64,000 nt of DNA. Source: Fontisphaera persica. Its GTDB lineage: Bacteria > Verrucomicrobiota > Verrucomicrobiia > Limisphaerales > Fontisphaeraceae. Position 1 is the stretch's first letter. Each line of letters starts with the position of its first letter. The stretch lies in NCBI RefSeq assembly GCF_024832785.1, contig NZ_CP116615.1, positions 1,550,001 to 1,614,000 of the forward strand, written 5' to 3'. Below, one piece after another: positions 1 to 64,000 of this stretch. A program made the position numbers and the translations under genes. Below the pieces are notes generated by a model. The model saw only the letters and a program-made list of their open reading frames with translations. It made no database searches and was not told the DNA's origin.

Positions 1-516
1 ATTTACTCCAGCGAAAAACACGAGGGTTACAGTCAGATTCTGTCGCAAAAAACCTCGCAGGACGGCGGTCATACCTGGGGAGCAGAGCGTCACATCGTCG
101 AAGAACCAAGGGGCGGCAAATTGCGCCCTGGCATGGGCGTGGTCAGCCGGTTGGCGGACGGCCGCTATTTTCTGGTGTACGAGGTGGTGGGGTTGGGCCG
201 CGGGCTGGTGCATTACAAAATCTCCCCTGATGGCGAACAATGGCCCGGCGGATTAGGCACGCCCATTGAAGGACATGAAGCGGCACCGTATGTCATCACC
301 TTGAGCGATGGACGGCTGCTGTTGACGTCCTGTCAGAATACTTTGTCTATAAGTGAAGACACAGGACGCACCTGGCAACGCGTTGGACGCGAAACCTGGC
401 CCGTCTCTTTTCGTTATACCTGGCCGGCTTTGTATGAAATTGCTCCCGGAGAAGTGTTGGCCGTGCGCTCCGAAGGCATGATCAGATTGCGATGGATCAC
501 TCTGCCCACCCGATAA
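1..516 (+). CDS. Sialidase-like (BNR/Asp-box) protein, C-terminal part
   Basis: The reading frame is open from base 1 and ends with TAA at 514-516, so the start lies before the window. The visible 171 residues contain three Asp-box-like motifs, S-Q-D-G-G-H-T-W, S-P-D-G-E-Q-W and S-E-D-T-G-R-T-W, spaced as in six-bladed beta-propeller sialidases and related exo-glycosidases. In that family the repeats are structural turns rather than catalytic residues, so substrate cannot be read from this part. Secreted sialidase-like proteins are common in verrucomicrobia that degrade glycans. It could equally be a non-enzymatic BNR-repeat protein. Confidence 0.75.
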   Translation: MYSSEKHEGYSQILSQKTSQDGGHTWGAERHIVEEPRGGKLRPGMGVVSRLADGRYFLVYEVVGLGRGLVHYKISPDGEQWPGGLGTPIEGHEAAPYVITLSDGRLLLTSCQNTLSISEDTGRTWQRVGRETWPVSFRYTWPALYEIAPGEVLAVRSEGMIRLRWITLPTR

Positions 517-774
517 CGCCGACAGCATGAGGGAGACATTACAGGAATCATCTACCACCTTGGGAATGCGATGGGGCGCGTCAAAATTAGTCCCCCAAAA
601 TACCCATGGCGCCAACGTATTGCCGCAGCCATTAAACTTGCCCAACCGGTATCAACTACCGGCCCCTCAAGCCGGAAAACGACCAGGGTGAGAGGTTGAC
701 TTCCAGGAAAGAATGCGTCCTTCGAGAGATTCCGCACTCGACACCCCACCCGGCAACCAGATAATGAAAATCGC

Positions 775-1698
775 ATGGCAGATGCGATAACCAGCCCGCC
801 AGGGCTTTCCAAGCGGGCCATATTTTTGCGCCGACTGGGCAGTTCCGTGGTGCTCTGGAGCACCATCATTGCCGCCTTGTTCTCGGGCATCCCGTGGCTT
901 TCAGACGCAGTAGTGGTACTGCTCCTGGGGCTTCTGGCCGTGACCGGCCAATGGGAATTTTACGGCATGGTGGGGCGCCGGCCATTGGTCTGCTTCCGTG
1001 GCTGGGGAATTGTCTGTGGGTTGTTTCTTATTGTGGGCACCTTTGTCTTCCTCCAAGCCGAGCGGCATTTGTACGTGCGTTATCCGGCCGGGGCGGTCAA
1101 TGACTTTGAAGTCGGTTTTCTTATTCTTTTCGTGCTGGGCCTGTGCCTGCGCCAGCTTACGGCAAAGGAAAACCCCCATGGTCTCACGGCCATTGCCACC
1201 ACCCTCCTGGGTCTGATGTATGTGCCGTGGCTTCTCAATTTCATTCAGAAAATCATTTATTTCCCCGGCGTGGACGGCCGTTATTACGTCCTTTATTTCA
1301 TCGTGGTGACCAAATTGAGCGACATCGGCGCCTACAGCGTGGGGTCGCTGATTGGCCGGCACAAGATGATTCCACGCATCAGTCCCGGCAAAACGTGGGA
1401 GGGTCTGGGTGGCGCACTGCTCTTCAGCCTGCTGGGCAGTGTGCTCTGGGTGGCTCTGGCCCCCCAAACCATCAGCGGCATGACGCTGGGGCATGCCCTG
1501 GCGCTGGGGCTCTTGCTGGGCGCCGCCGCCGTCGTCGGCGATTTGATTGAATCCCTGTTCAAGCGCGAGGTGGGGTTGAAAGACTCCGGACGATTATTTC
1601 CGGGCATTGGGGGGATACTGGATTTATTGGACAGTTTGCTGTTTAATGCGCCATTGATGTATATCTATTTAAGATACATCTTGCGATTGGGTGAATAA
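775..1698 (+). CDS. cdsA: Phosphatidate cytidylyltransferase
   Basis: A 307-residue multi-pass inner-membrane protein that makes CDP-diacylglycerol from phosphatidic acid and CTP, the entry step to phospholipid synthesis. Hydrophobic segments fill most of the protein. The C-terminal family signature is visible as SLFKREVGLKDSGRLFPG followed by IGGILDLLDSL. The usual PGHGGxxDRxD is here PGIGGILDLLD, so the His and Arg of the consensus are replaced while the Lys-Asp and final Asp residues remain. dxr follows after 15 bases, an arrangement seen in many bacteria, where uppS often precedes; uppS is absent here. The 258 bases upstream show no gene. Confidence 0.92.
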   Translation: MADAITSPPGLSKRAIFLRRLGSSVVLWSTIIAALFSGIPWLSDAVVVLLLGLLAVTGQWEFYGMVGRRPLVCFRGWGIVCGLFLIVGTFVFLQAERHLYVRYPAGAVNDFEVGFLILFVLGLCLRQLTAKENPHGLTAIATTLLGLMYVPWLLNFIQKIIYFPGVDGRYYVLYFIVVTKLSDIGAYSVGSLIGRHKMIPRISPGKTWEGLGGALLFSLLGSVLWVALAPQTISGMTLGHALALGLLLGAAAVVGDLIESLFKREVGLKDSGRLFPGIGGILDLLDSLLFNAPLMYIYLRYILRLGE

Positions 1699-1713
1699 CG
1701 TCGGGAATCTTTC

Positions 1714-2865
1714 ATGAAACGGGTGGTATTATTGGGGAGCACGGGTTCCATCGGCACCAGCACCTTGAAGGTGGCGGATGATTTGCCAGAGCACTTGCGC
1801 ATCGTCGCCCTGGCTGCCGGTAACAATGTGGAATTGTTGAGGGAGCAGGTCCAGCGCTACCAGCCGCTGGCCGTCTCGGTGGCCGACCCCGGCAAGGCCG
1901 CCGCTTTACGCTCCACCCTGCCCATGCCCGTGCATTCCGGGGTGGAAGGATTGGTCAAACTGGCCACCCTGCCGGAAGCCGATATTGTCTTGATTGCCAT
2001 CGTGGGCACCGCCGGCCTGCAGCCCGCCCTCGCCGCCATCCGCGCCGGTAAGGATATTGCCATCGCCTCCAAAGAAATCCTGGTCATGGCGGGCGAAACA
2101 GTCATGGCCGAGGCCCGGCGGCACGGCGTGCGGGTGCTGGCGGTGGACAGCGAACACTCCGCCATTTTCCAATGCCTTGACGGCAAGCCACCGGAATCGG
2201 TGCGCCGTCTCTGGCTCACGGCCTCCGGCGGCCCCTTTCGCAACACGCCAGCGAGCGAATTCCCGGCGATTACCGTCGAGCGCGCGCTGCAGCATCCCTC
2301 CTGGGTCATGGGCCGCAAAATCACCATTGATTCCGCCACGCTCTTCAACAAGGGCCTGGAAATGATTGAGGCCCGCTGGCTGTTTGACATCCCCATGGAA
2401 CGGGTGGGCGTGCTGGTGCATCCGCAAAGCGTCATTCATTCCATGGTGGAGTTTGTGGACGGCTCCATCCTGGCCCAGCTCTCCACCCCCGATATGTGCC
2501 TGCCCATCCAATACGCCCTGACCTATCCCGTCCGCCTGCCCAGCCAGCGCGTGCAAACCGATTTCCCCAAAATCGGCACGTTGACTTTTGAGGAGCCGGA
2601 CCTGGAGCGTTTTCCCGCCTTGCGGCTGGCCCGCCAGGCCGGAGACATTGGCGGCACCCTGCCGGCCGTCCTCAACGCCGCCAATGAAGTGGCTGTCAGC
2701 GCCTTTTGCGAACGGCGCATTAATTTCCCGCAAATCACCGAGACCGTGGCCCGGACGATGGAAGCGCACACAGTGTGCGCCCACCCTGATTTGGAAACCA
2801 TCCTCGCCGCCGACGCCTGGGCTCGCGCCACGGCGGCGGAAGTCACCCGCCGCCTGCAAAAGTGA
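1714..2865 (+). CDS. dxr: 1-deoxy-D-xylulose 5-phosphate reductoisomerase
   Basis: A 383-residue cytosolic enzyme, the expected family length, converting DXP to MEP with NADPH in the non-mevalonate isoprenoid pathway. The N-terminal nucleotide-binding loop reads LLGSTGSIGTSTL. The metal and substrate region shows AVDSEHSAIFQCL, TIDSATLFNKGLEMIEA and VHPQSVIHSMVEF, all diagnostic of the family. It starts 15 bases after cdsA and probably shares its transcript. rseP, often the next gene in other genomes, is not here; instead a convergent gene begins 15 bases after the stop. Confidence 0.97.
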   Translation: MKRVVLLGSTGSIGTSTLKVADDLPEHLRIVALAAGNNVELLREQVQRYQPLAVSVADPGKAAALRSTLPMPVHSGVEGLVKLATLPEADIVLIAIVGTAGLQPALAAIRAGKDIAIASKEILVMAGETVMAEARRHGVRVLAVDSEHSAIFQCLDGKPPESVRRLWLTASGGPFRNTPASEFPAITVERALQHPSWVMGRKITIDSATLFNKGLEMIEARWLFDIPMERVGVLVHPQSVIHSMVEFVDGSILAQLSTPDMCLPIQYALTYPVRLPSQRVQTDFPKIGTLTFEEPDLERFPALRLARQAGDIGGTLPAVLNAANEVAVSAFCERRINFPQITETVARTMEAHTVCAHPDLETILAADAWARATAAEVTRRLQK

Positions 2866-2880
2866 AGCTGCCTTCGGCGC

Positions 2881-3771
2881 TCAGCCGCGGCGTTCCCAGG
2901 CGGGATGTTCCGGCAGGCAGCGGTCGAAATCGGCAATCAACTTCTGCTCGTACTCGCCCGCATAAGTGCCCTTGAAGAAGCGCTCCAGGGCCTCCTCGTA
3001 AAAACGCTTCCACGAAGCTTCCTCATTGCCTGGATTGATGGGATAAAACAAGGCGCCGTTGGCCTTGGCCGCCTTGAAATCACCCGGCGCATCCCCAATC
3101 ATCAACATTTTTTCCGGCGCGTACTTGCCGCCCGCGGCATATTTGATGTGCTCCGTCTTGGTCCCCATCTCCTGGCCGCAAATCACCCGCACGTGCCGGG
3201 CAATATCATGCTCCTGCCACTCGCGCACCAGCGCCTCGGTGGGCGTCTGCGAGACCACAATCACATCGGCCTTTTCCACCATGCGCAACAAACTTTCCCG
3301 AAACAACGGGAACGGCGGCACTCCATAAACCATCTCCTCGATGAACTTGTTGACCGCCACCGACCACTCATAAACCTGCTTCAAGGCCGTATTGCCCCCT
3401 TCCACTTCCTTTTTCAGCGTGGCATTGCCCAGCTTGGTTTCCCGCGCAATCCACTCATCCAAGGCCGTGGTGTCGGGTATTTTCACTCCGCGCGCCTGCA
3501 CTTCCGGACGCTCCCGCAACAATTTCAGCGCTCGCGACAAGGCCGGGAAACGGTTCACGCCGCGCGTCTTGGAATACAGATTCACAAAATCCCACGCCTC
3601 CCGCGCGTATTTGCTGACCGGCTGGAGGTTGAAATGCTTCACAAACATCGGCGTGAAACACTCCTTGTGCTTCACCTCCATCGTGTCAAACACGCAGCCA
3701 TCGGAATCAATGCCGATGAAAAACTCTTTCGTTGGTTGCAAATCCTTCAGTGCCTGTACCGGGTCGCTCAT
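2881..3771 (-). CDS. HAD-superfamily hydrolase
   Basis: A 296-residue probable phosphatase. HAD motif I is DSDGCVFDT near residues 22-30, giving the nucleophile Asp and the acid/base Asp. Motif IV appears as MLMIGDAPGDFKAAKANG near residues 225-242, and a Ser/Thr motif II candidate is VVSQTP. The long segment between motif I and motif II is mostly helical and would form a large C1-type cap, which sets substrate choice. The substrate cannot be read from sequence. The gene converges on dxr and is divergent from lysS, so it is probably transcribed alone. Confidence 0.8.
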   Translation of the reverse strand: MSDPVQALKDLQPTKEFFIGIDSDGCVFDTMEVKHKECFTPMFVKHFNLQPVSKYAREAWDFVNLYSKTRGVNRFPALSRALKLLRERPEVQARGVKIPDTTALDEWIARETKLGNATLKKEVEGGNTALKQVYEWSVAVNKFIEEMVYGVPPFPLFRESLLRMVEKADVIVVSQTPTEALVREWQEHDIARHVRVICGQEMGTKTEHIKYAAGGKYAPEKMLMIGDAPGDFKAAKANGALFYPINPGNEEASWKRFYEEALERFFKGTYAGEYEQKLIADFDRCLPEHPAWERRG

Positions 3772-3905
3772 AATGTTGTCTAATTTTGTCGGCTAGGTTG
3801 CTGAAGCCCCGCCCCCCCGTCAACTGGATTTGCTATGCCCATCCAAGTCCCCAAAAGCCTTGAACAAGGGGGAGGGTTTCGTGTTTAGTGGCGCGTGGGT
3901 TTTTT

Positions 3906-5360
3906 ATGGAAGAGACAAATGCGTTAATTGAACAGCGCAAGGCCAAGCTGGCGGCCTTGCGAGCCAGGGGCATTGACCCGTTTGCCAACAAATTCACCCC
4001 TTCGGAAACGATTGGCGAGGCGCGCGCCCGCTACGCCGAGGGGCGCCCGGTGGCGCTGGCCGGGCGCATCACCGCCCATCGGGACATGGGCAAGTCCATG
4101 TTTGTGGACATCAAGGATACCACCGGACGGCTGCAGGTGTACGCGCAGAAAAATGTGCTGGGGGACGAGGGGTTTGAGATTTTCAAGCACCTGGATTTGG
4201 GTGATTTCATCGGCGTCCAGGGCACGCTGTTCACCACGCGGACGGGGGAGATGACAGTCAAGCTGGAGTCTTTCACCATTCTGGCCAAGGCGCTGCGCCC
4301 CCCGCCGGCCAAGTGGCATGGGCTGGCCGATACGGAAATCCGTTACCGGCAGCGGTACCTGGACTTGATGGCCAGCGATGAAGTGCGCGAGGTGTTTCTC
4401 AAGCGCAGCGCGATTGTGCGGGAAATTCGGGAATTTTTGCACAGCCGCGGTTTTGTGGAGGTGGAGACCCCCATGATGCAGAGCATTCCGGGCGGGGCGG
4501 CGGCGCAGCCGTTTGTGACGTATCACAACGCCCTGGGCTGCAATTTTTATCTGCGCATCGCGCTGGAGCTGTATCTGAAACGCTTGTTGGTGGGGGGCAT
4601 GGACCGGGTGTTTGAATTGGGCCGCAACTTCCGCAACGAGGGGATTTCGCGCCGGCACAACCCGGAGTTCACCATGTTGGAGGCGTATCAGGCGTATGGC
4701 GATTACGAGACGATGATGGAGCTGACCCAGTCCATGATTTGCCATGTCGCGCAGAAGGTGCTGGGGACGCTGCGCATCGAACATCGTGACGCCGAAGGCA
4801 AAGTAATCCGGACAATTGATCTGACCCCGCCATGGCGCCGGGTGAAATACAAGGATTTGATCTGCGAGAAAGCCGGGCCGGACTGGTTCCAAATCACCCC
4901 GGCGCAGCGGCGGGAGCGGGCGCAGGCGTTGGGGGCGGAGATCGGGCCGGATTACGAGGATTTTGAGGTGACGGGCGCGGTGTTTGAAAAATTAATTGAG
5001 CCGACGCTCATCCAGCCGACGTTTGTCACTCACCTGCTCAAAGAGCTGGTGCCGCTGGCCAAATTATCGCCGGAGGACCGGGATTGCGTGGAGGTGTTTG
5101 AACTGTGCATCAACGGCCAGGAAATCGCGCCGGCCTACACGGAACAGAATGACCCGCTGGAACAGCGCGAGCGGCTGGAGCATCAGGCCGGCGGCGAGCA
5201 ACAGAAACTGGATGAGGACTTCCTGGTGGCACTGGAGCACGGCATGCCGCCCGCGGGAGGCATGGGCATGGGGATTGACCGCTTGTGCATGATGTTGCTG
5301 GGGCAGGAAAGCATTCGGGATGTGATTTTATTTCCGCAACTCAAGCCCAAGACCGATTAA
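3906..5360 (+). CDS. lysS: Lysyl-tRNA synthetase, class II
   Basis: A 484-residue enzyme that charges tRNA-Lys. An N-terminal OB-fold anticodon-binding domain covers about residues 45-150. The class II core shows motif 1 (RGFVEVETPMMQSIPGGAAA), motif 2 (RNFRNEGISRRHNPEF) and motif 3 (GGMGMGIDRLCMML). I chose ATG 3906 because MEETNALIEQRKAKL matches the usual N terminus. A GTG at 3888 adds six residues and lies 11 bases after a GGAGGG sequence at 3871-3876, so it is a real alternative. The gene has no clear operon partner upstream. Confidence 0.97.
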   Translation: MEETNALIEQRKAKLAALRARGIDPFANKFTPSETIGEARARYAEGRPVALAGRITAHRDMGKSMFVDIKDTTGRLQVYAQKNVLGDEGFEIFKHLDLGDFIGVQGTLFTTRTGEMTVKLESFTILAKALRPPPAKWHGLADTEIRYRQRYLDLMASDEVREVFLKRSAIVREIREFLHSRGFVEVETPMMQSIPGGAAAQPFVTYHNALGCNFYLRIALELYLKRLLVGGMDRVFELGRNFRNEGISRRHNPEFTMLEAYQAYGDYETMMELTQSMICHVAQKVLGTLRIEHRDAEGKVIRTIDLTPPWRRVKYKDLICEKAGPDWFQITPAQRRERAQALGAEIGPDYEDFEVTGAVFEKLIEPTLIQPTFVTHLLKELVPLAKLSPEDRDCVEVFELCINGQEIAPAYTEQNDPLEQRERLEHQAGGEQQKLDEDFLVALEHGMPPAGGMGMGIDRLCMMLLGQESIRDVILFPQLKPKTD

Positions 5361-5437
5361 AACTGCTGGGAGAGCATTATCGCCGCCTGTCCAGGAACAC
5401 TGCGCTTGACCTGCGTTCTGCGGTTTCCGCATTGCCA

Positions 5438-5463
5438 CTCATGTGCCTTTGCGGCACATTGAG
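5438..5463 (+). promoter_or_regulatory. Hairpin just before the DUF2017-like gene
   Basis: ATGTGCC at 5441-5447 and GGCACAT at 5453-5459 form a perfect 7-bp stem with a 5-base loop. Flanking CTC and TGAG extend it by about three pairs with one bulge. It sits directly before the ribosome-binding sequence TTGAGG of the gene starting at 5472. With no T-run after it, a terminator for lysS is unlikely; it may stabilise the mRNA or limit ribosome access. Its function is inference only. Confidence 0.35.
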
Positions 5464-5471
5464 GTTGAGGC

Positions 5472-5951
5472 ATGAAACTGGTTAAAAAAGGCGAGGATGA
5501 GGTGATATTCTGGCTTCATCCCAAAGAGCATGCGGCGTTGATGCTCGTGGTGGAACACTACCCCGTGCTGAAGGAAGACTATCAGACGTTGACCCATTCC
5601 CAGGATCCCAAGATCGCCGAGGCCGCGCGGGAGCTGCTGCGTCAATCGCTGGCGGAGCAAAAAGCGGAAAACCTGCGCTTCAAACAAACCTTTTTGCAGG
5701 CCGGGCAGCATCTGAAAAAAATGGGACGTGGCTACCATCTCCTCCTCAAGCCCCAGGAGATGGAGCGATTGCTGCAGGTATTGAATGATGTGCGGGTGGG
5801 GCTGTGGCATGCGCTGGACTGCCCAGATTTGGGCAATCCGGAGGTCCTGAGCAAGGCCAGCGCCAGCCAGTTGGAGAAGTTCTGGACCATGGAACTGGCC
5901 GGTTCGCTGGAATGGAACCTGATTGAGTTGCTGGAACAGTTGGGATACTAG
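5472..5951 (+). CDS. DUF2017-like helical protein next to aat
   Basis: A 159-residue cytosolic protein without signal peptide or membrane segment, mostly helical and charged. Its C-terminal half carries LLQVLNDVRVGLWHAL and a later WTMELAGSLEWNLIELL. These resemble the LNDLRLALG and Trp-rich last helix of DUF2017, a family found beside clpS in actinobacteria (from memory, untested). A strong ribosome-binding sequence precedes ATG 5472. The stop is two bases before aat, so the two are almost certainly co-transcribed. Clp adaptor function is a guess from that context; no catalytic motif is visible. Confidence 0.6.
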   Translation: MKLVKKGEDEVIFWLHPKEHAALMLVVEHYPVLKEDYQTLTHSQDPKIAEAARELLRQSLAEQKAENLRFKQTFLQAGQHLKKMGRGYHLLLKPQEMERLLQVLNDVRVGLWHALDCPDLGNPEVLSKASASQLEKFWTMELAGSLEWNLIELLEQLGY

Positions 5952-5953
5952 TT

Positions 5954-6631
5954 ATGCGCTGGATGCGGTCGGGGTTGGCACAACTGGACGAGCGCTTATG
6001 GTTCCCTGATCCCCGGCGGGCCTTGCGGGGAACGTTGGACGGACTGGTGGCCATTGGGGGGGACTTCTCCCTACCCCGCCTCTTGCTGGCCTATCGCAGC
6101 GGGATTTTCCCGTGGACCGCCGACCCCATCACCTGGTGGTCCCCTGACCCGCGGGCCTTTTTTGAGCTGGACCAGTTTCATGTGCCGCGCAGCCTCGCCA
6201 AAGTCATCCGCCAAGGACGATTCACCATCACTTTCAACCAGGCTTTTCGCCAGGTGATTGAAGGCTGCGCCCGGCCCCATGAGCCGGGGCGCTGGATCAC
6301 TGCGGAGTTCATTGAAGCCTACACGCGGCTGCACGAGGCCGGTCATGCGCACAGTCTCGAGTGCTGGTATCAAGGAGAACTGGCCGGTGGCATCTACGGG
6401 GTGGCCATAGGGGGGTTTTTTGCAGGGGAATCCATGTTTCATCGCGTGGATGACGCCTCCAAGGTCGCCTTGTATCATTTGGTCCAGCGTTTGCGTGAAC
6501 GCCAGTTTGCCTTGTTTGACATCCAGATGGTCACCCCCATCACCGCCCGCCTGGGAGCGGTGGAAATAAGCCGCGAGGAGTATCTGCGCCGTCTCAAGCA
6601 GGCCGTGGCGCTGCCGCGTTCGTTGGTCTAA
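5954..6631 (+). CDS. aat: Leucyl/phenylalanyl-tRNA--protein transferase
   Basis: A 225-residue enzyme that adds Leu or Phe from tRNA to N-terminal Lys or Arg, creating degradation signals read by ClpS/ClpAP. The conserved segments are visible: YRSGIFPWTADPITWWSPDP near residue 50, GGIYGVAIGGFFAGESMF near 140, and DASKVALYHL. The last signature reads FDIQMVTPITARLGAVEI, where the usual His of the T/N-x-H-T/L-A-x-L/F-G motif is Ile. The catalytic-region Asp and Gln are kept. It follows the DUF2017-like gene by two bases. Neither clpS nor clpA lies in the window. Confidence 0.95.
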   Translation: MRWMRSGLAQLDERLWFPDPRRALRGTLDGLVAIGGDFSLPRLLLAYRSGIFPWTADPITWWSPDPRAFFELDQFHVPRSLAKVIRQGRFTITFNQAFRQVIEGCARPHEPGRWITAEFIEAYTRLHEAGHAHSLECWYQGELAGGIYGVAIGGFFAGESMFHRVDDASKVALYHLVQRLRERQFALFDIQMVTPITARLGAVEISREEYLRRLKQAVALPRSLV

Positions 6632-6712
6632 CGCTCTTTCAGCATTTTCGCAGGGTCACTTTGGAGTTTTCGCCTGTGGACTTGCTGTGTAGGCTTGGTG
6701 GCGTTGTCCCTT

Positions 6713-8164
6713 ATGCGACCGAAAAAGGCTGCAAAATCAAGTGGCGGGCAGTCCCCGGCCCCGTCCGTGGAATCGGATGCTTTTGCGACTTCGTGGCATC
6801 GCACCGCCATCCGGGGACTCCTGGCAGTGGCAATGGCCAGTGCGCTGTATCTGCTCTACGTTTCACTGAGCGGTGGCGCCGTGGCGGGATGCGGGCCGGA
6901 TTCGGGTTGTGACCGCGTGTTGCGCAGTCGATGGGCTTACTGGCTGGGAATTCCGGTCAGCGCTCCCGCCTTTCTGGCCTATGGCACTTTGTTCACCTTG
7001 CTGACGCTTTACCCCCGACACAACACCGAAGAAAAGCAGCGGCTTTGGGCCGCACTCCTGGTGGTTTCCGTGCTGGTGGTCGGCGCCGCCACTTGGTTTG
7101 TGGGGTTGATGCTTTTCGTCATTGATGGCCTTTGCCCTTTCTGCCTGGCCGCGCACGGCTCGGCGGTGGCCGCTGCAATCTGGGTGCTTCGTTTCGCTCC
7201 AATCCAAGCCGAGCCTAAATCGCCTCATAAAAAGCAAAAGCTGGTGTACCTGGCGCCATCGCTTGCCCGCTGTGGCCTGGCGGCCGGGCTTGCAGGTGTA
7301 TGCCTCCTTGTAGGCGGCCAACTGGCTTTCAAGAAATCCGGGCATGTCATCAAATCTCTGGGAGCGGAGGCCGTCGCACATGTTTCCACCTCCAACGCAC
7401 CGCCCCCCTTGCCCCAAACCAATGCCGCCACCGCTGCGCCGACAGCGCAAGCCATCACGGCGCCAACCGTACCCACCGGCAATCTGGCAGTTGCCACACC
7501 CCCGCCGCCCCCGCCGTCGCTTCCTCCAAGCAACGTGAACTCGGTGAGCGCCATACCTCGCAAAGGTCGTATCATCACCACCCATCAAGGCGCATTCCGG
7601 TTCAATCTGGATGAAGTGCCATTGTTTGGCTCGGCCGATGCTCCCTTTGTCATCGTGAGCCTGTTTGATTACACCTGCCACCATTGCCACATCATGCACG
7701 CTCACCTGCAAACTGCCCTGCAATATTTCAGCAACCGCCTGGCCATCATCAGCCTGCCCATGCCGTTGGACAGCACCTGCAACCCCTTGGTGCGCCGTAC
7801 TCACCCCACGGCCAGCAATGCCTGCGTGTACGCCCGGCTAGGGTTGGCTGTCTGGCGCGCCAACCGGGAGCGCTTCCGGCAATTCGACGACTTCATGTTC
7901 TCACGACCAGTGCCGCCACCGGTCAGTGAGGCCAGTGATTATGCCGCCAACCTGGTAGGAGCAGATGCTCTAGGACGGGCACTGGCCGACCCATGGATTG
8001 AGGAACGCCTGCGCACCAGCATCTCCCTTTATCACACGAATGCGCTCATCTTGGGCACCGGCGCCATGCCACAATTGGTGTTGGGCAACAAGGCCGTGTC
8101 CGGCAGCCTCAACAGTCCGGGAGAGCTTATCCGGATTCTCAACGAGAACTTGATTAAACCTTGA
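6713..8164 (+). CDS. VKOR-DsbA fusion, periplasmic disulfide formation
   Basis: A 483-residue protein that joins a membrane vitamin K epoxide reductase domain to a periplasmic thioredoxin-fold oxidase. The VKOR half (about residues 30-165) has four to five hydrophobic helices, loop cysteines C60 and C66 (CGPDSGC) and the quinone-side CPFC motif. A Pro/Ala/Thr-rich linker (about 220-280) leads to a DsbA-like domain with the active site CHHC and an AMPQLV cis-proline loop. Such fusions replace the DsbA-DsbB pair, passing electrons from new disulfides to quinone. I chose ATG 6713; earlier TTG/GTG starts add six residues. Confidence 0.9.
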   Translation: MRPKKAAKSSGGQSPAPSVESDAFATSWHRTAIRGLLAVAMASALYLLYVSLSGGAVAGCGPDSGCDRVLRSRWAYWLGIPVSAPAFLAYGTLFTLLTLYPRHNTEEKQRLWAALLVVSVLVVGAATWFVGLMLFVIDGLCPFCLAAHGSAVAAAIWVLRFAPIQAEPKSPHKKQKLVYLAPSLARCGLAAGLAGVCLLVGGQLAFKKSGHVIKSLGAEAVAHVSTSNAPPPLPQTNAATAAPTAQAITAPTVPTGNLAVATPPPPPPSLPPSNVNSVSAIPRKGRIITTHQGAFRFNLDEVPLFGSADAPFVIVSLFDYTCHHCHIMHAHLQTALQYFSNRLAIISLPMPLDSTCNPLVRRTHPTASNACVYARLGLAVWRANRERFRQFDDFMFSRPVPPPVSEASDYAANLVGADALGRALADPWIEERLRTSISLYHTNALILGTGAMPQLVLGNKAVSGSLNSPGELIRILNENLIKP

Positions 8165-8179
8165 GCGGGGCAAAAAGGC

Positions 8180-8539
8180 TTACTGAGGTGCGTTCACCTT
8201 CCGCTCCAATTCTGCAACAAGGGCGATTTGCGCCTGAACCGCAGGGTGCGCTTCTTTGCAGGTGCGGCGCAGCTCCGCCAGTTTCTCGCGCGCCAACACC
8301 AGCTCGGCAGCGGGGCTTGATGTCATCTGGCGCCGGCGTTCCAATTCCGCCAGACGCCGCAATTCGGCCTGCACTGCCGGATGGGCTTCCTTGCAGGTGC
8401 GGCGCAGCTCAGCCAGGCGGGCTTGTGCCGCTTCCATGGCGGCTTGCACGTCTTTGTCCGAGGCAGGCTGCGCCGTCAACATGGCGGCCAGTCCCACAAG
8501 CGACAAAGAGCTTATGGCGGCGACTTTTCGCACGGCCAA
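8180..8539 (-). CDS. Small exported protein with two Cys-containing repeats
   Basis: A 119-residue protein I do not recognise. Residues 1-24 form a likely signal peptide ending near TAQPAS. The mature part contains two copies of a 28-residue unit (42-69 and 87-114) in which the first 17 residues, LAELRRTCKEAHPAVQA, are identical. Each unit has one Cys and is predicted coiled-coil. The pattern resembles the L-x-x-L-R-x-x-x-x-x-x-H-P-x-V segment of Wzz/GumC chain-length proteins. The start is TTG, or GTG 8533 six bases later. It converges on the VKOR-DsbA gene, leaving 15 bases between stops. Confidence 0.55.
   Translation of the reverse strand: MAVRKVAAISSLSLVGLAAMLTAQPASDKDVQAAMEAAQARLAELRRTCKEAHPAVQAELRRLAELERRRQMTSSPAAELVLAREKLAELRRTCKEAHPAVQAQIALVAELERKVNAPQ
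8198..8281 (-). repeat. Repeat unit 2 within the small Cys-repeat protein
   Basis: This is the second copy, encoding residues 87-114. The last third of the unit differs from copy 1 (QIALVAELERK against ELRRLAELERR) but keeps the heptad-like Leu and Glu spacing expected of a coiled coil. Confidence 0.7.
8333..8416 (-). repeat. Repeat unit 1 within the small Cys-repeat protein
   Basis: This segment encodes residues 42-69. Its first 17 codons specify the same amino acids as the copy 135 bases further along the gene, with a few synonymous differences. This points to an internal duplication that has been kept by selection on protein sequence. Confidence 0.7.
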
Positions 8540-8574
8540 AAGTTATCCGTTATCCTGAATTCCGCAAGCCTCTC

Positions 8575-8608
8575 AAGAAAAAGGCGGCTGGATTCTCCAG
8601 CCGCCTTT
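8575..8608 (-). terminator. Rho-independent terminator of gdhA
   Basis: A perfect 12-bp inverted repeat (8580-8591 and 8597-8608, core GGCGGCTGG) encloses a 5-base loop. Read on the minus strand, the stem runs into TTTTTCTT. It lies 35 bases after the gdhA stop and before the start of the small Cys-repeat gene, so it separates those two transcripts. Confidence 0.85.
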
Positions 8609-8642
8609 GCGTAATTAGGCAAGGTCTGTCCCAAGAGCCGGC

Positions 8643-10315
<1,673 letters not shown>

Positions 10316-11779
10316 CTAGATGAGGCGTATCTGGCGTTGTTCCCGCTCCAGCGCCTCACTCACGGAAGTCAGCCGTGCCCGGCGCCGCTCCATGATGTTC
10401 TTGTCCAAAGCCGGATCATAGGGAACGGGGTAACGCCCGTCGTAACAGGCCATGCAGAAACAGGAGGCGGGGCGTCCAGTGGCGGCCACCATCCCTGCCT
10501 GGGAAAGGTAATGCAGAGAATCCGCATTGAGGTAGCGGCGGATTTCGTCTTGCGAACAATTGGCCGCCATGAGCTTGCTGCGGTCGGGAAAATCAATGCC
10601 ATAGACACACGGATGCATGTGCGGCGGGCAACTGACCAGCACATGCACTTCGCGCGCGCCGGCCTCTTTCAGATTATGCACCCGGGTGCGGCAGGTCGTG
10701 CCTCGCACAATCGAATCATCCACGATAATCACCCGTTTGTCGCGCACGAGGTCGGGGATGAGATTCAATTTAACCCTCACGTTCATGTCGCGGATTAACT
10801 GGGTGGGTTGCAAAAAGCTGCGGCCAATGTAGTGATTGCGCACAAAGGCCATTTCAAACGGAATGCCACTCTCCAGGGAATACCCCAGCGCGGCGCAATT
10901 GCCGCTGTCCGGCACCGGCACCACGACATCGGCCTCGATGCGGTGTTCGCGCGCCAGTTGGCGGCCCATTTCCACGCGGACTTTGTAAACATTGCGACCC
11001 GCAATGTGGCTGTCCGGCCGCGCAAAATAAACATACTCGAAAATGCAGAAAGCCTCGCGCTGGTGTTCCGGAAAGGCCTGAATGCTTTTCAGCCCCGCCC
11101 GGCTGATGACCACGATTTCTCCCGGCTCCACGTCTCGCAAGTAGCGGGCATGAATTAAATCAAACGCGCACGTCTCACTGGAAAGGACATAAGCGCCGTC
11201 CAGGGTCCCAAGGGCCAGCGGACGGAACCCATGGGGGTCACGCACGCCAATCAATTCATTTTCAGTCAGGATGACCAGTGAGAAGGCCCCCTCGATGCGT
11301 CGCACCGTTTGAATGAGGTTGTTTTCCGCCCCCCCCAGCGAAGGCTGGGCCAGCAGGTGGAGGATGATTTCGCTGTCCACCGTGGTTTGGAAAATGGAGC
11401 CGTGCCCCTCCAGTTGCTCGCGCAAAATGGCGGCATTGGTGAGATTGCCGTTATGGGCAATGCCAATCTGGCCCCGGGCGCAATCCACCGTCAGCGGCTG
11501 CGCATTGCGCAGGTGAGAGGAACCAGTGGTGGAATATCGTGTGTGCCCAATGGCCGCGTGCCCCGTCAGGTGCCGCAACACATCGGCGCCAAACACCTGC
11601 GAGACCAGTCCCATTCCCCGGTGCACATGAAACTGGTGGTTTTCATCGCAGGTGACAATGCCTGCGCTCTCCTGCCCGCGATGCTGCAGGGCATACAATC
11701 CATAGTAGGTTAATTCCGCGGCGTTCGGATGTCCAAAAACGCCGAATACGCCGCAATAATGTTTGGGGTGGTACGGCAT
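10316..11779 (-). CDS. purF: Amidophosphoribosyltransferase
   Basis: A 487-residue enzyme that starts purine synthesis by making phosphoribosylamine from PRPP and glutamine. A propeptide of eight residues precedes the nucleophile Cys9 (YCGVFG). The glutaminase domain shows LQHRGQESAG and GHTRYSTTG. The PRPP-binding loop reads IVDDSIVRGTTCRT. Cysteines at FCIFEYVYFARPDS, in the SCPPHMHPC segment and in CFCMAC near the C terminus match the Fe-S-binding, Bacillus-type class. It stands alone on the minus strand, divergent from the gene at 11939. Confidence 0.97.
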   Translation of the reverse strand: MPYHPKHYCGVFGVFGHPNAAELTYYGLYALQHRGQESAGIVTCDENHQFHVHRGMGLVSQVFGADVLRHLTGHAAIGHTRYSTTGSSHLRNAQPLTVDCARGQIGIAHNGNLTNAAILREQLEGHGSIFQTTVDSEIILHLLAQPSLGGAENNLIQTVRRIEGAFSLVILTENELIGVRDPHGFRPLALGTLDGAYVLSSETCAFDLIHARYLRDVEPGEIVVISRAGLKSIQAFPEHQREAFCIFEYVYFARPDSHIAGRNVYKVRVEMGRQLAREHRIEADVVVPVPDSGNCAALGYSLESGIPFEMAFVRNHYIGRSFLQPTQLIRDMNVRVKLNLIPDLVRDKRVIIVDDSIVRGTTCRTRVHNLKEAGAREVHVLVSCPPHMHPCVYGIDFPDRSKLMAANCSQDEIRRYLNADSLHYLSQAGMVAATGRPASCFCMACYDGRYPVPYDPALDKNIMERRRARLTSVSEALEREQRQIRLI

Positions 11780-11938
11780 AGATGCGTGCCCAATGCCCCC
11801 CTATTCCAACGGCTTTATGCCGCCTGCGCAAGTGCAATTACGCAGCGTTGGCCGCCGGGCGCCATCCGGCGTAATTTTGATTGAATATTTTGCCGCAATA
11901 AGCATCAATTGTTTTGCAGTCCTGTTGCATTAGCCGAC

Positions 11939-12808
11939 ATGAAACCGACGTCCGGCGCCATGCTGCCCAAGTTGTCTGCCGCCCAACGCGAGGCGTTGAT
12001 CAGCCTGTTGGCGGACGACGACCCTGCCATTTACCAGTCCGTGCGGCAAAAGCTGCTGGCTTACGGGCATGAGGCCGCCGATTGGCTGCGCCCGCACCTG
12101 GCCAGCCCCGATCCGCTGCTGCGCCAGCGTGCCAAAAGCATTGTCATCCATTTTGCCCGACAGGATGCGGACAATGAATTTCTCGCCTTCTGCCTCCGGC
12201 AGGGCGACGATTTTGATTTGGAAGAAGGGGCGTGGCTGCTCGCGCGCACCCAGTATGCCGACATTCAAGTCGAAGGCTACCGGGCGTTGCTGGACTATTT
12301 TGCTCAGGAATTGCGGAGTCGCTTCCGGCACAGCACCCATGCCGCGCAAATGCTCGGCGTGATGAACGACTTTTTGTTCGTGGAGGAGCAGTTTCACGGC
12401 AACGAGGAGGATTATTACCATCCGGACAACAGTTACTTAAACCGGGTGATTGACCGCCGGATGGGCAACCCCATTGGTCTGTGCACGGTGTATTTGCTCA
12501 TTGCCCGGCGGTTGAAAATGCCGGTGGCCGGCATCGGTCTGCCGGGGCATTTCATTTGCCGTTACCAGTCGGCCACAGAAGAGATTTACATTGATCCTTT
12601 CAATGGCGGACGGTTGCTGACCAAATCGGATTGTGTGAAATATTTGCACACACATCATCACGGCCTGTATGATGAATTTTTAACCCCGGTTTCCCCGCGG
12701 CGCATGCTTATGCGGATGTGCTCCAACTTGCACCAAATTTACCAGCAAAACCACCAATCCGAAGAAGCCATGCGGTTGCAGCGTTACCTGGTGGCCCTGG
12801 CTCGATAA
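11939..12808 (+). CDS. SirB1 family, transglutaminase-like protein
   Basis: A 289-residue soluble protein. The N-terminal 100 residues are helical, and the family core follows: RRMGNPIGLCTVYLLIARRL, then LPGHFICRY and YIDPFNGGRLLT. These match the SirB1/Transglut_core2 family, where Cys (or Ser), His and Asp positions resemble a papain-like triad; here Cys, His and Asp are all present. The biological role of the family is unclear. I chose ATG 11939 over an upstream TTG that adds ten residues. It is divergent from purF and converges on the sigma-factor gene. Confidence 0.85.
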   Translation: MKPTSGAMLPKLSAAQREALISLLADDDPAIYQSVRQKLLAYGHEAADWLRPHLASPDPLLRQRAKSIVIHFARQDADNEFLAFCLRQGDDFDLEEGAWLLARTQYADIQVEGYRALLDYFAQELRSRFRHSTHAAQMLGVMNDFLFVEEQFHGNEEDYYHPDNSYLNRVIDRRMGNPIGLCTVYLLIARRLKMPVAGIGLPGHFICRYQSATEEIYIDPFNGGRLLTKSDCVKYLHTHHHGLYDEFLTPVSPRRMLMRMCSNLHQIYQQNHQSEEAMRLQRYLVALAR

Positions 12809-12824
12809 GGCCAATCCGGTTATT

Positions 12825-13577
12825 TTAACGCTGAGAGGCAGCCAGTACTTCAATCAAGTAACGGAGTTCCTCCTGCAAATCAGCTCCTTCACTCAACGTT
12901 TGAGCAATCTCCGTCTTCACAGCGTGTCGAAAACGTTTGCGCAGCCGATGCACAGCCACTTTGAAGGCGCTTTCGCTTAACTGCAAACGTTCGGCCGCGG
13001 CCTTGGCGTCCAAGGTGGCCGCTTCCCCCGCCAGCCAGGGTTTCAGCACCGCATAATGGTCCGCGCGCCCTTCTGCTGTCATTTGCCTTTCCAAAGCCGT
13101 CAGGGCACGGGCCATGACCGTCAGGGCCCACTGCCGGTCAAACCAAGTGTCCAGCACAGGTAAAGAGACGGCCTCGGCCGCCATGTCGTGCAAGGTGGCA
13201 AGAGAATCTGAAGATGCGTCCAGAGATTGGATATCTGCTGCTCCCCCGCGTTTTATCCGGGCCTCTTTTCTACGCCGGTCAGTCAGAAAATGCTTCAAAG
13301 CGCCCAATAAATAAGAACGAAAACGACCCTTGGCTGGATCGGCACTATTCATTTGTCCCCCTTGCAGCAGCCGGGCAAAGAATTCATGAGCCAATTCACG
13401 CGCGACGTCTTCTTCATGGCCTTCCCGTTGTAAAAAGCGCACCACCGGTTGATAATAGGCCGCGCACAGTTCATTCAGGGCGGCACGCGCCTCGGGCGTG
13501 GCTCCCTGACTGCGCAGAACCAGCGTCCAGCGCGTCGGACCAAACTCGTGACCGTGTGAACAATGCGAGGGATTCAC
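12825..13577 (-). CDS. ECF RNA polymerase sigma factor
   Basis: A 250-residue sigma factor of the large class common in verrucomicrobia and planctomycetes, opening with FGPTRWTLVLRSQG. Region 2 lies at about residues 38-100 (YYQPVVRFLQREGHEEDVA, then DPAKGRFRSYLLGALKHFL). Region 4 is around residues 195-225, with the helix-turn-helix LSESAFKVAVHRLRKRFR. The GTG start overlaps the TGA stop of the upstream kinase gene in a GTGA arrangement, so the two are translationally coupled. This suggests that the kinase controls this sigma factor. No anti-sigma factor is seen nearby. Confidence 0.9.
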   Translation of the reverse strand: MNPSHCSHGHEFGPTRWTLVLRSQGATPEARAALNELCAAYYQPVVRFLQREGHEEDVARELAHEFFARLLQGGQMNSADPAKGRFRSYLLGALKHFLTDRRRKEARIKRGGAADIQSLDASSDSLATLHDMAAEAVSLPVLDTWFDRQWALTVMARALTALERQMTAEGRADHYAVLKPWLAGEAATLDAKAAAERLQLSESAFKVAVHRLRKRFRHAVKTEIAQTLSEGADLQEELRYLIEVLAASQR

Positions 13578-16500
13578 CGCGTGCTGTTAACGTCGGGCAA
13601 ACGGCTTTCGACCGTCACCTGTATCGGCTTTTGATTTGTCATGGCCCACGAAAAAAGGTCCCGCCGCTCGCCGGCGCGCAAGGTCAAGGTACGCCCCACC
13701 CATAACGTGCGATTGGTTTGCAGTAATTGCCGCGCCACTTTCTCGTCCATCATGGCAGGCAGTCCGACAGTGGCGCGATATGTGACGAGCGGGAGACCCC
13801 CGCCCCCTTCTTTGCGCTCAAACCGGGTGCTGGCAGAGCTGACCCAAGCATCCCGCACCGGACTTTGCAGGCGGAAAACCTCCTGGGCACTGTTGGTATT
13901 AAGCCGGTAATCAAACCCCAGGCAGAACCGCTGGCCTTCCTGCCAAAGAACCACGTCCGTAAAGGTTAAACTGGTCAAAGGCACTTGCGTGACCGGCACG
14001 GCGCCCACCGCCGCCTCCAACAGCATGCCCGCGTCTCCCACCGGCACTCTGAAGATGGGGAGTTCCTTGCCCGGTCGCACCTCCAGAGGCTGTGCCACCA
14101 GGGACACGGCAAGGCTCTGGGCCAGCTCAGCCGCTTGGGGAGCAGATAGATTGACTGGCAGGCGAATCAGCGCTCGTTCGTGGCGCACCGCCACCAGCCC
14201 TGCCACCCCCTCGCGCAAATGAACACGGCGTGTTTCAGTTGCAAATCCATCGGCTTGTGCCCTAAAAATGACCACCCAGTTCGTGTCCAGATTTGCCACG
14301 TAGTCAATCTTCAACCAATGCGCGCTCTCCACTTGGGAAATACCGATTTCCGTAATGGTGAAACGCGCTGCCAGGGTGGCTTCGCCTGGCGTGGCGGGTT
14401 GACTGGTGGCGGCTGCCTGAAGCAGTTCCAATGATTCCTGCCAGTTTGTCCCGCCGCCAATGAGCGGGGATTGACCCATAACCAGGTGACGAAAACGATG
14501 CGCGTAACCCACGCGGAGAAACAAAGTTTCCAACTTGTTGCCGATGCGGGTTTGCCGCCAAGGTATTTCCACATAATCCTGAGCTGGCTGAGGCAAGGGT
14601 ACGCGTAAAGGTGGAGGATTGCCGGGCTGAAACTGGAGGTCACCTAACCGGGCATGGCCCGCCACCACTTCTCGACCGTCCGATGTGCTGATTTTCAAGG
14701 CATACTGGGGATTGCCTCCGGCGGTCTTGGCGTCTTCCGCCAGTTCCAGTTGCAGTTTAGCCGAGACATGCTCGTCATCCGGAGCGACGATAAATCCACC
14801 CAATTCAGGCGCCGAATTGGTTCCCAGGATTAAAATCACCGTGGCCGCCTGGCCTTTGGGCACTTTGAGGTGGACTTCTCCCATCCCCGAACGCTGGTTG
14901 TTTTCCTGATCTCTGCGGGTGGTCGGGTGCAAATGAACGTTTTTGAACTCCGTCCACTGATAAGGACGCACTTCAAAATTGAAGTTTCGGATGTCGCCAA
15001 GGGGGCGTTGGCGAAAAGTTACCTGAAGGTGCCTGTTGGACTCCCGTAACAAACGCCCCACTTCCTTGGTGCCATCGGACAGCGTGGCGGTAATTTGTAT
15101 TTGGAACAAATCCCGCCTGGGACATTCGTAGCTGGCTTGTAACAAAAGGTGGCCGCCTTTGTCCTCCACAGTGCCATGAAAAGCAATTTTCCACGGTATT
15201 GCGTCTAAATACACCGAATAGGAAGAGGAGGCCGCAGAAGAATCCTGGGCTAAGGTGCGCCAAGGCCCCCTGGCCATGCCGGCGTAAATCGTCGTAGTTT
15301 TCCTGTCCACCGGAAACGCCGCGTTCAGGAGGTAAAACATCGAGCCTGCCGTATCCGATGGATTATTAACGGTCTGCCCACTCCAACCACGAGCATCGGG
15401 CAACAATAGACGAGGTCCGGCATCTCCCGGCTCGAACCCATGCAATTCCAGCACCATTTGCACGGTGCGTTCGTCAGGAGAAAGGCTGCGTTGACTCTGT
15501 TCGCCTTTCATTTGCACAGCCGGTGCTGTGTCCACCGGAGAGCCATCCGGCTGCCACCAGTTACCGTCAGTGGGATGGGTGGACAAGGCCGCCAGCTTTA
15601 CCATTCCTTCAGGCAATGGGTCTCCTCTTTGCAGCGGGGAAGGCACTTGACTCATACGCGGAGACCGGAGAAAAAGATAAAAAGAAAAGGGGGTGAACAC
15701 AGCCAACCCAATGACCAGAAAAACCGCAAAAATCCATTTTAGCACTCCCCGCCGTTGCTTGGGCGGCGCGTTGGCGGCCCAACGGCTGGTGGCATAGACC
15801 GCCCATAGAGCAAAAGTCAGGGTGCCTGCGGGCAACAGCCACGCCAGCATCTTCAGGGCAAGGGAAGGCTGCCCGACCACGATATTGGTAAATGGAAAGG
15901 CTACGGCAATGACGGCCAATAACATCAAGGGACAACCCAAAGCCCCATAGACCGCCAGCGGCACCCCCCTCAACCTTCCGCCACCGCTGCGAATATCACT
16001 CAGGGCCACCCATCCTAAAATGGTCCCCGCCATCCCAGCCAGGCATGCCGGCCCGCCAAATACAAGCAATTCCATAAGCCCTAAACCGCCCCCACCAGCC
16101 AAGACCAAAATCAAAGGCACGCTCACCAGCACCCACGCCAGACCAGTCAATGCCGCACTGATGATGGCCTTCATGGAATACTTGGGCGACGAGGATACGA
16201 CTGTGCCGCCGGGACCAACCATCGGCGCAATCGAAGATTGAAAGAAGATGGCGCGACGTTCCTTGCGTCTGCGCCAAAACAACCATCCGCCCACCCAAAG
16301 GCCCGGCAGCAGCGCCAGGAGATAGGGAAGCAGGTCTTCTATATACCCCCCCGGCGGACGCCCTTTAAGAGCGGAAGCAAAAATGATGGGCAAAATCGAG
16401 CACACCCCTAAAACCAAAAAGAAATAGACATGCCGGGGCGCAAAGCGCGAAGCCGGCATCTGCAGCTCGCGCGCGGGTATTTCCGGGGGCAACGAACCCG

Positions 16501-17848
16501 TCGCCCGGCGCACAATTTCGCCCACTGCCTCGCGCCACTCCCGAGTGATTTGATTGCAATCCCCGGCAGTTGCCGCAGAAGAAGGACTCAAGGTAAATAA
16601 CAATGTGCGCAAATGATTACCGGTAAAATAGGTTACCGCCAGGAAATCCATCCCACCGCCCTTGACCCAGGAGGGATACCGACCAAGCCCCAAGCCCCGG
16701 ATATTCGCGGCCGGAATACTGAGTTGCTTTTTCCCCTGAACGCATATCAGGCAATCGGGATACAGTTTCAAACTGCCCGTCCCCAGGAAAACGGAAACCA
16801 GGCGTCCGGCCATGGTGCAGGCATTTTCCAAGGTGCCGAAGTGGCAGCGCGTTTCTTTGAGCAGTCTCGGCCACACCGTCTGGGCGCCAACCGCCGCTCC
16901 ACTGTGCGTAAGATGTTCCACCTCACTTTTGACAGCCTTCGCACTTTGATACCGTTTCTCCCGGTCCTTTTCCAATGCACGAAAGACCACGTCATCCACC
17001 GATGGGCTCACCGGCGTGCGGGCAGAAGGCGGCTCGAAACGACCAATGGGCAGTTCTCCCGTCAACATTTCGTAAAACACCACGCCCAGGGAGTAAATGT
17101 CCGCGCGATGGTCCACCCGGTTGGGCGATTCCAACTGCTCCGGCGCCATGTAATGCGGTGTCCCCAGGGTGGCGCCCGTCCCGGTCAACGTCACTTCGGG
17201 CCGCTCCTCCCCCACCAGCTTGGCAATGCCGAAGTCGGCGATTTTCACCCGCCCTTTTGCATCGAGCAGAATATTTTCGGGTTTGATGTCCCGATGCAAC
17301 ACGCCTTGTTCATGGGCGTATTGCAGGGCCTCGCAGATTTTGGGCACAATGGCCAGGGCCTCGCTGGGAGAAAACCTGCCTGCCTGCATGGCCTGGCGCA
17401 GGTTGACCCCGTCCACATATTCCATCAGCAGAAAATAAAACTCATCAGTTTTCCCGAAGTCATACACACTGACGATGTTGGGATGGTTTAATTTGGCCAA
17501 CACCCGCCCCTCCCGATTGAAACGCTCGGCGAAATGCGGATCGCGCGCCAGCTTGTCGGGCAGCAATTTTAACGCCACCCACCTATCCAGGTGGGGCTGG
17601 CGCGCTTTGAACACAAATCCCATGCCTCCCCGGCCAATTAACTCCACGACCTCCAATTGTGGAAAAGCTGCTGCAATGCGTTGCAGCGAGGGGATTTCGG
17701 ACGTGGCGGTAGGACTTAACCCTTCGCCGCCCGTGGGTGCTGCGGCATTGGCCATGACGCACCGCGGGCACAATCCCTCCGGGGCTTCGGCTGGTACTTC
17801 TGCTCCACACTGGGGGCACCTTTTCGGTCCTGCATTTTGAGTTGTCAT
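13574..17848 (-). CDS. Membrane Ser/Thr kinase with zinc ribbon and large exported domain
   Basis: A 1424-residue protein. An N-terminal zinc ribbon has CPQC (11-14) and CPRC (27-30). The kinase domain (about 66-345) has the GRGGMGFVFKAR loop, Lys94 in VALKLL, HRDIKPENILLD and DFGIAK, so it looks active. About six hydrophobic segments lie between residues 470 and 730, including a DUF4190-like pair. The last 690 residues would be outside the membrane and show no family I can name. ATG 17848 is preceded by AGAGG; a longer open frame upstream lacks homology. The gene ends inside the GTGA overlap with the sigma-factor gene. Confidence 0.88.
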   Translation of the reverse strand: MTTQNAGPKRCPQCGAEVPAEAPEGLCPRCVMANAAAPTGGEGLSPTATSEIPSLQRIAAAFPQLEVVELIGRGGMGFVFKARQPHLDRWVALKLLPDKLARDPHFAERFNREGRVLAKLNHPNIVSVYDFGKTDEFYFLLMEYVDGVNLRQAMQAGRFSPSEALAIVPKICEALQYAHEQGVLHRDIKPENILLDAKGRVKIADFGIAKLVGEERPEVTLTGTGATLGTPHYMAPEQLESPNRVDHRADIYSLGVVFYEMLTGELPIGRFEPPSARTPVSPSVDDVVFRALEKDREKRYQSAKAVKSEVEHLTHSGAAVGAQTVWPRLLKETRCHFGTLENACTMAGRLVSVFLGTGSLKLYPDCLICVQGKKQLSIPAANIRGLGLGRYPSWVKGGGMDFLAVTYFTGNHLRTLLFTLSPSSAATAGDCNQITREWREAVGEIVRRATGSLPPEIPARELQMPASRFAPRHVYFFLVLGVCSILPIIFASALKGRPPGGYIEDLLPYLLALLPGLWVGGWLFWRRRKERRAIFFQSSIAPMVGPGGTVVSSSPKYSMKAIISAALTGLAWVLVSVPLILVLAGGGGLGLMELLVFGGPACLAGMAGTILGWVALSDIRSGGGRLRGVPLAVYGALGCPLMLLAVIAVAFPFTNIVVGQPSLALKMLAWLLPAGTLTFALWAVYATSRWAANAPPKQRRGVLKWIFAVFLVIGLAVFTPFSFYLFLRSPRMSQVPSPLQRGDPLPEGMVKLAALSTHPTDGNWWQPDGSPVDTAPAVQMKGEQSQRSLSPDERTVQMVLELHGFEPGDAGPRLLLPDARGWSGQTVNNPSDTAGSMFYLLNAAFPVDRKTTTIYAGMARGPWRTLAQDSSAASSSYSVYLDAIPWKIAFHGTVEDKGGHLLLQASYECPRRDLFQIQITATLSDGTKEVGRLLRESNRHLQVTFRQRPLGDIRNFNFEVRPYQWTEFKNVHLHPTTRRDQENNQRSGMGEVHLKVPKGQAATVILILGTNSAPELGGFIVAPDDEHVSAKLQLELAEDAKTAGGNPQYALKISTSDGREVVAGHARLGDLQFQPGNPPPLRVPLPQPAQDYVEIPWRQTRIGNKLETLFLRVGYAHRFRHLVMGQSPLIGGGTNWQESLELLQAAATSQPATPGEATLAARFTITEIGISQVESAHWLKIDYVANLDTNWVVIFRAQADGFATETRRVHLREGVAGLVAVRHERALIRLPVNLSAPQAAELAQSLAVSLVAQPLEVRPGKELPIFRVPVGDAGMLLEAAVGAVPVTQVPLTSLTFTDVVLWQEGQRFCLGFDYRLNTNSAQEVFRLQSPVRDAWVSSASTRFERKEGGGGLPLVTYRATVGLPAMMDEKVARQLLQTNRTLWVGRTLTLRAGERRDLFSWAMTNQKPIQVTVESRLPDVNSTR

Positions 17849-18019
17849 TCTGACCTCTTCCTGAGGTCTTTGGAGGACAGGGTTACAGGAAAAATAACGC
17901 GGATAACTGATTTTGGCCACTTTATGTTTTGTCTCCCCACGGGCGCCTGCCATTCCGGAAGGTTTTGGCCAGTAAAATTGATTTGCGGCAAACTCGCTTC
18001 CTTCTCATAGTCGCGGCTT

Positions 18020-18901
18020 ATGAAGTCCATGACGGGTTATGGGCATGCAGAATGTGCCCGTGACGGTTACAAAGTCGGCGTCGAAATCAGTTCGGTCAAC
18101 CGCAAGCAGCTCGACCTGACCGTTTCCCTGCCGCGTGATTTGGAGGTCCTGGAAGCGCAGGTGCGCGACTTGGTGGCCCAATCCCTTTCTCGCGGCAAGG
18201 TCACCGTGCGCGTAACCTTGGAACTGGCCGGTGACAACGGCGGCGGCTCTCCCCGTTTGAATCATGAACTGGCCCGCGCCTACCTGAAGGAATTTCAACA
18301 CCTGGCCCGCGAGTTGAAACTGGCCGGTTCAGTAACGCTGGAGATGTTAATCCAGGCTCCCGGCGTGCTGGACTCTCGCATGGCAGCACCCGAGGCAGAA
18401 TCCTTCTGGCCGGCATTGCATCACGCGTTGCGGCAAGCCCTGGCGGCACTTCTGCGAACACGTCAGCGCGAGGGAGTCCACCTGGAAAAGGACCTGGCAC
18501 GGCGTATTCAAATTATGCGCCGAAGCACCGCGCGCATCCGGCGCCGTGCGCCTCAGGTGCAACGGCGTTATCTAGAACAACTGCGGGAGCGCCTGCAAGC
18601 CGCCGGCCTGCCCAGCCCCCCGGCAGACGACGAGCGGTTGTTGAAGGAAATCGTCCTGTTTGCGGATCGTTCGGACATCAGCGAAGAGCTGGCGCGCCTG
18701 GAAAGCCATTTCCAGCAATTCGAGGATGCCCGTCAATCCAACGAGCCGGTGGGCCGCCTGCTGGACTTTCTGGCACAGGAAATGAACCGGGAAATCAACA
18801 CCATTGGCTCCAAAGCTAATGATGCCCAGATTTCCCGCGAGGTGGTACTGCTGAAAACCGAATTGGAGAAGTTCCGGGAGCAGGCCATGAATGTCGAATA
18901 G
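18020..18901 (+). CDS. yicC: YicC family endoribonuclease
   Basis: A 293-residue soluble protein starting with the family signature MKSMTGYGHAE and SSVNRKQLDLTVSLP. It ends with the DUF1732 signature LDFLAQEMNREINTIGSKAN. The family is reported to act as an RNase in E. coli and is often followed by gmk; here gmk is absent and a convergent gene follows. Length and both domains are normal. The 5' region towards the kinase gene is about 170 bases and probably holds both divergent promoters. Confidence 0.92.
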   Translation: MKSMTGYGHAECARDGYKVGVEISSVNRKQLDLTVSLPRDLEVLEAQVRDLVAQSLSRGKVTVRVTLELAGDNGGGSPRLNHELARAYLKEFQHLARELKLAGSVTLEMLIQAPGVLDSRMAAPEAESFWPALHHALRQALAALLRTRQREGVHLEKDLARRIQIMRRSTARIRRRAPQVQRRYLEQLRERLQAAGLPSPPADDERLLKEIVLFADRSDISEELARLESHFQQFEDARQSNEPVGRLLDFLAQEMNREINTIGSKANDAQISREVVLLKTELEKFREQAMNVE

Positions 18902-18952
18902 GCGGCCGGTGCTGGGTGATGTACGGCAAGTGCCAGGGCGCGCCTTCCGGCC

Positions 18953-21634
18953 TCAAGGGGTGGCGGACAGCTCGCGCAGCCGCTCGATACGGCGGTCGCA
19001 ATATTCGGCTAAAACGGGCAAAAGATTTTTCAGCCTTTGGTAAATGGCCTGGGCCGCGGCAAATTCCCGTTGATTTTCTTTCAAGGCCGCCGCTGCCAAA
19101 CCCGCCCGCCGCAGCCAGAATGGGTCGGCCGTCTCGTCCTCGTTCAAGTTGCGTCCGTAAAGCACATTGCGGTAGTGCTCAAATGCTTCGGCGAGGAGAG
19201 CCTCCCGCTGGGCGGGTTGCAAGGCGGCCTGTTTTTCCCGCACCATCCCCAAGCCCACCTCGGCCTGGCTCCGTACGGAGACTTCAGCGGTATTGGTCAT
19301 GGCCAGTTGATAATACTCCGCGGCGCTGTCGTAGAATTTGGGGTCCTGAGCCGCCAATTGAAAATAACAATCTCCGATGCGGCCCCAAGCCGCCGGCACC
19401 AGCGGGCTGGTGGGGTCGGTTTGCGGGATTTTACTCAGGATGGTGATGGCGTTGGCAAATTGCTCATAAACATTGGTAGCCCCAAAGACCGGAAGGTCCA
19501 CCATGGTATCCCCATACGCGAAGTAGGCAGATAACAACAAGGGCGTGGGGGTATTGGTGTCGTTGATCAACATGAGGAAATAATTGGTGGCATCCCGCAC
19601 GCTCTGCCGGGCCAGGGCCGCCCGTCCTGCCATCAGTTGCGCCTGGTAGGTCAGTTCGGAACGCGGCCAATTGGTGGTTTGAAACAGCCGTTGATAATGT
19701 GTTTCGGCATTGGTCAGGTCATTGTGGCGGAAATAATAATTGGCAATCCAAAATACGGCGCGCGGAGCCAAGGGGTGTTCCTGGAAATCTTGGGCGAAAC
19801 GGGAAAACAATTCCAGGGCATTGGTTTCGCGCCCGGCTCGAAAGTGCACCCAAGCCCGGTCAAATTCAGCAGCGGGCACCTTGCGGCGGGCGGCGGCATC
19901 CGCCGCCCACGCATTGTAATGTTCCAAGGCTTCCTCCCACCGGCTTTCCTGGGCATAGCTGCGAGCCATGGCCAGGCGAGCTTCCAGAGCCAGAGGCGAA
20001 TCAGGAAACCGCTGTGCCAGTTGGGCAAACACCTCGCGCGCTCGCGCCGGTTGATTGACCCGATTTAGCGCCTGGCCCAGCAGCAACATGCTGCGGTCAC
20101 TGTAATAACTTTCGGGAAACCACTCCACCAGTTTGCGAAACGCCGATTCGGCGCCTGCCAGGTCACCCAATGCGATGCACGCGCGCAATATCTGATAGAG
20201 GGCCTGATCCAGAAGCTGGCCACGGATTTCAGCCACACCGGCATAATTACTCAGCACCATTTGAAACTGCGCGAGAGCATTGGAATAATCCTTTTGATAA
20301 AGGTAAGTATCACCCAGCTTGAATTGAGCCACCGCCTGATCCGGCCCAGCCGGCAGGCGCTCGGCAGCCTGGCGGAAGGAACTTTGGCTGGTCACATAGC
20401 TGCCTTCCAGCCACTGACACCAACCGCGCAGGAGCAAAGCCTTGGGCAGGTAAGGGCTTTGGGGGAAATCCGTAATGACCCGGTTAAAATGCCCCAGCGC
20501 CGCCTGTAAAAGGTTGGTTTCTGACGCCGACGCAGGAGGAACTGCGGGAGCGGAAACTCGCTCCACGTGCAGGCGTAATTTAAGCTCGCCCAAGGTGAAT
20601 TGCGCCAAATCCTGGGCTGGATCGTTGGGATGATTGGCCACGAAGGCCTCCAATTTCTGTAACGCCGCAGCCACCTGATTCTGGGCCAGCGTTAATTCAA
20701 TCACCTTCAAAAGCGCCTGCCGCCGCTGCGTGGGGCTGGCCACCTCGGATAAATTGCTCTCATACACCCGCACTGCCGCATCCCATTGCTGAAGTTGCTC
20801 ATAAAGCGCGGCTTGCAAAGCGATGGTGTCCGCCAGGCGCTGTTTGATATTTCCCGCGCGCGCGTATTGCATGAGTTTGAGGGACGTGGCCAAGGCATTG
20901 GTGAGCCGCTGGTCGGCCATCTGCAGGCGGCACAGCAAGTAATGATGCTCCCATGCCAATTCCGGCGGTAGGCGGTCGGCATTCAACTTTAACAAGGCGA
21001 CTTCCCCGGCCCGATACTCTTTCGTGTGCCACAGAGTTTCCCCCAACAAAAGGTAGGCGCGCACTACCTGTGCATCCTCCAAACGTGCCGCCGTCAATCG
21101 CTGAAAATCGCCATCCGGCTGGCCCAGGAGTTCTTTGACCCGATTCCATTCCTGCAACTGGAAACGGCATAAGGCTTCTCCGTAAATGGCCTCCAAACGG
21201 CGGCGGGACTTGGGAAAATCCCGCAGCAGTTGGGCATAATCGGCGGCCGCTGCTCCAAACTGCCGTGCTTCGTAGCGTGCTTCTGCAATCCAAAACCGGT
21301 ATTCATCGGCCAGCGTCCCGGCCTGAGGAAAATAATTCTGCAACAACTCAATGGCGCCGTTAAGGTTCTTCAGTTTGAAGCGCGCCTGGGCCTGTAACAA
21401 CACTGCCTCGGGCAGGCGGGACGAATTGGGATAACGCCGAACAAATTCGGCCAGCTCCCGCTCCGCCAGGTCATAGGAGCCGTCATTAAAGAGAATCTGG
21501 GCTGTGTTCAAGGCGCGGCGTTCAGCCGCACTGGCCGCCCCCCATAATGGCGTTACCATGCCCACCCCCAGGAATATTAAAGCCGCAGCCAGGAGTGGCC
21601 ACCCGCGCAGACGCATGGACAACGCAACCCTCAT
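18953..21634 (-). CDS. Large exported TPR-repeat protein
   Basis: An 893-residue protein with an N-terminal signal sequence (LAAALIFLGVGMV ending near WGAASA) and TPR repeats along nearly all its length. Examples are QILFNDGSYDLAERELAEF, ALGHFNRVITDFPQSPYLPK and KLGDTYLYQKDYSNAL. It resembles the outer-membrane/periplasmic YbgF- and BamD-like TPR scaffolds. ATG 21634 overlaps the uvrA stop in an ATGA arrangement; ATG 21616 would also leave a signal peptide. No enzyme domain is seen. Its partner is unknown, and the link to uvrA is positional only. Confidence 0.8.
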   Translation of the reverse strand: MRVALSMRLRGWPLLAAALIFLGVGMVTPLWGAASAAERRALNTAQILFNDGSYDLAERELAEFVRRYPNSSRLPEAVLLQAQARFKLKNLNGAIELLQNYFPQAGTLADEYRFWIAEARYEARQFGAAAADYAQLLRDFPKSRRRLEAIYGEALCRFQLQEWNRVKELLGQPDGDFQRLTAARLEDAQVVRAYLLLGETLWHTKEYRAGEVALLKLNADRLPPELAWEHHYLLCRLQMADQRLTNALATSLKLMQYARAGNIKQRLADTIALQAALYEQLQQWDAAVRVYESNLSEVASPTQRRQALLKVIELTLAQNQVAAALQKLEAFVANHPNDPAQDLAQFTLGELKLRLHVERVSAPAVPPASASETNLLQAALGHFNRVITDFPQSPYLPKALLLRGWCQWLEGSYVTSQSSFRQAAERLPAGPDQAVAQFKLGDTYLYQKDYSNALAQFQMVLSNYAGVAEIRGQLLDQALYQILRACIALGDLAGAESAFRKLVEWFPESYYSDRSMLLLGQALNRVNQPARAREVFAQLAQRFPDSPLALEARLAMARSYAQESRWEEALEHYNAWAADAAARRKVPAAEFDRAWVHFRAGRETNALELFSRFAQDFQEHPLAPRAVFWIANYYFRHNDLTNAETHYQRLFQTTNWPRSELTYQAQLMAGRAALARQSVRDATNYFLMLINDTNTPTPLLLSAYFAYGDTMVDLPVFGATNVYEQFANAITILSKIPQTDPTSPLVPAAWGRIGDCYFQLAAQDPKFYDSAAEYYQLAMTNTAEVSVRSQAEVGLGMVREKQAALQPAQREALLAEAFEHYRNVLYGRNLNEDETADPFWLRRAGLAAAALKENQREFAAAQAIYQRLKNLLPVLAEYCDRRIERLRELSATP

Positions 21635-24591
21635 GCCACAGGGCATTTTGCCTCGGCCAACCCCAGAACGCGACTCAAAAAACGGCCGGTATAACTGCCG
21701 GGAGTGGCGGCCACCTGTTCTGGCGTGCCCGCCGCCACCAAATAGCCGCCGGCCTCGCCGCCTTCGGGACCAAGGTCAATCACCCAGTCGGCCGTCTTGA
21801 TGACATCCAGGTTGTGCTCAATGACGACCAACGTGTTGCCCGGGGCACGCAGTTTGAAGAGCACCTCCAATAATTTGGCAACGTCATGGAAATGCAAACC
21901 CGTGGTCGGCTCATCAAGAATATACAGTGAATGGCCGCTTTGTTTGCGGCTTAATTCTGCGGCCAGTTTGAGCCGCTGGGCCTCCCCACCGCTCAAGGTG
22001 GTGGCGGACTGGCCCAGTTTCAGGTATCCCAAGCCGACTTCCGCCAAAGTTTGGCAGGTATCACAAATCTGCGGAACCGCCCGGAAGAAGGCGACGGCTT
22101 CGTCCACCGTCAGATTCAATACGTCGGCGATGTTCAACCCTTTGTAATTGATTTCCAAGGTCTCGCGGTTGTAGCGGCGCCCGCCACAGGCCTCGCAGGT
22201 CACATAGACCGGAGGCAAAAAATGCATCTCAATTTTAATCAGCCCATCGCCCTGGCACTTTTCACAGCGCCCACCCCGCACATTAAAACTGAATCTTCCT
22301 GCGTCGTACCCCCGCACCCGGGCGGCCGGCAGACGCGCAAACAGCCCGCGGATGTGATTAAAAATGCCGGTATAAGTGGCGGGGTTGCTGCGAGGCGTGC
22401 GGCCAATGGGCGTCTGGTCAATGACCACAATTTTGCTCAACTTGTCCGCCCCCAAGATGGCCGTGTGTGCCCCCGGCTGTTCTTTTGAGCCGTACCATTG
22501 GCGAAACAAGGCCCGCCGCAGGATGGTATCCACCAGCGTGCTCTTGCCGGAACCGCTCACGCCGGTGACACAGGTAAAAGTGCCCAAAGGAATGCGGACA
22601 TGGATGTTCTTGAGATTGTTTTCCCGCGCCCCAAGGATTTCCAGCCAGCCGCGCTCGGGGGCTGGCGCCACTCGTTTGCGTGGCACGGCAATGCTGAGGT
22701 CCCCGCTTAAATATCGGCCCGTCAGGGAACGGGGATTGTTTAGGATTTCCGGCAACCGCCCCGCCGCCACCACCTCGCCCCCATGCACCCCGGCCCCCGG
22801 CCCCAGGTCTATAATATAATCCGCCCGCCGGATGGTATCTTCATCGTGCTCCACCACGATCACTGAATTGCCCAGATCGCGCAGCCCCTCAAGCGTCTGT
22901 AATAACTTCTCATTGTCACGCGGATGCAAACCAATGCTTGGTTCATCCAGGATGTACAGCACCCCCACCAGGCCAGCCCCGATTTGCGTTGCCAGCCGGA
23001 TACGCTGGGCTTCACCACCGCTCAAGGTCCCGCTTTCCCGGTCCAAAGTGAGATAGCCAAGCCCCACATTCTTCAAAAAGCCGAGCCGCGCCCGGATATC
23101 CCGCACCAAATCCTGGGCAATTTGCCTCTGAAACTCCGTCCATGACAAAGCGGCGAAAAAAGCGTCCGCCTCCTCAATGGAAAGCGCACAAACGTCCATG
23201 ATGGAAAGTCCGGGAATGTGGGGGCCGGCAGGTTTCTCGCCAGCAGGGGGGCTTTTCTTGAATCGCGCCGCCAGCGCATCGTCACCCAGGGTCACGGCTA
23301 AAATCTCCGGCTTCAGCCGGCGGCCGCCGCAGGCATCACAAGGCTGGGGGTTCATGAAGGCTTTGAGCCGGTTTTTGGTAAACTCGCTCTCGCTTTCCTG
23401 ATAAAGCCGTTCCAAATTGGGCAATACCCCTTCAAAGGGGCGGGTGATTTTACTCATCTTGCCGGCGCGCCAGAAGGTGAACTCAATCTCTTCCTCCCCC
23501 GTGCCAAACAGCACCTTCTGCCGGAAATCCTCCGGTAGATTCTTCCACGGGGTTTCCAGGCTCTGGCCATAGTGAGCGGCGATGCTGCGCAACATGGCCT
23601 TGTAATAAACCACCATGCGCTTGCCCCCCCGCCGCCAGGGCAGAATGGCGCCGTTTTCCAGCGATTTTTCCGGCACCGGCACCACCAGCGCCGGATCGAA
23701 CACCAATTTTTGCCCCAATCCGTGGCAGACCGGACATGCCCCCTGCGGTGCATTGAACGAAAAATGCTTGGGCGTGACCTTTTCAAAGCTCCGGCCGGTG
23801 ACCGGGCTGCAGGCCCGGGTGGAATGAAGTGTCTCGGCCCAGGCCTCCCCAGAGGAGGCCTCAGGCGGTTGATGCAGCACCAGGACCGAGCCTTCACCCC
23901 ATTTCAGCGCGGTTTCCACCGAGTCGCTCAAACGGATGCGAATCTTGTCATCCACCACCAGCCGGTCCACCACCACTTCGATTGTATGCCGCGCCTTGGG
24001 GTCCAGCTTGATGCGGGTGTTGGCCGCCAGCTCATGCATCTGGCCGTCCACTCGCGCGCGGACAAACCCCTCGCGCGCCAGCCGCTCGATTACATCCCGA
24101 AACTCTCCTTTTTCATTGCGCACCACCGGCGCCAGCAACATCACCCGCGTGCGCGGCGGCAGCGTCAGGACTTTGTCCACGATGTCACTGGCCGTTTGGG
24201 GTGTCATGGGCACCCCGCTATCGGGACAATGCGGCTGGCCCAGATGGGCAAACAACAGGCGCAAATAATCGTAAATCTCGGTGGTGGTGGCGATGATGGA
24301 GCGGGGATTGGCCCCCGAACTCTGTTGCTCAATGGCAATGGCCGGAGAGAGACCCTCAATGTAATCCACGTCCGGCTTCTGCATTTGGTCCAGGAATTGC
24401 CGGGCGTAGGCGGAGAGTGACTCCACGTATTTGCGCTGGCCCTCGGCATAGAGCGTGTCAAATGCCAGCGATGACTTGCCCGAGCCGCTCAGGCCAGTAA
24501 TGACCACCAGGCGCTCGCGGGGTATCTCCAGCGTGAGGTTTTTCAGGTTATGCTCACGCGCACCGCCGATTTTTATAAACTCTTTTGCCAT
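21631..24591 (-). CDS. uvrA: UvrABC excinuclease subunit A
   Basis: A 986-residue ATPase that finds bulky DNA lesions with UvrB. It has two ABC modules: Walker [21 protein letters not shown] near residue 35 and [19 protein letters not shown] near 650, each with an LSGGEAQR signature and a DEP box. The C-terminal zinc module is complete (CEKCQGDG and CEACGGRR). In the first zinc region the leading CxxC is only ACSPVTG, so one Cys is missing, while CPVCHGLG is intact. At 986 residues it is longer than the typical 940. It overlaps the TPR gene and follows the SRAP gene. Confidence 0.97.
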
Positions 24592-24719
24592 ACCCTTCGC
24601 CTGGCCACCAAGGCCAAGTTCTTCATACTAAGGCGTCGTGCTGGCATTTCCAAGATTTTCCAAAAAAAACGCTTTCAGGAATATCGCTGCTTTTGAGGCA
24701 TCAAGCAGCGCCGCAGGCA

Positions 24720-25421
24720 CTACTCCGGCTCCAAACACTCCGGCCCTTCCGCGCCCGGACGATTCACGCGACGTGAGGCCGGCAGGCGTAGCATGGCATC
24801 CGCCGGAAAAGGTTGCAGCAGTTTCTGTAATTCCTGTGGTGGGCTGGCAGGATTGAGCCAAAGGCGGAGAGCTTCGCCGGTTAGAATGACCGGCATGCGG
24901 TCATGGATTGGCCGCACCAGGTCATTAGCCGTGGTGGTGATGATGGTGAAGGTTTCCAAAGGCCCGGCGGGGGGAGTATCCGTGCTGAACAATTCCGTTT
25001 GCGCTGCCGGTCGCGGTTGCCAGACAGCCCATAAACCTGCAAAGCAAAACGGCGCTTCATCCCGCAAAACAAACCGCCACGGACGCTTGCCTGCGGGGGT
25101 CGTCTCCCATTCATAAAACCCATCCGCCAGCACCAGACACCGGCGCCGTGCAAAGGCCTCCCGGAAACTGGGCTTTTGCCGCAAGGTCTCGGCGCGGGCA
25201 TTAATCAATTGCGCGCCAATTTTGGCATCCTCAGCCCAGGACGGCACCAATCCCCAGCGCATGAGTTTAAGCTCGGTTGCCTCCTGGGTGCGCACAATGA
25301 CGGGGGCCGGTTGTTGAGGAGCGATGTTGTAGCGGGGCATCCAGGCCGGCAAACCGCCCCGGCATTGCACCAGCGCGAGGATGGCCTGCAAGTCTCTAAT
25401 TTGTGTGTAACGCGCACACAT
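24720..25421 (-). CDS. SRAP/YedK-type abasic-site crosslinking protein
   Basis: A 233-residue protein of the SOS-response-associated peptidase family, which shields abasic sites in single-stranded DNA by crosslinking through the N-terminal Cys. Cys2 follows the start Met (MCARYTQ). The other family positions are present: Asn74 (INARAET), Glu104 (GFYEW) and His173 (IHDRMP). YNIAPQQ and MRWGLVPSWA are also typical. It is 128 bases upstream of uvrA on the same strand, so a shared DNA-repair transcript is possible. No LexA-like box was identified. Confidence 0.93.
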   Translation of the reverse strand: MCARYTQIRDLQAILALVQCRGGLPAWMPRYNIAPQQPAPVIVRTQEATELKLMRWGLVPSWAEDAKIGAQLINARAETLRQKPSFREAFARRRCLVLADGFYEWETTPAGKRPWRFVLRDEAPFCFAGLWAVWQPRPAAQTELFSTDTPPAGPLETFTIITTTANDLVRPIHDRMPVILTGEALRLWLNPASPPQELQKLLQPFPADAMLRLPASRRVNRPGAEGPECLEPE

Positions 25422-25587
25422 TATCGCAATGGTTCTGCTGCACCCAACACGCTCCTAAGATGGTGGATGCATCCTTCCATGTCCACGGCAATCGGCCGTT
25501 TATCCGGCTATAAGAGGCCACCCAACGCAGGGGTGGCAGGCAATTTTGCCTGACATCAGGTTTCAAGGAACGCTAGAATATTCCAGC

Positions 25588-26007
25588 ATGAAATCACTTA
25601 CCGAATATCTTTGGTTTGAAGTGCCGGGCCGGCGCGGATTCGTCAATATCACCCCCACGGTGGAAAACCTGGTACGCAAAAGCGGAGTTAAAGAGGGATT
25701 ATGTCTGGTCAACGCCATGCACATTACTGCGTCGGTGTTCATCAATGACGCGGAAAACGGTTTGTTGCATGATTACGAGGTCTGGCTGGAAAAACTCGCC
25801 CCCCACGCACCCATCGAACAATACCACCACAACCGCACCGGCGAGGACAATGCGGATGCCCACATGAAACGGCAAATCATGGGCCGGGAGGTCGTCGTGG
25901 CCATCACCAACGGGAAATTGGATTTCGGCCCGTGGGAACAAATTTTTTACGGGGAATTCGACGGCAACCGCCGCAAGCGGGTTCTGGTAAAAATCATTGG
26001 GGAGTAA
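25588..26007 (+). CDS. yjbQ: YjbQ family (UPF0047) protein
   Basis: A 139-residue soluble protein, the standard family length. It shows [38 protein letters not shown] and [20 protein letters not shown], the conserved blocks of the family. Some members have secondary thiamine-phosphate synthase activity in vitro, but the physiological role is unsettled. ATG 25588 is the start that matches the family; the open frame extends 14 codons upstream. Its last 14 bases overlap the 3' end of the convergent murU gene. Confidence 0.92.
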
Positions 26008-26740
26008 GTGGCGAGGGTACGGCGCGAGACTCGAAACTTGCCAATAACGCCTCCGCGCGCTGCAGGTCGGGAATGGTGCCGGCCTGGCACCAAAGTCCTT
26101 GATGCGGCAAACACCACAAGCGGTTTTCCGCCATGGCTTTCCGCCACAGCACTTTGGCTGAGAACTTTCCCGGGGGCACGCCCGCCAATACGCGCGGATG
26201 CATCACATATACGCTGGCGATGATGTAAGGCGCATCCTGCGCCTCCCAGCCGATGGTATTCGCCGGCGTCACAAACAAATGATCCTCCCCGCGATCATAA
26301 CCCAGGGCACGGGCGCGGGATTGAACCAAAAACAACCAGTCCATGCGCGCATCATCCCACTGCCGCGCCAGGCGTTGCAGGGCCGGTTCGCCCCGGTCAA
26401 TCCACAAAATATCCGCGTTGATGACAAAAAGGGGACGATTACCCAGCAGCGGCAGCGCCTGCCGCAATCCACCACCAGTTTCCAACGGCTCTTCCTCCTC
26501 GGAAATGAGACAATTCAAGCCAGGGTAACTGCGGAGGTATTGAATCAAAGGCTCTTTGAGATGGGACACATTGACCACCACCTCACGCACGCCGGCCTCC
26601 CGCAAATGCTCCAAGGCGTGCGCAATCATGGGCCGGCCAGCGATGGGCACCAGCGGTTTGGGCAAACGATCAGTCAAAGGCCGCATCCGCGTCCCATAAC
26701 CCGCAGCCAACACCATGGCACGGTCAATTGGGGTATCCAT
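25994..26740 (-). CDS. murU: MurNAc-1-phosphate uridylyltransferase
   Basis: A 248-residue nucleotidyltransferase. The N-terminal loop reads [20 protein letters not shown], and the diagnostic [19 protein letters not shown] follows, with the metal-binding Asp in VINADILW. These match MurU, which turns MurNAc-1-phosphate into UDP-MurNAc during peptidoglycan recycling. The preceding amgK gene supplies exactly that substrate and overlaps it by 17 bases, which strongly supports the assignment. ATG 26740 is preferred to TTG 26749. The closely related hexose-1-phosphate transferases are the alternative. Confidence 0.88.
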
Positions 26741-27698
26741 AACGTTCAAACCATTCCCGGACCGGTTGCAAAACGGGATGTCTTAGGGCCCGAGCCAGCA
26801 GTCGGCGCACACGAGGTGAATGGCGTTGTTGATATTGTGGTTTGCCATCACGTACCGCCAGGCGGGCAAAAATGGCGAGCACCCGCGTATGCCGTTGCGC
26901 GGCCAGAATGGCCAGGGAGTCCTTGAAAGTTTGCCCATCCAAAGCGGGAAACGCAGCCAAATAACGCTCTAATAGCTTGGCACATACCACTGGCGGCACA
27001 TCACGGCGGGCGTCCTCCAACAAGGACGCAACATCATAAGTCACCGGCCCGCAATAGGCATCCTGAAAGTCTATCAGGCCAGCACGTTGAATGCCCTGTC
27101 TCTGCGGCAACCACATGAGATTGGCCACGTGATAATCCCGCAAAAGAAGGGTTTGAGGCACCCGGTGAGCCAGCGGCAAGACCTGCATCCACCGCTGGCG
27201 GTATTGTTCTCTGGCGGATTCATCCAGCCCCGTGGCCACCCAATCAAGGTATAGTTCGATGTCCGCCAGCATTTGGGCGGGATGATATTCGCGCCAGGGT
27301 TGAGGAGCAGCTTGGGCAGATTGATGCAGCTTTATAAGCACCTCGGCGGCCAAGGTATATAAAGATTCTTCGTCATGGCCCTGCTCCAGCAACTGCGTGA
27401 AGGTGATGTCGCCGAAATCTTCAATGACAGCGCAACCGAAATCCAAGTCAGCGGCGTACACTTCCGGAGCGCTGAAACCCAACCGGCGCAGATGCTGGGA
27501 CAGTGCAACATAAGGTGGCAAGAGAACGGGAATGGCGGAGGCATCCATTAAAACCGCCGACTGCGTGCCGCGCCATAAACGGAAATATCGGCGGGCAGAG
27601 GCATCACCGGCCAAGGGCTCCACACGGGCCGCGCGCCACTCGGTGCCACCCAAGAAGGACTGCACCACCGGGTTCAAGTTTAACTGCTCTCGACGCAC
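26724..27698 (-). CDS. amgK: Anomeric MurNAc/GlcNAc kinase
   Basis: A 324-residue aminoglycoside-phosphotransferase-fold sugar kinase. The catalytic loop LLLRDYHVANLMWLP has the Asp-Asn pair, and LIDFQDAYCGPVTYDVASLL carries the metal-binding Asp; the second motif is close to AmgK of Pseudomonas. AmgK phosphorylates MurNAc at C1, bypassing part of de novo UDP-MurNAc synthesis and lowering fosfomycin sensitivity in Pseudomonas. The start is GTG 27698. It overlaps murU, so the two form a coupled recycling pair. Recognition rests on motifs plus context. Confidence 0.87.
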   Translation of the reverse strand: MRREQLNLNPVVQSFLGGTEWRAARVEPLAGDASARRYFRLWRGTQSAVLMDASAIPVLLPPYVALSQHLRRLGFSAPEVYAADLDFGCAVIEDFGDITFTQLLEQGHDEESLYTLAAEVLIKLHQSAQAAPQPWREYHPAQMLADIELYLDWVATGLDESAREQYRQRWMQVLPLAHRVPQTLLLRDYHVANLMWLPQRQGIQRAGLIDFQDAYCGPVTYDVASLLEDARRDVPPVVCAKLLERYLAAFPALDGQTFKDSLAILAAQRHTRVLAIFARLAVRDGKPQYQQRHSPRVRRLLARALRHPVLQPVREWFERYGYPN

Positions 27699-28053
27699 GC
27701 GTGCAGCGTAAATGGCTGAAGGTCAGGGCGCCAGCACTTTTGATGCAACCGGCGGCGAGAGGACCTCTTTTTTCGGAGCCACCATGCCTGGCGCTGCAAA
27801 CTTGTTGCCACTGACCGACTTTGCTCTGCCCCAGCTCAGGCAGGTAAGCTTCATGGCAAACGGGTGGCTCTGATTGCCCGCTATCAGGGCTGATGTTGTA
27901 AAGCTCCAAGTTTGAATAAAATGGGATTGCAGGCGTCATTATTTGGGTAGATTTTAACGCAAGGACGACGCTCCGCTGCCGATGGCCTCAGGTCTGCGTC
28001 AAGTGAAGGCCGCCAGCGGCGAATATCGTCTTTGAGGGATTAAGGGAAAACCG
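27699..28053. other. Divergent intergenic region between amgK and the export operon
   Basis: No gene is supported. Short open frames here lack ribosome-binding sites and family likeness. The region must hold the promoters for amgK-murU (minus) and the export operon (plus). An AAGGGA sequence lies about eight bases before ATG 28054 and supports that start. Confidence 0.5.
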
Positions 28054-29280
28054 ATGCGTTTTGTTTTGATCATTTTAGTAGTCTTGGGGACGGTCGGCGG
28101 TGGCTATTATTTTTACCAGAGCCGGCATGCCCTGTTGCCTGGCCCGGCCGCCCCCCGCGAGATTCCCACGGCCCTGGTGGAACCACGGGACATTGAGTTC
28201 GTCATCACAGCCGCAGGCGACATTGGCCCGGCGGATCAGGTCTCGGTCCGCATGGAGGTTAATGGCCGCATTTCCGTTTTGCCGGTGGACATCGGCGACC
28301 AGGTCAAAAAAGGGGAGCTGTTATGCCAGTTGGATGACCGCGACCTGCAGATTGAGCGCGACCAGCGGCTGACGGAAATCTCCGGCGCCAAATTGCAAAT
28401 TGAGTCAGCCTCTTTGCGTCTGGAGAAAGCCCAGCGCGACTATGAGCGAGCGGTCAAACTTTACGAGGAGCGCGTGGTGGCCAAAGAAGAATTTGACAAC
28501 CTCAAAACGGAGCTGGACGCCGCACGCAACCAGGTGGAAGTGGCCCGCAACAATCTGGAACGGGCCGAGAAAGCGTTGAAACTCGTCGAAGACCGCATCA
28601 CCAAAACCCGGATGCTGGCTCCTTTTGATTGCACGGTGTTGACCCGGCCGGTCTCGCTGGGGCAAACCGTCAGCGGCGCCGCTGGGTTCAATTCCGGTAC
28701 GGAAATCATGACCATCGCCAACCTCAACGAGATGGTGGTGAACGCCCACATCAATCAAGCCGATGTTGTGCGCTTGCAACAAGGGCAGCGTGTGGAAATC
28801 CAGGTGGAATCACTCCCGGGTCTTAAATTGGAAGGGCGCGTTGAACGCATCGCGCCCCAAGCGACTATTCGCAACAACATCAAAGGCTTCGCCACACGCA
28901 TCCAAATCAAGGATATGGACCCCCGGGTGCGTCCCGGCATGACGGCCACCCTGACCATTCCCGTGGCCTCGGTGACCAATGCCCTGGCCGTGCCCCTGGC
29001 CGCGGTATTCACCGAGGAAGGACAGCGTTTTGTACTGGTCCAGGGCACCTCCGGCGTGGAGCGACGCGACGTTAATGTGGGAATCTTTGATTACCAATAT
29101 GCGGAGGTGCAATCCGGCCTGAAAGCTGGCGAACGGGTGTTATTGGAAATGCCCCGGGAAGGTTTTGAGGAATTGAAAAAGGCCAGCACCAACACCTTCA
29201 AGGCCAGCGCGGAAGGCGGCAAGGGCGGCAAAGGACTGGGGGGTAATCCGGGGGGTGGCCCCCGGCGAGGCGGCAGTTAA
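28054..29280 (+). CDS. MacA/HlyD-type membrane fusion protein
   Basis: A 408-residue periplasmic adaptor anchored by an N-terminal membrane helix (VLIILVVLGTVGGGYYF). A biotinyl-lipoyl-like region (SVRMEVNGRISVLPVDIGDQ) is followed by a coiled-coil hairpin at about residues 105-190 and beta-barrel and proximal domains. The C-terminal tail is Gly/Lys-rich (KGGKGLGGNPGGGPRRGGS), which is unusual and may be unstructured. It links an inner-membrane ABC pump to an outer-membrane channel. The ATPase follows 11 bases later. No TolC-like gene is in the window. Confidence 0.88.
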   Translation: MRFVLIILVVLGTVGGGYYFYQSRHALLPGPAAPREIPTALVEPRDIEFVITAAGDIGPADQVSVRMEVNGRISVLPVDIGDQVKKGELLCQLDDRDLQIERDQRLTEISGAKLQIESASLRLEKAQRDYERAVKLYEERVVAKEEFDNLKTELDAARNQVEVARNNLERAEKALKLVEDRITKTRMLAPFDCTVLTRPVSLGQTVSGAAGFNSGTEIMTIANLNEMVVNAHINQADVVRLQQGQRVEIQVESLPGLKLEGRVERIAPQATIRNNIKGFATRIQIKDMDPRVRPGMTATLTIPVASVTNALAVPLAAVFTEEGQRFVLVQGTSGVERRDVNVGIFDYQYAEVQSGLKAGERVLLEMPREGFEELKKASTNTFKASAEGGKGGKGLGGNPGGGPRRGGS

Positions 29281-29291
29281 AGGAATTTCCC

Positions 29292-30002
29292 ATGGCGCTG
29301 GTTGAAGTTCGCAACGTCAGCAAGATTTACCGCCTGGGCGGCGAGGAAATCCGCGCCCTGGACAATGTGTCTTTGGACATTGAATCCGGTGACTTTATTT
29401 CCATCATCGGCCCCTCAGGCAGTGGCAAGTCCACGCTCATGCACATCCTGGGTTGCCTGGACAGCCCCACCTCCGGCACCATCAAGCTGGACGGGGTCAT
29501 GATTCATGATGCCTCGCCCCGCCAACTGGCCCATATTCGCAATCAAAAAATAGGTTTTGTTTTTCAATTTTTTAATCTGCTGCCCAAGCTCAACGTGTTG
29601 CAAAACGTGGAGCTTCCCATGGTCTATGCCGGCCTGTCGGCCAAGGCGCGCCGGGAGCGGGCCGAACGCGCGCTGGCGCTGGTGGGTTTGGAAAACCGGG
29701 CCAAACATCGCCCCAATCAACTCTCCGGTGGCCAGCAGCAACGGGTGGCCATTGCCCGGGCGCTGGTGAATGAGCCGCGCATCATTTTTGCGGATGAACC
29801 CACCGGCAACCTCGATTCCCATACCGGCGAGGCCATTCTGGAACTTTTCCAGCAGCTCAGCCGCCAAGGCCGGACCATGGTCCTGGTCACGCATGACCCG
29901 GAAATTGCGGCTGTCACCCCCCGGCGCATTGAAATTCGCGATGGCCGGATCGCCTCGCAGATTGATCCACGGCTGGCGGGCATGTCCCTGGCACCCGCCT
30001 AG
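29292..30002 (+). CDS. MacB/LolD-type ABC transporter ATPase
   Basis: A 236-residue ATPase. Walker A is GPSGSGKST near residues 39-47, the signature is LSGGQQQRVAIARAL, and Walker B runs into DEPTGNLD. The Q-loop region reads GFVFQFFNLLPKLNVLQNVE, typical of the MacB/LolD/FtsE group. A good AAAGGA ribosome-binding sequence lies eight bases before the ATG. It works with the permease encoded 11 bases downstream. The transported substrate (macrolide, lipid, peptide) cannot be told from sequence. Confidence 0.94.
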   Translation: MALVEVRNVSKIYRLGGEEIRALDNVSLDIESGDFISIIGPSGSGKSTLMHILGCLDSPTSGTIKLDGVMIHDASPRQLAHIRNQKIGFVFQFFNLLPKLNVLQNVELPMVYAGLSAKARRERAERALALVGLENRAKHRPNQLSGGQQQRVAIARALVNEPRIIFADEPTGNLDSHTGEAILELFQQLSRQGRTMVLVTHDPEIAAVTPRRIEIRDGRIASQIDPRLAGMSLAPA

Positions 30003-30013
30003 GCTCTGGCGCC

Positions 30014-31381
30014 ATGCAACTCGGCACTGACATCTGGCTGGGCTTTCGCGAAATCTGGGCGCACAAGTTTCGCTCCCTGCTCACCATGATGGGCATCATT
30101 TTGGGGGTGGCCAGCCTCGTCGCCATGGCGGCGCTGGTCAAGGGCATGGAAAACGGCCTGCGCCAGGCGCTCATCGAAATCGGCGGGCTGGAAAGAATCC
30201 GCATTGAGGCGCAGGACGTGCCGGCCCATCAACTGCATCTGGCGGATCAGGCCGTCGGCACCACGCTGGATGACGTGGAGGCGCTGCGGCGCAACGCCAC
30301 CTTCGCCAACCTCATTGTCCCCGAATTGCGCACCCGGACCGCGGTGATGACCCACGGCACCCGCAAATTCAGCGCCTGGCTGTTTCTGGGCACCTGGCCC
30401 GGCGCACTGGAAATCAACCAGCACGAAATTGCCCATGGCCGCATGTTCAATGAATTGGATGACGCCGAAGCCCGCAGCGTCTGCGTCATTGGCACGGCCG
30501 TGCGGGATGCCCTCTTCGGTTCTCCCGAGGAAGTGGGGCACGAAATCATTCCAGTGGGCAAAACCATTTTGATTAATCAGCAGCCCATGACCATCATTGG
30601 AATGTTCAAGCATTACGAAAGCGAGGATGACCGGCGCCGACGCGAGCAGGAAGCCCAACAGCCCCGGTCGCCGGAAAATGTCAGCGGCCCCGCTCGCAGC
30701 CGCGGCTGGCAGCCCCGCTCACCGGGAAGCTGGGTTTACTACATCAAAAACACCTCGGTCTATATTCCACTGAATACGATGCAAACCCGCTTCAAAACCG
30801 TGACCGCCACCAATCCCGTGCCGGACCGCCGCATTTCGGTGATCAACATGCGCATCAGCGGCATTGAAAACCTCGAACCAGCCCTGCAGCAGGCGCGCAA
30901 CATCCTGCTCAACACCCATAAAGGCATCGAAGACTTCGCCTTCCGCACCCAGGAGGATTGGGCCGAGCAAATCACCACGGCCATCCGCAACGCCCGCCTC
31001 AGTGGGGGGATTATCGCCGCCATCAGTCTCTTGGTGGGGGGCATTGGCATCATGAACATCATGCTCGCCAGCATCAACGAGCGCATCCGCGAAATCGGCA
31101 TCCGCAAAGCCATCGGCGCCACGGATACCAGCATTTTCATCCAAATCCTGATTGAAAGCGCGGTCATTGCGCTGATTGGCGGCGTGGCCGGCCTCGCAGC
31201 CGCGCAGGGATTCGTCAAGCTGCTCGCCTCCGTCACCCCCACGGGCAATACGCCGGTGGTCACCTTCAGTGCAATGGCCATTGCCTTTTCCTTCAGCATC
31301 CTCACCGGTATTGTGGCCGGACTTTTTCCCGCCTTCAAAGCGGCCCGGCTGGAGCCCATCCGCGCCCTGCGCCTGGATTGA
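30014..31381 (+). CDS. MacB/FtsX-type ABC transporter permease
   Basis: A 455-residue permease with one N-terminal membrane helix (LLTMMGIILGVASLVAMAAL), a periplasmic MacB-PCD domain of about 270 residues, and three C-terminal helices in the FtsX pattern. The conserved SINERIREIGIRKAIGAT loop near residue 355 matches the coupling loop of the family. An Arg/Pro-rich stretch near residues 205-235 (DDRRRREQEAQQPR) is an unusual insertion in the periplasmic domain. It completes the pump with the adaptor and ATPase before it. Confidence 0.93.
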   Translation: MQLGTDIWLGFREIWAHKFRSLLTMMGIILGVASLVAMAALVKGMENGLRQALIEIGGLERIRIEAQDVPAHQLHLADQAVGTTLDDVEALRRNATFANLIVPELRTRTAVMTHGTRKFSAWLFLGTWPGALEINQHEIAHGRMFNELDDAEARSVCVIGTAVRDALFGSPEEVGHEIIPVGKTILINQQPMTIIGMFKHYESEDDRRRREQEAQQPRSPENVSGPARSRGWQPRSPGSWVYYIKNTSVYIPLNTMQTRFKTVTATNPVPDRRISVINMRISGIENLEPALQQARNILLNTHKGIEDFAFRTQEDWAEQITTAIRNARLSGGIIAAISLLVGGIGIMNIMLASINERIREIGIRKAIGATDTSIFIQILIESAVIALIGGVAGLAAAQGFVKLLASVTPTGNTPVVTFSAMAIAFSFSILTGIVAGLFPAFKAARLEPIRALRLD

Positions 31382-31435
31382 TTTGCGCGGTGACATCTCC
31401 ACCGGGGCTGTGTTAAAACAGCCCGCGCGCAGGCC

Positions 31436-32299
31436 ATGATTTTCGACAGCCTCACGTCATCCAGCGGCGGCGCCGGCACCCAGCCGGGGCCGTTTGGACG
31501 TTTTTATCTGCATGAATTGATTAACAGCGGCGGCATGGCGGACATCTGGGTGGCAACCGACGCGCAAAACCGCACCTACGCCCTGCGCAAGCTCCATGAC
31601 CGCTACAAATTTAACTTTGTGGCCCGCGGGCGTTTCCTGCGCGGCTGTGAGCTGCTGGCCCGCCTGCCCCCCCATGAGAACATCATCCGCTACATTGACC
31701 ATGGGCGCATGGAAGGCTCGCTCTACCTGCTCATGGAATATGTGGAAAGCTCCAATTTGAAGATTTTGCAGGCACGGGCGGATGAGGTGTTCGTGCAAAA
31801 CATCAGCCAAATCTTGATTGATCTGGCCCTGGCCCTCGAACACATGCATGACCACCACGTGATGCACCTGGACGTGAAGCCCGAAAACGTCATCATGACC
31901 CGCAATGGCAGCATCCGCCTGGTGGACTTTGACCTGTGCCAGCCCATTCCCGAAAAGCCGCGCAAGTTCGGCCGCAATCCCGGCACTCCCCATTACATGG
32001 CTCCCGAGCAGCTCAAGCGCCTGCCCTTTGATCATCGGGTGGACATCTTTGCCTTCGGCGTGACGGCCTACGAGCTGCTGACCTATCAGAAGCCATTTCC
32101 GGGGGATACGCCGGAAGAAGTGTTGCGCAGCCAAATGGACCGCGCCTCCTATTTTGCCGCGCCGCGTGACCTCAATCCGGACATCCCGCCCGCGCTGGAA
32201 AAAATCCTGCTGAAATGCATGGAGAATGACCCAGACCGGCGCTATCCCATCATGAGCGCGCTCGTGCATGAATTGCAGAACGCCCTCTACCTGCCCTAA
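31436..32299 (+). CDS. Ser/Thr kinase-like protein with altered HRD and DFG motifs
   Basis: A 287-residue soluble protein that is nearly all kinase domain. The glycine loop is ELINSGGMADIWVATD with Asn for the first Gly, and the ATP-site Lys is in YALRKL. The catalytic loop reads HLDVKPENVIM (HRD becomes HLD) and the metal loop VDFDLCQ (DFG becomes DFD). The activation end GTPHYMAPEQL is normal. Catalytic Asp, Lys and Asn are kept, so activity is possible but regulation would differ. It starts 54 bases after the permease gene and may be part of that operon. No membrane or sensor domain is seen. Confidence 0.88.
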   Translation: MIFDSLTSSSGGAGTQPGPFGRFYLHELINSGGMADIWVATDAQNRTYALRKLHDRYKFNFVARGRFLRGCELLARLPPHENIIRYIDHGRMEGSLYLLMEYVESSNLKILQARADEVFVQNISQILIDLALALEHMHDHHVMHLDVKPENVIMTRNGSIRLVDFDLCQPIPEKPRKFGRNPGTPHYMAPEQLKRLPFDHRVDIFAFGVTAYELLTYQKPFPGDTPEEVLRSQMDRASYFAAPRDLNPDIPPALEKILLKCMENDPDRRYPIMSALVHELQNALYLP

Positions 32300-32348
32300 C
32301 CTGCCCCAAGCCCAAAGCGGCCCAGGACACGGCGGCCAACCGACGGCA

Positions 32349-32375
32349 CTTGGCCGGTGAGAAGCCCCGGCTAAG
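32349..32375. terminator. Possible hairpin between convergent kinase and phosphatase genes
   Basis: CTTGGCCGG and CCGGCTAAG form a 9-bp stem with one G-T pair and a 9-base loop, between the two facing stop codons. It has no T-run on either strand, so it may not terminate alone. Confidence 0.3.
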
Positions 32376-32380
32376 GCGCG

Positions 32381-34081
32381 TCAAACCATCTCCTCCACCC
32401 AGGGTGCCCCATAGGCTGCGATATCCTCGGTGGACGGAGGAATGATGTCCGCATCGGCAAATTCCGGGACCGACGGATTGCGGAAATTGACCCCGGCCAG
32501 GTCCACGTAGTGCCCAAAAACATCGGTATTTTGAATCAACCCCTTGAACCGCTCGGAGCCAGGCCCGAAAGCCACCACTGGCGAGTAATCCGAAGTATGG
32601 GAATTGCCGATCCAGTTAACGCCAGTGTAATTCGCCAGTAACTGCCCCAACTGCGCCGTGTCATTATTCAGTTGTTCAAACAAGGCATCTCCCTGGCGCA
32701 AAAGGTATTTTTGGAACCACCGCGCCCGTTCCACCGGCATCTTGTACCCCGTCCACTCTTCCACCACAGCGACGATTCGGGAGGCTTCCACCCAGTACCC
32801 GTATTCCACGGTGCGTTGCTTGGGCTTTTTCTTTTCCTCCTCGCGTTTGGCCTTGTCCTCGGCCTCTTGCAGTTTGCGCTGAAGTTCCTCATCGTCATAG
32901 CGATAAAGCACGGTGGGCATTTTATAGGGCAGCGGTTCCTCCTTTTCGGAAACCGATACCGGTTTGACTTCAATTTTGGTGCCCTGCTTCTTGATCTGAT
33001 CCAAAATAGTGCCCACCGAGCCTTTGATTTTCTCAATGTTAGCCAGCCGCATGGGACTGCGCGAATAGCCGCCCCCCATGCCGTTAAGGCCCGGATTTGA
33101 ATTGCCGTGGTCCGTCGTCATGACCACCAGCGTATCCGGATGCTCCTTCACGAAGGCCACCACCAAGTCAATGGCCTCGTCCAAAGCAATTTGATCCCGG
33201 ATCGCACCCGCCGCACATGAGCTGTGGGCGGCGTGATCCACCCGCCCGCCTTCAATTTGCAATATAAAATTGCGAGCATTAGCCAGCCGCTCCAGTGCAG
33301 CGGCGGTCATTTCCGCCAGGGTGGGCACGCGTTCGCGCAGTTTGGCATCGCGCTGGTGATCCACGGTGTAAGGGAGATGGCTATCAGTGAATATGCCCAG
33401 CAGCCTTCCTGTTTTCGGCGCCGCTTTCAGTTCATCCCGCGTTTCCACCACGCTATAGCCAGCTTGCCGGTACTCCGCTTTGAGGTCACGCTTGTCCAAG
33501 CGCTTTTTCTGCTCAAAGAATTGTTTTCCGCCCCCCAGCAAAATGTCTATGCGCCGCTCCAGATATTGGGCGGCAATAAGTTGCGGATTCTCACGGCTGC
33601 GCACATTGGCGGCAAACCCTGCCGGGGTGGCATGAGTAATCTCCGTGGTGGTCACCAAGGCACGAGTCCAGCCTAGCTCACCAAATACGGTGTAAAGCGG
33701 CGTCAGACGCTTGCCATTGGGGAGGACATTCAATACGCCGTTCATCACCCGCGCCCCGCTGCCCCAACTGGACGAAGCCGCCGCTGAATCCGTCACCAGC
33801 GAGTTCAGGGAGCGCATGTTCATGTAACAAAACTGCGTGCCCGGCTGGTTCATTAATTGCACCCAGGTCAGCGGCCTTTTGCGCACAATCCGCGAATAAT
33901 GGTCGGCGCACGCGAGCGTGCCAGCGCTCATGCCGTCGCTGACAATATGAATGATTCGGGCAGGTCGCTGGCCGGGGCGGGCATTCAGTGTTTCAGCGGA
34001 AACGGCAATATGCGGCGCCCCAACGGAAGCTGCTGCGGCAGCAAGGCCCGCGCGAGTAAAAAAACGTCTGCGGTTTAACAT
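32381..34081 (-). CDS. Tat-exported PhoA-family alkaline phosphatase
   Basis: A 566-residue periplasmic metallo-phosphatase. The N terminus MLNRRRFFTRAGLAAAAASVG is a Tat signal. The active-site Ser is in VTDSAAASSS, and metal ligands are visible in VSDGMSAG, EITHATPAGFAA, EGGRVDHAAHS, TTDHGN and NSHTSDYSPVVAFG. This set matches the E. coli PhoA fold with two zinc and one other metal. A highly charged stretch at about residues 390-427 (KLQEAEDKAKREEEKKKPK) interrupts the usual fold and is predicted helical. Phosphate release is the likely role; no Pho box was identified. Confidence 0.92.
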   Translation of the reverse strand: MLNRRRFFTRAGLAAAAASVGAPHIAVSAETLNARPGQRPARIIHIVSDGMSAGTLACADHYSRIVRKRPLTWVQLMNQPGTQFCYMNMRSLNSLVTDSAAASSSWGSGARVMNGVLNVLPNGKRLTPLYTVFGELGWTRALVTTTEITHATPAGFAANVRSRENPQLIAAQYLERRIDILLGGGKQFFEQKKRLDKRDLKAEYRQAGYSVVETRDELKAAPKTGRLLGIFTDSHLPYTVDHQRDAKLRERVPTLAEMTAAALERLANARNFILQIEGGRVDHAAHSSCAAGAIRDQIALDEAIDLVVAFVKEHPDTLVVMTTDHGNSNPGLNGMGGGYSRSPMRLANIEKIKGSVGTILDQIKKQGTKIEVKPVSVSEKEEPLPYKMPTVLYRYDDEELQRKLQEAEDKAKREEEKKKPKQRTVEYGYWVEASRIVAVVEEWTGYKMPVERARWFQKYLLRQGDALFEQLNNDTAQLGQLLANYTGVNWIGNSHTSDYSPVVAFGPGSERFKGLIQNTDVFGHYVDLAGVNFRNPSVPEFADADIIPPSTEDIAAYGAPWVEEMV

Positions 34082-34262
34082 GGAGCAAAGTTAGAAGACA
34101 TCCCTCGATTTGACAACCCCGCAAGTTTTGCAAGGGCGGAGAATTGTCATCCTGGTGGCAAGGATTATTAAGAATAATTGCAAGTCGTTGCGGCCATGTG
34201 CATTAAGCATTACCACGTTTCCAAAGTAATCCCCACACCTCCCCCCAAGCTTTCAAATGGGA

Positions 34263-37200
34263 TTACCAGGAGGGCGTTTGCTGGAGGCGGTAGAAGCGCT
34301 GCCGGTTGGTCACAGCCTCATGGTACTGAATCCAACCGTTGGTGGGTGCCAGGACCTGTAACAGCCGCCATTGCGGTTCTCCAAGGTCATCCTTGTATTC
34401 GAGACGATAGTCCAGCCCATCCAAGGCTTGCAGGCGCATTTGCAGGCGGCCTTGCTCGAGGGTGGTTGCACCCGGCACAAACTGCGGAGGGGCGCCCACC
34501 CGCACGATGAAGTAATTGGAAGTGGTCAACGGCGGTGTTCCTCCATCCGTTACATACACCCAGATATGATTGGTGCCGGGAGATTGCGGCGTCCAGGTGA
34601 ACTGACCCGCAGGAGTCAGAATTGCGCCAGGAGGCGCATCCAAACCAAGGGAATATATCAGGTTGCTGGCCGCTGTCTCCGCATCCGTGGCCGACACAGT
34701 AAAAGACAACGTTTGCCCCACCAGTAAACGGCGGTGCAACAACACTCCCAGCACTGGCGGGGTGTTTTGCGCCACCAGTCCGGGGGCGTTGGCAGCACGC
34801 GGTGTCGGCTGCGTCAATTGGCCCACTACCGGCCCGCCATTGGGATGGCGGCCTTCGCTCACATCCGGCAATTGCGCGCCGAAGGTAACCTGGTCAATCA
34901 AAACGCCATGGGGTGTATATAAGTAAATGCTGTCTCCCCGGCGATTTAGGGCAAAATTAACATGCAAATCAGGACGCTCTGGACGGTTTTGATCAGTCTC
35001 AGCATCCGCCCACACCAACAAAAAGCCTCCCGGCGGAATGATGTACCCCCTTGGAATTTGGGAACCAGTGGGCAAACCGATGCTATCGGTGAGAATATAT
35101 CCTTCCAAATCCACCGGTTCAGTGCCGGCATTATACAATTCAAACCAATCTTCATTATTCAAGTCAGCCGGATCACGGAGAGCATTGATGTTGTCCGCCA
35201 TCCATTCGTTGATGAATACCGGGACGGGCGCAAGCGCCGGGTTGTTCGTCGTCCCCGGCGTCGGATAATGAAACACCCGCCGGTACACCGGCTGGCCGTC
35301 CGGATAATTCCCATAACTCTGCCCCGCCCTCAATCCCCGGTAGTTCAGATAATCCAACACCGCCAGCCCGCCCCCCATCGGCATCACCAGCGCCACCGAC
35401 CCCGTCCCCACACCCAACCGGAAATCCGCCTGCCAATTCGTCCCCCCGCCAGCCTCGCCTCCACAGCTCACCACCCGATACTCCCCAGCCCCCAACACCG
35501 TCCCCGCCGGAAACGCCCACTGCCCCAGGTTCGTGTACTGGTTGGCCAAATACCACCCCGTCAAATCCACCCCCTGGCTCCCCCCATTGTACAACTCCAC
35601 CCACCCCACCCCCTCCGCCCCCACCGCCACCTCGTTCAACCACACCTCCGGCAACCCCGGCAACCCCACACCCCCCTCCGCCCCCACCCCCGGCGACCGC
35701 GCATACACCGGCGCGTGCACCACCACGTTCGAGTTCACAAACGCCGTCACATACACCTGCAAACTCGTCACCGTCGCACTCGGCAAATACCAGTAGCTCA
35801 CCGTGTACACCGTCGCCGTCTTCAACACCAGCGGCTGCGACAACGACTGCCCCACCGTCTGCGCCCGCCCCGTCGCCACCAGCCGCAAACTGTACTGCCC
35901 GCTCCGACTCACCCCCCCCTCCCGCACCGTCGGCTGCACCATCGTCCCCTTCACCCACGTCCCCTCCAGCGGTGCCTCAAAATCCCCGTTCACCACGTAG
36001 TTCGTCCCCCCGCCCACCACCGCCCCCTCCTCCACGCGCAAATCATCCAGCAATACCTCCCCCGCATTCGAAAACCGAAAATACAAGTTGGTCAAATTAA
36101 AGGTCAGCACGTTGCTCACCGTAAACGACTTGAATTGCCAGGTCATCCCATCCAACCAATTGATGACCCGATCATGGCGCTGGGAAAAATCCTTAATCTG
36201 AAGCGAGGCTCCCAGACCATTGGCACTGGCTGGCCAGGGCGCGTCCGGCTCGTACCGCACACGATCCACCACCTCTTCCCCGCCGGGGCCGGGTTTCAAC
36301 AGCGTCAGCGTTTCGCCGTCAGCCTGAAGATTACCTGCATACTCATCAAAAACAGTTACTGCAGTGCCATAGGCCGCTTCGAAGGCGGCCCGGTTTTTCA
36401 CCAAAACCAGGTAACTGCGCGGCCCCAAAAAACTGCCGGAAGGAAAACGATAATCCAAGCCATTGATGCGCCAGCCAGAAAGGTCAAAAGTGTAATGGGC
36501 TGAGGCATTGTAAAGCTCCACGTACTCTGCTGCCGGATAGGCAGGGTTATACATGATTTCAGAGAAACCCACAGTGCCCACCGCAGGCGGGATGGAGTTG
36601 GTGTAAACAACGGTAACGACGCGGGTGAAATTCGACAATAACTGCCCCCGCACGTCAAAGACCATGAGCGGGAGCACATTGGTGGCTTCGGACAAAGGCA
36701 CACGAATCGTCCAAGAGGAAAGGTTTGCCCAGGTGATGGGGTAGGATTGGCCGTTGACGGTCATGGTGGTGGCCTCCACCGGAGCGGTGCCGGTCAGGGT
36801 GATGAAATTGGTACCGGTGACAAAATTGGTGCTGCTGGTGATGGCAAACCCCGCATTTCCCCCACTGTTGGCAATTTCGGTGTTGGCAGTGCTGATGCGA
36901 GTGGCCAGATAGGAAGGTATGGCGGAGTAATTCTGCTCCGGCACGAAGCTGTTATAGTGCGTAATCCACCGGTCCATGTAGGCATTGTTGTAGGTGGTTT
37001 GGATGATGTCTTTCACGTGCGCATAGAATCGCCGCTTGTTGGCAGGTATTTCGTTGATTAATCGGCTGAAATTGCGGTCGCCCACCAACGCAGAATTGGC
37101 GGCCCGGGAAAAACTGAAATCCATGTCTATGGGGAAGGCCAGGAATTTATTGTCGGTCGGCCGGCGGTACAACATGACGTTGTGGTCATTGCCGAAGGTG

Positions 37201-40200
37201 TAAGTATCGCCCACACCGCACAGTGTGACCAAGGCCCACACACGCATCCATTGGTCCACATCCATCACCCGCCGGCTTTGTTGGTCCAAACCTAACGTCG
37301 CCAGGCTGAAAATCTTGGCAAAGTTCACCAGCGGGCCGTAGTCATCCTCATCCCGGTGGTTTTTCTTGATGAAATTGTAGCGGTACAATTCCAGGTCGTC
37401 CCCCAGGTTTTGGAAGTCCACTGCAATCACACTGTCCGGGCTGGGCAGTTTATAGCCGGCGGCGTTGGTGGTCGTGGGGTAATAAATCAGTTCAAACTCA
37501 TATAAATCGCCCTCCCCCCCATTTTCAAAGGCCGTCTCAATGAATTCATCCTCCAGCCGTGGCGATAGTATGGCTGAGCTGGTGTGCCGGCTGAAGGGGG
37601 CAATCACTTTGCATAAATCGGAATAAACCCCCGGTATGTTGCCCGCATGATGCAGCATGTGTTTGATGACAATTTCCAACTGTTTGTTTTCGGTGGTGGC
37701 ACCCTGGCCGGAGCGGTCTATCAACATCACCGGATGAACTCCCCGGAACGGCTGGTCGGCAGGAAAGGTCAGATGAAAGCTCACCCGCACATCACTGGGG
37801 CGCCCCCGTTCGCTGCCCTTCAGCCTTATGCCACAATCGTAATAGGGGCGATATTCATCGTAAATAATGGTGCCGGGCAGCCGGTCATTGCTCATGACGT
37901 TGGTGGCGGCGTGCATCAATTCCCGATTGGCAGGAGTCATGATGATGCGCAGGTTATGGCCGCGCGCAAACTCGGCCAGTCCATCCTCCACCATGAACAG
38001 CGCTCCGGAGTCAGGCCCGGCCGCCGGCCAATCCGCAGCCGCCCCCAGCGCATCGGTGGCCCGGACGTAAAACTGCACAATGTCCCCGGCACTGCCTCCG
38101 GGGATGACGCCTGAAAAACGCTCGCCAGTGCGATTCATCACCCCTGAGTTCCACGCCCCGCCATTGACAGACCAGAACAAGCGGCATTCCGCCACGCCCT
38201 GCGGGTCTTGAGCGGTGACTTGCACGGTGACCGGCACCCCCACGCCAGGCACCACGGGCTGGTGTTGCAAACCGGTGAGGGTCGGGCCCAAGTTGGCCAT
38301 CCGCCGGCTGTTGGGCGCTCCCGGTGTGCCCGTGGACACGGGCCGCGGCAGGACGGAAGTGCGTGCCACGCGGTTGAAATAAAGCCGGGTGTTGAGCAAG
38401 TTATTGCCCGCCAGCCAGCGTGCGCGGAAACTGATTTGGTATTCGCGGCCATTAACGATGGTGCGCCCCCCTGTCAACGTGGTTTCCACGTGATTATGCA
38501 TGTGTTCCTGTGCCCCGGTGGCCACCAAGTGAAGGACACGATTGGCCGGATTGTCCGGGTCCACAATGACACGGCTGCGGCCATGATTGCCCAGGACCCG
38601 CCAGCCAGTAAGGCCGTTTTCGAAGTTGCCGTTGGCAATGATTTCTGCCGGCGTGGTACTAGGGTTTTCAATGACAGAAATGTCATCCACCAAGCACTCG
38701 CCTGCATCCAGTAAACCCAACACAAAATCCTGCCAGGTGGCAGGTTGGGTGCTACCCGGGAAATTGGCCACCATGCGATAGGAATAGCTTTGCCATTGGC
38801 CGCGCCGGGTTTCGTCGCTGGCCGCCCAGGCTGAAGGATGGGTATTATCAGCCCATGGGTCTCGCAACTCGAGACTGGAGCCGCCGCCATCGGCGTATTC
38901 CGGCCAGGGAGCGCTGTCGTAATAACGCACTTCATCGGCTGGATTGCCCCAAGAATCGCGCAAGATAATGCGCTCGCCGCGCCGTGAAAGGCGTCCCACC
39001 AAATCGCCAACGATTGGGATGCCGGGATGCGCCATCCTAAGGGTGGCCGCGTCATTGGCCACCACCAGATAAGCCCCCGGCGCCAAGGTGACACCGGCAG
39101 GGAACAAATAACGGACGCCACCGTCCAAGCCCCAACCGCTTAAATCCACCGTATTGGAACTGCGGTTGTACAATTCAATCCACTGGGCATTCGATTCACT
39201 CGGGGGCGCATTGCTGCTGAAAATCAACGGGGGGTGATACATGATTTCATTGATGACCACCTCCGTGGCCAAGTTCACCTGGTTTGAACTGCCCGGCGTC
39301 AAAACCGCCGGTATCCCCCACGCAGAAGTGCCATCGGGAAAACGCGCGCGGGGATTCTTGCGTATAACCACCGTGTCATACACCCGCTGCGCCCCCGGCG
39401 ACCACAAGGTGATATTCACGTTTTCATAATTACGGTAGCCGTTGGTCAAAGGCAGCCAGCCAAGCTGTTCGCCAGTCAGCACATAAAAACCTCCCGGCGG
39501 CAGAGGCGGGGCATTGGAAATGACATAGGCCGGCCAATCGTCGGCCTGACTGCCCAGTTCACAGCCTTCCAGCGCCATGGCGTTAGTGCCGTAATTGAAA
39601 ATCTCCAAGGTCAAGATTTCGTTGGTGGCCCCACTCACTTCATTGATGACCAGCGTCACCGGCGGCAATGTAAATGGCTCGGCACTAACTTCCAGACCAA
39701 AGACCGCATCCCCTTCCCCGCCAGCGGCCTGATGCAGTTCCACGGTCAACCAATTCGTGCCCATAACGAGATTGGTGGGATAGACCACCCAGGGGCCTGA
39801 CCAATCCGGTTGCATGACATTGGTCAACGCCAGGGTCTGCGGTGAAATGTCACCCTGAGGCATGTTCAGCCGCAAAATTTCCGCTCCATTCAAGTAAAAG
39901 ACAGCCCCGTCATCCAACATGGGCCGCAACAGCAAACGCGTGGCTTCCGGCGCACTGGTAATAAACACCGGGCGGCGAAAATAATAAGCAGAGCGTCCTG
40001 CGGCCAAAGGTGTATTGGTCAAGGTCTGCGGCGCTGTGCCACTGAGAAGCGCCCGAAAACCGCTCGGGTCCGTACCAGCATTGCTGCAGCGAAACTCCAA
40101 GGTATTGGTGCCCGGCACAAAGCCGTTGGTGATGAAGAATGGACCTATCCACGCATTAAAGCCGGCCGCGGTAATCGGTTGTACCACGCCATTTAACAGC

Positions 40201-41195
40201 ACCTGGTTAAGGTTGTTATCCACCGCCACCAACATTTGCAGGACGGCATTTTGATACTCATAGCCCGTCAGAGAAAAAGTGGTGACGTAATAATAATTGC
40301 CCTGGGCCACATTCACCGAGCCATTGGCCACCGGCCCAATCCACGAGGATGTGCTGTCGTTGGCCAGCCAATTGGGATGGTTAAGGGTTACGGTCGCCTG
40401 GGTGGGAGCACCGCCTTGAGCAGAAACAGTCAAGCGATAATGTGGATCGGCCGCGCCTGACACCAGCACCCGGCCCTGATCATCCAGCCCGGTACTAAAA
40501 AGCGTAGGGATGGAGCGAATCTGGGTGATGCGGTTGGTGCCGTGGTAAAGCAACGGACGCCCCAACGCCCAGGTACGGTCATCAAATGCGGGATTGCGCC
40601 AATCGGCAGGTGGAGGAGTGGCACTGTCATAATACCTCCACGAGTCATCCTGTCCCACCACCCGGATAGGTTGAGCCCGGCCCACTCCCGGAAAATTGGC
40701 CTGGCCCGGAGTTCCCCCAGGGGAGGTGCTAAATCGCCAATTCTCCGGGTCATTCCCCACCAGCTCCAAATCCACTTTGGACCATGTAAAAGACCGAGGG
40801 CGCGAATGTTTGGGCCACCAGCCAATCAATTCTGGCTCAAATACATCCATAACCCGCCCGTTTTTATTGCGCAGCGTAAGACGGTTGGCCAGGACGCTTT
40901 CCACCACCACGACATTGGTCACGCCCATGTTTCGCAACTGCTGGGAAACATTGGTATTGGCCGCCACCACCAAATAATTCCGTCCGCGAATGATTGTCCC
41001 AGCGGGCAGGGTGTTCAAATCCATGGTCCATCCCGAAATGTCCATGTCCACCGCAAGCTGGTTGTACAGTTCCACCCATTCGTATTGTCCAGGAGAGGCC
41101 GTAGAACTGGCCAGTTCATTGAAAACCACCGTGGCATCCGCATGGACAGACATGGCCAAGCTGCCAGCCAAAAGAAGAGCGAGCACTTCGCGCAT
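34263..41195 (-). CDS. Giant exported lamin-tail / CotH protein
   Basis: A 2310-residue protein with a signal peptide (MREVLALLLAGSLAMSVHADA). Lamin-tail domains, recognised by NE-hydrophobic-x-E and V/IELYN followed by LSGW or LTGW, lie near residues 18-110, 640-730, 1540-1665, 1845-1935 and 1985-2135. A CotH-kinase-like domain spans about 1070-1410, with IRLKGSERGRPS and FPIDMDFSF. An Ig/cadherin-like domain (2140-2230) and a final module ending RQRFYRLQQTP follow. Proteins of this build are frequent in verrucomicrobia and probably act at the cell surface. Residues 1708-1985 have a strikingly different base composition. Confidence 0.88.
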   Translation of the reverse strand: MREVLALLLAGSLAMSVHADATVVFNELASSTASPGQYEWVELYNQLAVDMDISGWTMDLNTLPAGTIIRGRNYLVVAANTNVSQQLRNMGVTNVVVVESVLANRLTLRNKNGRVMDVFEPELIGWWPKHSRPRSFTWSKVDLELVGNDPENWRFSTSPGGTPGQANFPGVGRAQPIRVVGQDDSWRYYDSATPPPADWRNPAFDDRTWALGRPLLYHGTNRITQIRSIPTLFSTGLDDQGRVLVSGAADPHYRLTVSAQGGAPTQATVTLNHPNWLANDSTSSWIGPVANGSVNVAQGNYYYVTTFSLTGYEYQNAVLQMLVAVDNNLNQVLLNGVVQPITAAGFNAWIGPFFITNGFVPGTNTLEFRCSNAGTDPSGFRALLSGTAPQTLTNTPLAAGRSAYYFRRPVFITSAPEATRLLLRPMLDDGAVFYLNGAEILRLNMPQGDISPQTLALTNVMQPDWSGPWVVYPTNLVMGTNWLTVELHQAAGGEGDAVFGLEVSAEPFTLPPVTLVINEVSGATNEILTLEIFNYGTNAMALEGCELGSQADDWPAYVISNAPPLPPGGFYVLTGEQLGWLPLTNGYRNYENVNITLWSPGAQRVYDTVVIRKNPRARFPDGTSAWGIPAVLTPGSSNQVNLATEVVINEIMYHPPLIFSSNAPPSESNAQWIELYNRSSNTVDLSGWGLDGGVRYLFPAGVTLAPGAYLVVANDAATLRMAHPGIPIVGDLVGRLSRRGERIILRDSWGNPADEVRYYDSAPWPEYADGGGSSLELRDPWADNTHPSAWAASDETRRGQWQSYSYRMVANFPGSTQPATWQDFVLGLLDAGECLVDDISVIENPSTTPAEIIANGNFENGLTGWRVLGNHGRSRVIVDPDNPANRVLHLVATGAQEHMHNHVETTLTGGRTIVNGREYQISFRARWLAGNNLLNTRLYFNRVARTSVLPRPVSTGTPGAPNSRRMANLGPTLTGLQHQPVVPGVGVPVTVQVTAQDPQGVAECRLFWSVNGGAWNSGVMNRTGERFSGVIPGGSAGDIVQFYVRATDALGAAADWPAAGPDSGALFMVEDGLAEFARGHNLRIIMTPANRELMHAATNVMSNDRLPGTIIYDEYRPYYDCGIRLKGSERGRPSDVRVSFHLTFPADQPFRGVHPVMLIDRSGQGATTENKQLEIVIKHMLHHAGNIPGVYSDLCKVIAPFSRHTSSAILSPRLEDEFIETAFENGGEGDLYEFELIYYPTTTNAAGYKLPSPDSVIAVDFQNLGDDLELYRYNFIKKNHRDEDDYGPLVNFAKIFSLATLGLDQQSRRVMDVDQWMRVWALVTLCGVGDTYTFGNDHNVMLYRRPTDNKFLAFPIDMDFSFSRAANSALVGDRNFSRLINEIPANKRRFYAHVKDIIQTTYNNAYMDRWITHYNSFVPEQNYSAIPSYLATRISTANTEIANSGGNAGFAITSSTNFVTGTNFITLTGTAPVEATTMTVNGQSYPITWANLSSWTIRVPLSEATNVLPLMVFDVRGQLLSNFTRVVTVVYTNSIPPAVGTVGFSEIMYNPAYPAAEYVELYNASAHYTFDLSGWRINGLDYRFPSGSFLGPRSYLVLVKNRAAFEAAYGTAVTVFDEYAGNLQADGETLTLLKPGPGGEEVVDRVRYEPDAPWPASANGLGASLQIKDFSQRHDRVINWLDGMTWQFKSFTVSNVLTFNLTNLYFRFSNAGEVLLDDLRVEEGAVVGGGTNYVVNGDFEAPLEGTWVKGTMVQPTVREGGVSRSGQYSLRLVATGRAQTVGQSLSQPLVLKTATVYTVSYWYLPSATVTSLQVYVTAFVNSNVVVHAPVYARSPGVGAEGGVGLPGLPEVWLNEVAVGAEGVGWVELYNGGSQGVDLTGWYLANQYTNLGQWAFPAGTVLGAGEYRVVSCGGEAGGGTNWQADFRLGVGTGSVALVMPMGGGLAVLDYLNYRGLRAGQSYGNYPDGQPVYRRVFHYPTPGTTNNPALAPVPVFINEWMADNINALRDPADLNNEDWFELYNAGTEPVDLEGYILTDSIGLPTGSQIPRGYIIPPGGFLLVWADAETDQNRPERPDLHVNFALNRRGDSIYLYTPHGVLIDQVTFGAQLPDVSEGRHPNGGPVVGQLTQPTPRAANAPGLVAQNTPPVLGVLLHRRLLVGQTLSFTVSATDAETAASNLIYSLGLDAPPGAILTPAGQFTWTPQSPGTNHIWVYVTDGGTPPLTTSNYFIVRVGAPPQFVPGATTLEQGRLQMRLQALDGLDYRLEYKDDLGEPQWRLLQVLAPTNGWIQYHEAVTNRQRFYRLQQTPSW

Positions 41196-41496
41196 AGGTG
41201 TTGCTTGTTACAGCAAGGTTACACTCTGGCAGGTTAAGTTACAAGTGCCAGTTGTCTGGTGCACTCCTTTACACCCATCTTTCCCAAATTCATGACTGGT
41301 GCGCCCTTGTACTCTGGCGAAAAGCGGGCTGGGATTGAAAGAGGACTCTTCATTGAAATGGAGCATTGGCCATGGCTTGGGCCAATCATGGAAGGTTTTG
41401 AAGAAAAACCCTGCACGGCGGCGGGCGGCTGTGCTACCTTGCCCTAGCCCATGTCGGAAACGGCATGTGGAGTAATGGGTTGCGAAATTGGACAGT
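41196..41496. other. Divergent intergenic region
   Basis: About 300 bases separate two divergent secreted-protein genes. No gene is supported. CTGGCA and TGCCAG at about 41227-41252 could pair around a 14-base loop. No clear promoter boxes were identified. Confidence 0.4.
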
Positions 41497-42873
41497 ATGA
41501 TGCGTTTATTCGGTCATCAGGCAGTGCGGCGCTCTTATGTTTGGCTGCTCGTCATGCTCGTGGCCTGGCCAGCACTGCCGGCCCGGCCGGCAACAGAAGA
41601 AGATGTCGTTTGGCTGCGGTCAGGGGAACGCCTGCGCGGACACATCACCGGCATGGCGGAGGCGGGCTGGTTTCGCTGGCGGCATCCGTTCATTGAGGAA
41701 GAGCTGCTAGTGGCCTTGACCAATGTGCTCAAGATTCGCTTCGCCCTGCGCGAGTCCCCCACCAATGCCCTTCCGAACGCCTGCCAGGTGCGGCTGGTCA
41801 ATGGCGACACCATCAGCGGCAGCATGTTGGACTTTGATGGAGCGCACTTGACGCTGGAAAGCCCCGCCTGCGGAAAGCTGCAAATTCCACGCGAAGTCAT
41901 GGAGGGATTGCAACCCATGGAATTGAATCCACTGGTGGTGTTTCAGGGGCCCGCCGGCATGGAAGGATGGACCCTGGGACAGGCGGTGGCCGGCGTGGAA
42001 AGTGATGCCTGGGTCTATGGCAATGGCGCGTTAATCGCGCATAAACCCGGCTCCATCGCCCGCGATGTCAAATTGCCGGATATTGCGGAAATTTCATTCC
42101 AATTGGAATGGGAAGGCACGCCCACTTTGGCCGTGGCCTTGTACACCGACCGGTTGCAACCCATCCAATTGATCAAGAAAGACGATGAACCAGAATTTGG
42201 CGGTTTTTACAGCCTGCAAATTACCTTGGGCGGTTTTCTCATGGCCACGCTGGTGCCGGTTAAACAAAAGGTGCCGCTCAACCCCCAGGGGCTGGGCATT
42301 GCCATTTATCAAAATCGCACCCTCGATTCGCGCGCCCACCTGATGATCCGTGCCAACAAAAAAGACCGCACCGTTCTGCTGTATTACAACGGCGAGTTGA
42401 TCCGCCATTGGCAGGATCCGGCAGACACCCTGGGCAACGGCACGGCCATGCGTTTCGTCAACCAGGGTCAGGGTACTCTCCGGATCAGTCAGTTGGAGAT
42501 CCGCCGCTGGGATGGTCGCCAAACTCTGCAAACCAATGTCACCACGCAGGGCACCAATGATTTGGTGGTCCTATTGAACCAGGACCGCGTCTCCGGCGTG
42601 CTGGGCGTTCTCCGCCAAAATGAATGGGAAATCCGCACGCCCATCGGCCCCGTCCAAATTCCCCTTTCCCGCATCGAACAACTGCATTTCTCGCAGCTTC
42701 GGCGGCAATCCCCGCCAAAAACCGCTTCGCCAGCGCGCCTGATGCTGGCCAATAAAGACCGCCTCAGCATTCAGTTGGAACAATGGAGTGAGGGACATTT
42801 GAACGCAGCCCACCCGCTGCTGGGGCGACTGGCAATCAAAACCAGCGCCCTGCGCGAAATGGTGTTTGATTAA
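41497..42873 (+). CDS. Exported protein of unknown function, LamG-like middle
   Basis: A 458-residue protein with a signal peptide (YVWLLVMLVAWPALPARPA). It begins and ends with short modules of a common kind, such as GERLRGHITGMAEAGWFRWR, GDTISGSMLDFDGAHLTLES and DRVSGVLGVLRQNEWEIRT. Each pairs an L/V-x-G-D/E-x-hydrophobic-x-G strand with a following strand and an IP-x-x-x-hydrophobic end. The middle (about 150-350) is a beta-sandwich-like region with SFQLEWEGTPTLAVALYT. I cannot name a function. It is followed, after a 110-base gap, by a membrane protein gene on the same strand. Confidence 0.7.
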   Translation: MMRLFGHQAVRRSYVWLLVMLVAWPALPARPATEEDVVWLRSGERLRGHITGMAEAGWFRWRHPFIEEELLVALTNVLKIRFALRESPTNALPNACQVRLVNGDTISGSMLDFDGAHLTLESPACGKLQIPREVMEGLQPMELNPLVVFQGPAGMEGWTLGQAVAGVESDAWVYGNGALIAHKPGSIARDVKLPDIAEISFQLEWEGTPTLAVALYTDRLQPIQLIKKDDEPEFGGFYSLQITLGGFLMATLVPVKQKVPLNPQGLGIAIYQNRTLDSRAHLMIRANKKDRTVLLYYNGELIRHWQDPADTLGNGTAMRFVNQGQGTLRISQLEIRRWDGRQTLQTNVTTQGTNDLVVLLNQDRVSGVLGVLRQNEWEIRTPIGPVQIPLSRIEQLHFSQLRRQSPPKTASPARLMLANKDRLSIQLEQWSEGHLNAAHPLLGRLAIKTSALREMVFD

Positions 42874-42983
42874 CCTCCGGGCCGCTGCTCGAAACCGTTG
42901 GGAAAAGCCACGGTAGTACACCCGTTCCCGGCAAACCGTTCCAAGCGAAGCGTGGACATTTGCCGCTACCCTCGCTATGTTTC

Positions 42984-45900
42984 ATGCCCATGGACACATC
43001 CAAGCAACCGCTCACTGAAGACCGGACGCCCATGGCCTGGCTGTTGTTATGCTTCACCTGTTCAGGGATGAGCGCCCTCATTTATGAGGTGGCCTGGGTG
43101 CGCTCATTGGAGCTGGTCTTTGGCGCCACGACTTTTGCCGTCGCCACGGTGTTGGCGGCGTTCATGGGGGGCCTGGCCTTCGGCAGCTATGTCATGGGCC
43201 GGCTGGCGCAGCGGCTGAGCCGATATCATCCACTCCGACTTTATGCCGCCCTGGAAATTGGCATCGGCCTGCTAGCCTTGATTATTCCCCTGCTCTTCAG
43301 CGGCCTGGCGCCGTTGTATCAGGCAATTTGGAAAAAATACCATGCCAGTTTTGCCCTGTTCAGCACCCTGCGGTTTCTGTTGTGTGTGGCCATATTATTA
43401 GTTCCCACCTCGTTCATGGGGGCCACCCTGCCGCTGATGAGCCAGTTCGTCAACCGCACCAGCAGCCAAGGTTTCCTGGGCCGCCGGCGCATCGGGTTGC
43501 TCTACACGGTAAACACGGTGGGCGCTGTGCTGGGCTGTCTGGCCGCCGGTTTCCTGTTGTTTCCTCTGTTGGGTCTGCAAAAAACGCAATACACCGCCAT
43601 TTTGTTGAGCACGACCGCCGCCATCGGGGCATGGCTGCTCTCCCGCCGAACCCCATGGGTGCCCGCCCCACGCCAGGAAACCGCTGCCACTGAACCAGAA
43701 GCCTCCGTTGAATCCGCCGCCCTCCGAGCCTCTCCTCGGCTGCCCACCCCCCGCTGGGTGGCTGGGCTGCTGGTGCTGATTTACGCGATATCAGGTTTTT
43801 CCGCCATGATGTACGAGGTGGCCTGGAGCCGCCTTCTGGTGCAAGTGCTGGGTTCCTCCACCTACGCCTACACCGTCATGCTGGCTACGTTTTTATTTGG
43901 CCTGGCGGCGGGCGCGTGGATGGCCACACGCTGGTTCTTGCGCAGCGAAGAGCCGCTGTGGGCGGCCGGCTTGTGCCAGTTGGTGGTCGGGGTGGCCACT
44001 TATTTGGGCTTATTTGTCATCGAAGAACTGCCTTTTATTTACACCCGCCTGCATGAATGGTGGCAACCAAAGCTGCCGGGCACCATGGCCCTCCTGTTCT
44101 TGTTGAGTTTTGGGTTGATGATTATACCTACGCTGGGGCTGGGCGCCATGTTTCCGGTGACCATCCATGGTCTGCAACCGCAAGGCGGCCAAACCGCTCG
44201 TATTGTGGGATGGGCTTACTCCCTAAACACTGTGGGGGCCATTGCCGGCTCCATCGCAGCCGGCTTTTGGCTGGTGCCGTGGGCTGGCACACAAACCACC
44301 TTGTTAATTGGGGTCTCTTTGAATGGGATTATGGCGGTGCTCGCTTTTGCCGCCGCCCGCGCCGGACGCTTCCTGAAATACCGTATGGTATTTGCCGGCC
44401 TGACGGGATTGTTCATTCTGAACAGCCTCCTGCAAACGCCCTCGTGGGACCCCTCCATGCTGGCCAGCGGTGTCTTTCGTTATGTGCGCAAGTACTACGG
44501 TTTATCGCGGCCGGAATTTCGCGAAAGAGTCCATCGCATTCACGGGGAAATTGAGTACATCAAGGAGGGTTTGACCTGCAATGTCATAGTCTTCCGCACC
44601 GCCGTTTCCATGTCGTTGCTGGTCAATGGCAAACCCGATGCCTCCACCCCGCCGGACCTGCCCCATCCCGAATGGGCCCGCCTACCTCAATCGGTAGGGG
44701 ACTTACCCACCCAAATCATGCTCGGCCAGGTGCCCCTTTTAACGGCCCCGAAACAGGACCGTGTCATGGTGATCGGTTTGGGCAGTGGCGTCACCCTTGG
44801 CTCCGTGTTGATGCACAATGTCAAAGAAGTGGAGTGCGTGGAATTGGAGGATGCCGTGGTGGAAGCCAGCCAATTTTTCAATCGCTACAACGGCCGCCCC
44901 CTGGAAGACCCGCGGGTCAAGCTGGTGGTCAATGATGCCCGCAACCATCTCCTGGTCACTGACTTGAAGTACGATGTGATTATTTCCGAGCCTTCCAACC
45001 CGTGGATACCCGGGGCCGCCGCTTTGTTCACCCGCGAATTCTTCGAGCTGGCCCGCTCCAAGCTCAGCGCGGACGGGGTGTTTTGCCAATGGATTCAATT
45101 GTACGAACTGCAGCCGGTGGATTTGCAGGTGATTTTGCGCAGTCTCAAAACAGTCTTCCCGCACCTGCACATGTTCCGGGTCGAGAGCGATGCCATCCTC
45201 CTGGCCACGCAAAAACCGCTGCGCTTTGACGCGGCCACCCTGCTCAACCGCGTAAATTTGAAAATCCGTCAGGATTTCGCCCAAATTGGCATGGCCGGCG
45301 CCGAGGACATGCTGGCGCATTATTGGATTGGGGAGGATGAACTCGACCGGGCCATACCGGCAGGAGTCATGAATACCGATGATAATATGTACATTGAGTT
45401 TCGCGCCCCCCTGCGCATGTTGATGCCGGAATCTCAAAGAGAGCAGCATCTGACCTCTTACTTCGACGCCTTTTCCTCGGCGGCCAACTTGCAGGTGGAT
45501 TTGCAACGGCTGCCCCCCGCGGAACGTCCCTTGTTCTGGCGGCGCATGGCCGAATATGCGCTGGCGCGAAAACGGCCGCGAGATGCCCGCCTTTACGCAG
45601 AGCAGGCCTTCAAGGAAGGCGCAGGCCCGGCAGCCCTGGTCATTCAAGGGCAGGCCATGGCCTCCTTGCAGCCCCAAGCTGCCGAGCGCTGGTGGCAGGA
45701 AACCACTGATAAACATCCCCAATCAGCGGACATTTGGCGGGCCTATACCCAGTACCTGCTCAGCCGCACCAATCTGGACGCTGCCCTGAAAGCGGCGCGG
45801 CATTTGCAAACCCTGGCTCCAGACCAGCCCGAGACACGCTACCTGGCGGGCAAGGCACTTGCATTGTCCGGCCAATGGGCCGAGGCTTTTATGGCTTTCG

Positions 45901-46469
45901 GCCCTTTGTTGACCTATCCACTGACTTATACCAATCACGCGGACCTGCCCGGCCTGCTGGGTTTGACCCTGGCCCACAATGGGCGCGATGCGCAGGCGGT
46001 GGATTTCCTCAAGGATGCCCTGCGCCAGGACTACTGGAATCTGGAGCTGCGCAAGGCCTGCTCGGAGGCGCTTACCCGCTTGGGACGCTCCAACGAGGCT
46101 CTTCTGGCCTGGCAGCGGTTGGGCCAATTGCGCACCAGCCGCGCCCTCAACCAACACCAAGAGGCCCGCAAGGCCATTGAACAAAAAAAGTGGGTACAGG
46201 CCGCCTTCCTGCTGGAGGAAGCTTACGGACTGGACCCGTGGGAAGAGGACATTGTCTTCGACCTGGCCCGGGTGAATTTCCAACTCCAGCGCCACAAGGA
46301 AAACGTGGCCCTGCTGGAGCGGCATCTAATGTGGGACAAAGACAAGGCCTGGGCAGTGGGGCTGCTCGGCCAGACCTTCGAGGCCTTGGGCGATGCAGTG
46401 AATGCGCGGGATATGCTCAAGCGTTACCGGGCCTTGACCGGACGCCCCTGGCCGGGGATTGGTCTGTAA
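42984..46469 (+). CDS. Membrane spermidine-synthase-like methyltransferase-fold/TPR protein
   Basis: A 1161-residue three-part protein. Residues 1-490 hold two sets of membrane helices, each beginning with a SALIYEVAWVRSLELVFG-type motif (SAMMYEVAWSRLLVQVLG in the second). Residues 560-760 form a spermidine-synthase-like Rossmann domain with VMVIGLGSGVTLG, CVELEDAVV, VNDARNHLL and ISEPSNPWIPGA. From about 830 onwards lie TPR repeats. Related proteins are annotated as fused MFS/spermidine synthases, but the true substrate is unknown; aminopropyl transfer is not shown. Start is ATG 42984 or 42990. Confidence 0.85.
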   Translation: MPMDTSKQPLTEDRTPMAWLLLCFTCSGMSALIYEVAWVRSLELVFGATTFAVATVLAAFMGGLAFGSYVMGRLAQRLSRYHPLRLYAALEIGIGLLALIIPLLFSGLAPLYQAIWKKYHASFALFSTLRFLLCVAILLVPTSFMGATLPLMSQFVNRTSSQGFLGRRRIGLLYTVNTVGAVLGCLAAGFLLFPLLGLQKTQYTAILLSTTAAIGAWLLSRRTPWVPAPRQETAATEPEASVESAALRASPRLPTPRWVAGLLVLIYAISGFSAMMYEVAWSRLLVQVLGSSTYAYTVMLATFLFGLAAGAWMATRWFLRSEEPLWAAGLCQLVVGVATYLGLFVIEELPFIYTRLHEWWQPKLPGTMALLFLLSFGLMIIPTLGLGAMFPVTIHGLQPQGGQTARIVGWAYSLNTVGAIAGSIAAGFWLVPWAGTQTTLLIGVSLNGIMAVLAFAAARAGRFLKYRMVFAGLTGLFILNSLLQTPSWDPSMLASGVFRYVRKYYGLSRPEFRERVHRIHGEIEYIKEGLTCNVIVFRTAVSMSLLVNGKPDASTPPDLPHPEWARLPQSVGDLPTQIMLGQVPLLTAPKQDRVMVIGLGSGVTLGSVLMHNVKEVECVELEDAVVEASQFFNRYNGRPLEDPRVKLVVNDARNHLLVTDLKYDVIISEPSNPWIPGAAALFTREFFELARSKLSADGVFCQWIQLYELQPVDLQVILRSLKTVFPHLHMFRVESDAILLATQKPLRFDAATLLNRVNLKIRQDFAQIGMAGAEDMLAHYWIGEDELDRAIPAGVMNTDDNMYIEFRAPLRMLMPESQREQHLTSYFDAFSSAANLQVDLQRLPPAERPLFWRRMAEYALARKRPRDARLYAEQAFKEGAGPAALVIQGQAMASLQPQAAERWWQETTDKHPQSADIWRAYTQYLLSRTNLDAALKAARHLQTLAPDQPETRYLAGKALALSGQWAEAFMAFGPLLTYPLTYTNHADLPGLLGLTLAHNGRDAQAVDFLKDALRQDYWNLELRKACSEALTRLGRSNEALLAWQRLGQLRTSRALNQHQEARKAIEQKKWVQAAFLLEEAYGLDPWEEDIVFDLARVNFQLQRHKENVALLERHLMWDKDKAWAVGLLGQTFEALGDAVNARDMLKRYRALTGRPWPGIGL

Positions 46470-46514
46470 TACCTGCCGAATTTCGGCGGTAAAATAGGTG
46501 AAGCTCCTCAAAGG

Positions 46515-47537
46515 ATGCGTTACCTTGCAACCATGCGGCTTCTACCGTGCATAATGGCCTGCCTTGTGTGCCTGCCGTTTTTCTTCAGGGCTCAAACCCC
46601 ACCGCCTGCGCCCGGTCTGGAGGGTCCGCAAATGTTGGCCAGCCTTACCATTACCGGCCGCGTGGGCGCTCTGTATCAAGTGCTGTTCACCACCAACCTG
46701 CAAGCCCCCGCCTCCTGGCAGGTCCTCACCAACGTGACTCTCCCCGCCAGCCCGTTCGTGGTGGTGGATTGGGATTCAGCCAGCTCGCCTAAACGCTTTT
46801 ACCAAGCCGTTTATAATCCGGACCCGGCCCGATTAGCCTATGTGCAAACAGGAACCTTCCTGATGGGCAGCCATGCCTCAGAACCTGACCGGGAAGCCGA
46901 CGAAGGCCCTCAAATGCAAGTCACATTCACCCGCTCCTTTTTCGTGGGAAAATCGGAGGTCACCCAGGCCGAATACCTGGCCGTGATGTCGAACAATCCC
47001 AGCTTCTTTTTGGGAAATCTCCAAAGGCCGGTGGAGCAAGTGACCTGGGCTGAAGCCGCCCAGTATTGTGCCCTGCTGACGGAGCGGGAACGGCAGGCCG
47101 GACGTATTGACCACCAATGGGTGTATCGCCTCCCCACCGAAGCGGAATGGGAATACGCCTGCCGGGCCGGAGCAACAACGCGATATAGTTTCGGAGACGA
47201 TTTAACTGAAATCCGCCTCGGTAATTACGGCTGGTTCGAGGCCAATGCAAGTAACACCACCCACCCGGCGGCGGTAAAAATTCCCAATCCTTGGGGGCTT
47301 TTTGACATGCACGGCAATGTTTGGGAATGGTGTGCGGATTGGTACGCTTCGGCATATCCTGGCGGTAGCCGTGTCAACCCCACCGGCCCGGCCAGCGGGG
47401 TCAACAAGGTCTTGCGTGGAGGGGCCTACAACTCATCCCGGCTGTTATGCCGCAGCGCAAATCGTCATTATGCCCTGCCGACGGAACGATTGCCCAACAT
47501 TGGCTTCCGGGTGGTGCTGGCGCCCGTGTCACCTTGA
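46515..47537 (+). CDS. Exported FGE-fold (SUMF1) protein, one active Cys missing
   Basis: A 340-residue protein with a signal sequence (LPCIMACLVCLPFFFRA). Residues 40-100 form the small module seen at the end of the giant protein at 34263 (YQVLFTTNLQAPASWQVLTN, then KRFYQAV). Residues 105-337 are the FGE/SUMF1 fold, with FLMGSHASEPDREADEGP, RLPTEAEWEYACRAGA and DMHGNVWEWCADW. The catalytic pair of true FGEs is only half present: RGGAYNSSRLLCRSANR has Ser at the first Cys position and Cys at the second. It is therefore unlikely to activate sulfatases and more likely binds ligand or has another activity. Confidence 0.85.
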   Translation: MRYLATMRLLPCIMACLVCLPFFFRAQTPPPAPGLEGPQMLASLTITGRVGALYQVLFTTNLQAPASWQVLTNVTLPASPFVVVDWDSASSPKRFYQAVYNPDPARLAYVQTGTFLMGSHASEPDREADEGPQMQVTFTRSFFVGKSEVTQAEYLAVMSNNPSFFLGNLQRPVEQVTWAEAAQYCALLTERERQAGRIDHQWVYRLPTEAEWEYACRAGATTRYSFGDDLTEIRLGNYGWFEANASNTTHPAAVKIPNPWGLFDMHGNVWEWCADWYASAYPGGSRVNPTGPASGVNKVLRGGAYNSSRLLCRSANRHYALPTERLPNIGFRVVLAPVSP

Positions 47538-47555
47538 ATCAGGCAGCCCCGCCGG

Positions 47556-48902
47556 TCAGGCGATAAAAGAATAATCATAGGGCTTGCGCATGGGCCGCGC
47601 CAAATGGGTGTTGGCCTCCTTGGCTCCTTCCCCCACGAAGCGCTCTTTATTGGCGTCCCACCGCAGCGGACGTCCCAAACGCAGGGCGATTTGTGCCAGA
47701 TGGCACTCGCTGGCCGAGCGATGCCCCGTCTCCACATCGCAAATCGGCGCCTTGCGCGAGCGCACGCATTCAAAGAAGTTCTCCATGTGATTGCGGCTGA
47801 CATACAGCCGCTCGGCGTTGGCGGGTAAAGGAGTGGTCAGTATTTCTTCCTGGCTTGCCTCAATCGCCCCCCGGCGCACCCAAATCCAGCCTTCAGTGCC
47901 TTCAAAACGAATGCCATTGCGCTGTCCGTTGGGATTAACGACACCGCCGAAGATATTGTCGTCCTTGGTGGTCTTGATGTAGTGCAGCACGCCGTTGGGA
48001 TATTGAAATTCCACCTCATATTCACTGGGTGCCGTATAACCCCCGGGCACTGGCGCAACAAGCACTTTGCCACGGACGGCCGAGGGGCCATTGAATCCTG
48101 TAGCCCAGAAGGCAATGTCATTGTGGTGCGCGCCCCAATCCGTGATGGTGCCCCCGGAATACTCCAAAAAGTACCGGAAAGTGACATGGCAGCGCTCCTT
48201 GACATACGGCACTGCGGGCGCCTGGCCCTGCCAATAATCCCAATCCAATCCCTCCGGCACCGGCGCCGGCGCAAATGGCCCGCCATGCAAACCGGCAGGC
48301 AGCCACACGGTAATGGTTTTGAGCTGGCCAATGCGGCGATTGCGGACCAACTCGCAAGCCAGACGGAATTTGGCATCACTGCGCTGCTGCGTCCCGGTTT
48401 GCAGCACAACTTTGTATTTTTTAACCGCCTTGACCAGCTCCTGCCCTTCCGCCACCGTCAGAGTCAATGGTTTTTCGGAATAAATATCCTTGCGCGCCCG
48501 GGCAGCCGCCAGGTTGACCAGCGTGTGCCAATGATCGGGCGTGCCATTCAGGATGACGTGAATATCATCCCGCTCCATGAGCTTTCGGAAATCGGTTACC
48601 AAATCGGGATTCTGATTGCGTTTTTTGAACTCGGCAGCGGCCCGCTCCAGGTGTCTTCTATCCACGTCGCAAATGGCCCGCAGTTCACCATATTGCAAGG
48701 CTTCCATGGCAACCCCTGTGCCGCGGCCGCCACAGCCCACCAACGCCAGGCCAAATTTTTCCTCGGCACTGCGCGCCGGCGGCGTAGCCGGTTGGGCCTG
48801 CGCCTCCTCATAAAACCAAACTGGCAGGCCCGCCGCTGCCGCGGCCAGCGCCACGGATTTACTGAAACTGCGCCGCGAAATATAAAAGCGTTTTGCTGTC
48901 AT
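47556..48902 (-). CDS. Tat-exported Gfo/Idh/MocA oxidoreductase
   Basis: A 448-residue protein with a Tat signal (RRSFSKSVALAAAAAGLP) and a Rossmann domain starting FGLALVGCGGRGTGVAMEAL. The family EKP motif is visible in YSEKPLTLT, and the catalytic-region segment TDWGAHHNDIAFWATGF is normal. Members oxidise or rearrange sugars with bound NAD(P); exported versions are abundant in planctomycetes and verrucomicrobia. The specific sugar is unknown. ATG 48902 or 48911 both give a Tat signal; a longer open frame upstream is not convincing. It converges on the FGE-fold gene. Confidence 0.9.
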   Translation of the reverse strand: MTAKRFYISRRSFSKSVALAAAAAGLPVWFYEEAQAQPATPPARSAEEKFGLALVGCGGRGTGVAMEALQYGELRAICDVDRRHLERAAAEFKKRNQNPDLVTDFRKLMERDDIHVILNGTPDHWHTLVNLAAARARKDIYSEKPLTLTVAEGQELVKAVKKYKVVLQTGTQQRSDAKFRLACELVRNRRIGQLKTITVWLPAGLHGGPFAPAPVPEGLDWDYWQGQAPAVPYVKERCHVTFRYFLEYSGGTITDWGAHHNDIAFWATGFNGPSAVRGKVLVAPVPGGYTAPSEYEVEFQYPNGVLHYIKTTKDDNIFGGVVNPNGQRNGIRFEGTEGWIWVRRGAIEASQEEILTTPLPANAERLYVSRNHMENFFECVRSRKAPICDVETGHRSASECHLAQIALRLGRPLRWDANKERFVGEGAKEANTHLARPMRKPYDYSFIA

Positions 48903-49079
48903 TCTTTCCATGTAATGCCACGCAGGCGCGGCCGTCAATGCCGGGTTGAAAAGGTTGCCGCAAGCAAACTTAGGAGTTGCTGCTGCTGACGCCAGCCAGC
49001 AAAAAGCAACCGGCGCGCCAGAAGGGTTGGCCCGTTTCGCCGTTGCGGGAAGAACCGGCTTTTGGCATAACTGCGCGCC

Positions 49080-50381
49080 ATGCATGATTTTAAGTATGTT
49101 CATGGCGAGCTGTACTGCGAAAACGTGCCGGTGGCCGCTTTGGTGAAGCGCTACGGCACGCCGTTATACATTTATAGCCAAAACACGCTCGAACAGCACT
49201 TTCGCAAGCTGGATAAGGCCCTGGCAGGGCTGGACCACCTGATTTGTTATGCGGTCAAGGCCAACTCCAATCTGGCCGTTATTCGGGTGCTGGCCGATTT
49301 GGGCAGCGGTTTTGACATTGTCAGCCAGGGCGAACTGATGCGCGTCCAGACAGCCGGCGGCAACCCCCGCCAATGTGTCTTTGCCGGCGTGGGCAAAACT
49401 GAAGCGGAAATTCGCTATGCGCTGGAACAGAACATCTATTGCTTTAACGTGGAAAGCGAAGCCGAGCTGCAGCGCATTGAACGGGTGGCCGCCCGCATGA
49501 AACGCAGAGCGCCGGTGGCCATACGGGTGAACCCCAATGTGGAGGCCCACACCCATGCCAAAATCACTACGGGGACCTACGAAAACAAATTTGGCATTGC
49601 CTTCGAGCAGGTGCCCGCACTATATGCCCGCGCCAGCAAGTTGAAACACCTGCATCTGCGCGGGGTACAGATGCACATTGGCTCGCAACTCACCGAAGTG
49701 GCCCCCTTCCGCCAAGCCGTGGAAAAAGTCGCGCCGCTGGCCGCCGCGCTAAAGCAGCGTTATGGCATTGAGTTTTTCAGTATTGGGGGAGGTCTGGGCA
49801 TTGTCTATGACCCTGCTTTGGCCAGCGGCCAGCCCGAATGGTGGCAGAGGCCCCAGGCAAAGTCCTTGCTCACCCCCGCACGGTATGCTGAGGCGCTGGT
49901 ACCGCTCTTGCAGCCGCTAGGTTTGAAAGTGCTCATTGAGCCAGGCCGGTTCATTGTGGGCAATGCCGGCATCCTGGTGACGCGGGTGGAATACCTCAAG
50001 CGCACCGGCCGCAAAAATTTCGTCATTGTGGACGCCGCGATGAATGACCTCATTCGTCCCGCGTTTTACGACGCCTTCCACGAAATCGTGCCGCTGCGCA
50101 AAAAATCCGGGGCCTCCACGGCCACGGACGTGGTGGGGCCTGTGTGCGAATCAGGGGATTATTTCTGCAAAGACCGTCCCCTGCCCCGCCTGAAGGAGGG
50201 CGATTACCTGGCCTTGTTGAGCGCCGGCGCTTACGGCTCGGTGATGGGCTCCAACTACAATAGCCGGCCACGGCCGGCGGAAATTCTGGTGACCGGAAAA
50301 CGACACGCCGTGGTGCGCGAGGCCGAAGCCCTGCCCGCCATCTGGCAAAACGAAAAACTGGCCCCCTGGCAAAAGCGTTAG
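49080..50381 (+). CDS. lysA: Diaminopimelate decarboxylase
   Basis: A 433-residue PLP enzyme making lysine from meso-diaminopimelate. The PLP Lys lies in ICYAVKANSN near residue 60. The Gly-rich phosphate loop is SIGGGLGIVY, and EPGRFIVGNAGIL and VVGPVCESGDYF are the conserved substrate-site segments. Length is normal. It is divergent from the Gfo/Idh gene at 47556-48902 and its last four bases overlap the convergent mazG gene. Nothing suggests a frameshift or unusual domain. Confidence 0.96.
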   Translation: MHDFKYVHGELYCENVPVAALVKRYGTPLYIYSQNTLEQHFRKLDKALAGLDHLICYAVKANSNLAVIRVLADLGSGFDIVSQGELMRVQTAGGNPRQCVFAGVGKTEAEIRYALEQNIYCFNVESEAELQRIERVAARMKRRAPVAIRVNPNVEAHTHAKITTGTYENKFGIAFEQVPALYARASKLKHLHLRGVQMHIGSQLTEVAPFRQAVEKVAPLAAALKQRYGIEFFSIGGGLGIVYDPALASGQPEWWQRPQAKSLLTPARYAEALVPLLQPLGLKVLIEPGRFIVGNAGILVTRVEYLKRTGRKNFVIVDAAMNDLIRPAFYDAFHEIVPLRKKSGASTATDVVGPVCESGDYFCKDRPLPRLKEGDYLALLSAGAYGSVMGSNYNSRPRPAEILVTGKRHAVVREAEALPAIWQNEKLAPWQKR

Positions 50382-51115
50382 CCCTTGGCGCCGCCCTCAT
50401 TTTTCCGGCGCTCTTTCTGCCGGAGACGACGTTCCTGACGCCTGATTTCAGCGCGCAGCAAATCCTCCGCGTTCCATCCACGCTCCTGCGCTTCGGCGGC
50501 CAGTGCAAACAACTGTTCAGCCAGAGCGGCGCGCGTCTGCCGCCTACGCGTCGGCAGCGCCGACTCCCACAGTTGCGCTTTGGCGGCTTTTTTTACCAGT
50601 TTTTGCGCGCGCAAGAGCGCCGGCAAATGGCGCGGGATGCCGTCCAGCGCTGAAGGCCGTGCATGGCGTGTGCCTTCCTTTTCGGCGCGCTTGATTTTAT
50701 CCCAATTGGCCCAAACCGCCTCGACATCCTTGACCCGGACATCCCCAAATACATGGGGATGGCGGCGGATGAGCTTTTCGGCAATGTTGCGGCAGACCGC
50801 CTCAAAATCAAATGCGCCGCGTTCGCGCGCCAGTTGGCAATGAAACACCACCTGCAAAAGCAAATCTCCCAGTTCCTCCTCCATCTCGTGGTCATCATTC
50901 GCCTCAATGGCATCCATCAGCTCATAGACTTCCTCCACGGCATGAAAACGCAGGGAGTGGTGGTCCTGTTCGCGATCCCAGGGACAGCCGTTGGGAGCGC
51001 GCAAGCGGGCCATGATGGCCAGCAGCCAGTTGATGGATTGGGCGTGGGGCACGAGTTTTTCCTTTTCCAACTGGCGCAAAATACCCTTCACCGTTGGGTC
51101 TGATTTCTTGGACAT
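50378..51115 (-). CDS. mazG: Nucleoside triphosphate pyrophosphohydrolase
   Basis: A 245-residue MazG-type enzyme that hydrolyses NTPs to NMP and pyrophosphate. The N-terminal domain has GCPWDREQDHHSLRFHAVEE and the metal-binding pattern EEVYELMDA followed by EEELGDLLLQVVFH. A second half with PHVFGDVRVKDVEAVWANWD matches the two-domain family build. The C-terminal tail is Arg-rich (RRQERRLRQKERRKNEGG). ATG 51115 is used; an upstream start adds 17 residues. It lies 31 bases after the DeoC-like gene and is probably co-transcribed with it. Confidence 0.93.
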   Translation of the reverse strand: MSKKSDPTVKGILRQLEKEKLVPHAQSINWLLAIMARLRAPNGCPWDREQDHHSLRFHAVEEVYELMDAIEANDDHEMEEELGDLLLQVVFHCQLARERGAFDFEAVCRNIAEKLIRRHPHVFGDVRVKDVEAVWANWDKIKRAEKEGTRHARPSALDGIPRHLPALLRAQKLVKKAAKAQLWESALPTRRRQTRAALAEQLFALAAEAQERGWNAEDLLRAEIRRQERRLRQKERRKNEGGAKG

Positions 51116-51146
51116 ACGTAAAAAGAAAAATACTGACAACGCTGGA

Positions 51147-51803
51147 CTAAAGGCCTGCCGGGTCAAACTTCACCCCCACCCGCATGACCCCGGCGGCCAG
51201 CAAATCATTCACCAATCCACGTTGCGGAGTGGGCAAAGCGACCTTCAAAAACAGGCTGCCGCTGAAGACTGCGTTCAGACGCCTGACTTCCTCAACTACA
51301 TTCCAGGTTCCAAGCACCTCCGGCGCCAGACACAGGCATTGTGCTTCCGCTTCCACACACCAGTTGGCCACCCGAAGAATATCCTCGGAAGCCAATAACT
51401 CCGGGCGCACGCAAACTTTGAGGGGATGCTCCTCCGCGGCCTCCACCAAATCGCGCAGCTCACGCAAAAAGGCTTTGGGTTCCTTCTCCCGCAGCAGGGC
51501 ATGATGAGCCATAACTTCAAATTCCTGGGCCCCCTCGTCCAACGCTGCTTCAATCTCGTATCGCTTGACGTCGGCGGTCATTAACCCGTGGGGGAAGGAT
51601 ATTAAAGCACACACCTTGACCGCTGACTCCTCCAACCGGCTGCGGGCCAAGGTCACCCAGACTCCCGGAACGCATAAGGCGGCCGCCTGCAAAGTTTTAG
51701 CCTGCGCGCAGGCGCGCTCTATGTCTGCTGTTGTAAAATGGGCCTCCGCAGCCGTTAAATCCAAATGCCGGGCCAGCGAAAGCGGGTTGCTCGTATCAAC
51801 CAT
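51147..51803 (-). CDS. DeoC-fold protein lacking the usual Schiff-base motif
   Basis: A 218-residue TIM-barrel protein related to deoxyribose-phosphate aldolase. The start reads ARHLDLTAAEAHFTTADIE with the family-type C-x-x-A and CVPGVWV segments. At the position of the catalytic Lys, where true enzymes have KTSTGF, it has CLCLAPEVLG instead, and the C-terminal SGG loop is replaced by VGVKFDPAG. Aldolase activity is therefore doubtful. It precedes mazG by 31 bases. It may be a pseudo-enzyme or a new activity; I rate the fold high and the function unknown. Confidence 0.75.
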   Translation of the reverse strand: MVDTSNPLSLARHLDLTAAEAHFTTADIERACAQAKTLQAAALCVPGVWVTLARSRLEESAVKVCALISFPHGLMTADVKRYEIEAALDEGAQEFEVMAHHALLREKEPKAFLRELRDLVEAAEEHPLKVCVRPELLASEDILRVANWCVEAEAQCLCLAPEVLGTWNVVEEVRRLNAVFSGSLFLKVALPTPQRGLVNDLLAAGVMRVGVKFDPAGL

Positions 51804-51939
51804 GCCGCCACTCTAAACAGGCAAGCGAACTCTGACCAGAGGGATTGTCGAGACCCTTGGCCGCCCAGCCAATTTCCGCAGCCTCCGCAGCGCCCCCTCG
51901 GGGCTGGCTTTGACGCTGGCGGGGCCTCACCCCTCAGCC

Positions 51940-52472
51940 TCAAGGTCCACGGCGTGCCCAGGCGGGCATGCGCACCTCCGCGGCAGGGGGAAAGTCCTGA
52001 AGGGTAAGAGGCTTGAGATCCAACAGAGGACTCCCATCAAAGGCATCCAAACGATCCACTTCCACCACGCAGCCTTTCACCGCGACGATTTTGCAAAAGG
52101 TTAGCGCAATTAAATTGGGACGAAAGGGAGAGCGGCACGCAAACACGCCAGTTAGCGGATTCTCACGATTACCCCGGGGATGAACTTGCAACCGGCGGCG
52201 AAGTTCAGGAGTGTCATTTTGGTCCAGCCAATAGAATACCAGCACGTGGGACCATTCGTTCAATCCCAGGAGACCATCTTTGTATTCCTCATCCAGACGA
52301 AGGTAGTGCTTGCCTTCTCTGCTCTCGCAAGCGCCTATCGGGCGCAACTCCAATTTTTTGTGCGCTGGCGCTTTAACCGAAGGTTGCCCGGAAGAGGGAG
52401 TGCGGCAACGGCCGTCACCGCACTGCCAGTTAGACCGCCCAAGGCGGTTTTCATAAAACGGCGGCGCGGCAT
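51940..52472 (-). CDS. TrmO-fold (UPF0066) protein with frame-split Tat signal
   Basis: The enzyme domain, in one frame, starts KKLELRPIGACES and includes NEWSHVLVFYWLDQN, GVFACRSPFRPNLIALTF and DAFDGSPLLDLKP, the TrmO tRNA-methyltransferase signatures, with Cys for Thr in TRSP. No ATG lies in that frame near its start. A different frame starting ATG 52472 encodes MPRRRFMKTALGGLTGSAV, a Tat signal, with AAGGAA eight bases before it. That frame stops at TAG 52335-52337. The frames meet at A-AAA-AAT (52359-52353), where a -1 shift gives one continuous protein. Real frameshifting, a one-base deletion, or a sequencing error would all look like this. Confidence 0.6.
52353..52359 (-). promoter_or_regulatory. 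Candidate -1 slippery heptamer A-AAA-AAT
   Basis: In the Tat-signal frame the codons are ACA AAA AAT, so the heptamer A AAA AAT has the right phase for tandem -1 slippage. Slipping puts the ribosome onto AAA TTG GAG TTG, the start of the TrmO domain. A stop follows in the unshifted frame 15 bases after the heptamer. I did not find a clear stimulatory stem-loop or upstream Shine-Dalgarno by eye. Confidence 0.4.
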
Positions 52473-52480
52473 GTTTCGTT

Positions 52481-52486
52481 TTCCTT
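52481..52486 (-). promoter_or_regulatory. Ribosome-binding site setting the Tat-signal start
   Basis: AAGGAA on the minus strand lies eight bases before ATG 52472. It decides the start in favour of the Tat-signal frame over the TTG/GTG starts further upstream in the TrmO frame. Confidence 0.55.
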
Positions 52487-52510
52487 GCACAGGAGCGCTC
52501 AAGTGAGAAC

Positions 52511-53740
52511 TTAAGATGAGGTTTGGGGACGGTTGTATTGTGGAATCTTGAGGCGCTCACCCCCCCGCAACGCCGATTGGTGGGCGATGATGCCCGGCAC
52601 GGTCATGGCCAAGGCAGCGTAAATGTCCACAATGGGTTGACGATTTAAGAGCACCGACATGACAAAATCATGCATCAAAGGCCCGTGGGACCCTCCATGC
52701 CCGCCCTCCGGCACCCCGGGCGGCAAAGGCGGACGGCTGATATCCGGCAACTGTTCCAGCGCGCCAAAGTAACGCAGCCCCTCCATGCGTCCTTTTTCCC
52801 CAAACACCCGCCCCGTTTCGTTAACCAGTCCATGAACCGATTTCGACATGAGCATGCGAGACACCCCGCCTTCGGTGGTCTCAAAGAGGGCAATTTCGTC
52901 AGTAAAGGGATTGTTGTAACGATTGGCTCCCGGTTGAAATGCTGGAAAGGCCCCCCTAAAACCCAGGCAGGATACACTGGTAAACTGTCCGCCTGTCACC
53001 CCCACATAATAAGCGGTGGAATGTGTGGGATACCACAGCGGCGGCATGCCCGTGCGCCATTCTTTGTAGGAAGGAATGGGCGTGGGCGAATAATGATAAT
53101 ACTCCCCCTCTGAATAGACGATGCGCCCAAAGGCTCCGGCCCGGTAAAGCACCCGCATGGCATGGTTGGCGGCATGGTACACGCTGGTCTCGGCCATCAT
53201 ATATTTCAAACCGGTGCGCTTGACGGTCTCCAATAGCTCCTCTGCCTCCTCCAGGGAACCCCACACCGCGGGCACAGCACACATCACATGCTTGCCATGT
53301 TTCATGGCCTCGATGCAATGGCGGGCATGGCTGGGGGCGTCGGTGGCCACAAACACCGCCTCAATCTGTGGGTCCTTGACCAATTCCTCCAAGGAAGGAT
53401 AAGACTTTTCGCAGCGACAAGCCTTCATCAACCCGGCGCAGCGCTCGGGAATCAAATCGCTGACCGCCACCACTTCCACATTGGGATGAAACTGAAACCC
53501 CCAATCCGCGCCGAAGCGGCAGTAACCGTAGCCCACAATGCCCACTTTGAGTTTGCGGTCACTCAAAGGCTCGTAAGGTTTGCGGGTTTCAGTCAGGTCA
53601 ACCGCACGGGCGTTGGGCAGCATGGCGCCCAACATCGCAGCCATTGAACCCCATCCCAGTCCCGCCAAAAAGTCGCGCCGGGAAGGTGAAGTCGAAGGCG
53701 CCTCTGCTGACGAGGCAACAACAGGCTTGGTGGTTTTCAC
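52511..53740 (-). CDS. Tat-exported Gfo/Idh/MocA oxidoreductase
   Basis: A 409-residue protein with the Tat signal SRRDFLAGLGWGSMAAM and a Rossmann domain starting KLKVGIVGYGYCRFG. Motifs differ from the exported Gfo/Idh at 47556: the EKP-like position reads CAVPAVWGS (no EKP), so catalytic details may differ. The segment ETSVYHAANHAMRVLYRAG and the His-rich EYYHYSPTP follow. GTG 53740 is my choice of start; TTG 53776 adds twelve residues. It is 38 bases upstream of the TrmO-fold gene's ATG and divergent from the POP-PhoD fusion gene. Confidence 0.87.
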   Translation of the reverse strand: MKTTKPVVASSAEAPSTSPSRRDFLAGLGWGSMAAMLGAMLPNARAVDLTETRKPYEPLSDRKLKVGIVGYGYCRFGADWGFQFHPNVEVVAVSDLIPERCAGLMKACRCEKSYPSLEELVKDPQIEAVFVATDAPSHARHCIEAMKHGKHVMCAVPAVWGSLEEAEELLETVKRTGLKYMMAETSVYHAANHAMRVLYRAGAFGRIVYSEGEYYHYSPTPIPSYKEWRTGMPPLWYPTHSTAYYVGVTGGQFTSVSCLGFRGAFPAFQPGANRYNNPFTDEIALFETTEGGVSRMLMSKSVHGLVNETGRVFGEKGRMEGLRYFGALEQLPDISRPPLPPGVPEGGHGGSHGPLMHDFVMSVLLNRQPIVDIYAALAMTVPGIIAHQSALRGGERLKIPQYNRPQTSS

Positions 53741-53838
53741 ATCACTTTGTTTGGCACGAATCGGGAGGCGCGCCAAGCTGAATTTCAGTTCTTGTTGCCA
53801 GCCTGTGGAGGTTGGGGCAAACTTGGCTAAAACAGCAC

Positions 53839-56800
53839 ATGAAGCAACTCTGGCTATGCGCTGCAGTTTGGGCTGGTGTCTGCCTGACTGCCGAAGCTGT
53901 TAATTTACCAGCCACACCGCAAAAACCGGTGGTGGACCATTACCACGGGCAGGCCATTTCCGACCCTTATCAATGGTTGGAGGATGGCCAAAATCCCGAA
54001 GTCCGGCAATGGACAGAAGCCCAAAACGCCGCCGCGCGCGCCTACCTCGATGCCCTGCCGGAAAGACCTTGGATTGAACGCCGCCTGCGTCAACTGCTCC
54101 AGGTGGAAAAGCCCTCCTACTATGGCCTGCAATGGGCCGGTGGCAGACTCTTTGCCCTGCGCTTTCAACCGCCCCGGCAACAACCGGAACTCGTCTTTAT
54201 GGCCGGGCCGGATGATACCAACGGCATTCGTGTCATTTTGGACCTCAATCGCTTCGATGCCCGCGGTCGCACAAGCATGGATTTTTACGCGCCCTCACCC
54301 GATGGCAAAATTGTTGCCGTTTGTCTCTCAGAAAATGGCAGTGAAGTGGGAACCCTTCATTTTTTTACGGTGGATAATGGGCGCAAAATGTCTGATGTCC
54401 TTCCACGTGTCCAGTACCCCACCGGTGGCGGCAGTGTGGCGTGGGATAACGCCAGCCAGGGGGTGTTTTACACGCGCTATCCAGCCCCCGGCGAACGGCC
54501 TGAGTCTGACCTCGCTTTTTACCAACAAGTCTATTATCACCGCCTGGGCGAGCCACTGGACAAGGACCGTTATGAAATCGGCCGCGATTTCCCACGCATT
54601 GCGGAAATTGATTTGAGCAGTGGTCCTGGTGGCTGGATTCTGGCCACCGTGGCCAACGGGGATGGAGGAGAATATGCGCATTATCTGCGCAACCCTGCCG
54701 GCCCATGGCTGCAAGTCACCCGTTTTGAAGACAAAATCAAGCAAGCCCAATTTGGCCGTGACCCCCTCTACGTGGAATGGCCGCGGGACGATGGCCTTTA
54801 TCTACTGTCTTTTGAAGGCGCCCCACGCGGCAAAATACTCCGGGTATCCCTTCGCAACCCCACGCTGGCGCAGGCCCAAACAGTCGTAGAGGAACATGAA
54901 CGTTACGTCATCCAAGGCTTCGCCCCATCGGCCAGCGGGTTATATGTGCATTACCTGGTGGGGGGCCCTTCGCGACTGGTTTGGTGGGATGCCTTCACCG
55001 GCAACCGCCTGAATGTTCCACTCCGGGCGGCGGACTTGGGTGGTGTCCCTGCTGCTGTGCAACAAATGTTGGTGGCCCGTGGTGACGAGCTTCTTTACCG
55101 CTCCGCCTCTTATATCCATCCACCGGCCTGGCAGGTGTATAACCCTGCGCTTTCGCGCACAACCGCGCGCATGACTGCCCTGCAGGAGGAAACTCCTGAG
55201 GACTACGACGACACCCAGGTCAGCCGGGTGGAAGTCACCTCCAAGGACGGCACCAAAATTCCCTTGAACATTTTGCATCTTAAAGGCCTCCGGCTGAATG
55301 GCGAGCTGCCCGCACTGCTGACCGGTTACGGCGGTTATGGCATCAGTCTGCAACCCTCCTTTGACCCGGCCCGTCGGCTCTGGCTGGAACAGGGTGGTGT
55401 ATGGGCGGTGGCCAATCTGCGGGGCGGCGGTGAGTTTGGCGAGCCGTGGCATCAATCCGGCCAGCTTACGAACAAACAAAATGTGTTTGATGATTTTATC
55501 GCCTGCGCCGAATGGCTTATCCGCAGTAATTACACGCGGGCGGACCGCCTGGTCATTCGTGGGGGCAGCAACGGTGGTTTGCTCATGGGCGCAGCACTCA
55601 CCCAGCGGCCAGATTTATTCGCGGGGGTCATTGCCCAGGTGGGCATCTTCGACATGCTGCGTGTGGAACGCGATCCCAACGGCGTATTTAACACCACCGA
55701 GTTTGGCACGGTGCAAAACCGCCTGCACTTCGAGGCCTTGTATGCCTACAGCCCTTATCATCGGGTGCGTGACGGCGTGCAATACCCCGCCGTTTTGTTG
55801 ACCACCGGCTGGCATGATGGCCGCGTAAATCCGGCCCATTCGCGTAAAATGGCCGCCCGCCTGCAAGCCACGGGCAGCCAGGCGCCGGTCCTTTTGCGCA
55901 CCAGTTTCACCACCGGCCACGGCTTGGGCTCTGCGTTTAATGACCGGGTGGCAGAGCTGGCGGATGTCTATGCCTTTGCCGTGCGCCACAGCGGCATGAA
56001 ATACTCAGCCATCTTGCGCGGCCCCTGGTCAGGCGCAGTCACGACCACCAGCGTTTGGGTCAAAGCGCGGCTTCTGGATGAAGGCCTGAATGCGCGCCTG
56101 GTGGTCAGCCGCCACCCTGATTTTTCCGAACCGGTCTATTCCGCCCCTGACCGCTCTCGCAGCGCAAACCACAACCTGGTGGGTTTCCGGTTGGGCAACC
56201 TCTCGCCCAACACACGGTATTACTACGCTTTGGAAATTGACGGGCGTCTCGACACGGTACGCACAGGTCAATTCCGCACCTTCCCCGCCGGCCCATCCTC
56301 CTTCACCATCGCCTGGGGCACCTGTGCGCGCACGGGTAGCACCAGCGACGTCTTTGATCGCATTCGAGAGCATCAGCCGTTGATCTTCATCAATGCTGGC
56401 GATTTCCATTACCTTGACATTAGTGTCAACAGTGTCCGGCGTTTTCGCGCGGCATATGATCGGGTGCTGGCCTCACCCCAACAGGCCGAGTTGTATCGGG
56501 CCATTCCTTTCGCCTATGTATGGGATGACCACGACTTCGGCGGCAACAATTGCAACAAAAACACGCCCTCCCGGCCCGCCGCCCGCCAGGTGTACCAGGA
56601 ATATGTGCCCCACTATCCCCTGATGGCAGGACGGGGTGATGTTCCGATTTATCAATCATTCGACATCGGCCGGGTCAAGTTCCTGCTCACCGATTGCCGC
56701 TCCGAGCGGGACCCGGTTAACTTGCCGGACAATGAAAAGAAATCCATGCTCGGCCTCCGCCAAAAAACCTGGCTCAAGCAACAACTGCTGCAGGCCAAGG

Positions 56801-57363
56801 ACAAATACCCGCTCATCGTTTGGGTGGGCAGCGTAGGCTGGCTGGGTGAACGAGGAACCAACTATTATCCCCTGCTGAGCACCAATCAATATGGTCTGTT
56901 CAAACATGAGGAACTGCTGGAAGCCGCCCGCGCCGCCATCGCGCGAGGGCGCCGCCTGCCCCCGCCATCTGACCAGGAACACTGGTGTGCTTATACCACG
57001 GAGCGCAGAGAAATAGCCAATTTCATCAAGGACAACCAAATTCGTGGCGTGATTTACCTGCACGGGGATGCGCACAGTCTGTCGGCCGATGACGGGCGGA
57101 ACGGTGATTACGCCACCGGCGGCGGCGCCCCCATTCCCAGCATGGGTGCTGCCCCGCTGGACAAGGAACCCTCCATTAAAGGCGGCCCCTTCAGTCATCA
57201 TGTCTATCGGCCGCGGCCGCCGGAAGGTTGTTTTGGGCTTCTACACGTGGAAGACCTCGGCGAACAAATCCGGGTGACCTTCAGTGGCCGCAACAACAAA
57301 GACGAGGAAAAAATCCGCCTGTCTTTTGCTGTGCCCGCCCAACCTGCTCCTGCCGTCCCATGA
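53839..57363 (+). CDS. Prolyl oligopeptidase - PhoD phosphatase fusion
   Basis: A 1174-residue exported protein (signal MKQLWLCAAVWAGVCLTAEA). Residues about 25-710 are a complete S9A prolyl oligopeptidase: propeller, then the Ser in RGGSNGGLLMGAAL, Asp in GWHDGRVNP and His in TTGHGLG. Residues about 715-1165 are a PhoD-type phosphodiesterase/phosphatase with GTCARTGS, INAGDFHYLD, YVWDDHDFGGNN and YLHGDAHSL, the metal-binding set. The join has no stop, no signal peptide and no long linker. Both halves look catalytically intact. It ends in an ATGA overlap with the next gene. Confidence 0.9.
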   Translation: MKQLWLCAAVWAGVCLTAEAVNLPATPQKPVVDHYHGQAISDPYQWLEDGQNPEVRQWTEAQNAAARAYLDALPERPWIERRLRQLLQVEKPSYYGLQWAGGRLFALRFQPPRQQPELVFMAGPDDTNGIRVILDLNRFDARGRTSMDFYAPSPDGKIVAVCLSENGSEVGTLHFFTVDNGRKMSDVLPRVQYPTGGGSVAWDNASQGVFYTRYPAPGERPESDLAFYQQVYYHRLGEPLDKDRYEIGRDFPRIAEIDLSSGPGGWILATVANGDGGEYAHYLRNPAGPWLQVTRFEDKIKQAQFGRDPLYVEWPRDDGLYLLSFEGAPRGKILRVSLRNPTLAQAQTVVEEHERYVIQGFAPSASGLYVHYLVGGPSRLVWWDAFTGNRLNVPLRAADLGGVPAAVQQMLVARGDELLYRSASYIHPPAWQVYNPALSRTTARMTALQEETPEDYDDTQVSRVEVTSKDGTKIPLNILHLKGLRLNGELPALLTGYGGYGISLQPSFDPARRLWLEQGGVWAVANLRGGGEFGEPWHQSGQLTNKQNVFDDFIACAEWLIRSNYTRADRLVIRGGSNGGLLMGAALTQRPDLFAGVIAQVGIFDMLRVERDPNGVFNTTEFGTVQNRLHFEALYAYSPYHRVRDGVQYPAVLLTTGWHDGRVNPAHSRKMAARLQATGSQAPVLLRTSFTTGHGLGSAFNDRVAELADVYAFAVRHSGMKYSAILRGPWSGAVTTTSVWVKARLLDEGLNARLVVSRHPDFSEPVYSAPDRSRSANHNLVGFRLGNLSPNTRYYYALEIDGRLDTVRTGQFRTFPAGPSSFTIAWGTCARTGSTSDVFDRIREHQPLIFINAGDFHYLDISVNSVRRFRAAYDRVLASPQQAELYRAIPFAYVWDDHDFGGNNCNKNTPSRPAARQVYQEYVPHYPLMAGRGDVPIYQSFDIGRVKFLLTDCRSERDPVNLPDNEKKSMLGLRQKTWLKQQLLQAKDKYPLIVWVGSVGWLGERGTNYYPLLSTNQYGLFKHEELLEAARAAIARGRRLPPPSDQEHWCAYTTERREIANFIKDNQIRGVIYLHGDAHSLSADDGRNGDYATGGGAPIPSMGAAPLDKEPSIKGGPFSHHVYRPRPPEGCFGLLHVEDLGEQIRVTFSGRNNKDEEKIRLSFAVPAQPAPAVP

Positions 57364-58061
57364 AAACCACCGTGATTAAGTACGTGGCGAGCGCCCTTTG
57401 CGCCGCCGGCCTAACCTTCACTTTGCCCTTCTCTGCGGCGTGTCAGACGATTAAAGGCCCCTTGGAGGGCGTCTGGAGCTGGAACTTCACCATGCCGGAC
57501 GGTGCCACGGTCCGGCCACAGCTTGAACTTAAGCTGACGGACGGCGTTGTCAGCGGTGTTACCCGCTTGCGGGCCGGCACAGAAGCCCCCATCACGAATG
57601 CCGTCCTGGAAGGCAACCGCCTGAAGTTTGAGGTCATCCGACAACAGGGGGAGCAGGTGGTGACCACCCGCTATGAAGGCGTGGTGAATGACGGCCGCAT
57701 CACCGGCCGCATCGAATCCAACTGGAGCGGACAATGGCAATCTTATCCCTGGAATGCCGCACATTTAACCCGTGATATTGAAGGCCGGTGGGTTTGGGGC
57801 ATGCGGGCGGTGGAGTTAAAACTGGACGGCCAGAAGCTTGTTGGCAAGGTTATCCTGGAAGGCAATGCTGAGTTTCCCCTGCTCTCCGGCAGTTTTTCCA
57901 ACGGCATGGTGACATTTCACATTGAACGAGAACGCGACGGCCAACCCTACATCAACATTTTTGAAGCCACTTTGGAGGGCCGCTCCCTCAAAGGGCAAAT
58001 CACCCGCATTTGGGGCACTGAAACCAATCACAATGATTGGGAGGCCTTCCGGCCACGATGA
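57360..58061 (+). CDS. Exported beta-rich protein, two similar halves
   Basis: A 233-residue protein with a signal peptide (IKYVASALCAAGLTFTLPF), perhaps a lipoprotein since SAAC follows. The mature part has two halves of the same pattern: EGVWSWNFTMPDGATVRPQL then LEGNRLKFEV, and EGRWVWGMRAVELKLDGQKL then FSNGMVTFHI. Each looks like a small lipocalin-type barrel or sandwich. I cannot assign a function. ATG 57360 overlaps the stop of the fusion gene (ATGA), so it is translated with it. It overlaps or closely precedes the sulfatase gene. Confidence 0.75.
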   Translation: MKTTVIKYVASALCAAGLTFTLPFSAACQTIKGPLEGVWSWNFTMPDGATVRPQLELKLTDGVVSGVTRLRAGTEAPITNAVLEGNRLKFEVIRQQGEQVVTTRYEGVVNDGRITGRIESNWSGQWQSYPWNAAHLTRDIEGRWVWGMRAVELKLDGQKLVGKVILEGNAEFPLLSGSFSNGMVTFHIERERDGQPYINIFEATLEGRSLKGQITRIWGTETNHNDWEAFRPR

Positions 58062-58093
58062 GAGGAAAAACAACACCCCACCCTTGCGACCCT

Positions 58094-59638
58094 ATGAAGG
58101 ACGCCATGACCCGCTTATCCCTCGCGTTGCTGGCAACATTTGTGATGGGTTTTTCAGGGGCTTTGCCCCCCTTGGCCGCGGCTGCCAGCCGGCCGCTGAA
58201 TATTGTCTTCATGATTGCCGATGATTTGGGCTATGGCGAATTGGGCTGTTATGGCCAGAAAAAGATACCCACCCCGCATTTGGACCGCCTCGCCTCCCAA
58301 GGCATGCGCTTCACCCAGCACTACAGTGGCGCACCCGTTTGCGCACCGGCGCGCTGCGTGCTCATGACCGGCCTGCACCTGGGCCATGCCGAGATACGTG
58401 GCAACCAGCAAGCTAAAGTGCGATTCCCCGAATTTGAGGAGGGCCAACATCCCCTTTCTGCCGAAGCGGTCACGTTTGTCCAATTGTTCCAGAAAGCGGG
58501 TTACGCCACCGGCGCGATGGGCAAATGGGGGCTTGGCCCGGTGGGAAGCACGGGTGACCCCAACCGCAAAGGATTCGACCTTTTTTTTGGCTATAACTGC
58601 CAGTCCATCGCTCACAGTTATTATCCAGCCTATCTCTGGCGCAACACCGAGAAAGTCCCCTTGAACCAGCCCCCCATTCCCGGCCATGCCAAACAACCTG
58701 AAGGCCAGGTTAAAATGGAAGATTGGCTGGGCCAGCACTATGCGCCGGATGTTATGTTGAAAGAGGCACTGAAATTTGTGGAGGCCAACGCCCGGCGTCC
58801 TTTCTTTTTATTTTTGCCGTTCATCGAGCCCCATCTGGCCATGCACCCGCCAAAGGCCTGGGTGGAAAAATTCCCGCAGGAATGGGACAGCGAGGCCTAT
58901 CGCGGAGAAAACAATTATCTTCCGCATCCTCGCCCCCGGGCCGCTTACGCCGCCATGATTGCCCATCTCGATGACCAGGTGGGCCAGGTGCTTGCGGCCT
59001 TGGAACGGGCAGGAATTGCGGAACACACCTTGGTCATCTTTACCAGTGATAACGGGCCAACCATGCCAGCCCGTAATCCCTCCAAGTTTCATATCGGCGG
59101 CGCAGACATATCCTTCTTCAACAGCGCGGGCGGCTTGCGCGGCTACAAAGGCACCGTCTATGAAGGCGGCCTGCGGGTGCCCTTGATTGCGCGCCTGCCC
59201 GGACGCATTCCCGCAGGCGCCGTCAACGATACCCCCTCCTATTTCGCTGATTGGTTCCCCACTCTCTGCGATGCCGCCGGCCTTCCCATTCCGGCTGGTC
59301 TGGATGGCGTGAGCCTCTGGCCGGTGCTCACGGGTCAGGCCAAAACCTTGCCCCGGCGACCGCCCATGGTTTGGGTGTTTCCTGAGACCGGTGGCCAGGT
59401 GGCAGTGCGGCTGGGACAATTCAAGGTGGTGCGGCAAAACCTTCGTACCCCCAATCCCGGACCGTGGGAGGTTTACAACCTTGCCGAGGACCCCGGCGAA
59501 ACTCGCAACCTGGCTGAACAACACCCGGACATTCTCAAGCAAGCTCAGGATATTTTGCGCAGAGAGACCAAACCCAATCCGGTATTTCCCGTGCCCATAC
59601 CCGGCGTCATTTCCACCAATGCCGCCGCAGTCCCCTAA
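58094..59638 (+). CDS. Exported Cys-type sulfatase
   Basis: A 514-residue sulfatase with a signal peptide (LSLALLATFVMGFSGALPP). The modified Cys lies in VCAPARCVLMTG (C-x-P-x-R), and metal residues are in MIADDLGYGELGCYG and FTSDNGPT. The family segment GYATGAMGKWGLG is normal. It would need an FGE or an AtsB-type maturase for formylglycine; the FGE-fold protein at 46515 lacks one active Cys. Start is ATG 58094 or 58106; an ATG at 58058 overlaps the previous stop (ATGA) and adds twelve residues. Substrate is unknown; polysaccharide desulfation is likely. Confidence 0.92.
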   Translation: MKDAMTRLSLALLATFVMGFSGALPPLAAAASRPLNIVFMIADDLGYGELGCYGQKKIPTPHLDRLASQGMRFTQHYSGAPVCAPARCVLMTGLHLGHAEIRGNQQAKVRFPEFEEGQHPLSAEAVTFVQLFQKAGYATGAMGKWGLGPVGSTGDPNRKGFDLFFGYNCQSIAHSYYPAYLWRNTEKVPLNQPPIPGHAKQPEGQVKMEDWLGQHYAPDVMLKEALKFVEANARRPFFLFLPFIEPHLAMHPPKAWVEKFPQEWDSEAYRGENNYLPHPRPRAAYAAMIAHLDDQVGQVLAALERAGIAEHTLVIFTSDNGPTMPARNPSKFHIGGADISFFNSAGGLRGYKGTVYEGGLRVPLIARLPGRIPAGAVNDTPSYFADWFPTLCDAAGLPIPAGLDGVSLWPVLTGQAKTLPRRPPMVWVFPETGGQVAVRLGQFKVVRQNLRTPNPGPWEVYNLAEDPGETRNLAEQHPDILKQAQDILRRETKPNPVFPVPIPGVISTNAAAVP

Positions 59639-59763
59639 ACACAATGGCAATGCCCCTTTCCCGCAGCTAGGCAGTCCGGGGCCGCAATCACTTGCGCTCA
59701 GAAGGATTACCCGCGATTCCCAGATTGATTTTCGCCGCAAAAGGGGTCTAATCCGGGGCGGGT

Positions 59764-60510
59764 ATGAAAATTATTGGCGTGATTCCGGCGCGGTATGGAG
59801 CCAAGCGATTTCCCGGCAAACCGCTGGCCTTCATTGCTGGAAAATTTTTAATTCAGCGGGTCATCGAGCAATGCCAACAGGCGCGGTCCCTGGCAGAAGT
59901 TATCGTTGCCACCGATGACCGGCGTATCGCGGAAGTGGCCGGGCGCTTTGCCAGCGTTGAGATGACCTCGCCCCATCATCCCAGCGGTACAGACCGTGTC
60001 GCCGAAGTGGTCCGTCGGCGGGAATGTGACGCCGTGGTCAATTTACAGGGAGATGAACCCTTGATGCCCCCGGCGGCCGTTGATGCTGTGGCTCAGGCGT
60101 TGAGCCACTCGGAAATGACCACCGCCGCCACCCCGCTGCGCGAACTGGCCGACTATGACAACCCCAATGCTGTCAAAGTGGTGGTCAATGGGCGCGGTCG
60201 GGCCTTGTATTTTTCCCGGCGCACCATACCCTATCTGCGGGCCGACGCTCACCGCCCGGCGGCCGAGCAGATGTCGGCGTTTCCTTTTTTGAAACATTTG
60301 GGCATTTACGGCTATCGGCGGGATACCCTTTTGCGGCTGGTGGATAGCCCGGTAAGCCCGCTGGAAGCTGCAGAACAATTGGAACAATTGCGCGCGCTGG
60401 AGCTGGAAATTCCCATTCATGTGTCGGTGGTGGATTACCAGGGGGCCAGCGTGGATGTGCCCGAGGATATTGCGGTGGTGGAGTCACGCCTGAAACAGAT
60501 GGCCGGCTGA
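59764..60510 (+). CDS. kdsB: CMP-KDO synthetase
   Basis: A 248-residue enzyme that activates KDO with CTP for LPS inner-core synthesis. The nucleotide-binding start is IGVIPARYGAKRFPGKPLAF, followed by IVATDDRRIAE and VVNLQGDEPLMPP. Residues for sugar binding (FPFLKHLGIYGYRRDTLL) are normal. Its presence shows a Gram-negative LPS-type envelope. pyrG, the CTP synthase gene, begins 36 bases after its stop, so substrate supply and use are probably co-expressed. Confidence 0.96.
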   Translation: MKIIGVIPARYGAKRFPGKPLAFIAGKFLIQRVIEQCQQARSLAEVIVATDDRRIAEVAGRFASVEMTSPHHPSGTDRVAEVVRRRECDAVVNLQGDEPLMPPAAVDAVAQALSHSEMTTAATPLRELADYDNPNAVKVVVNGRGRALYFSRRTIPYLRADAHRPAAEQMSAFPFLKHLGIYGYRRDTLLRLVDSPVSPLEAAEQLEQLRALELEIPIHVSVVDYQGASVDVPEDIAVVESRLKQMAG

Positions 60511-60546
60511 CCCCACCCGCCAACCGGATGGCTTAACCATAATTTT

Positions 60547-62169
60547 ATGGCGGATACCAAATACATTTTTGTAACCGGCGGCGTCATCAGCTCGCTGGGA
60601 AAAGGATTAACCGCAGCCGCCCTGGGGACGTTGTTGGAACACCGCGGGCTGAAAGTGGTCCTGCAAAAATTCGACCCCTATCTTAACGTGGACCCCGGCA
60701 CCATGAATCCGTTTCAACATGGCGAGGTCTATGTGCTGGATGATGGGGCGGAGACCGACCTGGATTTGGGGCACTACGAGCGATTCACCAACGTGCAATT
60801 GACGCGGTTGAACAATCTCACCAGCGGGCAGGTCTATCAAACCGTTTTGGAAAACGAGCGCAAAGGCGTGTACCTCGGCAAAACCGTTCAGGTCATTCCG
60901 CACGTCACGGAGGAAATCCAGAAGCGCATTTACCTCATGGCCGAGCAATCCAAGGCCGATGTGGTCATTACCGAAATTGGCGGCACCACGGGAGACATTG
61001 AGGGGCTGCCCTTCCTGGAGGCCATTCGGGAATTCGCCCTGGATGTGGGCACCAACAATGCCATGTTCATTCATGTCACCTACGTGCCGTTCATCAAGGC
61101 AGCAGGTGAACTCAAGACCAAGCCCACCCAGCAATCGGTGGCCAAATTGCGGGAAATCGGCATCACGCCGCATGTCCTGGTCTGCCGTTGCGAAAAACCG
61201 CTCGACAAGGAACTGCGAGCCAAAATCTCCATGTTCTGTAATGTGCCCCTCGAGGCGGTGATTGAGGAAAAGGACGTGGACCATTCCATTTACGAAGTGC
61301 CCTTGATGCTGCAGCGGGAGCGGATGGATGAAATTGTGTGCCGCCATCTGGGCTTGAACACACCGCAGGCCGACATGAGCCAGTGGCGCGAGATCATCCG
61401 CACTTTGATCGCTCCCTCCCACCGCGTACGCATTGGGGTGGTGGGCAAATACATCGGCCTCCAGGACGCCTACAAATCCGTTTATGAGGCGTTGATTCAT
61501 GGCGGCATTGCCAATGACTGCGGCGTGGAAATCGTGCGCATCGAAGCCCAGGAAATCGAACGGCACGGAGCGGAAAAGATGCTCAGCGGCCTTGGCGGCA
61601 TCCTGGTGCCCGGCGGATTTGGGGAACGCGGCATCGAAGGCAAAATCCGCGCCGCCCAATTCGCCCGTGAAAAACGCATCCCCTACCTCGGGCTGTGTCT
61701 GGGCATGCAGATAGCCGTGATTGAATTTGCTCGCAACGTGCTCAAGCTGGAACGCGCGCATTCCACCGAGTTTGAGCCGCGCTCGCCGCACCCCGTCATC
61801 TGCCTGCAGGAGGAACAAAAACTGGTCACCAAGAAAGGGGGCACCATGCGCCTGGGGCGGCAGCCCGCCCAATTGTTGATGGGCACGCTGGCCGCCAAGT
61901 TATACGGGGCGTTTGTGATTCAGGAGCGCCATCGCCACCGCTACGAATTCAATAACAAATACCGCAAGTCCTTTGAGGAGGCCGGCATGGTTTTCAGCGG
62001 CACCACGCCCGACGGCAAACTCATCGAGTTGATTGAAATTCCCGATCATCCCTTCTTCATCGCCAGCCAGTTCCATCCAGAATTCCAAAGCAAACCGCAC
62101 CGCCCACACCCGCTCTTTCGCGGATTCATCGCCGCGGCCCACCTGGCGATGCACCAAAAACCTTTATAA
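60547..62169 (+). CDS. pyrG: CTP synthase
   Basis: A 540-residue enzyme making CTP from UTP, ATP and glutamine. The synthetase domain starts with [20 protein letters not shown]. The glutaminase domain has [12 protein letters not shown] with the nucleophile Cys, and HPEF near the C terminus supplies the His-Glu pair. Length is normal. It follows kdsB and is followed by folC, whose frame opens within its last 140 bases. A long antisense open frame is a shadow. Confidence 0.98.
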
Positions 62170-62182
62170 CTCTTCGGGCGCC

Positions 62183-63493
62183 TTGACCTATTTGCAAGCC
62201 ATCGCCTGGCTGGAAAGTCTCCAGATGTTTGGCGCCAAACCGGGCCTGGAGCGCATGCAAAGGCTGGTGGACGCCGCCGGACATCCGGAGCGCCATCTGC
62301 GTTTCATCCATGTCGCAGGGACCAATGGCAAAGGCTCCACCTGCGCCATGCTGGAAAGCATTTACCGGCGCACGGGCTTGAAAGTTGGGCTGTTTACCTC
62401 CCCGCACCTGGTGGCTTTCGCCGAGCGCATCCAAATCAACCGCCAGTTGATTGCCGCCGATGACGTGGCGCGCTTGACCGCCCAGTTGCGCCCGCTGGTG
62501 GCAGACCTTAGCGCCACGGACCCCCCTACTTTTTTCGAGGTCGTTACCCTCATGGCCCTCGTGTACTTCGCCGAGCGCCGATGCGATTTGGTTATTTGGG
62601 AAACCGGCCTGGGCGGACGACTGGACGCCACCAATATCGTCACCCCACTGGCCAGCGTCATTACCAACATCCACTACGACCATGAAAAATGGCTGGGCCA
62701 TACCCTGCCGCAAATTGCCGCCGAGAAGGCGGGCATCATCAAACCCGGCATTCCGGTGATTGTGGCTCCCAATCCCCCGGAAGTGCTGGATGTCTTCCGA
62801 CAGCGTGCGGCTGCATTAAAAGCGCCGCTAATGGTGGTGTCCCCCGGAGACCCGCATGACGTGCTGGCCCATCAAATCCAGCTCCCGCTGTTAGGCGAGC
62901 ATCAGCGAGCCAACGCAGCCACCGCCATTGCCACCGTCCACACCTTGATGCCCGTCCTGCCCGTTTACCGGCAGCATCTCGTTACGGGACTTGAAACCGT
63001 ACACTGGCCGGGACGCATGCAGCGGGTGCGTCAAGGCCCCCAGGAATTCATTCTGGATGGCGCTCACAATCCCGGAGGCGTGGAGGCCCTTTGCGCCACC
63101 CTGCAGAGGCTTTATCCCAGTTTGAAACCGGCCTTTATCGTGGGTGTTTTGCGGGATAAAAACTGGCAGCAAATGCTGGCCACCCTGCGCCAGCACGCCT
63201 GCCGGATGCTGCTGGTCACTGTGGGCAGCGAGCGCGCAGCCACCGCTGAAGAATTACGCGCCGGTTGTGGGCCGGATGACCCCGCCTGCCCTGTTTCCTG
63301 CCATCCCAGTCTTGCCTTGGCCTTGCAAGCAGCCCGCGGTGAACCACAGGTGGTGATTTGCGGCTCACTGTATTTGGTGGGGGAAGCCATGGAATTGCTG
63401 CATCTGGAATCCACCCCTAAAAACGGCCAGGAGCGGTCACTCAACGAATGGGGAGGAAACCCACCGCCGCCTGCCTTTCCCACCCCAACATAA
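62183..63493 (+). CDS. folC: Folylpolyglutamate/dihydrofolate synthase
   Basis: A 436-residue Mur-ligase-fold enzyme that makes dihydrofolate and/or adds glutamates to folates. The P-loop is FIHVAGTNGKGSTCAML, followed by VGLFTSPHLVAFAERIQIN, WETGLGGRLDATNI and DGAHNPGG, all typical. I chose TTG 62183 because it gives the family-like MTYLQAIAWLESLQMFG start and sits 13 bases after the pyrG stop. The open frame extends back into pyrG without homology. The start is the least certain part. Confidence 0.92.
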   Translation: MTYLQAIAWLESLQMFGAKPGLERMQRLVDAAGHPERHLRFIHVAGTNGKGSTCAMLESIYRRTGLKVGLFTSPHLVAFAERIQINRQLIAADDVARLTAQLRPLVADLSATDPPTFFEVVTLMALVYFAERRCDLVIWETGLGGRLDATNIVTPLASVITNIHYDHEKWLGHTLPQIAAEKAGIIKPGIPVIVAPNPPEVLDVFRQRAAALKAPLMVVSPGDPHDVLAHQIQLPLLGEHQRANAATAIATVHTLMPVLPVYRQHLVTGLETVHWPGRMQRVRQGPQEFILDGAHNPGGVEALCATLQRLYPSLKPAFIVGVLRDKNWQQMLATLRQHACRMLLVTVGSERAATAEELRAGCGPDDPACPVSCHPSLALALQAARGEPQVVICGSLYLVGEAMELLHLESTPKNGQERSLNEWGGNPPPPAFPTPT

Positions 63494-63516
63494 ACCAATG
63501 GCAGTTTATGTTTTTT
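63487..63516 (+). terminator. Rho-independent terminator after folC
   Basis: AACATAAAC at 63487-63495 and GTTTATGTT at 63504-63512 form a perfect 9-bp stem with an 8-base loop. Six Ts lie at 63511-63516. The stem includes the folC stop codon. It is A+T-rich, so moderate in strength, and probably ends the kdsB-pyrG-folC transcript. Confidence 0.5.
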
Positions 63517-63566
63517 CTGAATTTTTGTTTCACAAAGGCGGCGTCCGGTGATACCCAAAGCTGCGC

Positions 63567-64000
63567 ATGACCCGCATGGAACAACTGCAAGGCCGCCTGC
63601 GCGCGGAACCCCGCCGCTGGCTGGTCACGGGGGCAGCCGGTTTTATCGGCTCGCATTTGGTCGAAACCCTTTTGAGATGGGACCAACCGGTCCGCGGGCT
63701 GGATAATTTTGCCACCGGCAAACGCGCCAACCTTAACCAGGTGCAACAGGCGGTGGCTTCAGATCAATGGGCGCGATTCGAGTTCATCGAAGGGGATATA
63801 CGTGACCCACAGGTTTGCCAGCGCGCCTGTCACGACGTGGAAATCGTGCTGCATCAGGCCGCCCTGGGTTCCGTGCCCCGCTCCCTCGCCGACCCTCTGC
63901 TGAGCCACGAGGTCAACGTCAATGGCACCCTCAATATCTTCCACGCCGCCCGTATCGCCAGGGTAGCCCGGGTCATTTATGCCAGCAGCAGCGCTGTCTA
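63567..64000 (+). CDS. WbpP-like UDP-sugar 4-epimerase, N-terminal part
   Basis: The frame is open to the window edge. The NAD-binding start reads [20 protein letters not shown] and the segment [15 protein letters not shown] matches the WbpP/TviC branch of short-chain epimerases. [19 protein letters not shown] supports it, and the last visible residues YASSSAV lead towards the catalytic Ser. This branch acts on UDP-GlcNAc or its uronic acid for surface polysaccharide. ATG 63567 or 63576 are possible starts. The C-terminal half is not visible, so substrate is uncertain. Confidence 0.85.

Follow-up and report, generated by a model that had tools for sequence, protein, structure and literature searches.

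Is the locus described here one gene, a gene read by slipping ribosomes, or two genes that merely lie side by side? On the minus strand of the 64,000-nt stretch of Fontisphaera persica DNA that was analysed (the window), a Tat-like signal peptide is followed by a TrmO-fold domain in a different reading frame, and the two meet at a run of As (Table 1). We consider it probable that the locus is a single gene, composed of a Tat leader and a loop-less TrmO-fold domain, which belongs to a putatively exported TrmO-like family and has been put out of frame by the loss of a single base. The interest of the locus lies in the family behind the break and not in the frame break.

Table 1. Features of the TrmO-like gene, in window positions.
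Feature	Position	Strand	Remark	Basis
Ribosome-binding site AAGGAA	52481..52486	-	8 nt upstream of ATG 52472	sequence
Tat-like leader frame (RRRFMK motif and hydrophobic stretch)	52335..52472	-		sequence; in-frame Tat leaders of relatives
Run of six As at the junction of the frames (A AAA AAT)	52354..52359	-	probable site of one-base loss	
TrmO-fold domain, loop-less form	51940..52353	-	frame -1 relative to the leader	Pfam TrmO_N, 4e-25

Leader, domain and junction

The sequence-only reading had described a Tat-type signal with a ribosome-binding site and, one base out of frame, a TrmO domain; the coordinates it gave for these proved exact. The leader frame has 45 codons, running from the ATG to a TAG at 52337-52335, and its translation begins MPRRRFMKTALGGLTGSAVTAVAALPLPGN. 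An RRxFLK-like motif together with a weakly hydrophobic stretch is the mark of a Tat substrate. The leader carries PRRRFMK, which matches this motif, and a stretch of 12 residues with a mean KD of 1.72. An open TrmO frame extends from 52560 to a TGA at 51942-51940. Six As were counted in the run at the meeting of the frames, and they lie in the leader-frame phase that had been claimed for them, the right one for −1 slippage.

TrmO (also YaeB or TsaA; PF01980 TrmO_N, TIGR00104) is a class VIII AdoMet methyltransferase that makes m6t6A37 in tRNA. The window domain, assigned by Pfam to the TrmO_N beta-barrel, is the sole TrmO_N match in the 4.73-Mb single-contig genome, and the same search across the whole contig found no canonical TrmO copy. 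The domain is undecayed: it departs from the family at 1 of the 30 columns that are conserved in 90% of members, a value equal to the family median.

Relatives and their leaders

Both leader and domain have counterparts in relatives, where the two share one frame. The window domain had matches in 9 of 58 relatives (its own genome included), and the two closest, at 52–53% identity, bore a signal-like leader in frame with the domain. The gene is sparse, with a family member (E up to 1e-35) in 9 of 388 relatives, its own genome again included. Of 104 loci confirmed in a scan of species genomes, the best 80 fell in Planctomycetota, Verrucomicrobiota, Pseudomonadota, delta-type bacteria and others.

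Leaders were scored with a rule devised here, which requires a start codon, a 12-residue stretch with a mean KD of at least 1.5, and no net negative charge before that stretch. By this rule, 64 of the 81 scored rows had an in-frame leader, and four more loci just under the cut-off (L021, L022, L033 and L036; 1.38–1.47) carried plain Tat leaders by eye. The 81 rows count L096, a copy of L040, beside L040 itself; L049 (core pattern missing), L081 (contig end) and L091 (broken) were unscored. Hydrophobicity alone reached at least 1.5 in the true frame of 65 of the 81 rows vs. 21 of 81 for the better of the two wrong frames. Canonical TrmO proteins were put through the same rule as a control: none of 48 passed, and in 47 of them a start codon lay no more than 14 codons from the domain (48 of 54 candidates were scored, representing 47 distinct genes; six were unscorable or left out).

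Fusions of Tat signal and TrmO domain in one frame, which the sequence-only reading had proposed to seek by BLAST, do exist. A Tat motif of the form SRR or RRR was found by eye in 11 loci (L016, L018, L019, L021, L022, L024, L026, L030, L031, L033 and L036); the regular expression for the motif also catches RR in some Sec-like leaders. In-frame leaders were present in three additional relatives, L212, L213 and a plasmid gene of Allochromatium vinosum described below. Export is not universal in the family, since eight scored rows and L049 are leader-less (L041, L043, L047, L049, L053, L054, L058, L060 and L064); these come mostly from sulfate-reducer-type assemblies. A canonical TrmO was encoded alongside a family member in 24 of 42 genomes (profile coverage from position 1–3; G061 and G460 are one genome). 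The Gln loop of these canonical proteins was recognized by pattern in 21 of the 24 and by eye in L013 of G041, and those of G448 and G450 were assigned by profile coverage alone.

A domain-only tree, built with IQ-TREE, covered 93 rows and 136 columns; the columns are few and many forks are open. Two duplicates, L003 (a copy of L029) and L096, were left out of the tree and of the residue counts given below. The family stood apart from nine of the ten canonical rows at 100/100, and the tenth, L098, fell inside it on a very long branch (2.09). The latter, from G147, is a loop-less TrmO-like protein with no obvious leader and is possibly a further divergent form. The window domain, on a long end branch (0.65), grouped at 99/81 with L019, L021 and L026, all three of which have in-frame Tat leaders, and the eight leader-less rows clustered elsewhere at 93/88. 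Domain kinship thus predicts a Tat leader for the window gene, so that the presence of one in the other frame is more than chance.

Cause of the frame break

The frame break itself is most likely ordinary and matters little. The ancestral gene would have been read straight through leader and domain, and one base would then have dropped from the A-run, either in the cell, giving a recent and perhaps leaky pseudogene, or in the assembly. Such a one-base loss, by mutation or assembly error, is probably what separated the frames. A single missing A had been offered as a caveat to the sequence-only reading and is now the best account of the break. An indel, too, would be expected at a homopolymer.

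The alternatives differ in how the two frames would be used. Programmed −1 ribosomal (or transcriptional) slippage at A AAA AAT would give an exported fusion, with only a short leader peptide made when no slip occurs. The slippery heptamer is present in the right phase, a 5-bp GC-rich hairpin begins 8 nt past the A-run and its following T, and the domain is undecayed, all of which would suit this mechanism. The heptamer alone, however, is weak evidence: A-runs of six or more have a density of 0.62 per kb over the two strands together, there were 653 XXXYYYZ heptamers (Y = A/T) in 248 kb of strand, and by our own arithmetic about 0.1 in-phase heptamers are expected by chance in the 138-nt overlap. 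Most relatives hold leader and domain in one frame and need no slippage, and the site is not conserved among them, the A-run being absent at the seven nearest junctions printed (L019, L021, L026, L015, L027, L014 and L025). The 70 nt downstream fold no better than shuffled sequence (z −0.24; 72 of 200 shuffles fold as well) and offer the one 5-bp hairpin only, and two further frame-broken members, L070 and L091, break at sites other than that of the window. Programmed frameshifting was rejected on these grounds, and we regard it as quite improbable. What stands of the sequence-only reading is that leader and domain form one gene and that Tat-TrmO proteins exist in a single frame; its slippage is not supported.

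Translation of the TrmO frame by itself, from TTG 52353 or coupled to the leader frame, would instead yield a cytosolic protein. The open frame, the intact domain and its being the only TrmO_N match of the genome would fit such a product, as would the leader-less members of the family, but those members form a separate tree group and the nearest kin of the window gene carry Tat leaders. No ribosome-binding site was seen upstream of TTG 52353, and we hold this reading to be improbable. A chance adjacency of the Tat-like peptide and an unrelated TrmO domain, which would fit their differing frames, is extremely improbable. The leader is the one that domain kinship predicts. The sequence-only reading had named relatives with an unconnected signal and domain as a refutation, and relatives that have both parts in one frame contradict this. 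We retain the reading of a single gene with a base probably lost from the A-run.

The quality of the assembly was assessed by comparing the window's genome (G000) with another genome of the same genus (G001). A first pass over the window and a further 60 kb covered 54 G001 reading frames with a homologue and gave four apparent splits, three of them in G000 and the fourth in G001; by eye, these were spurious frames or frame extensions. The second pass used more stretches and stricter identity (79 comparisons, 38,819 aa). It returned four split rows in G000, of which one was a case already judged spurious and three belonged to one gene (G001:C9:94121-96124); in the reverse direction, no splits in G001 were found in the 79 comparisons. 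No second single-base break in G000 was found among these 79 gene comparisons, a small sample, so that a high assembly error rate is not shown and the idea of an indel-rich assembly was set aside. Decayed genes do exist in G000. G001 has no TrmO-like gene: its matches to the genes flanking that of the window lie 136 nt apart, and no TrmO remnant was found there by tblastn.

Several broken genes were seen along the way. The G001 gene at C9:94121-96124 (667 codons) has its G000 matches spread over several frames, none of which spans the full length: the counterpart at L176, about 11680-13660 (G000:C1 about 2609680-2611660), is a multi-lesion broken gene. In L070 and L091, the frame is lost just upstream of the TrmO domain. 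L070 has a degenerate leader and shares its assembly with L052, a family member whose leader is in frame. L091 is broken near T7 and G7 runs and again where the domain starts.

Pocket, location and possible role

A structure predicted for the window domain had a mean pLDDT of 78.9, with low values in the centre, and matched the TrmO structures 2nv4, 7btz, 3okx and 1xqb. The best solved match by both sequence and fold was the archaeal YaeB AF0241 (PDB 2nv4), which is also without the C-terminal domain but, unlike the family, has kept the Gln22 loop; we know of no leader on AF0241. According to Kimura et al. (2014; PMC4132733), Gln22, Arg82, Asp111 and Lys122 are the AdoMet contacts in A. fulgidus, and the C-terminal DPRxxY domain is needed in E. 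coli and present in gamma/beta-proteobacteria and mammals. The same source suggests that archaeal TrmO members may have another target.

The AdoMet contacts were mapped onto the family through alignment to A. fulgidus numbering. All 83 rows keep Asp111 and Lys122, and 65 keep Arg82; the other 18, including all eight scored leader-less members, have His in its place. The window domain carries all three residues. In the window and the family rows printed, the alignment shows a gap at the Gln22 loop, and the spacing from PIG to RPN is 72–74 in the family rows scored vs. 82–89 in most canonical rows. The loop was judged by alignment and by this spacing; a pattern search for the Gln also catches KYQ further on. 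The C-terminal DPRxxY domain is absent, the window protein ending after the barrel. An alignment of 48 rows had 18 invariant columns, among them W45, N49, D50, R55 and H61 of the window domain.

The window gene and its family resemble TrmO in fold, in the TrmO_N profile and in three AdoMet contacts, and differ from it in an export leader, in a short mid-domain insert (RNDTPEKR), in the lack of the Gln22 loop and, for the window, in the lack of the C-terminal domain. With the NCBI model TIGR00104, the window scored 93.2 bits, 0.05 bits under the equivalog cut-off of 93.25, and the signal-bearing L019 (108.3) and L089 (96.4) and the leader-less L041 (116) scored over it and so take the name TrmO. 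The A. vinosum DSM 180 gene, ALVIN_RS16090 on plasmid pALVIN01 (WP_012972392.1), is annotated as TrmO; it is 51.3% identical over 82% of the query, is likewise loop-less, and has a hydrophobic leader that is in frame with the domain. Unlike in the window gene, its frame is intact, and its leader looks Sec-type by eye.

Some members join the domain to other parts in one frame. In L023 (2380-3387, a Sumerlaeota assembly), a signal precedes Ecotin, a protease inhibitor (1.5e-36), and TrmO_N, and in L040 (2131-3414), a signal precedes a GDSL hydrolase and TrmO_N. Leaders, and fusions with exported partners such as ecotin, point to work outside the cytoplasm. Tat would carry the intact protein across the inner membrane, where it may act as a TrmO-type beta-barrel, probably a dimer by analogy with the solved TrmO structures. 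The pocket keeps residues that contact the AdoMet carboxylate and part of its amino group, so its ligand is probably AdoMet or some other small molecule that bears an amino acid. Of the steps in this scheme, ligand and reaction are the weakest, and we propose them tentatively.

The sequence evidence for an exported TrmO-fold variant family is good, and the family is perhaps unremarked; no paper on an exported TrmO was found in the open-licence literature. We read its members as exported proteins that would not modify tRNA, because tRNA is in another compartment; they also lack the Gln loop and the C-terminal DPRxxY domain. The conserved Asp and Lys, and the Arg kept in most rows, would be compatible with an ordinary AdoMet enzyme as well, which counts against this reading. 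In databases these proteins go under the name tRNA methyltransferase TrmO, yet predicted export leaders are present on most of the members scored here and exported fusion partners on some. This would mean that a methyltransferase fold has taken on a role beyond the inner membrane, where AdoMet is not known to be made, or else that the pocket has come to bind a different ligand. In a speculative and rather unlikely extension, the class VIII (TrmO) AdoMet fold would act outside the cytoplasm in several phyla, with the conserved amino-acid end of its pocket binding AdoMet or a similar compound there, be it to transfer methyl groups, to sense or to scavenge. Location and ligand are directly testable, since a cultured organism, A. 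vinosum DSM 180, has a member.

No recurrent neighbour gene pointing to function was found. In the largest neighbour cluster (20 loci), many members are frames antisense to the TrmO gene itself, and the other shared neighbours are restricted to 3–6 loci. Two other domain arrangements were observed, a long N-terminal part without a Pfam name joined to TrmO_N in L046 (736-2721), and a signal with TrmO_N and HEAT repeats in L029 (2896-4128). Elsewhere in the window, a 1183-codon frame on the plus strand (53812-57363) resembles, by eye, a prolyl-oligopeptidase joined to a PhoD-like phosphatase.
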